Made by a program: the position numbers and the translations under genes. Below are positions 1-49,382 of a DNA stretch of 49,382 bases, piece by piece. The stretch lies in the NCBI GenBank assembly GCA_016209895.1, contig JACQVH010000225.1, positions 1 to 49,382 on the forward strand, given 5' to 3'. Position 1 is the stretch's first letter, and each line of letters opens with the position of its first letter. This stretch comes from Candidatus Hydrogenedentota bacterium. Lineage in GTDB: Bacteria > Hydrogenedentota > Hydrogenedentia > Hydrogenedentales > SLHB01. The notes under the pieces are model-generated. The model did no database searches. It had not been told where the DNA came from and was given only the letters and a program-made list of their open reading frames with translations.

Positions 1-14
1 CAACCGACGCCGAG

Positions 15-986
15 ATGGTCGTCGCGGTATCGCCGGCGGGCAAGTCGCTGCGGATCGCGGGAACCACCGGATTAGTGCTCGGCGGCAGTATTGACGCCGT
101 GGTTAACGACAAGTATCGGAAGGCCATCCGGGAAGCACTGCAAGGCTACGACACCGGCAAAGTATTCGAAGAACGCATCGAGGCTCGCCTCAATCAGGCA
201 CTTTCCGGAGGAATCAAGCGCGTTGCGCCTATGGGCTCGACCGCCGGGTTCAACAGCGATCGCGAGGCAGAGCAGATGCGGTACCAGAAATTGGGCGCGG
301 ACGGCGTGGACCTGCTGTTGGACCTGACCATGACCTACGGCGTCTACGGCTACGAGGGCACGATGGTGGCCAAACTGGAAGGAAAGCTGCGCAGCATCCC
401 CAAAGGAAGCCGCCAATGGGACGAGACGGTGGTGGCATCGCCCGGACCCATCCTCGCCAGCGCACGGCTCGGTGACCCCACCAACCGGCTGAGTCCCGCG
501 ATGTCGGGAGCCAGACTGTCCGTGGAAGATGAGGCAGTGGGGCGGTGGACGTCGGATGGCGGCGCTCTTCTGCGTCAGGACTTCGAAGCGGCCGTAGACG
601 GAGCCATCTCGGCGTTGCTCTGCGACCTCGGACTAGCTGAGGAGGCCTTGGGTGAGTATAACCTCGGCAAACGCGAGTTGAATGCCAAGCACTTCGCGGA
701 AGCCGCGAGCCATTTCCGTAAGGCCATCGCACTTGACAACGCTCTCGCGCACGCGCACAACGGCTTGGCGGTGACCCTGGCCCACGCGGACAAGCTAGAC
801 GAAGCGATCGCCATGACCATAGCTCTCACCGAACGGTCACCCGATTACGCCCCCGCCTGGTACAACCTGGCTTGGTGGCATGCCACCGAAAAGAAAGACC
901 CAAACGCAGCCAAGCCTTACTATGAGCGTGCCCGTGCCTTAGGAATGGCACAAGACGAAAAGATCGAGAAAGCATTGAAGAAATGA
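15..986 (+). CDS. TPR-repeat protein, N-terminus probably truncated by window edge
   Basis: Frame stays open to the left edge. C-terminal TPR-like helices (FAEAASHFRKAIALDNALAHAHNGLAVTLAHADKLDEAIAM). Confidence 0.7.
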   Translation: MVVAVSPAGKSLRIAGTTGLVLGGSIDAVVNDKYRKAIREALQGYDTGKVFEERIEARLNQALSGGIKRVAPMGSTAGFNSDREAEQMRYQKLGADGVDLLLDLTMTYGVYGYEGTMVAKLEGKLRSIPKGSRQWDETVVASPGPILASARLGDPTNRLSPAMSGARLSVEDEAVGRWTSDGGALLRQDFEAAVDGAISALLCDLGLAEEALGEYNLGKRELNAKHFAEAASHFRKAIALDNALAHAHNGLAVTLAHADKLDEAIAMTIALTERSPDYAPAWYNLAWWHATEKKDPNAAKPYYERARALGMAQDEKIEKALKK

Positions 987-1090
987 GTGACCAGTCACTA
1001 GTGACCAGTGGTCAGTTGCTAGTTGTCAGTTACTTGCCCAAAGTTACGCTCGGAAGTCGGTACTCATTGCTCATTACTCATTGCTCCATT

Positions 1091-3364
1091 TCACGTCCCC
1101 CGTCGCAGGAGTAACATGAGCATGCCCCCGAAAACGATAAGCGCGGTCCCGGCAGAAACGCCAAGACCAATCTTGACCAGTGTTGGATCGTAGTAGAAGA
1201 CGACCTCGTGCCTGCCTGGTCCGACGGGAACGCCACGGAAAAGACGGTCCACGGGTAACACTTCCATCTCGACGCCATCCACCGCAGCTTTCCAGCCCGG
1301 ATACCACGCATCAGCGAGAATGAGCAACCCCGGGGCCGTATGATCCACTTCGATTACAACGCGAGTGTTGGTTTCAAGTGGCCCGATGGTGACCTTCGCC
1401 GAAGTGTCGGCCTGTGAAGTCAGGCTGACCGGACCTTCGACTAACGGCGGCAAGTCGGCATCCAAGAGCGCCGGGTCAAAGGTTTCGACGGTTTTGGCCT
1501 GGTACGAAACCCAGGCACGCGGCTTCATCGCCAGGTCTTCGACCAATACTGCGCCTGGCGAGAAAACTTCCTTCACTCGCAGTCGCGATCGGATGGCCGC
1601 AAACTGCCCCTGGATGTCGTCCTTAGTAAGCACGAGGGCCGTTGCGCCGCTCCGCCGAAGCAGAAGCGGATCCTGCGCCAACTTGGCAACAAACTCGCGG
1701 TATCGCCGCGTCGTCATCCCGCTCGACACGTAGAGTTGCGGCACGAGATTGCCGGAAAGCGGCCATTGTTGCAGCGTAGAATTGCCTCCAACGCGGGCCC
1801 CCGCCTTCTTCAATACCCGGATGAAGTCCGTCTCCGGAAAGACCTCTGCGGAACGGACAAAGGTGATGCCCGGCGAGAATGCCAAGAACAAGTCCACGGC
1901 CGTAAGTACGCACAAGCTGTGGGCGATGAGTCGCTGCGACGGACGCACTAGCGTAAGACCAAGGACTGCCAGATACAAAACAGCGAAGCCGGCGAAGAAC
2001 ACGATCGGCAAGACGCCGGGCAAAACCCCTTCAGAATTCCGCCAATAGAGGATAATCGCAAGCGCGGAAAGGATGATCGCCAAGGGAAAATACACGAGCA
2101 TCCGCACCAAGGTACTCTTGCATTCATCGGCATCCATCTCGACCCAGGTGGACGCTGCCACTGCGGCCGTACACGCGAAGGCGAATACCGCCCCGAGGAG
2201 GCAGTGCTGCGGTCCGAACTGTGGAAACATCGTGATTCGGACCCAAGTCCAACCGTCGGTGAGCGCGAGAGCTACCGCGAACAGCGAACTAACTACGAGA
2301 CCATCAACCCGGCGCCTTTGCAGGTCGTCCACAAATCGTCGCAACGAAAACCAGAGTGGCAAACACAGGAACTGGATCACACCCAGATGCAGGAGCGCGT
2401 CCACGTATAAACCGGAACCAGGACCGGCGGCGTTCGCGGAGTGACTTGGAACCGAAAAGAAAGGTGGAAGGACGCTCAAAGCCAACTCCTTGACCGTCAG
2501 TACCGGCGCGGCACCCTTGTCCCAGGCAAGGGATGCGGCCTGCTGATAGAACTCGATGAAGGGCAGAATTTGAATCGCGACGAGAGCTGCGCCTAGTACG
2601 AACGCCGTAACAAACGCAACAAGTCGCGTGGCCGCCGGTCTCAGCGGGGTACGCTGGACCACTATCCGAACTAAGAAGAACAGTACCGCGAAGCCACAGG
2701 CACCAAGAGCGGTCTCCGGGTCGCCGCCGAACAATGCTAAGCCCACTACGATGGCCCCGTAAGGCCAATGACGCGTGCGGCCGAGCGCCAGTCGATCCGC
2801 AAAGAAGATTAGCAACGGCAACCACGGGACCACGTCGGACATCGGAAACCCAGACCACAAGAACACGGGTCCGCTGAGTTCGTAAGCGACGGCAACGAAG
2901 AATGCGGCCGGCGGCGCCAGCCCAAACTTGCGCGCCACCCAGAATGCGCACCATCCGGCCAGGACCAACTTCAAGAGAATGGAAAGTTGCAAAGCGTAGA
3001 CTGGCGGCAAGAAGTAGAATGGCGACGAAAACGGCGACAGCATACGCGTGCGCCAGAGTGCGAGAAACGGTTGACCGGCGCCTTCGTACGGATTCCACAG
3101 CGGCGAGAGACGGTTTTGCGCACTATGGCTCAGAAACAAATACCAAGGAAGAATGCGCTGCGTCTGCTCCGCCATGGCGGGATGAGCCGGCGCCTGCAAT
3201 TCGGGCGACCGCGCCTCTTCCCACGGCGGCAAAAACAACAGGCCATCGCACGCCACGGGCACCTTGCCCAAGAAAGTCATGGGATAGAGTGCCAGCAGCG
3301 CGAGCGCGGCGAGAGCACCGTAGTAGGCGCCATTCTCAGTAAGTCTGCGCAACGAATAAAGCAA
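1091..3364 (-). CDS. YfhO-family large integral membrane protein
   Basis: 757 aa, multiple hydrophobic segments. C-terminal ADAWYPGWKAAVDGVEMEVLPVDRLFRGVPVGPGRHEVVFYYDP is typical of YfhO-like proteins. Confidence 0.8.
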   Translation of the reverse strand: MLYSLRRLTENGAYYGALAALALLALYPMTFLGKVPVACDGLLFLPPWEEARSPELQAPAHPAMAEQTQRILPWYLFLSHSAQNRLSPLWNPYEGAGQPFLALWRTRMLSPFSSPFYFLPPVYALQLSILLKLVLAGWCAFWVARKFGLAPPAAFFVAVAYELSGPVFLWSGFPMSDVVPWLPLLIFFADRLALGRTRHWPYGAIVVGLALFGGDPETALGACGFAVLFFLVRIVVQRTPLRPAATRLVAFVTAFVLGAALVAIQILPFIEFYQQAASLAWDKGAAPVLTVKELALSVLPPFFSVPSHSANAAGPGSGLYVDALLHLGVIQFLCLPLWFSLRRFVDDLQRRRVDGLVVSSLFAVALALTDGWTWVRITMFPQFGPQHCLLGAVFAFACTAAVAASTWVEMDADECKSTLVRMLVYFPLAIILSALAIILYWRNSEGVLPGVLPIVFFAGFAVLYLAVLGLTLVRPSQRLIAHSLCVLTAVDLFLAFSPGITFVRSAEVFPETDFIRVLKKAGARVGGNSTLQQWPLSGNLVPQLYVSSGMTTRRYREFVAKLAQDPLLLRRSGATALVLTKDDIQGQFAAIRSRLRVKEVFSPGAVLVEDLAMKPRAWVSYQAKTVETFDPALLDADLPPLVEGPVSLTSQADTSAKVTIGPLETNTRVVIEVDHTAPGLLILADAWYPGWKAAVDGVEMEVLPVDRLFRGVPVGPGRHEVVFYYDPTLVKIGLGVSAGTALIVFGGMLMLLLRRGT

Positions 3365-3407
3365 GCTTGAACTTTCGATTAGTGGTCAGTGACCACTGGT
3401 CACTTCT

Positions 3408-4715
3408 CTAAAACTCCGCCGCCTCCAGTATCCGCTTCAGCTGCCCCAAGAATTGCGCGGCGACGGCGCCGTCAATTACGCGGTGGTCGCTCGAAAGGGT
3501 GAGCTTCATTACGGGACGAACGTGGATACCGCCCTCGATAACTACGGGCTGGTCTTTGATCTGACCGATGGCCAGGATCGCGCTGTCCGGGGGATTGACA
3601 ATAGCCGTGAAATGGTCTACCCCGTACGCGCCAAGGTTCGAAATAGTGAACGTGTTTCCCGAGTACTCGTCAGGAAGCAGCTTGCCGTTACGGGCCTTTT
3701 CGACCAAGTCTCGACTCTCGAAACTAATCGCCTCCAGACTCTTATCCTGCACCTGACGTAGCACCGGCACGATCAGTCCGTCGGGCAACGCCACGGCGAT
3801 GCCGATATTGATGTCCTCCCGCTCCTCAATGGCGTCCCCCGCCCAGCGGACGTTCACCTGCGGGAACGCTTTGATTGCCTGGGCGGTGGCCAAAATGATG
3901 ATGTCGTTAAAGGACGGCTTGAACGAGGTAAACACGTCACGAAAGCGCCGTACCGCGGACATGTCCACTTCGACCGTGACGTAATAATGCGGCGCCGTAA
4001 AGAAGCTCTCAGACATGCGACGTGCAATAGTCTTGCGCATGGGGGTAAGCGGAACGCGGCGTACGCCTGCGGGGCTGGGCGAAACGGTCGCTGCCTGCCG
4101 CGCACGAAGAATATCTTCTTTGGTCACCCGGCCGCGCGGGCCCGTCCCGGAAACTTGTGACAAGTCAATTCCTTCCTGACCCGCAATTCGCCGGGCTGTA
4201 GGCGTACTCGGAACGTCTTGCAGCGTCTCGGCAAACGCGACTACATCCGCCTCCATCACGCGGCCCTGCGCGCCGCTGCCTTCGATCACCTCGGCGTTTA
4301 CGTGTTCGGCGCGCGCCTTGGCCCGTGCACGGGGTGAGACAAACTTGACACCGCCGGATTCAGTCGTTGGCTTGGATGGCAGGTCCGCTTTAGCGTTGGC
4401 GCTCACAGTTACCGAATGCGGGCTGGGCGTCGCGGTCTTGGCTTCACCCCAATACTGACTCAAGTCCGGTAGCGGTTCGTCCCTGTCACCGACGAGCGCC
4501 ACCACCTTGAGTACGGGTACTACTACGTCCGTACCTACGAGCACCTTGCGCAGGACGCCGGTTGCCGAGGATTCGCACTCGATTTCGGCCTTATCGGTCT
4601 GAACTGTGAATAAGGGTTCGCCAGTTTGAACTGACTCACCTTCCTTTTTGTGCCACATTACGATGGACGCTTCCTCCACCGACTGACCCAATTGAGGTAT
4701 CTTGATCTCGTGCAT
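3408..4715 (-). CDS. Dihydrolipoamide acyltransferase (E2 component of a 2-oxoacid dehydrogenase)
   Basis: Lipoyl domain (VQTDKAEIECESSATGVL), two peripheral subunit-binding segments, catalytic domain ending SSDHRVIDGAVAAQFL. Confidence 0.9.
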   Translation of the reverse strand: MHEIKIPQLGQSVEEASIVMWHKKEGESVQTGEPLFTVQTDKAEIECESSATGVLRKVLVGTDVVVPVLKVVALVGDRDEPLPDLSQYWGEAKTATPSPHSVTVSANAKADLPSKPTTESGGVKFVSPRARAKARAEHVNAEVIEGSGAQGRVMEADVVAFAETLQDVPSTPTARRIAGQEGIDLSQVSGTGPRGRVTKEDILRARQAATVSPSPAGVRRVPLTPMRKTIARRMSESFFTAPHYYVTVEVDMSAVRRFRDVFTSFKPSFNDIIILATAQAIKAFPQVNVRWAGDAIEEREDINIGIAVALPDGLIVPVLRQVQDKSLEAISFESRDLVEKARNGKLLPDEYSGNTFTISNLGAYGVDHFTAIVNPPDSAILAIGQIKDQPVVIEGGIHVRPVMKLTLSSDHRVIDGAVAAQFLGQLKRILEAAEF

Positions 4716-5893
4716 TATCGTATCCAGCCTTCCCGCGCCAGCCGTTCCCAGCCCTCCCGAATAAGTTGAGCCAAACGGGAAGTTTCTTCAATCTGACAGA
4801 CATACTTGAATACCCCTCCCAGGCCCTGCTGTTGAAGGGTCGTCTGAAGTGTTTTTGCGGCCGGGTCGGCCGGGTGATCGTAGCGAAACGCGGCGGCGGC
4901 TGCAAACGCGACATGCTCCGGCTCGACCCCGTGGTTCAGACACAGATTCGCCGCACCAATCAGCCGGTCGTTGGGTCCCAGCTTTCGCAACGGGTCCTTC
5001 GCGACACGCGTCACCTGGTCGCCCAATCCGCGGTTCTGGAACCGGCGTATGAGATCATCGGCGTGCGCCCGCAGTTCGGCGGAATGCAGACCATGCTTGG
5101 TAGCGAGCGCCGCGCACGACTCCCCCACAATGCCATCCACTTCCACGCGGATTTTCGGATCCTGTATCGCTTGCCAGATATATTCATGGCCGCGAAGATA
5201 TCCCAAGTATGCGGCTCCGGCGTGTGAGGCATTATGCACAAACAGCTTTCGCTCGACATAGACGCCGAAATTTGCTCGGGGCTGAAGATTCTTCAAAACG
5301 GGAATCGGACCCCGAAAGGCTTCGGCGTCTACTGGCAGTTCACAATACGCTTCTACGCACACCAGCAGCGGGTCCTCGGTTTTCATGGCGTCCGTCATCA
5401 CCGGCACCATGCGCCCGATGCTTGCTTCCACGAACCCCACGTTTGTGTCCAGATCGCAATAAAACTTCGCGGCCAGATGGGTCCGCACCTCCTCGCGAAG
5501 AAAGTTGCCTGCGTCGAGCATGTTTTCGCACACGATGATGTTCAGCGGCGTCGCACTGGGAAACCGAAAGCGTTTCTCGATCCCCGCGGCGATGGCCGGC
5601 GCAAGTTTGGGAAGGGCATTCACTCCAACCGCCGTGGCCGCCAGATCGGCCTGCGCCAAGGCCGTCGCCACCACTTCCGTATCTCGTGCGTGGATCGCGG
5701 AAACATTGCGGATGGCAAGTGTATACGTTCGTTCGTCCACAATACGCAGGGGATATTCGCGCCGGGCTTTCAACGCCGCGACGATCTCCTCCGCCACGTC
5801 TACGAAAGTAGTCTCGTAACCGGACTCAAAATAAAGCTGACCAAGAAAGCCACGCCCGATGTTCCCAGCCCCAAACTGTACCGCCCGCTTCAC
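4715..5893 (-). CDS. mtlD: Mannitol-1-phosphate 5-dehydrogenase family protein
   Basis: N-terminal MKRAVQFGAGNIGRGFLGQLYFESGYETTFVDV typical of MtlD. Shares one base (TAATG) with the E2 start. Confidence 0.85.
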   Translation of the reverse strand: MKRAVQFGAGNIGRGFLGQLYFESGYETTFVDVAEEIVAALKARREYPLRIVDERTYTLAIRNVSAIHARDTEVVATALAQADLAATAVGVNALPKLAPAIAAGIEKRFRFPSATPLNIIVCENMLDAGNFLREEVRTHLAAKFYCDLDTNVGFVEASIGRMVPVMTDAMKTEDPLLVCVEAYCELPVDAEAFRGPIPVLKNLQPRANFGVYVERKLFVHNASHAGAAYLGYLRGHEYIWQAIQDPKIRVEVDGIVGESCAALATKHGLHSAELRAHADDLIRRFQNRGLGDQVTRVAKDPLRKLGPNDRLIGAANLCLNHGVEPEHVAFAAAAAFRYDHPADPAAKTLQTTLQQQGLGGVFKYVCQIEETSRLAQLIREGWERLAREGWIR

Positions 5894-5923
5894 GCAAAGA
5901 CCTCTTTCAAATGTGACGGCCGC

Positions 5924-7081
5924 TCAGTTGTACTTTCCGAACTCTTTGCCCGCCTCGTACAGCGCCCGCACGTTCTCCAGCGGAATGCCCGGTGCCAGAT
6001 TATTCCCTTCCCGCAAGATGAAACGTCCACCATTCATGATCCCGGATTCGAGAATACGCCTTACTTCTTGCTGCACTTCCGGCGGTCGAGCTTCCAGCAG
6101 AAACGGCACCGACGGACCGCCCTGGAATTCCACCTCTGGGCCGAGTGTCTCTCTCAACCATCGGAAATCCACAGGAAAGCCGGTGTCAAAAGACTGGATG
6201 TTGAGATGTTCTCTCAGGAATGGGAAATGACGCGTAGCATCACCACACAAATGGATGCCGTTGGGACCGACTTCCGAGAACGTGTCCACCAATCGTTTGT
6301 GAAATGGATACACGAATTCTTTGTACATCTCGACGGAAAGAAGTTGAATCGAGTCGTCAGCGAAACCCCACGTCTCGGTCTTTAGCGGCTGGCCGAGACG
6401 TTTTCGATAGGCTTGAATCCGCTGAATGGTAGCTTCGGTCACGAAATCCAGCAGCTCGCGCGCATATTCCGGGTCTTCGAGCAAGTCCGTAAAGAATTCC
6501 GTCGCCCCACGCAAATTGCAGGCCACGGTCAACGGTCCATCCGTGCCCAGCCCCGTCGGCGAGACATCTTTGATCGGCAAACCCTTGTATGCGTATCCGG
6601 CCTGCCGTTTTTGAACAAAATAGTCGTGGTACTCCCAGTTTCGCTGCATCATCCCGCCGGTAAAGGGATCGGGGATACCCCGGTCAAACAGTATCGCCTT
6701 GCGACTATCATGCATGAGCATTGGCGCGGTGTCCGGTACCTGATGATCGTAGAACCGAAATTCGCAACCGAACCACGCGGCCTCATAACAGTTCTGAAAA
6801 TCCACGTAGACGCCCCAGCCCTCCTTCGGATAACCCATTTCCTGGTCCCCCGGCAAATTCAGCCGAATCCATTCCTGGTGCTCCAACTGCCGCTCCATCA
6901 TACGCTGCGGATCGTTGAGATACTGCCGGAACGAAATCCGCCGAGGATTCGCCTCGTGATCAAACATGGTGAACCGCGGATTGATCCCAAAAATCACAGG
7001 CACCCGAATCGGTTTTCGCTTCCGATACGCCTCCCACACCCGTTGAACTTCCGAATTATGCGCCTCAAAATCGGCAATCAT
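5924..7081 (-). CDS. Uroporphyrinogen decarboxylase (URO-D) family protein, likely methyltransferase-like rather than HemE
   Basis: 385 aa, HLCGDATRHFPFLREHLNIQSFDTGFPVDF pattern of URO-D/MtaA-like proteins. Confidence 0.7.
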   Translation of the reverse strand: MIADFEAHNSEVQRVWEAYRKRKPIRVPVIFGINPRFTMFDHEANPRRISFRQYLNDPQRMMERQLEHQEWIRLNLPGDQEMGYPKEGWGVYVDFQNCYEAAWFGCEFRFYDHQVPDTAPMLMHDSRKAILFDRGIPDPFTGGMMQRNWEYHDYFVQKRQAGYAYKGLPIKDVSPTGLGTDGPLTVACNLRGATEFFTDLLEDPEYARELLDFVTEATIQRIQAYRKRLGQPLKTETWGFADDSIQLLSVEMYKEFVYPFHKRLVDTFSEVGPNGIHLCGDATRHFPFLREHLNIQSFDTGFPVDFRWLRETLGPEVEFQGGPSVPFLLEARPPEVQQEVRRILESGIMNGGRFILREGNNLAPGIPLENVRALYEAGKEFGKYN

Positions 7082-7182
7082 CTCTTCCCCTCACCTTCCA
7101 TACCCCACTTATAGGCGCTACAGCATTCCCGCGTCAAGAACTCCGTACAGTCAATCCCAGTAAAAGCGAGCCTGTATATTTC

Positions 7183-9237
7183 CTAGCCTTTTCGACGATG
7201 AGCAGGTAACGGCATTGTCTTTCGCAGGTCGGTGACATTGTGTTCTGGATCGTAGCGTGCCTTGGCGTAGGTGCGGTACCAGGCGGCCTCGTCGGAATGT
7301 CCTTCCACTTCGATTCGGCCGGCAAAATGATGGAGCGTCTCACTGCCAGCGCGCACCAGGCCTTGCTTGGCGAGATGATGGTCCAGCTTGGCCAGCAGGC
7401 GCCTCAACGGAGCGAAATGCAGATCCGAAGCCTTTGGGCTCCGTCGGAGATGTCGGAGGATCCGGTGCGTAGCGAAGAGGGCCACGATTGAAATCACGAG
7501 CAGACCCGGGAGACTCGTGCCGATGTAAATTACGCCTTTCCACAGCCGTCCGGTGATCCACGTTGCCACTGCGCTAATGCCTTGCGTCTTGAATAACTCG
7601 AGTGCAGCGCGTGGCAGATACTTTACGTAGTCCCACAGTTGCGCCCATTGACTGGCCTGACCGGAAGGGACGCCCGAACCTGGCGTCGCTTCCACTAATG
7701 TCCAGCCTCGGCCCTCGAGGTAGGCCTCGACCCAGGCGTGCGCGTCTCGGTTTCTCGCAAACCAATAGCCACCGAACGGATTCCGTTCATAGGCCACGAA
7801 GCCATTCACATAGCGGCTGGGTATGTTCACCGAGCGAAGCAGAATCGCCGCCGCCGCCGCAAAAAACTCGCATTGGCCTTTGCGCACGTCAAACAGAAAG
7901 GCGGACACAGGATCAGGAGCCCGCGCAGGCCCCGCACTCAAGTTGTATTCATAATTCTGGATCAGATACCGCTCGATGGCCGCGGCCTTTTCCTGGTCGG
8001 TCCGGCAGCCCTCCGTGAGTTGCTGTGCGAGTTCCTTGACGCGCGGGTCCAGGTTGTCAGGCAGCGCGACCAAGCCTATGCGTAACTCGTTGCCAAGCGC
8101 GGTTTCAGGGGTCGCGATTCCAGCGAGTTGATATGACGTGGCCGGCCCCAAGAGCGTCTCGAACTGCGGGACGCCATGCGCATCCACCTCCAACCTCGGG
8201 ACCGGTAACGAGAGATAAGCAGCCACCATTGGCGCAAACACCGTATGATTCAATTCGGCGACCGGATGTACTTCCATCGTTTGCTTCGCCGTTTCCATGG
8301 CAGTAGTGGTCTCATGTAGTGTGAACCATTGCGCGCCAAGACTCGCCGCCGGCAAGCCGCGAACCGCGACCGGACCGTGGAATTCGGTTGAAGCCGAATG
8401 CAGCCACATCGGCGGCTCGTACGTATCGTAAATCCGGCCGCGCAAATATCCCGGCGCAGACTCTGAGAAAATCCGGAGCGCCGTGGCATTCCCACCGCGC
8501 ACCTTGGTCTGGTCAATCGTGCCAAAGCGACCTATCGTGGGAAATCCAAATGTGCCGGCCGAGTCCGGCGGTGCGGCCAGAATACCGATAACTTGGTCCA
8601 CTCTTTCGCCGTAGCGATAGATGCCCTGACCGACCACCCAACCGAATACAACTACGACCAACAGCACACCTCCCACGATAAGGAACCTTCCCCTTTGGGG
8701 AACGCGCGCTGGAAGCTTTTGCGGCATACGGTTCAGACCCACCGCGGAAAAATACAGCCCCGTCACTACGGCCAGAAGCAGCGATGCGGTTTGAAATGCT
8801 GCGCCACGCGAGGTGCCGAATTGCGATACCGGAAGGGTGCCCACCATCACCATGGCCATCGCCGCGGAAATGGGAACGAAGCGAGGCGGGCCCTTGGTGT
8901 TCTTAAGGAAGAGATTTGCAGCTTGGCAGAAGATTAAGTACTGTGCGACGTAGTAGCCGAACACGTAATCAATGAAGCCGATGGGGAATAAAGGTAAGGA
9001 CGAGCCACCGAGCAGGAGCGGGGGCGTGACCAACCATTTGGCAGCAAAAACCATCGCGATTCCGCCAAAGAGCCAGATACGGCGAGACCGCTCGAGGTCC
9101 TGCTGAAAACGTCCCCAAACACCCACCATTCCGAACGTGGCAACTATCGCCGGAAACATGTATTGCTGCGACACGATCGCCAGCGTTCCCGCCGGAATCA
9201 ACAATAAAAGAAACGCCAGTACCCGCACGCAGATCAT
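7183..9237 (-). CDS. Transglutaminase-like domain membrane protein (TgpA type)
   Basis: N-terminal TM segments, then transglutaminase core GQCEFFAAAAAILLRSVNIPSRYVNGFV and RDAHAWVEAYLEGRGWTLVEATP. Confidence 0.88.
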   Translation of the reverse strand: MICVRVLAFLLLLIPAGTLAIVSQQYMFPAIVATFGMVGVWGRFQQDLERSRRIWLFGGIAMVFAAKWLVTPPLLLGGSSLPLFPIGFIDYVFGYYVAQYLIFCQAANLFLKNTKGPPRFVPISAAMAMVMVGTLPVSQFGTSRGAAFQTASLLLAVVTGLYFSAVGLNRMPQKLPARVPQRGRFLIVGGVLLVVVVFGWVVGQGIYRYGERVDQVIGILAAPPDSAGTFGFPTIGRFGTIDQTKVRGGNATALRIFSESAPGYLRGRIYDTYEPPMWLHSASTEFHGPVAVRGLPAASLGAQWFTLHETTTAMETAKQTMEVHPVAELNHTVFAPMVAAYLSLPVPRLEVDAHGVPQFETLLGPATSYQLAGIATPETALGNELRIGLVALPDNLDPRVKELAQQLTEGCRTDQEKAAAIERYLIQNYEYNLSAGPARAPDPVSAFLFDVRKGQCEFFAAAAAILLRSVNIPSRYVNGFVAYERNPFGGYWFARNRDAHAWVEAYLEGRGWTLVEATPGSGVPSGQASQWAQLWDYVKYLPRAALELFKTQGISAVATWITGRLWKGVIYIGTSLPGLLVISIVALFATHRILRHLRRSPKASDLHFAPLRRLLAKLDHHLAKQGLVRAGSETLHHFAGRIEVEGHSDEAAWYRTYAKARYDPEHNVTDLRKTMPLPAHRRKG

Positions 9238-10484
9238 AACTGATCGAATGCCCCCTTGCGCACCTCTTCACACGACAGTTGCGTGGCAGGCATCCCCGTC
9301 AGCGCTTCGATATTGTCCATGGGCTTAGAAGTAGACCCGTCGCGCACGACGACGATTTTGGCCGCGCACCCGGCTTCGAGCGCGGTCTGTACCAACGTCT
9401 CACGAGAATCGTCCCAGTCCAAAAAGATGCCGACGATGGTGGAGACTCGCGTAAGTTCCTCGGCCAGCGCGGGCGCCACCACGGCAAACGGATCGATACG
9501 GCATTCATCAATACACGCGAGAATCTCGAGGATGTTTTCAAAGTGGGCCGTGTGGCGTCCGGCGCGGAATACATACAACTCGGGACCCGCCGCGAAAAGG
9601 TCAATCAGATACTCGCCATGTGAAAGCGCGTCTGCTGCCGAAGCCGTCAGGCTGACCGCCGCCTCCAATTCCGGAAAACCCGCGCGCGGCCGGCGACGCC
9701 GTCCGGTTACGTAGGTGTCAAGCACCAAAGCGATGCGGCAATAGAACTCTTCCTGATACTCTCGCACGACCGGCTTCGCCAGCCTCGCCCATGAGCGAAA
9801 ATCAATGCGACCCTGAGGATCGCCGGGACGATATTCGCGATTCCCAATGTATTCGACGGACTCGCCCACGCCCGACGTAAGGGCCACGCCGCCCGGTTGA
9901 TAGCGTCGTCCCGCCACAATGTTCATCCCGGCAAGGGGATGAAAGCTCGGTATCACGAGCAGCGACCCGCCGTTCGCAGATCTCCGCCCCGATCGGCAAA
10001 TCGAGAACGGAAACGTCGTGTAAGCGCGCAGTGGCGGCAGCGAGTAATATCCCCGCCGACGCGGTTGAAGTGTAACGGGTAACGATGCGCGTTCGCCCGT
10101 CGCGAGATGCCGGTGAAGCTTCTCCGAATCCTTCGATTCCAGCGCGCGATCGAGTCCGAAGTAACCAATTGAAACATCGTACGCGGGCCGCCGTGAAACG
10201 TTCACGATGGTAAAGAATCCCGTTGTGGATTGTCCGACCGAGGCCGTCTGCGGAAATGTCCCGATGATCTCGAGGCGAGGCCGTATCAGCCAATTGACCA
10301 CCCAAGCGACGAAACCCAATGCAAACAAGGCGGAGAACGTGTAAAGGATGGGCAACTGAAGCGGATGACCCAAAATGCCCGAAACCACGCCGATCCCAAC
10401 AAGCGCCTTCCCCGACGCCGTGAGCTTAAACGTCCAGAGGTCGCGGACAAGGTCCGCGAGGCGATCCGGAAATCCCTTCTTCAT
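9234..10484 (-). CDS. DUF58 domain-containing protein
   Basis: YRPGDPQGRIDFRSWARLAKPVVREYQEEF motif. ATGA overlaps with both neighbours. Confidence 0.88.
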   Translation of the reverse strand: MKKGFPDRLADLVRDLWTFKLTASGKALVGIGVVSGILGHPLQLPILYTFSALFALGFVAWVVNWLIRPRLEIIGTFPQTASVGQSTTGFFTIVNVSRRPAYDVSIGYFGLDRALESKDSEKLHRHLATGERASLPVTLQPRRRGYYSLPPLRAYTTFPFSICRSGRRSANGGSLLVIPSFHPLAGMNIVAGRRYQPGGVALTSGVGESVEYIGNREYRPGDPQGRIDFRSWARLAKPVVREYQEEFYCRIALVLDTYVTGRRRRPRAGFPELEAAVSLTASAADALSHGEYLIDLFAAGPELYVFRAGRHTAHFENILEILACIDECRIDPFAVVAPALAEELTRVSTIVGIFLDWDDSRETLVQTALEAGCAAKIVVVRDGSTSKPMDNIEALTGMPATQLSCEEVRKGAFDQL

Positions 10485-11431
10485 GTCCGCACTTTTACCG
10501 ACTCAACAATATCGGTAATGACCTCGATAGCGCCGCCGCCTTTGTACTTCGCCTTCGGCGTGAGCAGCACTCGGTGCGCCAATACGTAACGAGACAGGCG
10601 CTGGACGTCGTCCGGCAATACGTAAGCGCGCCCCTGGCAGAACGCGCTGGCCTGCGCGGCGCGAAACAGCATCAGCGAGCCGCGCGGACTGACTCCCAGC
10701 TTCAGCCGCGCGTCGGACCGCGTCGCACTGACAATGTCCACCAGGTACCGCGCCACCGGTTCACTGACCGCGACCCGTCGCACCTCCTTTTGCATAGCCA
10801 GGACCTCACTGCGGCTTACGACGGGCTTCAACGCGTCCACCGGGTGAGACTCGGCCTGCGCGTAGAGGATGCTGACCTCGACGTCCGGCGCGGGATACCC
10901 GAGATTCATCTGAACCAGAAACCGGTCCAATTGCGCCTCCGGCAGCGGATACGTTCCATGAAAATCAATGGGATTCTGCGTAGCCAGAACGATGAACGGT
11001 TCCGGCAACGGGTGACGCTCGCCTTCGATGGTGGCTTGTGACTCGTTCATGGCCTCCAGCAAGGCCGACTGGGTACGCGGCGAGGCACGGTTAATCTCGT
11101 CAGCCAACAACACATTGCAGAAGATCGGCCCTGGGCGGAAATGAAAGGACCCATCGGCCGGATTGTAGATGGACGATCCCAAAATATCGGCCGGCAGCAG
11201 GTCCGGCGTGAACTGGATTCGATTCAACTGGGCATCAATGGACCGAGCCAAGGTCTTGGCGAACGTAGTCTTGCCCACGCCCGGCACGTCCTCCATCAGC
11301 ACGGAACCATTCGCCAGGAGAGCGATCGTAAGTATCTCGATACACTCCTGCTTGCCCTGAATGACGCCACTCAGATTACGTCTCAAAGCTGCCAGTCTGT
11401 CCTGAGCGCCCGAAACCATGGAATTGCCCAT
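10481..11431 (-). CDS. MoxR-family AAA+ ATPase
   Basis: Walker A EDVPGVGKTTFAKTLA, Walker B VLLADEINRASPRTQSALLEAM. Start moved to MGNSMVSG behind a GGGAGGG Shine-Dalgarno-like sequence. Confidence 0.93.
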   Translation of the reverse strand: MGNSMVSGAQDRLAALRRNLSGVIQGKQECIEILTIALLANGSVLMEDVPGVGKTTFAKTLARSIDAQLNRIQFTPDLLPADILGSSIYNPADGSFHFRPGPIFCNVLLADEINRASPRTQSALLEAMNESQATIEGERHPLPEPFIVLATQNPIDFHGTYPLPEAQLDRFLVQMNLGYPAPDVEVSILYAQAESHPVDALKPVVSRSEVLAMQKEVRRVAVSEPVARYLVDIVSATRSDARLKLGVSPRGSLMLFRAAQASAFCQGRAYVLPDDVQRLSRYVLAHRVLLTPKAKYKGGGAIEVITDIVESVKVRT

Positions 11432-11894
11432 AAACACCCTCCCCTCTGTTCTCCAGTCGTATAAATCGGCTCGCACTATGCCGCAAGAAGGGACAAGGAT
11501 TCCAACAGCAACCCGAATCCCCCAGCCACTTACTGAATTACACGAGCGACACGCCCGCCGCAGAGGGCGGGCGCTACTCACCAGACGACCCAATTGGGAG
11601 GGCGCGCGTCCCGGCGGTCCGCCGAGTCGCCGAATTAACCATCGGATGAAACGTGTCGATCTTCTGCGTCAAATCGAAGATAACCGTTGCATCATCATTC
11701 GTCATGGAGCAAGACACGATTGGTATCAGAATCCGCGTACGCGTGTCTGCCAGCCGGTCCCTAGTCACCGTGAAATCAATGAACAGCTTGCCCGGCACAT
11801 ATTGCGAAAGCTGAGTGATTAAGCGTCCACGGCTTTCGATGGAGCGGCGGAACGCTGTCCAGAAGATCCAATAACGTCCCCTCGTAATTTGTTT

Positions 11895-12974
11895 TCACCC
11901 CTTCAGGCCCGTCATGGTGATGCCTTGGATGAAGGTCTTTTGGGTAAAGAAGAAGAGGATGATGATGGGGATGGTGATGACGGTAGCCATCGCCATGAGG
12001 GGCCCCCAGGCGCTCTCGTGTTGGCTTTGGAATTGTTGGAGGGCGATGGCGAGCGTGTATTGCCGGTCGTCTTGGAGATAAATCAGCGGATTCAGGAAGT
12101 CGCCCCATTCCCAGAGGAACATGAACAGGGCCGTGGTCGCGAGGGAGGGCTTGGAAAGCGGCAGAATGATCCGTGAAAAAATGCCGAACTCGTTGCAGCC
12201 GTCAATGCGCGCCGCCGCCGAGAGGTCCTGCGGGACGCCCATGAAGAACTGCCGCAGCAAAAAGATGTAGAAGGGCACGCCGAAAAACGTGGGCACGATG
12301 AGCGGCTTGAAGGTTCCCGCCCAGCCGATGTGGCGATAGGCCACGAATAAGGGTATCAGCGTGACTTGATAGGGTAGCATCATGGTGGCCAGCACGAGCA
12401 CGAATAACGCGTTGCGGCCAGGCCACTCGATACGCGAGAAGCTATAAGCGACTAGCGCGGACGAGATGACCGTCCCCACCACGGTCAGAAAGCAAACGAA
12501 GAGCGTGTTGCGCAGGTTCTGGAAAAAGTCCATCTGCTTGAAGGCTTTGGTGTAGTTCTGCCAATGGAACCCAAGCCGCTGTTTGATCTCGAAGGTTTCC
12601 GGCCAGACCTTCATTTCTTTTCCGGCGATGTTCAGCAAATACTGTCCATTCTCGAGAACCGAAAGTTCGACCCCCTGCCGACCCTGCAGACCCTCTTCCG
12701 TGCCGCGATAGATCACGACGCGGCGTCCCTGCGCGTCCAGAACGTCGGTAGACGGAATCCACTGCGGCGGAAACGTGAAGATGCGCGATTCCGGCTTCAG
12801 TGAGGTGGACAGCATCCATACAAAGGGGAGGATGAAGAGCGCAGAGGAGAGGACCAAGAAGAAGTGGGCCGTCCAGCGGACGCGACGTTTCAGCAACATA
12901 GGGACCATTGCCGCAACCACAAGGAGAACCGCTACGGCAATCTGTGTCGTAGGACTGAGGAAACTATTCGCCAT
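11895..12974 (-). CDS. Carbohydrate ABC transporter permease (MalG-like)
   Basis: EAA-type loop AARIDGCNEFGIFSRIILPLSKPSLATTALFMFLWEWGDFLNPLIYL. Confidence 0.9.
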   Translation of the reverse strand: MANSFLSPTTQIAVAVLLVVAAMVPMLLKRRVRWTAHFFLVLSSALFILPFVWMLSTSLKPESRIFTFPPQWIPSTDVLDAQGRRVVIYRGTEEGLQGRQGVELSVLENGQYLLNIAGKEMKVWPETFEIKQRLGFHWQNYTKAFKQMDFFQNLRNTLFVCFLTVVGTVISSALVAYSFSRIEWPGRNALFVLVLATMMLPYQVTLIPLFVAYRHIGWAGTFKPLIVPTFFGVPFYIFLLRQFFMGVPQDLSAAARIDGCNEFGIFSRIILPLSKPSLATTALFMFLWEWGDFLNPLIYLQDDRQYTLAIALQQFQSQHESAWGPLMAMATVITIPIIILFFFTQKTFIQGITMTGLKG

Positions 12975-13854
12975 GGTAGTGCACCCAACGCTTGGAGGAG
13001 ATCAAGACGCCGATGGTCGCGGTCAGGACCAGGATAAACAGCAGCCAGGCCATGGCCGAGGCGTAGCCCATGCGGAGATAGTTGAAAGCGTTCTTGTACA
13101 TGTAAAGCGCGTAGAACATGGTGGTGTCGGCGGGCGTGCCTTTGCCGGCGGTCATCACGTACACCTGCGTGAAATACTGGAAGGCCGCAATCAGGCCCAT
13201 GACCAAGTTGAACAGGATCGTCGGCGTGATCATGGGTAGCGTGACGTTCCAGAACTTCCGTAAGCGTCCCGCCCCGTCAATATCGGCGACCTCGTACAAG
13301 GACTGCGGGACCTCGGCGAGTCCCGCGAGGAAAATCACCATGGCGCTCCCGACGCTCCAGAAGCTCATCAGGATGAGCGACGGTTTGGACCAATACTCGT
13401 CGGCAATCCAGCCGGGACCCTCGATGTTCATCATCGCCAGCGTGCTGTTGATTAATCCGTTCTGCGGATTCAGCACCCACAGCCAAAGCACGCCCGAAGC
13501 CACAATCGGCACGATGGACGGCAGGAAAAACACGGTTCGGTAGCCCGCCAACCCCCAGACTTTCTGGTGAAGCAACAGCGCCAGTCCAACGGCGATGGCC
13601 AGACCCATGGGTACGCTGAATACCGTGAAATACAGCGTATTCCAGAGCGACTTCCCAAAGACCTTGTCCTCGGTTATGAGCGTGCGGAAATTGTCCAAAC
13701 CGCACCAGACCGGCGGATTGATCACGTTGTAGTGGCAGAGACTGTAGTACAGGCTCATCACAATCGGGTAGAGTGTGAAGGCTACAAACCCCAGCAGATA
13801 CGGTGACGCAAACAGCAGGCCGTTGCGCAGATTGCGTCGTTCCCGGCGGGTCAT
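12964..13854 (-). CDS. Sugar ABC transporter permease (MalF/UgpA-like)
   Basis: ADIDGAGRLRKFWNVTLPMITPTILFNLVMGLIAAFQYFTQVYVMTAGKGTPADTT. Confidence 0.92.
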   Translation of the reverse strand: MTRRERRNLRNGLLFASPYLLGFVAFTLYPIVMSLYYSLCHYNVINPPVWCGLDNFRTLITEDKVFGKSLWNTLYFTVFSVPMGLAIAVGLALLLHQKVWGLAGYRTVFFLPSIVPIVASGVLWLWVLNPQNGLINSTLAMMNIEGPGWIADEYWSKPSLILMSFWSVGSAMVIFLAGLAEVPQSLYEVADIDGAGRLRKFWNVTLPMITPTILFNLVMGLIAAFQYFTQVYVMTAGKGTPADTTMFYALYMYKNAFNYLRMGYASAMAWLLFILVLTATIGVLISSKRWVHYHGE

Positions 13855-15242
13855 CGCGCCGCCCTCCCGCGGACTTTGGCGACGCGTTCGAGTTCCGTGT
13901 TGGTGTCCGCTTCGATGTTGTGCGCGGCGTCTTCCGGAGTAATTTTGTACAGCGTGACGTAGCCGCGCTGCCGCTCCATGTCGTCGGACATGAGTTGCAT
14001 CGCCGGGATCGCCGGATACGGTTCGGCCGGTTTTGTCAATAACTGCTCGACGAACACCCGAAACTTGGGATGACCCGTAAACCGCTCCTGCATGGCCTCT
14101 TCGCGCCGGGGCGGTATGTTTTGAATGTCATAATTGTAGTCGCTCGCCGGAGACGCGCCGCCGTTGGGCCGGGGCGAATAGAACCATCGCAGGAACACTT
14201 TCGCCGCTTCCTCGTTCTTGCTCCCTACGGGGATCGCATCCACGACCGCATTCGGCGAGTAAGCCACCGGCGGAGCGCCTTCCGGCTGAGGAATCGGCGC
14301 GACGCCCCAGTCGAGGTCCGGGGCGTATTTGCGAGTAAATTCGACTTGCCACTCGCCCTCGGTAATCATCGCCACCTTGCCGGTATAGAACGGGTTGCTG
14401 GCGCTCTGATACTCGCCGAAGCCGCCACCGGGGATCGCGGATACCATGGTGGGGTCAATAGCGTGAGGAGGATTCTCCCGTGAGGCCGGATTGACAGCGA
14501 ACGTCTGTTGCCAGGCCAGGGACGCGATGATGCCCGGGTCATTTCCGCAGACTACACGCTTGGTCGCCGGGTCATACCATTTCCCGCCGAACAAACATCC
14601 CCACATGTGCGTCACGTCCCACGGCAGCCACGGCAGAAACCCGATCTGCTCCACCATGCCGTTCGGCGACCGTACGGTCAATTTCGCGGCATATTCTTCG
14701 AGTTCGTTCAGTGTGCGCGGCGGACGGTCCGGATCGAGTCCCGCGCGCCGGAACGCGCCCTTGTTCCAGAGGAGGCACGTCGAGTCTGTAGTGGTGGGAA
14801 CGGCCCAGACGTGGCCGTCAAACCGGACCATGGCCCAGACGTGAGGAAAGAACTTCTCCTCGTTCAGATACGGCTCGGCAGCCATGAAGTCTTCGAGCGG
14901 CGTGAAACATCCTTGCGAGGCCAGTGCCGCGAGGACCGCGGTCTCCAGACTGCAAATCTCCGGTGGCGCGCCCCCGGCAATCGCCGTCAACAACTTCTCG
15001 ATGCGCGAGCCGATAGGAAGCGTTCGCACATAGACCTGATTTTGGCTCCGATTAAATTCCTCGATAAGTTTAACCCGAGCCTCATACTCGTGCCCCGTAT
15101 GCCGGTCCCAATAGGTGATGACGACGCGACCCTCCGCCAGCGCCGCTTTCTCTTCGGGCGAACCAGCCTCCGACGGCCACAGGACTACCAGCACGACCAG
15201 ACATGCCACTGCGCAAACTATGTACCAGAGGTATTCTCTCAA
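13851..15242 (-). CDS. Extracellular solute-binding protein (sugar ABC transporter)
   Basis: Hydrophobic N-terminus; VITYWDRHTGHEYEARVKLIEEFNRSQNQVYV and TEGEWQVEF patterns. Adjacent to the permease genes. Confidence 0.9.
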   Translation of the reverse strand: MREYLWYIVCAVACLVVLVVLWPSEAGSPEEKAALAEGRVVITYWDRHTGHEYEARVKLIEEFNRSQNQVYVRTLPIGSRIEKLLTAIAGGAPPEICSLETAVLAALASQGCFTPLEDFMAAEPYLNEEKFFPHVWAMVRFDGHVWAVPTTTDSTCLLWNKGAFRRAGLDPDRPPRTLNELEEYAAKLTVRSPNGMVEQIGFLPWLPWDVTHMWGCLFGGKWYDPATKRVVCGNDPGIIASLAWQQTFAVNPASRENPPHAIDPTMVSAIPGGGFGEYQSASNPFYTGKVAMITEGEWQVEFTRKYAPDLDWGVAPIPQPEGAPPVAYSPNAVVDAIPVGSKNEEAAKVFLRWFYSPRPNGGASPASDYNYDIQNIPPRREEAMQERFTGHPKFRVFVEQLLTKPAEPYPAIPAMQLMSDDMERQRGYVTLYKITPEDAAHNIEADTNTELERVAKVRGRAAR

Positions 15243-15411
15243 GAATTACCTGACGCTCCATCTTTTGACGAATGCGGGCTGTATTATGCGTTTCAACTCG
15301 CGGGAATTCCACCCTACCGGGGAGTTAACGCTCGGAATTGCTGGAAACAGAACACGAAGATTTCAAGATTGACGGCTGCCGATCTCTACGTCGGTGTCTA
15401 GGCGTGTCCGG

Positions 15412-15723
15412 AAAGGAACGGACATAGCAAAAATCGCAACCGTGCGGGCACCCACGCGAAACTACCATCGAGTTCGGCACCAGGTAATTCCGCCGTTTGA
15501 TCAAGTCTCGGCGAATCGGCGGGAGGTCCGTTAGATCGCGGGTCAGCGAGCGGTAAAGTCGCATCGGTCGTCCCGCGCGGAAATCGGCCAGAAATCGCGG
15601 CCAGGCTTCCTCCGCCGGACCAGCCACGACGGTACCCGCGTGTTGGAGCCCTTCCTCGGGCAACGAAGTCACGTGTAATCCGCCCAAGACTACAAAGGCT
15701 CCTCGCCTTCGATATTCACATGA
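15412..15723 (-). pseudogene. Internal fragment of a B12-binding/radical SAM protein
   Basis: RRRGAFVVLGGLHVTSLPEEGLQHAGTVVAGPAEEAWPRFL...RRDLIKRRNYLVPNSMVVSRGCPHGCDFCYVRSF contains the CxxxCxxC motif. N-terminal B12 region and the rest of the TIM barrel are missing. Confidence 0.75.
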
Positions 15724-15742
15724 CGTCACCCGGACGCGGTGG

Positions 15743-16483
15743 TCAGTGGCTTGCTGCCACTTGCAGGTCCGGGATTCGTCCGTAGCGGCGGTCGCGGCGG
15801 TGGTACTCCTGGACGGCCTCGGCCAAGTCATCGGGACTGAAATCGGGCCACATGGTTGGGGTGAAGTACAGTTCGGCGTAAGCGCATTCCCAGAGCATGA
15901 AATCGCTGAGCCGCAGCTCTCCGCCGGTTCGAATCAGCAGATCGACGTCACGGTAGTCGGAGGCGGCGCACCCGTCTCCGCCCAAACGACGCGCGAATTG
16001 TTCCGGCGTGGTCCTTCGCGGCCGGGCAAGGTGAACCGCCGCTTGCAGGATCGCGTCGCGCGACGAGTAGTCCAATGCGATCTGCAGGACCAATGTCGTG
16101 CCGTTCGAGGTGGCAGATTCGGCAACCTCGATTGCGCACCGCAAGGGCCCGCTCAAGCGCGTGCGCGAGCCCAGGACCCGCAGGCGTACCCCTTTTTCGA
16201 CGCAGGTCGAGACCTGGGTGCGAAGATATTCTTCCAACAACTGCATCAGATTGGCGACTTCCTCGGACGGCCGACGCCAGTTGTCCGAGGAAAAGGCGTA
16301 CAGGGTGAGCGCCTCGATACCGAGGTCGGGCGTGGACTCGACCACGCGCCGTACGGCGTCCACGCCGGCGCGATGTCCGGCGGAGCGGGGCAGCCCGCGT
16401 CGCTGGGCCCAACGACCGCTTCCGTCCATGATGATGGCCACGTGGATACCGTTATGGTTGTCGTTTCCCGGAAAGTTTCCCAT
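15743..16483 (-). CDS. uppS: Isoprenyl transferase / undecaprenyl diphosphate synthase
   Basis: HVAIIMDGSGRWAQRRGLPRSAGHRAG, ALTLYAFSSDNWRRPSEEV, DLLIRTGGELRLSDFMLWECAYAELYFTPTMWPDF. ATG at 16483 preceded by AAGGAGA. Confidence 0.93.
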   Translation of the reverse strand: MGNFPGNDNHNGIHVAIIMDGSGRWAQRRGLPRSAGHRAGVDAVRRVVESTPDLGIEALTLYAFSSDNWRRPSEEVANLMQLLEEYLRTQVSTCVEKGVRLRVLGSRTRLSGPLRCAIEVAESATSNGTTLVLQIALDYSSRDAILQAAVHLARPRRTTPEQFARRLGGDGCAASDYRDVDLLIRTGGELRLSDFMLWECAYAELYFTPTMWPDFSPDDLAEAVQEYHRRDRRYGRIPDLQVAASH

Positions 16484-16515
16484 CGGAAGTCTCCTTCTCA
16501 TAACACGTGTGAAGT

Positions 16516-16532
16516 ACTTTGTATTATAAAGT
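16516..16532. promoter_or_regulatory. Candidate operator palindrome ACTTT-N7-AAAGT upstream of uppS
   Basis: ACTTTGTATTATAAAGT in an AT-rich patch between the wHTH stop and the uppS start. Same half-sites and spacing as 17570..17586. Confidence 0.5.
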
Positions 16533-16553
16533 ATATATCCAAAAAAATATCCG

Positions 16554-16928
16554 TCAGCCTTCGCGCACGCGGCGGATGAGTGCTTCCATGTGGTCCAGAT
16601 ACCGTTCCAGGGCCTTGCGACCCTTGTCCGTCAACCGAAATTCAGTCTTGGGCACGCGGCCTTCGAAGTGTTTCCGGCACGCGATATATCCGGCTTCCTC
16701 GAGTTTCCGGGTATGCACACTCAGGTTTCCGTCCGTGGTCTTGAGAATACGCTTGAGTTCGTTGAAGCTGAGCGACCCATTGACCGCGAGCGCGCTTACG
16801 ATAGCCAGCCGCAACCGCTCGTAGATGATGCGGTCGAGTGGAGGGACTTCGACACGACCGGCCGGAGCCGCGTCGGCACGCGGGCTCAGATGCGGCGCTT
16901 GTCTGGCGGTGTTAGTCTTAGCCACCAT
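16554..16928 (-). CDS. Winged-helix (MarR/ArsR-like) transcriptional regulator
   Basis: LRLAIVSALAVNGSLSFNELKRILKTTDGNLSVHTRKLEEAGYIACRKHFEGRVPKTEFRLTDKGRKAL. Confidence 0.88.
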   Translation of the reverse strand: MVAKTNTARQAPHLSPRADAAPAGRVEVPPLDRIIYERLRLAIVSALAVNGSLSFNELKRILKTTDGNLSVHTRKLEEAGYIACRKHFEGRVPKTEFRLTDKGRKALERYLDHMEALIRRVREG

Positions 16929-17532
16929 GTTTCCTCGCAATGATGCATCCGAATACGATATTCAACAGCCCGAAGCCGAGGGCCATCCACGCGTCGCCAC
17001 GGCCCCACGGCACGAGGAACGCGACCACGCTGAGGGCCATGAAAGACGATCCCATTACCGGCACGACCTTCACCGAGAACGCGCCGCCGGTGACCACCGC
17101 CGTCCCGTAAAGCAGCAGCCAGGTGGCGGGCATCAGGGCGTGCAGATTCAACCGATGGAAGACGGCGGTCAACAGCAGACCGGCGACGAGCGGTGGAAAT
17201 AACCCGAGCGCGAAACGTCGTCCGGAACCGTGCAACACTGACTCGTTGACGCGCCGGGCCTTCACCAGCATCGCGGCAACGCCCAGGACCGAAGCTAACA
17301 CGGCCGTCGCCAGCCACGCGGTCAACCAGGCCGCGGGCGCCACCATACGATGCGCCATGACCGCCCCGCCTACAGCGAGCACACCCATGCCGACCGTGCC
17401 CCAGCCCGGGACCGCCGTAAACGAGGTTGACCGTTCCATGGTCTGCCGGATGAAACGCAGATTGTCCATGGCGTGCCGATGTAAAGGGGTCGGCTCTTCC
17501 GCGTCCGGAATCGGCTTGGGACTTAGGTTCAT
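16918..17532 (-). CDS. Multi-pass membrane protein paired with the wHTH regulator
   Basis: 204 aa with several hydrophobic segments. Overlaps the regulator start. Confidence 0.75.
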   Translation of the reverse strand: MNLSPKPIPDAEEPTPLHRHAMDNLRFIRQTMERSTSFTAVPGWGTVGMGVLAVGGAVMAHRMVAPAAWLTAWLATAVLASVLGVAAMLVKARRVNESVLHGSGRRFALGLFPPLVAGLLLTAVFHRLNLHALMPATWLLLYGTAVVTGGAFSVKVVPVMGSSFMALSVVAFLVPWGRGDAWMALGFGLLNIVFGCIIARKHGG

Positions 17533-17569
17533 GGTCGTATCGTACCCGAAGTTCTACATTATGTCAAGT

Positions 17570-17586
17570 ACTTTATATAACAAAGT
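17570..17586. promoter_or_regulatory. Candidate operator palindrome ACTTT-N7-AAAGT upstream of the membrane protein/wHTH operon
   Basis: ACTTTATATAACAAAGT, 38 bp upstream of the operon start. Matches the site upstream of uppS. Confidence 0.5.
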
Positions 17587-17587
17587 T

Positions 17588-17761
17588 ATGACCCTGTCGG
17601 CTCCGTATAACAGTCTTATCTCGAAGCGGTCACTTCTTGGCATGACCTCTCAAGGCCAGCGGGTTCGCGAGGAATACAAAGGAATATACATCTTCACGCT
17701 CTTGTTAATCTCGTTCGCTTGGGTCCTCGCCTACAATTTCTCTTCACGCGAACGGAAGTGA
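17588..17761 (+). CDS. Possible small single-TM protein (57 aa)
   Basis: MTLSAPYNSLISKRSLLGMTSQGQRVREEYKGIYIFTLLLISFAWVLAYNFSSRERK. One TM-like segment, 37 bp before the serine hydrolase. Confidence 0.3.
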   Translation: MTLSAPYNSLISKRSLLGMTSQGQRVREEYKGIYIFTLLLISFAWVLAYNFSSRERK

Positions 17762-17798
17762 GGCATTTCAGGATATCAGCTCGGCGGAGGCTACTGAG

Positions 17799-19142
17799 AT
17801 GGAACCATTTATCCTACCACTCATTTTCTTTTTGTGGTTGCTCACGGCCGCGATATCAGTGCCCTTCTACCCGCGCACGGTTCGGAAGGCGCGAGCACGA
17901 GCGGAACAACCGGGCGCCAAGCCCGAAGACACTGCGAAGATGTTAAGGCAACTTCGGAGGCGGCTCTTGGTAACTCTGGTTCTCGGTGTCGTGGGAGCAA
18001 TCGGACTGACGCAAATGGGAATCGAATTGGGCTGGGCTAGCGGCGCGAGCGCAAAATCTCAGGGGTGGAGCGACGGTTCTTCTGCGGCGCTTCACGCCAT
18101 TGCTTCACAGTATGTGGGACCGCTGGTCCGGTCCGACAGCGTTGGCGCTACCGTGGTGATAATCGCAGGTGATCAGCGGGGAGTTTCCGGCTTTGACCGG
18201 ATACGGCTTAGTCAGAGCCAGTTGCCAGACGGTAATACGATATTTGAGATCGGTTCCATCACGAAAGCGTTTACGGGTATTCTTCTCGCGGAAGCGATAG
18301 AGCGCGGGGAGTTGGAGATCGATCGTCCGGTCGCGGGGTTAGTCTCGGAGGCGTCCGCCATACCGGCGATTCAGCAAGGACAATCCATTACGCTGAAACA
18401 CCTCACAACACACACGTCCGGTCTTCCGCGTTTGCCGCCGGGATTCTTCAGCGTGGGCCGACTTTGGCGTCCGCTCTTCGGACGCGACCCCTATCGAAAT
18501 TACTCGATGGATGATTGGGCCAAAGCCCTTCGCACCGTCGAATTGGAAGCAGCGCCCGGGACTCAACATAGCTACTCGAATTTCGGGGCCGGTCTTCTCG
18601 GTGAGGCATTGTCGCGGCGTGCAAATACCGATTACGCCGACTTGGTACACACCCGGATTTGTGAACCATTGGACATGGGAGACACGGTCGTCACATTGAA
18701 CCAGGACCAGTCCGCCCGACTTGCGACCGGCTACCGCGCACGCCTCAGCCTATGGCCACTGCTGCTTGGCCTGCGGGCCGAAAACTGGGAGGCGCCCCGG
18801 GCTTTCGCCGGGGCCGGCGCACTGCGCTCGTCGGCGAAGGACATGCAGAAATTTCTGGCGGCGAACATGGGCCTTCGTACTAGCGAATTGGCGCCCGCGT
18901 TGAAACTTGCGCAGCAGGAGCAGTTTCGCGTCAATGATCAGCACGCTGCCGGCATGGGTTGGCAACGAACGTGGCGCGACGACGTTGGCCAGGTCGTTAT
19001 TTGGCACAACGGCGGCACCGGCGGCTATCATAGCTTTCTCGGATTTACGGAAGACCGACGCGTTGGCGTGGTCATTCTAACCAATTCCTCAACGAACTGT
19101 GACCCGGCCGGATTCGAGGTCCTCGCGGCGCTGACCAAATAG
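17799..19142 (+). CDS. Beta-lactamase-family serine hydrolase with N-terminal membrane segments
   Basis: EIGSITKAFTGILLAEAI (SxxK), HSYSNFGAGLLGEAL (YxN), IWHNGGTGGYHSFLGF (HxG-like). Confidence 0.9.
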   Translation: MEPFILPLIFFLWLLTAAISVPFYPRTVRKARARAEQPGAKPEDTAKMLRQLRRRLLVTLVLGVVGAIGLTQMGIELGWASGASAKSQGWSDGSSAALHAIASQYVGPLVRSDSVGATVVIIAGDQRGVSGFDRIRLSQSQLPDGNTIFEIGSITKAFTGILLAEAIERGELEIDRPVAGLVSEASAIPAIQQGQSITLKHLTTHTSGLPRLPPGFFSVGRLWRPLFGRDPYRNYSMDDWAKALRTVELEAAPGTQHSYSNFGAGLLGEALSRRANTDYADLVHTRICEPLDMGDTVVTLNQDQSARLATGYRARLSLWPLLLGLRAENWEAPRAFAGAGALRSSAKDMQKFLAANMGLRTSELAPALKLAQQEQFRVNDQHAAGMGWQRTWRDDVGQVVIWHNGGTGGYHSFLGFTEDRRVGVVILTNSSTNCDPAGFEVLAALTK

Positions 19143-19214
19143 CAGGGAAAATGCCAGCGGAATGATTCAATTCACTATCGGCCAAGATCCAACGCGGGGA
19201 ATTCACGCCCGCGA

Positions 19215-22200
19215 TCATTCATTCCACGTTGCGACCTCGGCGACTGAGTTCCAGGCGAGGACTTCGATCGCATTCGGCGTGCGAGGTTGGCCTTCGATGT
19301 TTGGCTCGACCGTGACCGCGACACGTCGCACCTCGCCCGGCTCTAACCAAAAGTAGCTATCCTCGTAACGCAGTGAATCCGAAGCGTCCGGGGTGTTGAA
19401 ATGAACCGCTACGGCCGGGAATGCGCCGCCGTTTCGTATCGTCAGTGAGTTCGCGTCGCGCATGATTTCGAGGGTGGTCTGCGGCAGCCGCCAGAGGCAG
19501 CCGGGCGCTCGGCGGAAATTGAACCAGTGAAAAGTTCGGTCCAGGATTTCTTCCCCGTTCCGTAGATCAACTTTCAGGAACAGCGGGGAAGAAACCTGCA
19601 CCGGTACGTCGAAGGAGACCGTGCCGAAATCGTGAACACGGTTCTTCTCGCATTTCCGTTCGAGCAGTGTCTCGTATAGCGATCGCAAACCCCCGTCCAG
19701 CCACTGCGCGTGCAGTTGTGCCAGACCCTCTAGCATCTCAAGGTCATCGGCTACACGAATCTGGACCGGGAATGTCTTGCCAGGCGTGACGTCAAAACTG
19801 TCGTACAAGGCGCAAACATGAAGTGGCGCGAGAGCGTCCTGCACAAAATAATGAGCAATCTTGGGAACGCCGAAATAATCCACGGTGGACCAGGAACAAC
19901 CCGGGAACACGTCGGTCAGTTTGTAAAAGACCATGGCCGTGGACTCGGGCCACTTCACGCGCATTCGTTCGATCACGGCGCGTAGCCCGATGGATTGTGC
20001 GAGCTGCGTCGCGCGCGTGAATCCGGCCAGGTCGTCACAAGGGTCGAGTTCCTTCGCATGCCGATTCAGGTGCTCCATGTCTACGGTCCGGAACGTCGGC
20101 GTGTGATGGATGAACGCTCCATGTTCCGGCGGCGGCCAGATGCCGCGTTCCTCTTCCGGCAAGAACCGGAGCGTGCTTTCCAGCGCGCAGGCCGACGCCA
20201 GGCCGGTTTCGCCGATGACCGGCGGTCCTCCTTCAAGCGGCACGAGTTTCAGATTGTGTTCGTAAGGTCCCTTGCCCCAGTAGACGCCGTAATCGTGGAC
20301 GCTGCCGCCGTAGGGATCGGTCCGGTGATACGGCCGTGTACCGTCGAGTTCCAGACAGCGACGCCCTAGTAGCTCGATTAACGCGCCCTGACCCGAATGC
20401 TCGTTGCCGCCGCACCATAGCGCCAGCGACGGATGGTTGCGAATGCGTTTGATGTTCAGCGTGGCGATTTCGTCGGCCACCGACGGACGAATCACTTCGA
20501 AGTTCTGCCACGTGAGCGGGAATTCCTGCCAAACCATGATGCCGAGTTCATTGCAGAGGTCGTAGAAGGTGTCCGTCTCGAGGAGCCCTCCGCCCCAACT
20601 CCGCATGATCTGGATATGCTCGTCCCGCGCCATGGTGAGGAACCGACGATATCGCGATGCATCCAAGCGCAGAAAAGCGTCAATGGTCGCCCAATTGCAG
20701 CCCTTCATGAAGGAGGGACGACTGTTGATCACAAACGTCCAGTTGTAATAATCGGGACGTGGCCCGCCCGGCAACGGTTTCATTTCAATGGTGCGAATGC
20801 CGAATCGCGTCGTCGTTTGGTCGAGAAGTACGTCGGCTTGAGTGAATGACGCGTCTAACGAATAAAGATTTGGCTCGCCCAAGTCCACGGGCCACCAGAG
20901 CCGGGGCTCCGGCACATCGAAGCGCAGGTGCAAGGTTTTCGCCGCTCCTCCAGACTGCACTGTCAAATCGAAGGTGTGAGCTTTGCCCTCAAAATTTGCC
21001 GGTGCGATGCGGCCGGACAAGGTCCCGCTAAATCCTCCCTCGGGGCCGTTAAGAACGACGTGTAGATCCACGGTACCCTTGGACACGTCGGTAGCGGCTA
21101 CGAACGTTTCGGCGATCTCGACATTCGGAATCGGTTCCACACGCACCGACTGCCAGATGCCGATGGGCGGACAATTCACGTAGTGCCATCCGTACACGCA
21201 ATTGGTTTTGAACACGAGTTTCCAGTCCGGCGGCAAAGGGTCCACGCGCACGACGAGCGTGTTGTGCGACCGCAACAGGCCTGTTACGTCGTAGACCGGG
21301 CCGCCGAATGGGCCTTCATGCTCGCCGAGCCGAACGCCATTTAGAAAGAAGGTTGCACTGTAATCCACGCCATCAAAAACGAGCCCCGCGCGCTTACCCG
21401 GTTGCCATTCGAAATCCTTGCGGAACCACCATTCCTTCTCGGCTACTTCCTTCCGGGCAATCTGATCATTGAATCCGACCACGGGATCGGGAATCTTGCC
21501 GGCGGCAAACAGGGCCGTCTGCACGCTGCACGGGACGCGCGCTGACACCGCTTCGTGCCAGCCCTCGCCCATCGCCAAACTTCGCGCGTCTCCACGCCCG
21601 TTCGGCAGGCCGAGCATTTGCCAGTCTCCGTCCAAGGATAGACCAAGACGTTCCGGCGCGACCGAAGCCTCCGAACTCGCAGGACGCAGCGAGATTACCA
21701 TGGGTTCGCTCTCGAATGGTGCCGGACCCGGTTGAAAGACCTCGCGGTCGCGGTCGTCGAGCGACTTTCCAACCAATCCCTCGTCGGCCAAGAGTTCTTG
21801 ATAAGTTTGGACGCGCAACGCGCCGCTCTTGAGAGCGGGAACCAGTTTCACATACGTTGCCAGCAAGAAGTCTCGTACCGTCGCATCCATCCCGTTCTCC
21901 GGACCGGCGCCCCAATGTACGAGCCAGCCGTTGCCGTAAGGCGCCACCGAGAGCGCCGGCGTATAAGACGCATCCCATACCAGCACCACGCTCTTCTCGA
22001 AGTTCAATGAGCGCGCGGCCGTTGCATGGACCTCGTCGGGATTGCGCAGCCCCAACTCTTTCCCCTGCTTCGTAAGGAGCAACGGTCCGCGCCCGGCGAC
22101 CGTGGCCGCGCGCACATGAAAGAAATCTTCCCAGTGGTCCCGGTCTAGCTTCCCGGAATCAAGGTCGTAACTGGCGTAGTGCGGCACCCCCAACGGCATC

Positions 22201-22529
22201 AGATAGATTCCGCCCCGTTGCACATACTCCTTCAAGGCGCCGGCCACAGATCCTCCCCAAGGGCCGAATTCGGGATAGCTGTTATCGGTGGCGATGAACA
22301 TGGCGTCGAACCGCGAAAAGCCCTCCAGCGATAGTTCGTTCCGTTTCAAGAGAGTCGTTGCGGCGCCATTCTCCGTAAGCAATCGGACCAGTTCCACGCC
22401 GCTCCATAATTCCTTGTGGGGGGCGGCCCACTGTGAATAATCCACCAATTCATCGGCAACGACGCCAATCTTGGGCGGTTGGCTGGGAAGCTGAGCGAAG
22501 ACGCACGTAATTACGATTGGAAACATCAC
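19215..22529 (-). CDS. Glycoside hydrolase family 2 (beta-mannosidase-like) with N-terminal GATase-like domain
   Basis: HPSLALWCGGNEHSG (acid/base region), GGPPVIGETGLAS (candidate nucleophile region), GH2 sandwich segment, secretion-like N-terminus. Confidence 0.85.
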   Translation of the reverse strand: MMFPIVITCVFAQLPSQPPKIGVVADELVDYSQWAAPHKELWSGVELVRLLTENGAATTLLKRNELSLEGFSRFDAMFIATDNSYPEFGPWGGSVAGALKEYVQRGGIYLMPLGVPHYASYDLDSGKLDRDHWEDFFHVRAATVAGRGPLLLTKQGKELGLRNPDEVHATAARSLNFEKSVVLVWDASYTPALSVAPYGNGWLVHWGAGPENGMDATVRDFLLATYVKLVPALKSGALRVQTYQELLADEGLVGKSLDDRDREVFQPGPAPFESEPMVISLRPASSEASVAPERLGLSLDGDWQMLGLPNGRGDARSLAMGEGWHEAVSARVPCSVQTALFAAGKIPDPVVGFNDQIARKEVAEKEWWFRKDFEWQPGKRAGLVFDGVDYSATFFLNGVRLGEHEGPFGGPVYDVTGLLRSHNTLVVRVDPLPPDWKLVFKTNCVYGWHYVNCPPIGIWQSVRVEPIPNVEIAETFVAATDVSKGTVDLHVVLNGPEGGFSGTLSGRIAPANFEGKAHTFDLTVQSGGAAKTLHLRFDVPEPRLWWPVDLGEPNLYSLDASFTQADVLLDQTTTRFGIRTIEMKPLPGGPRPDYYNWTFVINSRPSFMKGCNWATIDAFLRLDASRYRRFLTMARDEHIQIMRSWGGGLLETDTFYDLCNELGIMVWQEFPLTWQNFEVIRPSVADEIATLNIKRIRNHPSLALWCGGNEHSGQGALIELLGRRCLELDGTRPYHRTDPYGGSVHDYGVYWGKGPYEHNLKLVPLEGGPPVIGETGLASACALESTLRFLPEEERGIWPPPEHGAFIHHTPTFRTVDMEHLNRHAKELDPCDDLAGFTRATQLAQSIGLRAVIERMRVKWPESTAMVFYKLTDVFPGCSWSTVDYFGVPKIAHYFVQDALAPLHVCALYDSFDVTPGKTFPVQIRVADDLEMLEGLAQLHAQWLDGGLRSLYETLLERKCEKNRVHDFGTVSFDVPVQVSSPLFLKVDLRNGEEILDRTFHWFNFRRAPGCLWRLPQTTLEIMRDANSLTIRNGGAFPAVAVHFNTPDASDSLRYEDSYFWLEPGEVRRVAVTVEPNIEGQPRTPNAIEVLAWNSVAEVATWNE

Positions 22530-22764
22530 GGTTTCTCCTCCAGAGTGCCTATTCTACTTCCCGGAGGAATCGCATTCGATTCCGTGGATGTAAGCGGGCA
22601 TACGTTGCCGCAGCAGACGGAAAGCCCAAGCGGGGCGGGTTTAGGGTATGCGAGATTTTTCCCCCGTCGCGCCGGACTGAGAATGACAGGTAGAATACGC
22701 TCTGTGAACAAAACGTGCGGCGTTGCCCGCCACGCCGCGTATGACTACCCATGGAGTAAACGTC

Positions 22765-23913
22765 ATGCTAACCACATTTCTCGTAGCGAATCTGTTGCTG
22801 ATATCCGGCGACGTTAGCGTCCGTCCGGATGGCGCCACAGTCATCGTCGCAACCGCCGATTCCTCGGAGCAATCCAAAGCAACAGCACAATTCACGGGCG
22901 ATGGCCGGGGAGACGAGTCGGAGATCAATGCGGCCATTCGGTCCCTGCCGCCTGTGGGCGGCACCGTATTTTTGATGGAGGGCACGTACGACATTCGGAA
23001 AACCGAGGGCACGCTGGGCGGCGTCCTCATTGGTCGGAGCAACGTGGTTCTCGCGGGGCAAGGCGCGGCCACGAAACTGGTCCTTGCACCCGATCAGAAT
23101 ACGAATGTGATTCGCATCATCGGCTCGGATGTCGGACACGTCACGATTCGGGATTTGTACGTGGACGCCAACCGGGACCAAAACGGGGCCGGCAAAGGCG
23201 ACCCGAATATCTCGCACGATCGATTCGAGTTTTGCGGTATCAAGGCTTATTACCAGGCGCCGGGCGGACCGGGTGGCGCTCCGAATCATGATATCATGAT
23301 CGAGCGAGTCCACGTCCGTGACGCCCATCGGCTGGGCATTATGCTCGAAGGCTGGAACGTGAAGGTCATCAATAGTTTCCTGGGCAACGCCGGCTCCGAC
23401 GCGGTGGAAATCCTGACCGGGCCCGGCGAAATCCGGGGAAATTATGTTGAAATCACCGGCCAAACGCACGTCGCCGTCGGGAGTGACCGCGCAGATTCGA
23501 TGATCATGAGCAACAATATCGTGCACGTGAGAAGAGGCGGCGACCTGGACATCGGTTTTCGGTCCTGGGCGGGATCAAAGCGGCACATCATCGCGAACAA
23601 TGTGCTGACCGTGGACCCGGAGGGCAAATGCCGACAGGCCATTGACGCCCGCGGGACCCATAGCACTATCATGGGAAACTGCATCCAGAATGGCAGCCTT
23701 CAGGAACGTCTCCGCGTAACGATCGGCGGCGGGCACACCACGGTGACAGGCAACGTGTTCGAGAACGTCATTCTGGAAATCAACGATCGGACCGATTCGA
23801 AGGGGGCGATCATCGTGGAACACAATATTCTCGATCGATCAGGGATCGAGCACAAACGAGGGAATTTGAGCACGGACGTCGCCTCCGAGGAAAGCAAGCC
23901 CGCTGGGTCTTGA
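22765..23913 (+). CDS. Secreted right-handed parallel beta-helix protein
   Basis: Signal-like MLTTFLVANLLLISG; GDGRGDESEINAAIRSLPPVGGTVFLMEGTYDI followed by repeated short beta-helix coils. Confidence 0.82.
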   Translation: MLTTFLVANLLLISGDVSVRPDGATVIVATADSSEQSKATAQFTGDGRGDESEINAAIRSLPPVGGTVFLMEGTYDIRKTEGTLGGVLIGRSNVVLAGQGAATKLVLAPDQNTNVIRIIGSDVGHVTIRDLYVDANRDQNGAGKGDPNISHDRFEFCGIKAYYQAPGGPGGAPNHDIMIERVHVRDAHRLGIMLEGWNVKVINSFLGNAGSDAVEILTGPGEIRGNYVEITGQTHVAVGSDRADSMIMSNNIVHVRRGGDLDIGFRSWAGSKRHIIANNVLTVDPEGKCRQAIDARGTHSTIMGNCIQNGSLQERLRVTIGGGHTTVTGNVFENVILEINDRTDSKGAIIVEHNILDRSGIEHKRGNLSTDVASEESKPAGS

Positions 23914-23988
23914 TGAAAGGCAGTAGCTTGATTATAATCTGAGGCGTCAAGGGACACGGCGAGTACGTGGAAGGAGTTGGGGAATCGA

Positions 23989-24546
23989 ATGGGTAACGGC
24001 ATCATCCCGAGGCAAGTATTCTTCGTGAAGGGGGTGGGTATGCACAAGGACCGACTGGCCTCTTTCGAAAGTGCGTTGCGGAACGCCGGGATTGAGAAAT
24101 TCAACCTCGTGTACGTGTCCAGCATTTATCCTCCCAACTGCAAGATCATCAGCAAGTCAGAAGGGTTGGACCAACTCAGTCCGGGGCAAGTCACGTTTTG
24201 TGTCATGTCCAAGAACGAAACAAACGAGCCCAACCGGCTGGTTTCGGCCGCGATTGGCCTGGCCGTGCCCAATCGGAAAGACCGATACGGCTACATTTCC
24301 GAGCATCATGCTTTCGGGGAAAAGAAAGAGAAGTCTGGAGATTACGCGGAAGACCTCGCGGCAACGATGCTGGCCACTACGCTGGGTATCGCCTTTGACT
24401 CCGATCTGGCGTGGGACGCGCGCAAGAAGGTGTATAAGGCCAGCGGCCATATTTTCAAGACGATGAACATCTGCCAGTCTGCCGAAGGCCATAAGTACGG
24501 ACTTTGGACTACGGTCCTGGCCGCCGCCGTTTTTATCGTCGAGTAG
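23989..24546 (+). CDS. Pyruvoyl-dependent arginine decarboxylase
   Basis: NLVYVSSIYPPNCKIIS self-processing Ser-Ser region; EHHAFGEKKEKSGDYAEDLAATMLA. Confidence 0.9.
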   Translation: MGNGIIPRQVFFVKGVGMHKDRLASFESALRNAGIEKFNLVYVSSIYPPNCKIISKSEGLDQLSPGQVTFCVMSKNETNEPNRLVSAAIGLAVPNRKDRYGYISEHHAFGEKKEKSGDYAEDLAATMLATTLGIAFDSDLAWDARKKVYKASGHIFKTMNICQSAEGHKYGLWTTVLAAAVFIVE

Positions 24547-24555
24547 CGTCGAGTC

Positions 24556-25419
24556 ATGTCCCGGACTACACTCGCGTTCGGAGACTTCCCCGCCGAATTT
24601 TCTCGGCCCGAGCGAGCCCGAATCATAATTTTGCCTGTGCCCTTTGATCGGACCAGTTCCTGGTTAAAGGGATCCGATCGTGGGCCGGCCGCGATCCTCG
24701 AGGCTTCGCCCAATTTGGAGTTCTACGAAATTGAAACGGGGACGGAAGTCTTCCGCCACGGGATTTTCACCGACGCAGCGATCCTGGCGAGCAGTACCAC
24801 GGAGATGGTCGAGAAGGTCTCGTCCCGGGTGCGCGGACATCTCGAACGACAGAAGTTCGTAGTCGTCCTGGGCGGCGAGCACACGGTCACGGTCGGGGCG
24901 GTAAAGGCGGTTGCCGAGGTGTTCGGCAATGACGTAGGCTTGCTCCAACTGGATGCACATACCGATCTGCGTGATTCTTATCTCGGCGACGCGCTCAGCC
25001 ATGCCTGTGCCATGGCACGGGCCCGAGAGTATTTGCCCAACCTGGTCTCGGTGGGCATCCGCAGCATGGACCGCTCCGAATTACCACAATTACAACAGGA
25101 AAACGTCTTCTTCGCTTCCGACATCTGTCGTCGTGGCGATTGGGTCCCGGAAGTCGTCGCCCGGCTGCCGGAACGAGTCTACATCACGATTGATCTGGAC
25201 GTATTCGATCCGGCGTATGTCCCTTCCACTGGAACACCTGAGCCGGGTGGCCTGGATTGGTATGCGGTCCTGGCGCTGCTGCGAGCCGTAGCCGCGCAGC
25301 GAAGAGTCGTTGGGTTCGACGTCGTAGAGCTTTGTCCCTCGGAACACAAGGCCTCGGATTTTCTTGCAGCGAAATTAGTATATATGCTATTAAGTTATGT
25401 CTTCATCCAGCACGGTTAG
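24556..25419 (+). CDS. speB: Agmatinase / ureohydrolase
   Basis: GGEHTVTVG, LLQLDAHTDLRDSYLG, SVGIRSMDRSE, TIDLDVFDPAYVPSTGTPEPGG metal-binding motifs. Confidence 0.93.
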   Translation: MSRTTLAFGDFPAEFSRPERARIIILPVPFDRTSSWLKGSDRGPAAILEASPNLEFYEIETGTEVFRHGIFTDAAILASSTTEMVEKVSSRVRGHLERQKFVVVLGGEHTVTVGAVKAVAEVFGNDVGLLQLDAHTDLRDSYLGDALSHACAMARAREYLPNLVSVGIRSMDRSELPQLQQENVFFASDICRRGDWVPEVVARLPERVYITIDLDVFDPAYVPSTGTPEPGGLDWYAVLALLRAVAAQRRVVGFDVVELCPSEHKASDFLAAKLVYMLLSYVFIQHG

Positions 25420-25479
25420 TGCGGGGTAGGTACAAAAGCCGGGGAATTGCGGGTACGACCTGATATCATTGGGGCGCGG

Positions 25480-27312
25480 ATGGTTCAATTGACGGCAAAG
25501 ACCGGCCCGAACAAGGGCGCGAGTTGGGCGATCACTGCGAAAGCTCTGGTCCTCGGACGCGGTACCATTTGCGACGTTGTGATCGCCGACCCCATGGTGT
25601 CCCGACGCCATTGCGAAATCTATCAAGTTGGTAGTGAAGTACATCTTACCGACCTCGGCAGCAGCAATACGACCCTTGTCAACGGCGCCCCGATCAAGGA
25701 ATGCGTGCTTAACATCGGCGACGAGATCGCGCTGGGACGCGTGGTGTTCATGGTTACCGGCGTCAATCCGGCCAGTGCCCAGTCCGTCGCCGATACGACC
25801 GAGGCGCGCACGTTGTCGCTCTCCGAAGGAGAGGCCCTGTACCTGACCAATAAGGTGGAAGAGGCGATGCTGCAAGGTCGGCCCAAGACCGTGCAGGACA
25901 TGAGCACGCTGTTCGCCATCGCCCGTTCCCTGAGCCGCACTACGACCGTCACCGAATTGGTGGATACATTGACGGAGCGGCTGATTGAACGGTTTCATCC
26001 GATGTGCGCCTGGATGGCGCGCTATCATCAGGAGGACGACGACTTGGTCTTCTACTCCCTGCGTCAGTTCCCAGCCTGCAGTTCAACGAATGCTCCGACC
26101 AGCACCATGATACGTACCTTGCGTGATCAGCGTGCCATGCTAACTCCCACCAAGAGCACTTCCGGCTCGCGAAAGTCGTTGGTGACGACGCTCGTCGCGC
26201 CGATGAGCGTCGGTGGTGAGATGGTCGCCGTGGTCACATTACAGACCCAGACGCCCCAGAGCGTCTACGATGACACGGACCTCGAATTCCTCATCGCGGT
26301 CGCGTATCAGGCGGCCCCATTCTTCCACACCGTCGAGCAGGTGGAGCGACTCCGTAGGGATAACGAGCGCCTGCGCCAACGTGCCGGGGAAAGTACGACG
26401 ATGGTGGGCGTCAGCAAGTCTATCGGCCACGTGCGCGGCCTGATTCAAAAGGCCGCGCGATCCGATCTGAACGTGCTGATACTAGGCGAGACGGGTACCG
26501 GAAAAGAATTGGCGGCAAGAATGATCCATGAGCAATCGTCGCGGGGCGACGGTCCGTTCATCATTGTCAATTGCGCGGCCATTCCGAAAGAACTGTTCGA
26601 AAGCGAGCTCTTCGGGTACGAAAAAGGCGCTTTTACGGGAGCGACGCAGCGCCGGATCGGTTGGGTCGAGCAGGCCCACGGAGGGACACTCTTCCTGGAC
26701 GAGGTCGGGGACCTGAGCCTGGACAACCAAGCCCGCATCCTGCGAGTCATTGAACTCGGCACCTTCCACCGCGTTGGCGCCGAGACCGAAAGCCATGTGG
26801 ACATCCGGGTTGTCGCGGCGACGAACCGCGATCTAGGCATTGGGGTGAGCGACGGAACCTTTCGGCAAGACCTCTACCATCGCTTGAACGGTTTCGAAAT
26901 TCACATCCCGCCCTTGCGCGAACGACCCTCGGATGTCCCGGTGTTGGCGGACCATTTCTTTCAACTGGGACTGAATCGCGCTAAACGCCCGCTCACCGGG
27001 ATTGACCCGGAGACTCTCGAATATCTCGCTTCCCGGCCGTGGTCGGGGAATGTCCGAGAACTGCGCAGTTCCGTGAATCGTGCCATTGCACTGGCGCGCA
27101 GTGGGATGCTCGTGAAAGAAGATTTTGCCACCGGGTCGGGAAAAGCCGAAGAAATCCGTGGGGAGATCTTGAGTTTGGCCGCCGTCGAACGGCAACACAT
27201 AACAAAAGTGCTAGGCGAATGCGGCCGAAACATCAGCCAAGCCGCGCGCGTCCTCGAAATCAGTCGCAATACGCTGTACAACAAGATCAGTGAATACGGC
27301 ATCGAAGTCTGA
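25480..27312 (+). CDS. FHA- and GAF-domain sigma-54-dependent transcriptional activator
   Basis: FHA core [23 protein letters not shown]...[36 protein letters not shown] loop; C-terminal Fis-type [23 protein letters not shown]. Confidence 0.93.
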
Positions 27313-27628
27313 AATCCCACCCCCGTTTGGCCGAATCGTGTGGGTCTCCTGGGAAGTCTATGATATCCGCTATTCCATCGAGTATAGACGAAACGGGCCG
27401 CGCAAGCTGCCATCAAACTGCATGGCAGTACCGTCCATAAATTGAACAACCGTGCCAGTTGCGGCCCCGCGTTTCGGCCAATTCCTGACAAACGCCTTCC
27501 TACTGAAGTTGTAAGTCTTATTCCTACGCCGACTTGCGATACTGCTCCAAAAATTGGCACAAGAAGTGCTTCCAAAGAACCATCGGTTGAGCCGGAAGCC
27601 AACTCGATTCAGTTGAATCATTCGGAGT

Positions 27629-27835
27629 TTGAACGTGAGGAAGAAAGTTCGCGGCCCGGTTCGCAAGAGGCAGGAACCACCCGAATCTAAGTCTTTACGC
27701 GACAAGCGGAAACGTCACATTGAGGAAGTGCTGGCAATGACAGATTTTGATATGGAACAAGCGGCACAACTACTGGAAATATCGGTCACGGAACTTGAAG
27801 GTTGGATAAGTCGTTTGGGCATAGTGAAACCATAG
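27629..27835 (+). CDS. Small Fis-type HTH protein (68 aa)
   Basis: RHIEEVLAMTDFDMEQAAQLLEISVTELEGWISRLGI resembles the C-terminal HTH of NtrC-family activators. Confidence 0.45.
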   Translation: MNVRKKVRGPVRKRQEPPESKSLRDKRKRHIEEVLAMTDFDMEQAAQLLEISVTELEGWISRLGIVKP

Positions 27836-27855
27836 AACTGTTGAGAATTTGAGCA

Positions 27856-28104
27856 ATGGCTAGAGCAGACCTTAGTAATGGATTGAATCTGAGTGATCGG
27901 TCGAGACTCCTTATGAAGTCCGCCGAGCACATCTCAGAGGATGGCGTACCTGAAGTTACACGGTCGCGGATGCGTATGTGGTGGCTCACCACATTCAAAC
28001 ACTACGTGGTAAAGTCGGCCATCCACACTCCGAAATTGGGAAGCTTTGGCAGAATACGTTACGAGAGCGTATGGGTGTTGGAACACAAGAACGGCAAACG
28101 ATGA
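27856..28104 (+). CDS. Hypothetical small protein (82 aa)
   Basis: Starts 20 bp after the previous ORF. Its TGA overlaps the next ATG (ATGA). Confidence 0.3.
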   Translation: MARADLSNGLNLSDRSRLLMKSAEHISEDGVPEVTRSRMRMWWLTTFKHYVVKSAIHTPKLGSFGRIRYESVWVLEHKNGKR

Positions 28105-28370
28105 CCCGCTACGACATTAAACAGGATACGCAACAAAGGTCACATACTGACCAACGCACGCAGGAGGACGCGTTTGGGCGTGTACTGGACGATTTTGGCG
28201 GAAATGTGAGTTTGGCGGCCAAGGCCTTGGGAATCGAGATTGAAACACTCCGGGGATGGACGGAAGGGGTTTGCCCTGGGACTGTTTCAAGGCCGGAAGA
28301 ATGGGCGCATCATATCGGGGTGTCGCGTTCCGCACCTACCTCGGCCCGGCCGACGGCCGCCCCTGACTAA
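28101..28370 (+). CDS. Small Fis-type HTH protein (89 aa)
   Basis: DAFGRVLDDFGGNVSLAAKALGIEIETLRGW resembles a Fis-type HTH. ATG within the ATGA overlap. Confidence 0.45.
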   Translation: MTRYDIKQDTQQRSHTDQRTQEDAFGRVLDDFGGNVSLAAKALGIEIETLRGWTEGVCPGTVSRPEEWAHHIGVSRSAPTSARPTAAPD

Positions 28371-28594
28371 TGAGGTAAGCTCTTTCGGATACGCGTCCAA
28401 ACTGAGGTGAAAGCGCAGAGATTCCTACACCACCAGAAGTAGCCCACGATGAGAGTCCTTTCCCACGTTCCGAGAGCGATGACCGGCATCGTTCATCGGC
28501 GGTAGTAGTGGGGTTCAAGGACAGCGGAAGACACGTAGAACCTGCGCTTTCTTCCTTGGTTAGCAAAGGACCGAGAGGATTCAGGAGACCTCTT

Positions 28595-29956
28595 CTAGGC
28601 AGTGAGCCTTGCCACCGCATCGTGGGCGGATACCACGCAATCGTTGAGACCCACCCCACGAAACGCGCTTCCGGCGAAAAACAGCCCCGGGTTGCGTTTC
28701 TGCGCGGCCTCGATGGCATCCAGTATCGCCCCGTGGCGCAAGGAATATTGTGCAATCCCCCTCCCATGACGGAACACCCAGTTCGCTTCCGCCGCCGTGC
28801 CAATCTTGAGCAAAGGATGCACTTCGCGTTCCAAGCACGAGACTAATTCCGCGTCGGAGAGTTGAATGGCCTCCGGGTCCGTTGCCCCGCCGAACATCGT
28901 ACGAAGCAGTATATAGCCGGGCGCTGCCTGCCGGGGAAACAGTGATGACGTCCAGAGACACCCGAGGGTCCGTTTCCCCTGGTTCCGCGGCACCAGGAAG
29001 CCAAAACCGTCCAGGTTGTGACCGACCTGCTCTTCGGAGTACGCTGTACACAGCACCACGACATGGGCGTATTCAATCTCGGACAGCGCCGCCGCGAGGT
29101 CTTGGTCCAACTCGCTGACGATCGGGGCCGAGGCATACGCCGGCAGCGCCAGTACAAGCGATTTCGTGTGGACCACGGTACCATCCTTCAATTGAATCTC
29201 GTAGCCGCCATTTCGCCTCCGCAGGCGCTGTACGGAAGCATTGAGGCGAATTCGTTCTTGCAGCACTTGATAGGCGGCTTGGGGCAGCACGCCTATGCCC
29301 TTATCGAAAGTCGTCAACACACCGCGCGGTCCGATGGGGCTCGCGCCTTTGTCCTCGCGCTTCTTGGCCATCAGGGCTTTGAATAGACTCCCGTATTCAC
29401 GCTCCATCGCGGCCATGCGCGGAAAGCAATGCGCCAATGAAAGTTGATGCGCATCGCCCGCAAAAATACCGGAGACCATCGGCGACACGAGCGTGTCGGC
29501 CGCCTCGCGTCCGATTCGGCGAGCGGCAAAGTCCCAGATGGACTCGGGGGTCTCGTCCCGTTTTCCGGCGATCAGAGGTTCGCAGAGTAGTCGCGCCCGT
29601 CCACGCAGAGAGAGTAACGATGTCAGCAGAAATCGCGGCGGCTGGACGACTTCCATTAAGCGACCGTTCTTTAGAATAAATCGGTGTTCCGCCGCGGCGT
29701 TCGCGCTGACGCATTGCTCGCTGATACCGAGGTCTCGAATCCACTCCAGCATCGTCGGTTCCCGATTCAGGAATCCGTTCGGTCCCCAGTCCAATGTAAA
29801 CCCGTTCACGTGGTCGGTGCGGGTATGGCCGCCAACCGCATTTGCGGCTTCCAACAGTAGGACTGGGTCGCGACCGAGATGGCGCGCGAGATAGTACGCG
29901 GCGCACAGGCCAGTCACGCCTCCGCCCAAAACAGCTACATTTACGTCGTCAGACAT
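28595..29956 (-). CDS. Protoporphyrinogen oxidase (HemY/HemG FAD type)
   Basis: NVAVLGGGVTGLCAAYYLARHLGRDPVLLLEAANAVGGHTRTDHVNGFTLDWGPNGFL; C-terminal GLFFAGSAFRGVGLNDCVVSAHDAV. Start at MSDDVNV. Confidence 0.9.
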   Translation of the reverse strand: MSDDVNVAVLGGGVTGLCAAYYLARHLGRDPVLLLEAANAVGGHTRTDHVNGFTLDWGPNGFLNREPTMLEWIRDLGISEQCVSANAAAEHRFILKNGRLMEVVQPPRFLLTSLLSLRGRARLLCEPLIAGKRDETPESIWDFAARRIGREAADTLVSPMVSGIFAGDAHQLSLAHCFPRMAAMEREYGSLFKALMAKKREDKGASPIGPRGVLTTFDKGIGVLPQAAYQVLQERIRLNASVQRLRRRNGGYEIQLKDGTVVHTKSLVLALPAYASAPIVSELDQDLAAALSEIEYAHVVVLCTAYSEEQVGHNLDGFGFLVPRNQGKRTLGCLWTSSLFPRQAAPGYILLRTMFGGATDPEAIQLSDAELVSCLEREVHPLLKIGTAAEANWVFRHGRGIAQYSLRHGAILDAIEAAQKRNPGLFFAGSAFRGVGLNDCVVSAHDAVARLTA

Positions 29957-30135
29957 CTCTGTCGTCTCATCCGGAAGACATTCTATCTTGACAATAGAAC
30001 TTCGCGACCGGTCATCGCAAGTCGGTAAACTCGTCGCGGGCGTGTAGGTGACTCGTGGGGCCAGCGAAAAGGGGCTGGATTGGCGTAGGCGATTGACATA
30101 TAAGGACTTACAGGAATGAAAGGGTTGTGATCCTG

Positions 30136-30243
30136 GTGAAAAACCGTGCAAAATCTGTGAAAAACCGTACATTTTTGGTGAAAACCTGTGAAAAAGCGTG
30201 CAAGATTCGTGAAAAAGCGTGTAAAATCTGTGAAACATTTTTG
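30136..30243. repeat. Degenerate 21-bp tandem repeat (GTGAAAAAsCGTGCAAAATCT)
   Basis: Units at 30136, 30157, 30188 and 30209 (21 bp each), a 10-bp partial at 30178 and a decayed one at 30230. Confidence 0.85.
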
Positions 30244-30254
30244 TAGGAACTATT

Positions 30255-30316
30255 CGATTGCGGATTGCGGATTGAACTGATTGCGGATTGAACCGATTGC
30301 GGGTTGCGGATTGTGA
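30255..30316. repeat. Short direct repeats of GATTGCGGATTG type
   Basis: GATTGCGGATTGCGGATTGAACTGATTGCGGATTGAACCGATTGCGGGTTGCGGATTG. Confidence 0.8.
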
Positions 30317-30969
30317 ACGGTGAAGGCTGGAGCGGGGTGGCAGATGACGTGTAGGCACATATTCCTCCTTTCCTGGGCAGGCCGCACCGAGGCAGGCATG
30401 CCCGCGTTGCAAATATCCCTCTATATATATAGCCCCGGGCGTTGCACTGGACGTGTGAATTATGTGAACACTGGACGGCGAATTACGAAATGGAACATTT
30501 TGCGAAACGCGGGGGAGGTCGGGGAATAGAGTTTAGGGACAGGGTACAAGGACCAGCAGGGGACTAAACCCAAGTCAGTCCACCGGTCGAGATAGCGGCT
30601 ACCCCGCGACGACTACGCTGCCCCGGCCTTTCCGACCGCCTTCAATCGGAATGAGCGGCAGGATTCTGCCGTATTACTGGGCCGGTGCGGATTGCGGCCA
30701 TAGAGGAGGCGAATTGTGTGGTGTCGCACAAGAAATGAGCATCGAAATCCGGGTAACGTCCCCCACTTCCCCTGATACCCGAACCCAAGAAGAATCCGCC
30801 GCGGCGGACAGCGTCCCTTCGACGAACTTGTGCTATACTATGCCATCGAGCGTGCGATTGTCAGAATACGTGGACGGTGGCGCGGACGCGGCTTACAAGC
30901 TTTAACACGGCCTGCGCCCCGACGGCGTTTGGTCGGATGTCAGCCCGGCCGTCGAAAGCGAAATCACGC

Positions 30970-31096
30970 TGGTGGTTACGACATTCGAACCGTCCAGGAG
31001 CTTTTGGGTCATAGCGACGTCAAGACGACGATGGTCTATACCCACGTCCTCAATCGGGGACCCGCCGGAGTTCGCAGTCCCGTGGACGAGCTTTGA
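30970..31096 (+). pseudogene. C-terminal remnant of a tyrosine recombinase, integron-integrase-like
   Basis: [43 protein letters not shown] retains the LLGH motif and catalytic Tyr region. No other catalytic boxes seen upstream. Confidence 0.75.
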
Positions 31097-31304
31097 GGCC
31101 AGCGAAGATGGACATTATATGCCGATCCGCATAACACGCCATGATAAATGGCCACACGAACCAAGAATGGCTGATATTGCAGGGATTATCGTGTATTTCC
31201 CAAGAAAACCGACGGCGTCTTATACGGACAAGAAACCAGAATCCCGCATCTTATGCGGATCAATCTAATTATTGTTAGCCACAAGAAAGACTTGAAAGAT
31301 CCGA

Positions 31305-31327
31305 CGGTATGACGTATTGTAATACCG
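31305..31327. promoter_or_regulatory. Candidate autoregulatory palindrome upstream of the toxin-antitoxin pair
   Basis: CGGTAT-N11-ATACCG immediately upstream of the antitoxin start. Confidence 0.45.
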
Positions 31328-31337
31328 GAGGTGAAAG

Positions 31338-31580
31338 ATGAGCACGGCAAAAATCGCAATTTCCATTGAAGAAGAAGTTCTGGGCAAGCTCGACAGGCTT
31401 GTTTCGTCCAAGGTATTCCCGAACAGAAGTAAGGCCATTCAAGAAGCGATCAAAGAAAAGCTCTCTCGGGTCAATAGGAGCCGTTTGGCACGAGAGTGCG
31501 CGAAACTAGATCCAACTGTTGAAAAGGCTATTGCTGAGGAAGGGTTTTCGCGGGAAATCGAAGAATGGCCAGAATACTGA
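31338..31580 (+). CDS. Ribbon-helix-helix antitoxin
   Basis: [41 protein letters not shown] fold pattern; directly upstream of and overlapping the toxin. Confidence 0.88.
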
Positions 31581-31903
31581 GGGGCGAAGTCTACTGGGCA
31601 AATCTCGATCCGGCAAAAGGGCACGAACAATCCGGCCAGAGGCCAGTGCTTGTCCTCAGCCAAGATGTCTTCAACGAGCGGTCGGGTGTCGTCATTGCCG
31701 TTGCTCTTACCAGCCAACCACAGAAGGCGGGATTCCCGCTCACTCTTCCGCTATCCAGTTCTTCCCTTCCGAAGCAATCGTGGGTTAAGATCAGCCAGAT
31801 TCGTACTCTCTCGCGTGAGCGTCTCGGAAAGCGCATCACTAGGATCTCGCCGGAAGAACTCGACCTCGTCATAGAAGGCCTAAATGAAATCATAGGTGGC
31901 TAA
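31565..31903 (+). CDS. MazF/PemK-family endoribonuclease toxin
   Basis: [47 protein letters not shown] typical Maz[21 protein letters not shown]. Confidence 0.93.
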
Positions 31904-32048
31904 CCCGGCAATGGAGCCGACGGTGGCTATCGTCAAGAGGCGGGCGCCGGTCCGCGTGTAGGGGCGCCCCCGCGGCTCATCGCTACGTTACACTCTCCCA
32001 TCTGCCTTCTTGGCCTTTTCCGCCAGTTCCTGGCCGGCCGCCGAGAAT

Positions 32049-32189
32049 GTCCCGGAGGTCCGCCTGCACCGGCTTCACGAAGGCAAGCGCGAGGTGCGTG
32101 TGTTCGACGACGTAGACGACGATGTGACGATGCCGGCGCGCAGGTTTGGCAAGCGCCTTCGCAGCTACCACGCAATGGGAAATACGGTC
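32049..32189 (+). pseudogene. C-terminal remnant of a DEAD/DEAH-box (COG1061-like) helicase
   Basis: RLHRLHEGKREVRVFDDVDDDVTMPARRFGKRLRSYHAMGNTV resembles RLHR..KREVRVYDYVD..VPMLARMFEKRLRGYRAMGY-type C-termini. Confidence 0.6.
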
Positions 32190-32234
32190 CAGGCAAATGA
32201 CGAACAATTGCCTTTGCCTTACAATATAGGGACG

Positions 32235-33626
32235 CTATACCGAGCGGGAGAAGGCGTGATGGACGGCGGTTTTTTGGAGGTAGGCATCGAAGACGGTGGC
32301 GACGTTGCGGATGAAGACTTGGCCGAGCGCGAGGACTTTCAGGTTACCATTTTCACGCGCGAGAAATCCTTGCTCGTAGTACTCGCGCAGGGCGTGTTCC
32401 TCGCTTGCGAAGTACGTTTCATAGGCTACGCCGAATCGCTTACCTAGCTCCTGGGTATCCAGATAGAAATTGCACATCAGTTGCCGAATGACCCACGCTC
32501 GAACGCGGTCGTCCGCCGAAAGATGGCAGCCGGAAGCCGTCGGGAAACGTCCTTCGTCAATGGCGGCGTAATAGCGCGACAGCTTTTTTTCGTTCTGCGC
32601 GTAGACGCCGCCGACCTCGCTGATGGCGGAAGTTCCGAACGAAACCATTTCGGCGGCCGGGACCACGGTGTAGCCCATGAAATTGCGATGCAATCGGCGT
32701 TCGTGCATCGCGACCGCCAACTCGTCGTAGGACACGGCAAAGTGATCCATCCCGATTGCTTCGTACCCTGCAGCCAGCAAAAGTTTCCGAGCCGTAGCAA
32801 TCAGGTCGTATTTTTCGGGACCGGTGGGTAGTTTCCCGACGTCAATGTGGCGCTGATTGTGCAATTTCGCGGGTAGGTAGGCATAACTATAGATGGCCAG
32901 GCGGTCCGGATGAATATCAATGATCTTGTGGATAGTCTCGGTCCAGGTGTCGAGTCGCTGACCCGGAAGACCATAGATAAGGTCAATGTTGATTCCCTGG
33001 AAGCCCACCTCGCGACACCACGTGAACAGTCGCCGGGTCTCTTCTTCAGACTGGTTACGGTGAATCTCGCACTGAACTTGCGGGTCGAGGTCTTGTACCC
33101 CCATGCTTACTCGATTGAACCCCAACTCGCGCAACGTCTCGACTTGTTCCCGGGTCGTCACTCGGGGGTCCACCTCGAGGGCGGTCTCCGCCTGGGCATC
33201 CACAGTAAAATGCCGCGCGACCGAACCGAACAACTGACGAATCTGTTCCGGAGACAAGTACGTCGGGGTGCCACCACCCCAGTGCAACTGTTTGATCCAA
33301 CTACGGCCAGCCAGCGCCTGCGCCGCCATGGCCAGTTCCCGGTCCACGTAACCCAGGTACTTGTCGGCGACTCCTTCCTTGCGGGAAATGACCACGTTGC
33401 AACCGCAAAACGCGCAACGCTCGTGACAGAATGGGACGTGTATGTACAGAGACAGGGGCTCGTCCGGACGGGCTGCCGCGTCGGCCAATGCCGTCCGGTA
33501 TTCCTGGTCGGTAAAGTCCTCCCGCCATTCTGGCGCGGTCGGATAGCTGGTATAACGCGGGGCCGGCCGATCGTACCGAAGAAGCAGTTCACGGGTGACT
33601 TCCACCGCTGTTTCGGGCGGGTTCAT
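32235..33626 (-). CDS. hemN: Oxygen-independent coproporphyrinogen III oxidase (radical SAM)
   Basis: RYTSYPTAPEW, HVPFCHERCAFCGCNVV (CxxxCxxCxC), WGGGTPTYLSPEQI. Start set at MNPPETAV; an upstream in-frame start at 33701 is possible. Confidence 0.92.
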   Translation of the reverse strand: MNPPETAVEVTRELLLRYDRPAPRYTSYPTAPEWREDFTDQEYRTALADAAARPDEPLSLYIHVPFCHERCAFCGCNVVISRKEGVADKYLGYVDRELAMAAQALAGRSWIKQLHWGGGTPTYLSPEQIRQLFGSVARHFTVDAQAETALEVDPRVTTREQVETLRELGFNRVSMGVQDLDPQVQCEIHRNQSEEETRRLFTWCREVGFQGINIDLIYGLPGQRLDTWTETIHKIIDIHPDRLAIYSYAYLPAKLHNQRHIDVGKLPTGPEKYDLIATARKLLLAAGYEAIGMDHFAVSYDELAVAMHERRLHRNFMGYTVVPAAEMVSFGTSAISEVGGVYAQNEKKLSRYYAAIDEGRFPTASGCHLSADDRVRAWVIRQLMCNFYLDTQELGKRFGVAYETYFASEEHALREYYEQGFLARENGNLKVLALGQVFIRNVATVFDAYLQKTAVHHAFSRSV

Positions 33627-33728
33627 GAGTGTATTAGGCTCCACTGAAATTATACGTTCAACCTCGGCAACACTCAAACCCGAAGCATCGCTTCTGGCCA
33701 CGCGATGAACCGAGAGGTCTTCGCGGCT

Positions 33729-35201
33729 TCAGCGAAATTGCGAGGCCCAGTGTTCCATCCGCTGGTCTTCGTGTTTCATGCGCCAACGGAGGAGTGTTTG
33801 GCAGTAGTCGGCAACAACCGCAGCATACTCTGGCTGATCGGCGAGGTCTTTTCGCTCTTCGGGATCATGCTTGAGGTCGAAGAGGAGTGGCGGCATGTTC
33901 TCCAACCCGAATTGGACATACTTATACGAAGTGTCGCGAACGACCCATAGCACACACGAATCGGGGGCCGCGGCAGGCACGTCGCGCATCCGGTTTCGGA
34001 AATCGAACTCGAAGTGAATTCGCTTCTTGGGAGCGGCGTCGGGTGTGTCGCGGACAAGGCCCAACAGGCTTTGCCCTTGAAACCGGTCCGGAATCGGAAC
34101 ACCGAGAAAGTCGAGCATGGTCGGGGCGAAGTCAATGGATTCGCAGAGATAATCAAGGCTGCGACCGCGCATTGCGTCCGCGGCGCGAGTCGGCTCCCGA
34201 ATAATGAGCGGCACGCGCATCGTCTCATCGTAAAAGTGGGCCTTGTCGGAAAAGAAATGATCGCCCAGATACTCGCCATGGTCTGAAGTAAAGATGATGA
34301 GGGTGTCGTCCCACTGCGCCGTCTCATGTAGTGCCGTAAAGAGTCTTCCCAGGCATGTGTCGAGCTCCGTGATCATCGCATAGTAATTAGCTTGCGTCTC
34401 CCGCAAGTCGCGCTCCGAAACCAATGCCGGTTCTCGCCGCATGTGCCGGAGATAGGGATGATCGGTTTCCAATTCCTCCGGACAACGGTTCGGCGCCGGC
34501 ATCGCGGCGGGATCGTACATGTCGTTGTATGGCGCTGGCGCGATGCGGGGCGGATGCGGTTTGATGTAGTTCAGGCTGAGCACCCAACTTTTTCCCCTGC
34601 GCTTTGTTAAGTAATCAATCGCAACCGACGTGACAAATTGCGACTCGCTATCCTCGGCGCGGTAATAGGCCGGATACCGCAATGGCAAATGTTCTCCGGG
34701 ACCTTCCGCGGGGATATCTGGTTTATGGATGGTATCGTGAGTCAACAACCATTCGGGATAGCCCTTCCTGCGCAGCCAATCGAAATACTCCGGCGAGTCG
34801 TACTCATGATACAGCCGCGCGTCCAACCCCGGGAGGAAATTAGCATAAGACAGACCCGTCGTTCGTCGGTCGCCGACCGGGAGCATCCGCGGGTCCACGG
34901 CATAATCGTTGTAGCCGATGATGGCCGGCGCATATCCCACATCCCGAAGCACCTTGGCCACATTCTCCTCCGCGTCCATGAGCGGCGTCATGTTGTCCAC
35001 GGTCCGGGTCGAGCATTGGTAACGGCTCGTATATATGCACATCCGGCTCGGACCGCACGGGCACGCCTGCACAAAACAATTCGTGAACAACACGCCCGTT
35101 TGCGCCAGCGCGTCCAGATTCGGCGTTCGAATGATTGGATTCCCGGCGGCACCAACGCAATCCCAGCGATATTGATCGGCGATTATAAAGAGGACGTTCA
35201 T
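33729..35201 (-). CDS. Sulfatase (formylglycine-dependent type)
   Basis: NVLFIIADQYRWDCVGAAGNP; CGPSRMCIYTSRY matches the C-x-P-S-R active site; TSDHGEYLGDHFFSDKAHFYDETMRVPLIIR. Confidence 0.93.
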   Translation of the reverse strand: MNVLFIIADQYRWDCVGAAGNPIIRTPNLDALAQTGVLFTNCFVQACPCGPSRMCIYTSRYQCSTRTVDNMTPLMDAEENVAKVLRDVGYAPAIIGYNDYAVDPRMLPVGDRRTTGLSYANFLPGLDARLYHEYDSPEYFDWLRRKGYPEWLLTHDTIHKPDIPAEGPGEHLPLRYPAYYRAEDSESQFVTSVAIDYLTKRRGKSWVLSLNYIKPHPPRIAPAPYNDMYDPAAMPAPNRCPEELETDHPYLRHMRREPALVSERDLRETQANYYAMITELDTCLGRLFTALHETAQWDDTLIIFTSDHGEYLGDHFFSDKAHFYDETMRVPLIIREPTRAADAMRGRSLDYLCESIDFAPTMLDFLGVPIPDRFQGQSLLGLVRDTPDAAPKKRIHFEFDFRNRMRDVPAAAPDSCVLWVVRDTSYKYVQFGLENMPPLLFDLKHDPEERKDLADQPEYAAVVADYCQTLLRWRMKHEDQRMEHWASQFR

Positions 35202-35348
35202 GGACTCGGGTCTTGGGCTTCCAGACGATCTAAAGCATCCGACCCACGGGATTCAAGGTCGAGTGAGCCGCCCGTTCGGGCCACGAGCCGGGAAGATATC
35301 GGCGATTGTGACGGTTTGTCTAGAGAGGGCTGGACGGAGATTGTAGCC

Positions 35349-37808
35349 ATGAAAACCATTGTTGGGGGTCGAGGCGGTGGTACTGAGAGGCCCACCCGCC
35401 TTGTCGGGAACTTTCTGTTGCTGGCAACCACCTTCTATTTGACGGCTCTGCCGATGCCGGTCCGGGCGGAAGTAAGCTGGTCAATTCCAGCGCCGCTTAA
35501 CAGCAACGCAGACACCGACACGGGCTTCGATGATCTTTCCCATTTTGCCACAGACGGCGCCGGCACTTGGGTCGCGGTCTGGCAAAGTACCGAAACCCTG
35601 GGCGGCGCCATCGGATCAGATCTGGATATTCTCTTCGCGCGCTCCATGGACAATGGACTCACCTGGTCTTCACCGGCGCCATTGAACACGAACGCGGCCG
35701 GTGACGCGGGCGATGACACGGATGCGCGTGTCGCCACCGACGGAAGCGGCGTGTGGTTGGTGATTTGGACGAGTGGGGACAATCTCGGCGGCACCATCGG
35801 CACCGATAGCGACATCCTGTTTGCGCGCTCAGCCGACAACGGCGCGAACTGGTCAGCCCCCGCCCCTCTTAATACCAACGCCGCGACCGACGTCGCATTG
35901 GGCGGCGACCAACACCCGCACCTCACCACCGACCGCGCCGGGAATTGGGTAGTAGCTTGGGATTCAACCGAGAACGTCGGCGGCGCCATCGGCAACGATT
36001 TCGATATCCTATATGCGCGGTCATCTGACAATGGCGCTTCGTGGACGGCGCCGGCGGCTTTGAACTCGACGGCCACGACCGACAGCGCCGGCGACGAGCG
36101 ACCGGAGATTATTACGGACGGGGCCGGAAATTGGCTGGCGGCGTGGCGCAGTTCGTCCGGCACCTTCGGGTCCGATTTTGATATTCTTTGCGCCACGTCC
36201 ACCGACAAAGGGGCCAGTTGGAGTGGTGCATTCCCGTTGAACGACGACGCCCTCGGCGATTCCAAAGACGACACGGAGATTCATTTGGCAACCGATGGCG
36301 CGGGGACATGGGTCGCCGTCTGGCGACTTTTCCTCGGCGGCACCGGAATTGACACGGACTTGCTCTACGCCCGCTCCCAGAACAATGGTGTGATCTGGTC
36401 CAGCCCGATCATTCTGAACAGTAACGCTCTGTCGGACACCGGAAACGACGAACACCCCCGGGTGGCCACGGATGGTCGCCGGAATTGGGTAGTCGTCTGG
36501 GACTCGAACGATACCTTGGGCGGTACTATCGGGGGAGACAAGGATATCTTCTTTGTCCGGTCTACCGACAATGCCACCACCTTCAGCGACCCGACCCTCC
36601 TCAACATCAACGAACCGGACATAGCCGGTCTGGATAGTTTCCCCGAGGTAGCCAACGACGGTGCGAGCACCTGGCTCGCGGTGTGGCCGACACTCGAGAA
36701 TCTGGGCGGCGTGATTGGCTTTGACTCCGATATCGCCGTGGCGCGGACAGAATTTACCGGTACGTTACAGGGCCGAATCACCGATGCTGATACGGGGCTA
36801 CCGGTGGATTGCGCGACCCTACAGGCCATCGCATTCGCAGACATCAACTACCGCAAGGAGGGTTCCGGCTCGAACACTTGGTTCCGACTCGAAACGCTTG
36901 CCGCCGCCGATGCGGTCTACCATGCGGCAGTGACCGACCTCAACGGACAGTATCGGTTCGATGGTTTGCCGGAAGGCGATTACCGACTCGAGGTGTATGG
37001 CGTCGAACACGAGGGCGCCGTGCTGCAAACCGCGGTGGCCGGCGGCGCGATGACGGTCGAGGATATCGCGCTTGCCCCGCGTATTCTCGCGGGGGGCATC
37101 CGCGGCGGGGTCCGGGACGTGGACACGCTGACCGCGTTGGTCGGCGTGCGTATTGATGCCAAGATCAATGAGACCCTCGTGGCCACTACGTTTTCCTGCG
37201 GGACCGGCCGCTACTCCTTGAACGGACTCGTAACGAAGGGCAGCAAGGCCACGACCGTAGATTTGGACTTCACCGCGCCCGGATATTCGACCACGCAGAC
37301 CGCGGTTCCGCTCGAACCAGGACAAAACGGGGAGTCGAACGCGCGAATGGAAAAGGCCGGGATTTTCCCCGGTATCCTGACGGGCGTGGTCAGCGACGCC
37401 ATTGATGCCACTACGATCGAGAGCGCCCGCATTTCCATTTCCGGTCCGGGTGCCTTTGTTTCCATCACAGATGCGAACGGGGTCTACACGTTTCCCGCGC
37501 TGCCGGAAGGTCGCTTCACGGTGCACTCCAGCGCGTTGGGTTACCTTAGCCAGACCCTCTCTCAGGCGGTGCAAAACGGCTTCCAGACCACGGTGCTGAA
37601 CGTTGCCCTGACGCCGGAGAGCAATAATCCATTCGACATTGACGGCGCAGACGGCGTCAACGCCGTGGACGTGCAACTCGTCATCAACGCCGCTCTGGGT
37701 ATTGACATCGGGGGACTCAATGCCAATGTAGACGGCCAGAACGGGGTGAACGCGGTGGACGTACAACTGGTAATTAATGGCGCGCTAGGAATTGTAAAGA
37801 GTTTCTAA
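35349..37808 (+). CDS. Secreted seven-repeat sialidase-like propeller, carboxypeptidase-regulatory-like domains, C-terminal dockerin-like repeats
   Basis: Seven repeats of about 60 aa (WSxPAPLNTNA...ATDGAGxWVxVWxSxxxLGGxIGxDxDILFARSxDNG), Ig-like segments, and DIDGADGVNAVDVQLVINAALGI / NVDGQNGVNAVDVQLVINGALGI. Confidence 0.85.
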   Translation: MKTIVGGRGGGTERPTRLVGNFLLLATTFYLTALPMPVRAEVSWSIPAPLNSNADTDTGFDDLSHFATDGAGTWVAVWQSTETLGGAIGSDLDILFARSMDNGLTWSSPAPLNTNAAGDAGDDTDARVATDGSGVWLVIWTSGDNLGGTIGTDSDILFARSADNGANWSAPAPLNTNAATDVALGGDQHPHLTTDRAGNWVVAWDSTENVGGAIGNDFDILYARSSDNGASWTAPAALNSTATTDSAGDERPEIITDGAGNWLAAWRSSSGTFGSDFDILCATSTDKGASWSGAFPLNDDALGDSKDDTEIHLATDGAGTWVAVWRLFLGGTGIDTDLLYARSQNNGVIWSSPIILNSNALSDTGNDEHPRVATDGRRNWVVVWDSNDTLGGTIGGDKDIFFVRSTDNATTFSDPTLLNINEPDIAGLDSFPEVANDGASTWLAVWPTLENLGGVIGFDSDIAVARTEFTGTLQGRITDADTGLPVDCATLQAIAFADINYRKEGSGSNTWFRLETLAAADAVYHAAVTDLNGQYRFDGLPEGDYRLEVYGVEHEGAVLQTAVAGGAMTVEDIALAPRILAGGIRGGVRDVDTLTALVGVRIDAKINETLVATTFSCGTGRYSLNGLVTKGSKATTVDLDFTAPGYSTTQTAVPLEPGQNGESNARMEKAGIFPGILTGVVSDAIDATTIESARISISGPGAFVSITDANGVYTFPALPEGRFTVHSSALGYLSQTLSQAVQNGFQTTVLNVALTPESNNPFDIDGADGVNAVDVQLVINAALGIDIGGLNANVDGQNGVNAVDVQLVINGALGIVKSF

Positions 37809-37842
37809 CAAAACCGAGTCGCACGCCCAAACCCGTTCTTTC

Positions 37843-37897
37843 GTCCCGGCCGGGACTTGTTCCCTTCGCACCCAGAAACCCAGCGATTCATCGCTGG
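37843..37897. repeat. Pair of palindromic/hairpin motifs
   Basis: GTCCCGGCCGGGAC (37843..37856) and CCCAGCGAT-TC-ATCGCTGGG (37878..37897). Confidence 0.7.
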
Positions 37898-38196
37898 GAC
37901 ACTGGCAACCAATCTGGCCCAAGCCCCGCAGGGGCGAAAGAGCCGCCGAGAAAAACGCGCTTTCCTCTAGGAGTTTTCATGAAGTAGACCCCACCTCCGA
38001 ATCGGGATACTTTCGCTCTGGACGCAGACCTCCGAGTACAAGTTACGAGCACTAGGCCCGATTACGAACCTCGATTGCGAATCTCGATTACGATTCCGAA
38101 ATCTCGATTGGTTGGGGATTTTCGGAATAAACTCGACTAAGACACTTAGCGGTGAGATTTGCAATATGGTGCGGTGATTTCGGTTGAAAATAAGAG

Positions 38197-38224
38197 GCAG
38201 GGGCGCGGGGTGTCGCGCCCCTGC
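38197..38224 (-). terminator. Probable intrinsic terminator downstream of the SOD gene
   Basis: Perfect 11-bp stem GCAGGGGCGCG/CGCGCCCCTGC, followed on the minus strand by CTCTTATTTT. Confidence 0.6.
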
Positions 38225-38247
38225 GGTACGGGGAGGGGATGGAGGGA

Positions 38248-38994
38248 TTAAGGCTTCAGGGCCGCGTATAACTCGGCCACTTTGTCCCAGTTAACAACAT
38301 TCCACCACGCAGTGATGTAATCCGGCCGGCGGTTCTGGTACTTCAGATAATACGCGTGCTCCCACACATCTAAACCAAGAATGGGCGTCAAACCTTCCAT
38401 ATACGGCGAATCCTGGTTTGCCGTGCTCTTCGCCACCAACTTCCCGCCACCATCCACGCAGAGCCACGACCAGCCGCTGCCAAAACGGGTCACACCGTTC
38501 TTCGTAAAAGTCTCTTTGAACGTGGCAAAACTCCCGAACGTAGATTTAATGGCCTCCGACAATGCGCCCTTGGGCTCGCCGCCCTTATTCGGTCCCATGA
38601 TCTGCCAGAACAAAGAATGATTGGCGTGGCCGCCGGCATTGTTAGTGAGCACTTGCCGTTTAGCCTCCGGCACGTCCTTGATATTCTTGAGCAATTCCTC
38701 AACCTTCATCTTGGCCAAGTCCGGAAGGTCTTTAAGGGCGTCGTTCGCGTTGTTGATATAGGCCTGGTGATGCTTGGTGCGATGGATTTCCATCGTCATC
38801 ACGTCAATATGTGGTTCCAGAGCCTCATTGGGATAGGGTAACGACGGCAGTTCATAGGGCATGGTTCCAACTCCTTCCTTCTTCTCCTCAGGCTTCGCTT
38901 CTGCGCCCTGGACTGCGGCTACCGGCATCAACGTCCATCCCGCTGCCCCGACGCTTACTCCTGTAAGAAAAACTCTTCGGCTGATTCGTCTCAT
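38248..38994 (-). CDS. Fe/Mn superoxide dismutase with Tat-type signal peptide
   Basis: [31 protein letters not shown] leader; [52 protein letters not shown]. Confidence 0.95.
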
Positions 38995-39284
38995 TCCTCG
39001 ACCCCATGGTCTCTAGCAGTACACGGTCATTTGCTTCATAACATCATGGCCACCCATTTGATTCCTCACGTCGAGGGAACTCACCCTCCCTCGTCAGACC
39101 TGCCGCATCCAGACAACTCCGACACCTCCAACCCGAGTAACGCACACCGGAAGGAAATAACGCTGCTCCCGCCGATGGTTTATTCCTGAAATCTCAAACG
39201 TTGATCCGGCAGGTTTTATTGCCTTGGGGGCGCGCTACGAGAAATAGGTACAGAACTCTGGTACGATGGAGTGAGGAGATTTCG

Positions 39285-39581
39285 ATGGGCCAAGTCGTCA
39301 AAGTAGCGGAAATAAGAGATATTCCGGAAGGAAAATGCATTACCTTTGAGCACGGGTACGAACGAATCGCCGTGTATCGCGTCAATGGAAGTTACTACGC
39401 CATCGGGGACACCTGTCCGCACGCCGGCGGACCGCTCTCCGAGGGGTTTCTGGACGGAACGACCCTGACCTGCCCGTGGCACGGCTGGAGCTTCGATTTA
39501 TGCACGGACGCCGGTGACGATGGCGCGTGCCGCTACAAAGTCCGGATTGAAGGCGAAGACATTAAAGTCGAACTACCGTAA
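39285..39581 (+). CDS. Rieske [2Fe-2S] ferredoxin
   Basis: CPHAGGPLSEG and CPWHGWSFDL cluster-binding boxes. Confidence 0.92.
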   Translation: MGQVVKVAEIRDIPEGKCITFEHGYERIAVYRVNGSYYAIGDTCPHAGGPLSEGFLDGTTLTCPWHGWSFDLCTDAGDDGACRYKVRIEGEDIKVELP

Positions 39582-39684
39582 CCCCCTCACGCGTCCCTTC
39601 CACCGCAGCCCCACGGCAAACCTATCCTGGGAGGGCGCACGTCCTCGCGTGCCCTCCCTATTCGGCGACGAGGTCGTGGTCGCG

Positions 39685-40473
39685 TCAGAATTTCGGGTGG
39701 CGTTTTTCGAGGTAGGACATGACGCCTTCGCGGTGTTCGGGGCCGAGGAGGCTTATGGCCTGGAGATCGGCTTCGAGTTCGAGGGCGTCACGGAAGGTCG
39801 AATGCATGGCGTTGCGTATTCCACGCTTGATCATGCCGATCGCTTTGGGTGGGCCGGCGGCGAAGCGTGCCGCGCGGGATTCGGCGGCGCTTACTAGTTG
39901 GTCGTGGGGCACAACTTGGTCTACGATACCCAGGCGAAGCGCTTCATCAGCGGAGACGGGGTCGCCCAACGCCAGCAACTCGAATGCCTTGGCCGGACCG
40001 ACCAACCTGGACAGCAGAAAAGTGGAGCCGGCGTCCGAACTGAGTCCGCGATGTACAAAGGCCCACGTGAACTTCGCTTGATCCGATGCGATCCGGAGGT
40101 CACACGCCAGAGCGATGTTGCAACCTGCGCCCACGGCGGGTCCGTTGACGGCCGCGATCGTGGGTTTTTCGATTTCGTAAAGCCGGTCTACCGTGCGATG
40201 AAACGTCTGAACGATTTCCCGCGCCCAAGTCGGGTCGGGCTGTTCCGCAGTCAGCGCCTTGGCCATCTCCTTGACATCGCCGCCCGCGCAGAAGGCTGGG
40301 CCGCGTCCAGTCAATATGATAGCTCGTACTTCGGAATCGGCAACGGCGTCGTTTAGTGCGTCCCAAAGATCATTTGTGGTGGTGGGGATTCGGATGGCAT
40401 TGCGCGCTTCGGGGCGGTTCAGTTCGATCCAAAGGACACGTTGCTTCTTGGTGACCACAATATCCTGGGGCAT
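39685..40473 (-). CDS. Enoyl-CoA hydratase/isomerase family protein
   Basis: IILTGRGPAFCAGGDVKEMAKAL; AAVNGPAVGAGCNIALACDLRIAS. Confidence 0.93.
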   Translation of the reverse strand: MPQDIVVTKKQRVLWIELNRPEARNAIRIPTTTNDLWDALNDAVADSEVRAIILTGRGPAFCAGGDVKEMAKALTAEQPDPTWAREIVQTFHRTVDRLYEIEKPTIAAVNGPAVGAGCNIALACDLRIASDQAKFTWAFVHRGLSSDAGSTFLLSRLVGPAKAFELLALGDPVSADEALRLGIVDQVVPHDQLVSAAESRAARFAAGPPKAIGMIKRGIRNAMHSTFRDALELEADLQAISLLGPEHREGVMSYLEKRHPKF

Positions 40474-40536
40474 CGTCAGTTCTCCTTCTTATGTACGGCC
40501 CGCCGCGTCATTTCAAACTCCTTCCCTCGGTCGTTA

Positions 40537-41253
40537 CTATAGCACGATCAGGAAGAGGATCAATTCGAGTTCGATGATGAGGTGGGCCAGGAACGGCAAG
40601 AGGACGTTCCGGCGGGTCATGGTCCAGCGGGTCGCAACTACGGAGAACAGGACCATGCCCAATGTTTCGGGCCAAGGTTTTTGCACGTGGTAGGCGCCCT
40701 CGATGAGGGGTACGAGCAGCCAGCCGAAGCGCGGCCACTTTGCCTGGACACTAGTCACTAACACGTAGCGATGCAGGAATTCCCAGCCTGGAAGCCAGGA
40801 ACAGGTCCAAATTAGCAGCCGAAGGCCTTCCGTCAATTTGAGAGATAACGGCGCGGCGCCGAGGCTGGGATAGGTTTCCCGCAGAGTTGGCACGAAGCCA
40901 ATTAGCGATATTGCTGCGACCCCGGCTGCCATCAGCCCGGCCAATATCCCGAAGTCCAGGGTTTTCCACCGCTGGAAGGTGAAGTAACCCCGGTCGAGAT
41001 GCCGGTGGATGAGTATTAGCGGGATGATCAACCAGCCCAGGAACTTGAGTAGGTCGAAGCCGATCGCGGTTCGCCAGCGGAAGACGCTCCAATCAATCCC
41101 GAATTGGATACGATGGGTTGCGAGCGTATCCACCGTATGTACGAGGACGATGTAGGCGAGGACTAGTGCCGGACCTATTGTCCACAATCGCTGCGACGTG
41201 GCAGGGCGCGCCTCCTTTTCTGCAGGGTCCGTCGCGGCGGGTTCACCGGGCAA
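40537..41253 (-). CDS. CPBP-like intramembrane protein
   Basis: Multi-pass; WEFLHRYVL resembles a degenerate EExxxR motif; C-terminal LLPFLAHLIIELELILF. Confidence 0.6.
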   Translation of the reverse strand: MPGEPAATDPAEKEARPATSQRLWTIGPALVLAYIVLVHTVDTLATHRIQFGIDWSVFRWRTAIGFDLLKFLGWLIIPLILIHRHLDRGYFTFQRWKTLDFGILAGLMAAGVAAISLIGFVPTLRETYPSLGAAPLSLKLTEGLRLLIWTCSWLPGWEFLHRYVLVTSVQAKWPRFGWLLVPLIEGAYHVQKPWPETLGMVLFSVVATRWTMTRRNVLLPFLAHLIIELELILFLIVL

Positions 41254-41905
41254 TGCGTTTTCCTTCCGCGGACTTTGGAAATGGGCAGAGGTCGGCGACG
41301 CAGCATTGGGAGCACTTGGGTGCGCGGGCCTCGCAGATAGTCCGGCCGTGGAAGACGAGAGAGTGCGAGAACATCGTCCAGTCCTCGCGGGGCACGAGCT
41401 TCATCAAGTCCTGTTCAATCTTATCGGGATCGATGTGCTTGCTGAAAGCCAGGCGGTTGCTGAGGCGGCGGCAGTGCGTGTCTACGATGATTCCGGCAGT
41501 GTGGTAGCATTCCCCGAGGATGACGTTCGCCGTCTTTCGTCCGACGCCGTTCAGCTTGAGCAAACCTTCCATCGTATTCGGAACTTGGCCGCCGAACAGG
41601 TCGAGCATCGTGCGGCAAGTCTTGACGATACTCCGGGCCTTCATTCGATAGAAACCGCAAGACCGAATTTCCTCTTCCAATTGCGGGATGGGGGCGTTGA
41701 AGTAATCTTGCGGTTTTCGGTATTTCTTGAAAAGCGATTCCGTGACGATGTTCACGCGCTCGTCGGTGCACTGCGCGGCCAGGATGGTGGCGACGAGTAA
41801 TTCCAGTGGCGTCTCGAAATTCAGCGTGCAGCGGGCTTTCGGATAAGCTTTTCGCAGACGCTTGTAGACTTCGGCGGCGCGGGATCGGTTTTCGGCGCCG
41901 GTCAT
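41243..41905 (-). CDS. nth: Endonuclease III
   Basis: LNGVGRKTANVILGECYHTAGIIVDTHCRRLSNRL; CEARAPKCSQCCVADLC iron-sulfur motif. ATGA overlap with polX. Confidence 0.95.
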   Translation of the reverse strand: MTGAENRSRAAEVYKRLRKAYPKARCTLNFETPLELLVATILAAQCTDERVNIVTESLFKKYRKPQDYFNAPIPQLEEEIRSCGFYRMKARSIVKTCRTMLDLFGGQVPNTMEGLLKLNGVGRKTANVILGECYHTAGIIVDTHCRRLSNRLAFSKHIDPDKIEQDLMKLVPREDWTMFSHSLVFHGRTICEARAPKCSQCCVADLCPFPKSAEGKRIAR

Positions 41906-43605
41906 CTTGTTTTTCGCCACGCCAGGAATTCCTCCACCGTCATGCAATTCAATAAATCGCCGGCTTCAAGCCAACCTTTGCGCGCGATGCCGAGGCCGTA
42001 TTGCACGTCATCCATACCTTCCACGTTATGGGCATCCGGGCCAATGCAGAATTTGAGGCCTTTTCCCTTGGCAGGTTTGATATGGCGCCAGTCCAGATCC
42101 ATCCGGTAAGTGTTGGCGTTGATCTCTATCGCGACCTGATTCGCCGCGCAGGCGTCAAAGACCGTGTCGAAGTTAAGCGGATATCCTTGACGTGACAACA
42201 GCAATCGCCCGGTGGGATGTCCCAGGATCGTGGTTAGGGGATTCTCGACGGCCTTGACCACGCGCCGGGTGGCTTGCGTTTCGGTCATATCCAACTTGCT
42301 GTGCACGGAAGCGATTATGAAATCAAACTTCCTGAGCAACGCTTCCTCATAGTCGAGGCTGCCGTCGGAGCGGATGTCCGACTCGACACCCTTCAGAATT
42401 CGGAACCTGTCCAGGATTTTGTTAAGTTGGTCAATCTCCTTGTGCTGGCGCAAGACATCTTCCGGTTTCATACCGTGGGCATAACCCGCCGACTGGCTGT
42501 GGTCGGCGATTCCCAGATAATGATAGCCTCGCTTCTGTGCGCCCCTCGCCATTTCGGCGAGGGTGGCGGAACCGTCGCTGAAGTTGGTGTGGCAGTGGAT
42601 GATTCCCCGCAGGTCTTTCTGTTCCACCAGCGTCGGCAGTTCCCGTGCGTCGAGTTCTCCCATATCCTCGCGGAGCTCGGGTGGGATGTAGGGCAGGTCC
42701 AACGCCTTGAAGATGGCGGCCTCGTCGCGGCAGGGGACATTCTTCTCGTCCCGGAAGAGGCCGTACTCGTTCATTTTCAGTCCGCGGGTGCGGGCCCGTT
42801 GCCGCATGGCGACATTGTGTTCCTTGCTGCCGGTAAAGTGGTGCAGGGCATAGGGGAATTCTTCATCGGTGACCACGCGCAAGTCGGCAGCTATCCCCGA
42901 TTTCAGCACGACACTGGATTTGGTTTCGCCTTCCGCTGTCACGGTCTCCACGTTCGTGAGGCGCACCAAGCGTTTCATGAGTGCTTCCGGCTTATTGCTG
43001 GACGCGACGATATCTATGTCTTTGACCACTTCTTTCCGGCGTCGGATACTGCCGGCGACCTCGATGCGAATCACCGACTTATCGGAGGACAACCCGCCCC
43101 GTAAAGATTCAGCTTCCTGAGAGGCGGTCGGGAAGAGAAACAGGCCCTGATGCTTTCGGGCGAACGCGATGCCGTCGAGGATTTTGTTTTGGATTTTGTC
43201 GCCCAAACCGTGGAGTTTGGTGAGGCGGTTCTCAGTACAGGCATATTCGAGTTCGCCGAGCGAGCGAACGTTGAGGTCTTCGTAGAGTGTCTTGACGCGT
43301 TTCGCGCCGAGACCCGGGATGCGGAACAATTCGAAGAGCGTTTCCGGGAACTTGTCTCGCAAATCCTGGTGATATTTCAGTTTCCCGGTGGCGACGAGTT
43401 CCTCAATCTTCTTTTCGAGCGCATCTCCGACCCCTTTGACCTCGCGCAATCGTTTCTCCTCTACGACGGTGTCGAGGTCTTCTTCCAGTTGCTCGATGGC
43501 CCGCGCGGCATTCGTATACGAGCGCACTTTGAATGGATTCTCTCCGACGAGTTCGAGCAGGACTGCAATTTCTTCCAGAACCGCCGCTACTTCTTTTTTT
43601 GTCAT
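41902..43605 (-). CDS. polX: PolX-type DNA polymerase/3'-5' exonuclease with PHP domain
   Basis: EVKGVGDALEKKIEELVATGKL; GSIRRRKEVVKDIDIVASS; PHP domain GIIHCHTNFSDGSATLAEM. Confidence 0.93.
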   Translation of the reverse strand: MTKKEVAAVLEEIAVLLELVGENPFKVRSYTNAARAIEQLEEDLDTVVEEKRLREVKGVGDALEKKIEELVATGKLKYHQDLRDKFPETLFELFRIPGLGAKRVKTLYEDLNVRSLGELEYACTENRLTKLHGLGDKIQNKILDGIAFARKHQGLFLFPTASQEAESLRGGLSSDKSVIRIEVAGSIRRRKEVVKDIDIVASSNKPEALMKRLVRLTNVETVTAEGETKSSVVLKSGIAADLRVVTDEEFPYALHHFTGSKEHNVAMRQRARTRGLKMNEYGLFRDEKNVPCRDEAAIFKALDLPYIPPELREDMGELDARELPTLVEQKDLRGIIHCHTNFSDGSATLAEMARGAQKRGYHYLGIADHSQSAGYAHGMKPEDVLRQHKEIDQLNKILDRFRILKGVESDIRSDGSLDYEEALLRKFDFIIASVHSKLDMTETQATRRVVKAVENPLTTILGHPTGRLLLSRQGYPLNFDTVFDACAANQVAIEINANTYRMDLDWRHIKPAKGKGLKFCIGPDAHNVEGMDDVQYGLGIARKGWLEAGDLLNCMTVEEFLAWRKTR

Positions 43606-43614
43606 TTGGTTGCG

Positions 43615-45978
43615 CTAAAGGGTTAGATCCAACGCGATCCTCAATACTTCTTCCATGCGTTTGACGAAGAAGAAATGAACTTTCCGGCGCGCGGTTTCCG
43701 GTACATCGTCCAAGTCGTTCCGGTTTCGATCGGGCACGATGATTTCTTTGATCCGCGCGCGTGTGGCGGCCAATACTTTTTCCTTAATGCCGCCGACCGG
43801 CAACACCTGCCCGCGCAACGTGATCTCGCCCGTCATGGCCAGCCCGTTCTTGACCCGCCGGCCTACCAAGAGGGAGGCGACCGCCGTGAGCAGGGCGACG
43901 CCGGCGCTTGGACCGTCTTTCGGCACCGCTCCCGCCGGGAGGTGAATATGAATATCGTACTTCTTGAAGATGTCGGTCGGTATCCCAAACTTTTCCGCGT
44001 TGCTGCGGATATAGCTCAAAGCCGCTTGAGCCGACTCGCGCATCACATCTCCAAGCTGTCCGGTCAACACCAGCTTCCCTTCGCCCGGCATCCGGGTCGC
44101 CTCGACAAACAGGATATCGCCGCCGGAGACGGTCCAGGCCAAACCGGTGGCGACCCCGGGCATCCGGGTGCGCTCGGCCACATCATGAAAGACCTTGGGT
44201 TTGCCGAGGTACTTGGACACTCCTTTGGCGTTGACGGCAATGGCGGCCCTGCGGCCATTGGCAAAGGTGCGCGCGCAAGCCCGGCATACGTTGGCGACCT
44301 CGCGTTCAAGGTTGCGGACTCCGGCTTCCTGGGTGTACGAGGCAATAATTTCCTTGATCGCCGACGGCGTGAAGTTCAAGCGATGCAACGTAAGCCCATG
44401 GGCTTCCACTTGTCGCGGCACCAAATAGTCATAGGCAATCTTCAGCTTTTCTTCGAGGGTGTAACCTGGAATCTCGATTACTTCCATGCGGTCCCGTAGC
44501 GCCCAAGGGATAGTATCCAGGATATTTGCGGTGGCAATGAACATTACTTTTGAAAGATTGAACGCCACGTTGAGATAAAGGTCCGTGAAGGTATCGTTTT
44601 GGGCGGGGTCCAGGACTTCCAACAACGCCGAGGACGGATCGCCGCGAAAATCCGTCCCGACCTTATCAATCTCATCGAGCATGAACACCGGGTTATTGGA
44701 CTGTGCTTTGCGGATGTTCTGGAGAATCCGCCCCGGCAATGCTCCGACGTAGGTTTTGCGGTGTCCGCGTATCTCGGCCTCGTCGCGCATTCCGCCGAGC
44801 GACATCCGCACAAACTTTCGCCCCAACGCCCGGGCGATGGATTTTCCGAGGGAGGTCTTGCCGACACCGGGCGGCCCGACAAAGCATAGTATGGGACCGT
44901 GGGCGTCCGGCTTCAGTTTCCGTACGGCGAGGTATTCGAGGATGCGGCGCTTGACCTTCTCCAAACCGTAGTGGTCCTCATTGAGAATTTCCTCCGCGCG
45001 TCCAATGTCCAACTGGTCAACCGTCGCGGCGCTCCACGGAAGTTCGACGACCCAATCCAGGTAAGTGGTGATAACGTGGTATTCGGCGCTGGCCTCGTTC
45101 ATCTGGGCCAGTCGGTTCAATTCACGTGTGGCTTCCTGCTTGACTTCGTCGGGCAGCCCTCGCGACTCCATCTTTTCGCGATACTCTTTAATCTGCGTAC
45201 CGCTGCCATCGCCTTCGCCAAGCTCATCCTGGATGGCTTTGAGTTGCTGTCGCAGAAAGAATTCCCGTTGTCCCTTGTCAATCGAGCTCTTTACATCGTT
45301 CTGGATCTTGGTGGAGATTTCCAGCAATTCAACTTCGCGCGCCAGCAAAAAGATCAGCCGTTCCAGCCGCTGCTTGACGTCCAACGTCGCCAAGATCTTC
45401 TGTTTTTCCTCAGTAGAGATGTTCAGGTTTCCCGCGACCAAGTCGGCCAAGAATCCCGGATCCTCGATGTTCTCCAAAATCGTGCTCGCCGCTTCCGGCA
45501 CATTGGGCGACAGTGCGATGACACGGGACATTTGCAGCTTGACCGTCGTGGTCAGCGGCGCCACTTCGGCGGGATTCGACGGTGGGTCCTGGAGCGGCTC
45601 GACTTTGACCACGGGATAGGGTTCTCGCTGCACGACACCCTGTATCCGAAATCGCTTCAGAGACTGAACCGCAATGTAGAGACTACCTTCGGGACTGCGT
45701 TGCAATTGCAGCACGCGGCCGATACACCCGATCTCGTGGGCGTTCTCGATGCCGTCCCCCTCGGCAGGTTGACCCCGATACGCGACCAATGCCAGCAACT
45801 TGTTCCCCATGACGGCATCATCCACCAGTTTCATTTCGGTCTGACTGGTGAGACGGATTGGCACCACCGACATCGGGAACACGACCTGATTGGTTAGCAG
45901 GATCAGAGGAAGAGTGTCAGGAAGCTCGGTCATTACCTCCGTCGGAGGCGGCGCCGGAGTTGACGATTGTTCGCTCAT
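43615..45978 (-). CDS. lon: ATP-dependent Lon protease
   Basis: ILCFVGPPGVGKTSLGKSIARALGRKFVRMSLGGMRDEAEIRGHRKTYVGALPGRI; KDGPSAGVALLTA. Start with AGGAGA upstream. Confidence 0.97.
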   Translation of the reverse strand: MSEQSSTPAPPPTEVMTELPDTLPLILLTNQVVFPMSVVPIRLTSQTEMKLVDDAVMGNKLLALVAYRGQPAEGDGIENAHEIGCIGRVLQLQRSPEGSLYIAVQSLKRFRIQGVVQREPYPVVKVEPLQDPPSNPAEVAPLTTTVKLQMSRVIALSPNVPEAASTILENIEDPGFLADLVAGNLNISTEEKQKILATLDVKQRLERLIFLLAREVELLEISTKIQNDVKSSIDKGQREFFLRQQLKAIQDELGEGDGSGTQIKEYREKMESRGLPDEVKQEATRELNRLAQMNEASAEYHVITTYLDWVVELPWSAATVDQLDIGRAEEILNEDHYGLEKVKRRILEYLAVRKLKPDAHGPILCFVGPPGVGKTSLGKSIARALGRKFVRMSLGGMRDEAEIRGHRKTYVGALPGRILQNIRKAQSNNPVFMLDEIDKVGTDFRGDPSSALLEVLDPAQNDTFTDLYLNVAFNLSKVMFIATANILDTIPWALRDRMEVIEIPGYTLEEKLKIAYDYLVPRQVEAHGLTLHRLNFTPSAIKEIIASYTQEAGVRNLEREVANVCRACARTFANGRRAAIAVNAKGVSKYLGKPKVFHDVAERTRMPGVATGLAWTVSGGDILFVEATRMPGEGKLVLTGQLGDVMRESAQAALSYIRSNAEKFGIPTDIFKKYDIHIHLPAGAVPKDGPSAGVALLTAVASLLVGRRVKNGLAMTGEITLRGQVLPVGGIKEKVLAATRARIKEIIVPDRNRNDLDDVPETARRKVHFFFVKRMEEVLRIALDLTL

Positions 45979-46364
45979 CGGCGTTCTCCTTTGGGCAATG
46001 TGATGGTGAGATAGCCGTTGCGAAACTCGGCCCCGATATGCTCGACGTCGCAATGTTCGGGGAGCGCAACGGTCCGCACAAATGGGCCGTAGGCGATTTC
46101 CATCTGGTGAACATGTACGGTTGATTCCGGAATGCGTTTGGGCCGCAGTCCCGAAATTCGGAGTACTTGATTTTCAACCCGTACAGAGATTTGATCCCGC
46201 TCCACGCCGGGGAGTTCCACCACCACCACCCAGGTGTCGTCACGTTCGTAGATATCCAGGAGCGGCATCCATTGGGTGGCATCCAGCGGAGGCAGACCCG
46301 ATACGTTGGGCAAGCTGGAGAGCACGCCGTACATTCGCGTAAAGAGGCGCGAGAAGTGTTCCAT
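45975..46364 (-). CDS. Hsp20/alpha-crystallin family small heat shock protein
   Basis: PLLDIYERDDTWVVVVELPGVERDQISVRVENQVLRISG...FRNGYLTITLPK. ATGA overlap with lon. Confidence 0.93.
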   Translation of the reverse strand: MEHFSRLFTRMYGVLSSLPNVSGLPPLDATQWMPLLDIYERDDTWVVVVELPGVERDQISVRVENQVLRISGLRPKRIPESTVHVHQMEIAYGPFVRTVALPEHCDVEHIGAEFRNGYLTITLPKGERR

Positions 46365-46545
46365 GCCGTGCACCCTCTCAAACGGTCGTGATCTCAGTAT
46401 AGCGGTGAAGTGCCGGCGGAGCAAGTGTCCAACAATTTCCAACTCGCAATTTTGACCCGAGTTCTGGTAATATACATGTACTGGGTTTTCCGCGCAGTGG
46501 CAATAACCTACACAATGGCGCGTCCAATGACTTTCGGAGGTACTC

Positions 46546-47970
46546 ATGCGAACTAGTCGGTCGGATTTTATCGCACTCTTTTTATTCCTGACGTTCACTT
46601 TCCTTTTGCTTAGCAACGCGTACGTCGGACGCATATTTGCCCAGGGTGACGAGTCATTCCTCAAGATCGAGCCGATTGGGCACGTCCTAGCGGAGATAAA
46701 CAAGAACTACGTGGAAGAACCCGATCTGGATAAGGTCGTCGAGGGCGCGCTGGTCGGCATGATGAATCGCCTGGACAAGCATAGCGCCTATATCTCCGCG
46801 TTGGACTACCGGCAGTTGCAGGATGACACCCAAGGCGAATTCGATGGGATCGGCGTCACCATCAAGCTCGATGACGATCAGAATATTGTGATCATGCAAC
46901 CCTTGGAAGGCTCGCCCGCCGCGAAGGCCGGGGTGCAGCAGGGCGATCTGATTTACAAGATTGACGGGACCACTACGACCGGTATGAGCCTGGCCGATGC
47001 TGCCAACCGGATCAAAGGGCCGCGTGGCACCACGGTTCACTTGACCCTTGTGCGCCGCCACAATGGCGACCAACAGGCCGAAATCGTGGAGTTGGACATC
47101 AAGCGCGACAAGGTGCCGCTGTTCAGCATCAGCGAGGCCCGGATGTTGGACAAGGGCATCGCCTACCTGCGAATCCGCGACTTCAAGACAACTACTGCCA
47201 AAGAGACCGCGGATAAGATTCACGACCTCGAAAAACAGGGCATGAAGGCTTTGGTCCTTGATCTGCGCTGGAACCCGGGCGGTCTGTTGACGGCGTCCAA
47301 AGAGGCCTGCGAACTATTCCTTCCCAAGAACAAACTGGTCACCTACACTAAGGGCCGGAAAGCCGGCACCGGTAGCCCCACCGAAAACATGAAACTCTTC
47401 ACTGAGCGGGAGCCGGTCATCCCGGAAAACCTTCCCATCGCCGTATTGGTAAGCGATTCCACGGCGAGTTCGGCGGAGATTGTCACCGGCGCGCTTCAGT
47501 ACTGGTCGCGCGCCATCATCATCGGCGAAAAGACGTATGGGAAAGGTAGCGTGCAGACAATCATTCCGTTGCAACGTCCCGAGGGCAGCGCCCTCCGATT
47601 GACGACCGCGCTCTACTACACCCCCGCCGAGGTCACCATTGACAATCAGGGTATCAAGCCGGATGTCGAGGTGCCTATGGATAAGAAGGAACAGGCGGAA
47701 CTCCTGAATCAGATGTATGAATCGTTCAAGGATGATTTGTCGAAGTTGAATCAACAGAATCATGGCTCTGTTACTGGCAACGCTCCGGCCGAAGGATTGA
47801 TCGACGACAAACCCCTGCAAAAAGCGGTCGAGATTCTGACCGAGAACGCCGTGTTCCAAAACCTACTCGCGAAGTACCACAAAGACCCGCGCGAGACCCA
47901 GGTGGCCGCGACCGGCGAGACGAGCGACGAGTCGCGCGCCGAGGGACTCGAGGCGCTAGTCGAGCAATAA
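46546..47970 (+). CDS. S41 family C-terminal processing peptidase
   Basis: PDZ region GIGVTIKLDDDQNIVIMQPLEGSPAAKAGVQQGDLIYKIDG; catalytic VLVSDSTASSAEIVTGALQ, GEKTYGKGSVQT. Confidence 0.95.
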   Translation: MRTSRSDFIALFLFLTFTFLLLSNAYVGRIFAQGDESFLKIEPIGHVLAEINKNYVEEPDLDKVVEGALVGMMNRLDKHSAYISALDYRQLQDDTQGEFDGIGVTIKLDDDQNIVIMQPLEGSPAAKAGVQQGDLIYKIDGTTTTGMSLADAANRIKGPRGTTVHLTLVRRHNGDQQAEIVELDIKRDKVPLFSISEARMLDKGIAYLRIRDFKTTTAKETADKIHDLEKQGMKALVLDLRWNPGGLLTASKEACELFLPKNKLVTYTKGRKAGTGSPTENMKLFTEREPVIPENLPIAVLVSDSTASSAEIVTGALQYWSRAIIIGEKTYGKGSVQTIIPLQRPEGSALRLTTALYYTPAEVTIDNQGIKPDVEVPMDKKEQAELLNQMYESFKDDLSKLNQQNHGSVTGNAPAEGLIDDKPLQKAVEILTENAVFQNLLAKYHKDPRETQVAATGETSDESRAEGLEALVEQ

Positions 47971-48698
47971 TGCGACCGGACGGTCGGGGGAACGATAAGC
48001 TACGGTCCGTCTCGATCGAGCGGAACTACATCCGGCACGCCGAAGGTTCGGCGCTGATCGCGTTCGGGGCCACGAAAGTCCTGTGTACGGCGACCGTGGA
48101 TGAGCGTATACCGCCGTTCCTCAAAGACAGGCGCCAGGGCTGGGTGACCGCCGAGTATGCCATGCTGCCGCGGTCGTCGCAGGAACGCGTTCCCCGCGAC
48201 GCGGTAAAGAAGGGCCGTTCTCTCGAGATTAGCCGCTTTATCGGTCGTTCGTTGCGTGCCGTTGTAGACCGCACGGCGCTAGGGGAGCGTCAGATTCTCG
48301 TTGATTGCGACGTCATTCAGGCCGATGGTGGAACCCGCACGGCATCGGTCACGGGGGCGTATATTGCACTGCACGACGCCCTCCAGCATTTGCGAACCCA
48401 GGGGAAGATCGAGACGTTGCCACTGCTGGGCCAATGCGCGGCGGTCAGTCTGGGCATTATCGAAGGCGAGCCAAGGCTAGACCTCTGCTACGAGGAAGAC
48501 GCCGTTGCGGAAGTGGATATGAATCTGGTGATGCGGAGCGATCGGACCATCATCGAAGTGCAGGGGTCGGCGGAAGGCAAGCCGTTCGACCGGTCTATGT
48601 TAGATGAGCTGATAGACCTCGGCGAAAAGGGGATGCGCAAACTGTTCGCTTTACAAGCCGAAGTCTTGAATCGCGCCAATTGTGATGCAAAACACTAG
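47970..48698 (+). CDS. rph: Ribonuclease PH
   Basis: MRPDGRGNDKLRSVSIERNYIRHAEGSALIAFGATKVLCTATV; IDCDVIQADGGTRTASVTGAYIAL-type region. Confidence 0.96.
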   Translation: MRPDGRGNDKLRSVSIERNYIRHAEGSALIAFGATKVLCTATVDERIPPFLKDRRQGWVTAEYAMLPRSSQERVPRDAVKKGRSLEISRFIGRSLRAVVDRTALGERQILVDCDVIQADGGTRTASVTGAYIALHDALQHLRTQGKIETLPLLGQCAAVSLGIIEGEPRLDLCYEEDAVAEVDMNLVMRSDRTIIEVQGSAEGKPFDRSMLDELIDLGEKGMRKLFALQAEVLNRANCDAKH

Positions 48699-49287
48699 AA
48701 CGTTGCTGATTGCCACCGGAAACCGCGACAAGGCCGCGGAATGGATTGCCCTTCTGTCCGGACTCCCGTGGGAAATTCGAAGTTTGGCGGACTTTCTCAC
48801 GATGGCCGCGCCGGTCGAAGATGGGGCGACTTTCGAAGACAACGCCCTCCTCAAGGCGCGGCACTATTGCCGGAAGTTCGCGATGCCGTGTTTGGCCGAC
48901 GATTCCGGCCTGGTCGTGGACGCACTCGACGGCGCACCCGGCGTGCATTCGGCCCGCTATGCCGGTGAAGCCGGTAACTATTCGGCGAACAACGAAAAGC
49001 TGCTGAACGCGCTCGCCGGGGTGCCGGACGCGGAGCGGAGTGCTCGTTTTGTATGTTGCGCGGCGCTGGCCGAGCCCGATGGTCATAACCACGTGGAAAT
49101 TGGAACGGTGGAAGGTCGCATCGCGCTCGGAAGCGGCGGCCGCCACGGTTTCGGCTACGACCCGATATTCATTCCGGACGGATATCAGGAAACGTTTGGA
49201 GAATTGGACCCCGCAGTCAAACAACGCATCAGCCACCGGGCCGAAGCCTTCCGCAAAATGCGCGAGTATCTCCTCAGCCAAGCATGA
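48685..49287 (+). CDS. rdgB: XTP/dITP diphosphatase (RdgB/HAM1)
   Basis: LLIATGNRDKAAEW; DDSGLVVDALDGAPGVHSARYAG; GFGYDPIFIPDGYQETFGEL. Confidence 0.95.
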   Translation: MQNTRTLLIATGNRDKAAEWIALLSGLPWEIRSLADFLTMAAPVEDGATFEDNALLKARHYCRKFAMPCLADDSGLVVDALDGAPGVHSARYAGEAGNYSANNEKLLNALAGVPDAERSARFVCCAALAEPDGHNHVEIGTVEGRIALGSGGRHGFGYDPIFIPDGYQETFGELDPAVKQRISHRAEAFRKMREYLLSQA

Positions 49288-49382
49288 AGATTGTTGGCAC
49301 GGACACCTTGGGAATCGCAGAAACGGCGCGAGTCCTGCGAAGCGGCGGCGTAGTGGCGTATCCGACGGAGACGGTGTACGGA
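49284..49382 (+). CDS. Sua5/YciO/YrdC threonylcarbamoyl-AMP synthase, truncated by window end
   Basis: MKIVGTDTLGIAETARVLRSGGVVAYPTETVYG; ATGA overlap with rdgB. Confidence 0.85.
   Translation, partial: MKIVGTDTLGIAETARVLRSGGVVAYPTETVYG

Follow-up and report, generated by a model that had tools for sequence, protein, structure and literature searches.

The locus examined here raises the question of why two copies of the same short palindrome should stand on either side of a small regulatory operon and ahead of a gene for lipid-carrier synthesis, in a bacterium of the phylum Hydrogenedentota. Within the window, i.e. the whole stretch of 49,382 nt that was analysed, the earlier note had described matching ACTTT-N7-AAAGT palindromes at 16516..16532 and 17570..17586, and the letters agree exactly at both (ACTTTGTATTATAAAGT at 16516-16532 and ACTTTATATAACAAAGT at 17570-17586). 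The genes concerned all lie on the minus strand, in the order membrane protein (17532-16918), winged helix–turn–helix (wHTH) regulator (16928-16554) and uppS (to 15743), with one site 5' of the membrane gene and the other past the wHTH stop codon, ahead of uppS. The features of the locus, some of them predicted, are:

15325..15831, minus strand: truncated remnant of a B12-binding radical SAM gene, 3' of uppS2 (Pfam matches weak, below cut-off)
15743..16501, minus strand: uppS2, second cis-prenyltransferase gene (PF01255; NF011412; own clade)
16512..16532, minus strand: putative downstream operator (DN), ACTTTATAATACAAAGT-ACTT, in the interval that separates the wHTH stop codon from uppS, exact
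16541..16548, minus strand: A/T tract with its end 8 bp ahead of the DN operator (ATTTTTTT as read on this strand)
16554..16928, minus strand: wHTH regulator, HTH_34 (PF13601), proposed binder of both operators (Pfam, fold)
16918..17532, minus strand: membrane protein of 204 aa with six membrane helices (alignment, structure model)
17539..17567, minus strand: promoter predicted for the membrane protein/wHTH operon, -35 TTGACA at 17567-17562, -10 TACGAT at 17544-17539
17566..17586, minus strand: putative upstream operator (UP), ACTTTGTTATATAAAGT-ACTT, three half-sites, exact
17799..19142, plus strand: serine hydrolase of the Pfam Beta-lactamase family (PF00144), divergent from the operon

Pattern searches of the 5.34-Mb genome (G000) returned exactly two copies of ACTTTN7AAAGT, 1054 bp apart and both at these positions of the window, while the reversed control motif occurred once; the motif is not frequent at random positions. 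On the minus (coding) strand both palindromes extend as CTTT-N7-AAAGTACTT, and this extended motif, CTTTN7AAAGTACTT, is found at these two sites only in the whole genome, with no occurrence of its control. The leading AAGT that had been noticed in both copies is correct for the plus strand; on the strand of the genes it reads as a trailing third half-site, ACTT, and what is conserved is an element of three half-sites rather than the simple palindrome first proposed. When up to two mismatches are allowed the window contains 13 matches against 11 expected, therefore exact matches alone are meaningful, and a wider regulon in G000, sought with two to three mismatches, was rejected at or below background. 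Of the regulon suggested by the earlier note, both sites at the locus stand, and in G000 it is confined to them. An Rfam search matched no element.

Two short palindromes in a single window are weak evidence by themselves, and one to two exact matches per genome is near expectation for some base compositions (the control gave one in G000), so that a chance or AT-rich coincidence had to be weighed against the situation in other genomes. There, the same motif stands at the same positions beside orthologues of the HTH_34 regulator in approximately 95 genomes; the orthologues occur in ten of the 25 genomes searched from the family of G000, in other families, and in Acidobacteriota, Gemmatimonadota, Eisenbacteria and others. 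In the relatives' set, 17 of 18 close-orthologue loci, a count which includes this window, carry the site with at most one mismatch, in agreement with the conservation that had been anticipated. An exact site lies near the regulator in 39 of 80 named loci, and these 80 loci together hold 50 exact sites in 585 kb, at orthologous positions, compared to 0 for the reversed motif. With a promoter geometry that is also fixed across loci, chance retains a negligible probability and, on these sequence comparisons, is already refuted.

Conservation differs between the two sites. Among the 92 loci having the membrane gene, and at a threshold of one mismatch, the UP site precedes that gene in 77 (15 are without it) and the DN site is present in 48, 42 of them with uppS next (44 are without it), the distance between the two being mostly 1018-1157 bp. 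The third half-site ACTT shows a per-base conservation of 85-97% at UP sites and 64-91% at DN sites. A search of 30 genomes for the extended motif gave 43 rows, of which about 33 belong to the locus, against a single hit for the control. In 68 genomes of the family and order, and in a form whose third half-site may also carry T, the extended motif is present in 15/17 genomes with an orthologue and in 11/51 without (Fisher p=1.5e-6). The palindromes are thus real, conserved and probably functional, and almost certainly serve as operators of a self-controlled cell-envelope switch. Binding by some different protein, such as a global regulator or a nucleoid protein whose sites merely coincide with the locus, appears highly improbable: wHTH binding is a prediction, and a few extra sites exist elsewhere in related genomes, but genome-wide the motif is nearly confined to the locus and tracks the presence of the regulator, and where the HTH_34 protein is a more distant paralogue, as in ten loci (L052-L059, L061, L062), the exact site is absent.

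The proposed binder belongs to HTH_34, which it matches at 97.3 bits against a gathering cut-off of 27 over profile positions 1-80 of 80. It falls below the Pfam cut-offs for the MarR family (MarR and MarR_2, 21.5 vs 24.6 and 23.4 vs 27 bits) and for PadR (20.1 vs 27 bits), as well as below that of the NCBIfam ArsR/SmtB model HTH_metalloreg (29.8 vs 55 bits), with the generic HTH_5 domain alone above its cut-off (30.6 vs 22 bits). The AlphaFold model has pLDDT above 90 over the domain and a disordered stretch of 28 residues at the start, and its closest fold is that of PH1061 (PDB 1UB9; TM-score 0.83 normalised to 1UB9), which is a sequence match too. PH1061 and other PF13601 proteins have the same DNA-binding domain, and no operator, partner or regulon is described for them in the literature searched, whereas for the present protein we propose an operator, a membrane partner and targets.

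The MarR, PadR, HxlR and ArsR one-component autorepressors are small dimeric wHTH proteins that bind AT-rich palindromic operators. The present system resembles them in having a small wHTH protein, an autoregulated operon (as predicted) and a palindromic operator over the promoter, and differs in its scores, which fall below the MarR and PadR cut-offs, in its three half-sites, in the near-constant six-helix membrane neighbour and in having a second operator where uppS2 begins. MarR operators are described in PMC13277315.

How the UP site would act is suggested by its position. Across loci its consensus is RCTTT-N7-AAAGTACTTGACA, and it abuts the -35 box in such a way that the third half-site contributes its TTG to the beginning of the -35 hexamer. 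In the window the promoter reads TTGACA-N17-TACGAT-ACGACC-ATG, with the start codon 6 bp past the -10. At the same offset, 58/77 UP sites have TTGACA with at least five of six matches, compared to 0.4% when other offsets are taken. The -10 position carries TAnnnT in 57/77, and in 63/77 an in-frame start codon lies at operator +50..60, mostly +54/55; a leaderless transcript is therefore predicted. The operator overlaps its own operon's promoter, sharing TTG with the -35, as is looked for in an autorepressed operon, and the autoregulation of the wHTH operon that the earlier note predicted is borne out to this extent, across several phyla.

A near-consensus promoter with an operator over the -35 box is a layout that we take to indicate repression, since a promoter whose -35 box is this close to consensus, at a spacing of 17 bp, needs no activator. 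An activator that recruits RNA polymerase from just upstream of the -35 (dyad centre about -46) is unlikely; the main dyad does lie upstream of the -35, a position which activators use too, but the promoter, with TTGACA and a 17-bp spacer, is already near consensus, its -35 box is overlapped by the third half-site, and the second site is inside the operon, with no promoter there to activate.

The DN site has a companion which the UP site largely does without, namely an A_nT_m tract, 6 bp or longer and with its end 7-10 bp ahead of the operator, found at 43/48 DN vs 3/77 UP sites. The tract is usually 6-11 bp long, ends exactly 8 bp before the DN operator in 34/48 loci and is placed independently of the start codon position. 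The uppS start codon lies before the DN operator in eight loci, inside it in 24 and after it in ten. Thus 32/42 uppS-linked DN operators overlap uppS codons, in one fixed frame, and only 10/42 are free of coding constraint, which counts against the main reading; in L074, L076 and L079 the gene behind tract and operator is one for DUF4153 in place of uppS. That the DN site is kept for any position of the start codon, and also before DUF4153, argues for selection on the DNA site and not on the protein sequence. In L063-L064, L069-L070, L074, L076, L079 and 18 further loci, uppS2 is either followed or replaced by a gene for a DUF4153 membrane protein; as a target in G000 it was rejected, the gene not being found in this genome.

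One possibility is that uppS2 has an independent promoter whose operator is the DN palindrome. A TATAAT inside the window's DN copy and the ten loci with a start codon after the site are in its favour, yet the mean best promoter score near DN sites is 6.9, vs 6.8 in the coding control and 9.0 at UP sites, and with the uppS start codon in or before the operator in 32/42 loci, a promoter within the operator cannot yield a full uppS mRNA; we regard this as improbable. An intrinsic terminator at the A/T tract was also considered and rejected (hairpins of -5.7 vs -5.2 kcal/mol in the control, p=0.51), and no conserved terminator hairpin was found before DN sites. No helical phasing of the UP–DN distance was detected (R about 0.14-0.18, n=44), a result that counts against tight looping and favours a roadblock over it. 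Because it is without a promoter of its own, the DN site is probably an auxiliary intra-operon operator rather than the operator of a separate uppS promoter, and the control over uppS that had been attributed to it is to be read in this sense.

The gene behind the DN site is not the housekeeping synthase. The uppS2 product passes TIGR00055 (237 vs 109.55 bits) and NF011412 (338.8 vs 334), the cis-prenyltransferase motifs are present in its alignment, and it can be assigned to the polyprenyl diphosphate synthases; its likelier start is the ATG at 16483, which has a good Shine-Dalgarno sequence, with 16501 as the alternative. A uppS gene lies downstream of the regulator in about 70/97 loci. Two uppS genes occur in exactly seven of the 25 family genomes, G000 and six relatives, and these are the genomes with the membrane protein–wHTH–uppS locus; the other copy in G000 lies in an rpsB-pyrH-frr-uppS-cdsA cluster. 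At least two uppS matches were found in 19/20 genomes of Acidobacteriota, Gemmatimonadota and others, a few of the matches being fragments of one gene. The housekeeping copies belong to the same enzyme family and share the motifs DGxGRW and RTxGExRxS, whereas uppS2 has a RTGGE-RLSDFLLWE signature and a dedicated regulator, and in the tree the locus copies form one clade and the housekeeping copies the other (support 100/100). The locus uppS is a second paralogue, separate from the housekeeping gene; the lipid-carrier gene that was thought to be controlled does have a conserved second operator copy before it, and it is this paralogue.

The membrane protein is paired with the wHTH regulator in 91/97 loci, and this near-constant pairing suggests that it may be a sensor or antagonist partner of the regulator. 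In an alignment of 35 sequences an N-terminal stretch rich in invariant residues (IR..., FTAVPGWG), with the motif DNLRFIRxTMERSxSFTAVPGWG, precedes the six helices. The protein has no Pfam or NCBIfam match, and its model (pLDDT 90.6) has no convincing solved structural relative.

Taken as a whole, the explanation we favour, with a probability of roughly 0.72, is that the wHTH protein represses its own operon at UP and restrains uppS2 at DN, and that a membrane sensor relieves this; the binding, the sign of the regulation, the action at DN and the sensor role are all inferred. A wHTH dimer, or two overlapping dimers on the three half-sites, would bind CTTT-N7-AAAGTACTT. At UP the bound protein would cover the -35 box and so repress the membrane protein/wHTH/uppS2 operon, while at DN it would act inside the transcribed operon on the start region of uppS2, most likely by standing as a roadblock in the path of RNA polymerase or jointly with the UP site, and would hold the second undecaprenyl-diphosphate synthase at a low level. 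The membrane protein would sense a disturbance of the envelope or of the lipid-carrier pool and relieve repression. A more specific version can be offered only tentatively, in which one switch spanning phyla blocks initiation of a leaderless operon at UP and elongation into uppS2 at DN, where the operator lies over the uppS2 start region and has the A/T tract at its fixed distance of 8 bp, and in which carrier-lipid synthesis rises only upon release of the regulator by the membrane sensor.

The surroundings of the operators, here and in relatives, include several recurrent genes. The radical SAM remnant shares 40% identity with a portion of an enzyme of 529 aa adjoining an operator in an Acidobacteriota genome, and intact B12-binding radical SAM relatives adjoin operators, with the site ahead of the gene, in L175 and L286. 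A beta-lactamase-family serine hydrolase is seen near radical SAM genes at operators, as in the window, and a relative of the window's serine hydrolase gene flanks an operator in L286; this gene is possibly co-regulated with the operon. In five Hydrogenedentota loci (L071, L072, L075, L077, L078) the intergenic region 5' of the membrane gene is common to a divergent, unassigned membrane-anchored protein of about 500 aa, and several of these loci have two tandem operators in it. Elsewhere, an operator-like site lies about 80 bp upstream of creD (L167 1501-1517, relative G021), and the extended motif is found in two Acidobacteriota genomes (L235 1506, L242 1501) immediately 5' of one shared, unassigned and Pfam-less protein family, which by eye looks ferritin-like and measures about 250 aa, and of PAF-acetylhydrolase-like genes in two genomes (L239 1501, L264 1506). 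These extra sites in relatives point to candidate envelope or lipid functions.

The nearest described case of a wHTH regulator tied to uppS, in the parts of PMC13277315 that bear on it, is RmaH, a MarR-family protein of Lactococcus lactis that is linked to cell-wall genes including uppS and whose overexpression raises uppS transcription. It differs in its broad effect on many genes and in its Firmicute host, and those parts of PMC13277315 describe neither a membrane partner nor a second uppS. In the open-licence literature searched, neither the motif, nor operators for HTH_34 proteins, nor a second uppS under regulation is described.

Undecaprenyl phosphate limits the synthesis of peptidoglycan and surface glycans, and why a bacterium should keep a second, separately regulated synthase is not obvious. 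The proposed circuit recurs in Acidobacteriota, Gemmatimonadota, Hydrogenedentota and others, and in some genomes is linked to CreD and DUF4153 membrane proteins. With it, the uncharacterised HTH_34 regulator family gains a candidate operator and candidate targets, and the regulation of lipid-carrier supply becomes testable in abundant, little-studied soil phyla.
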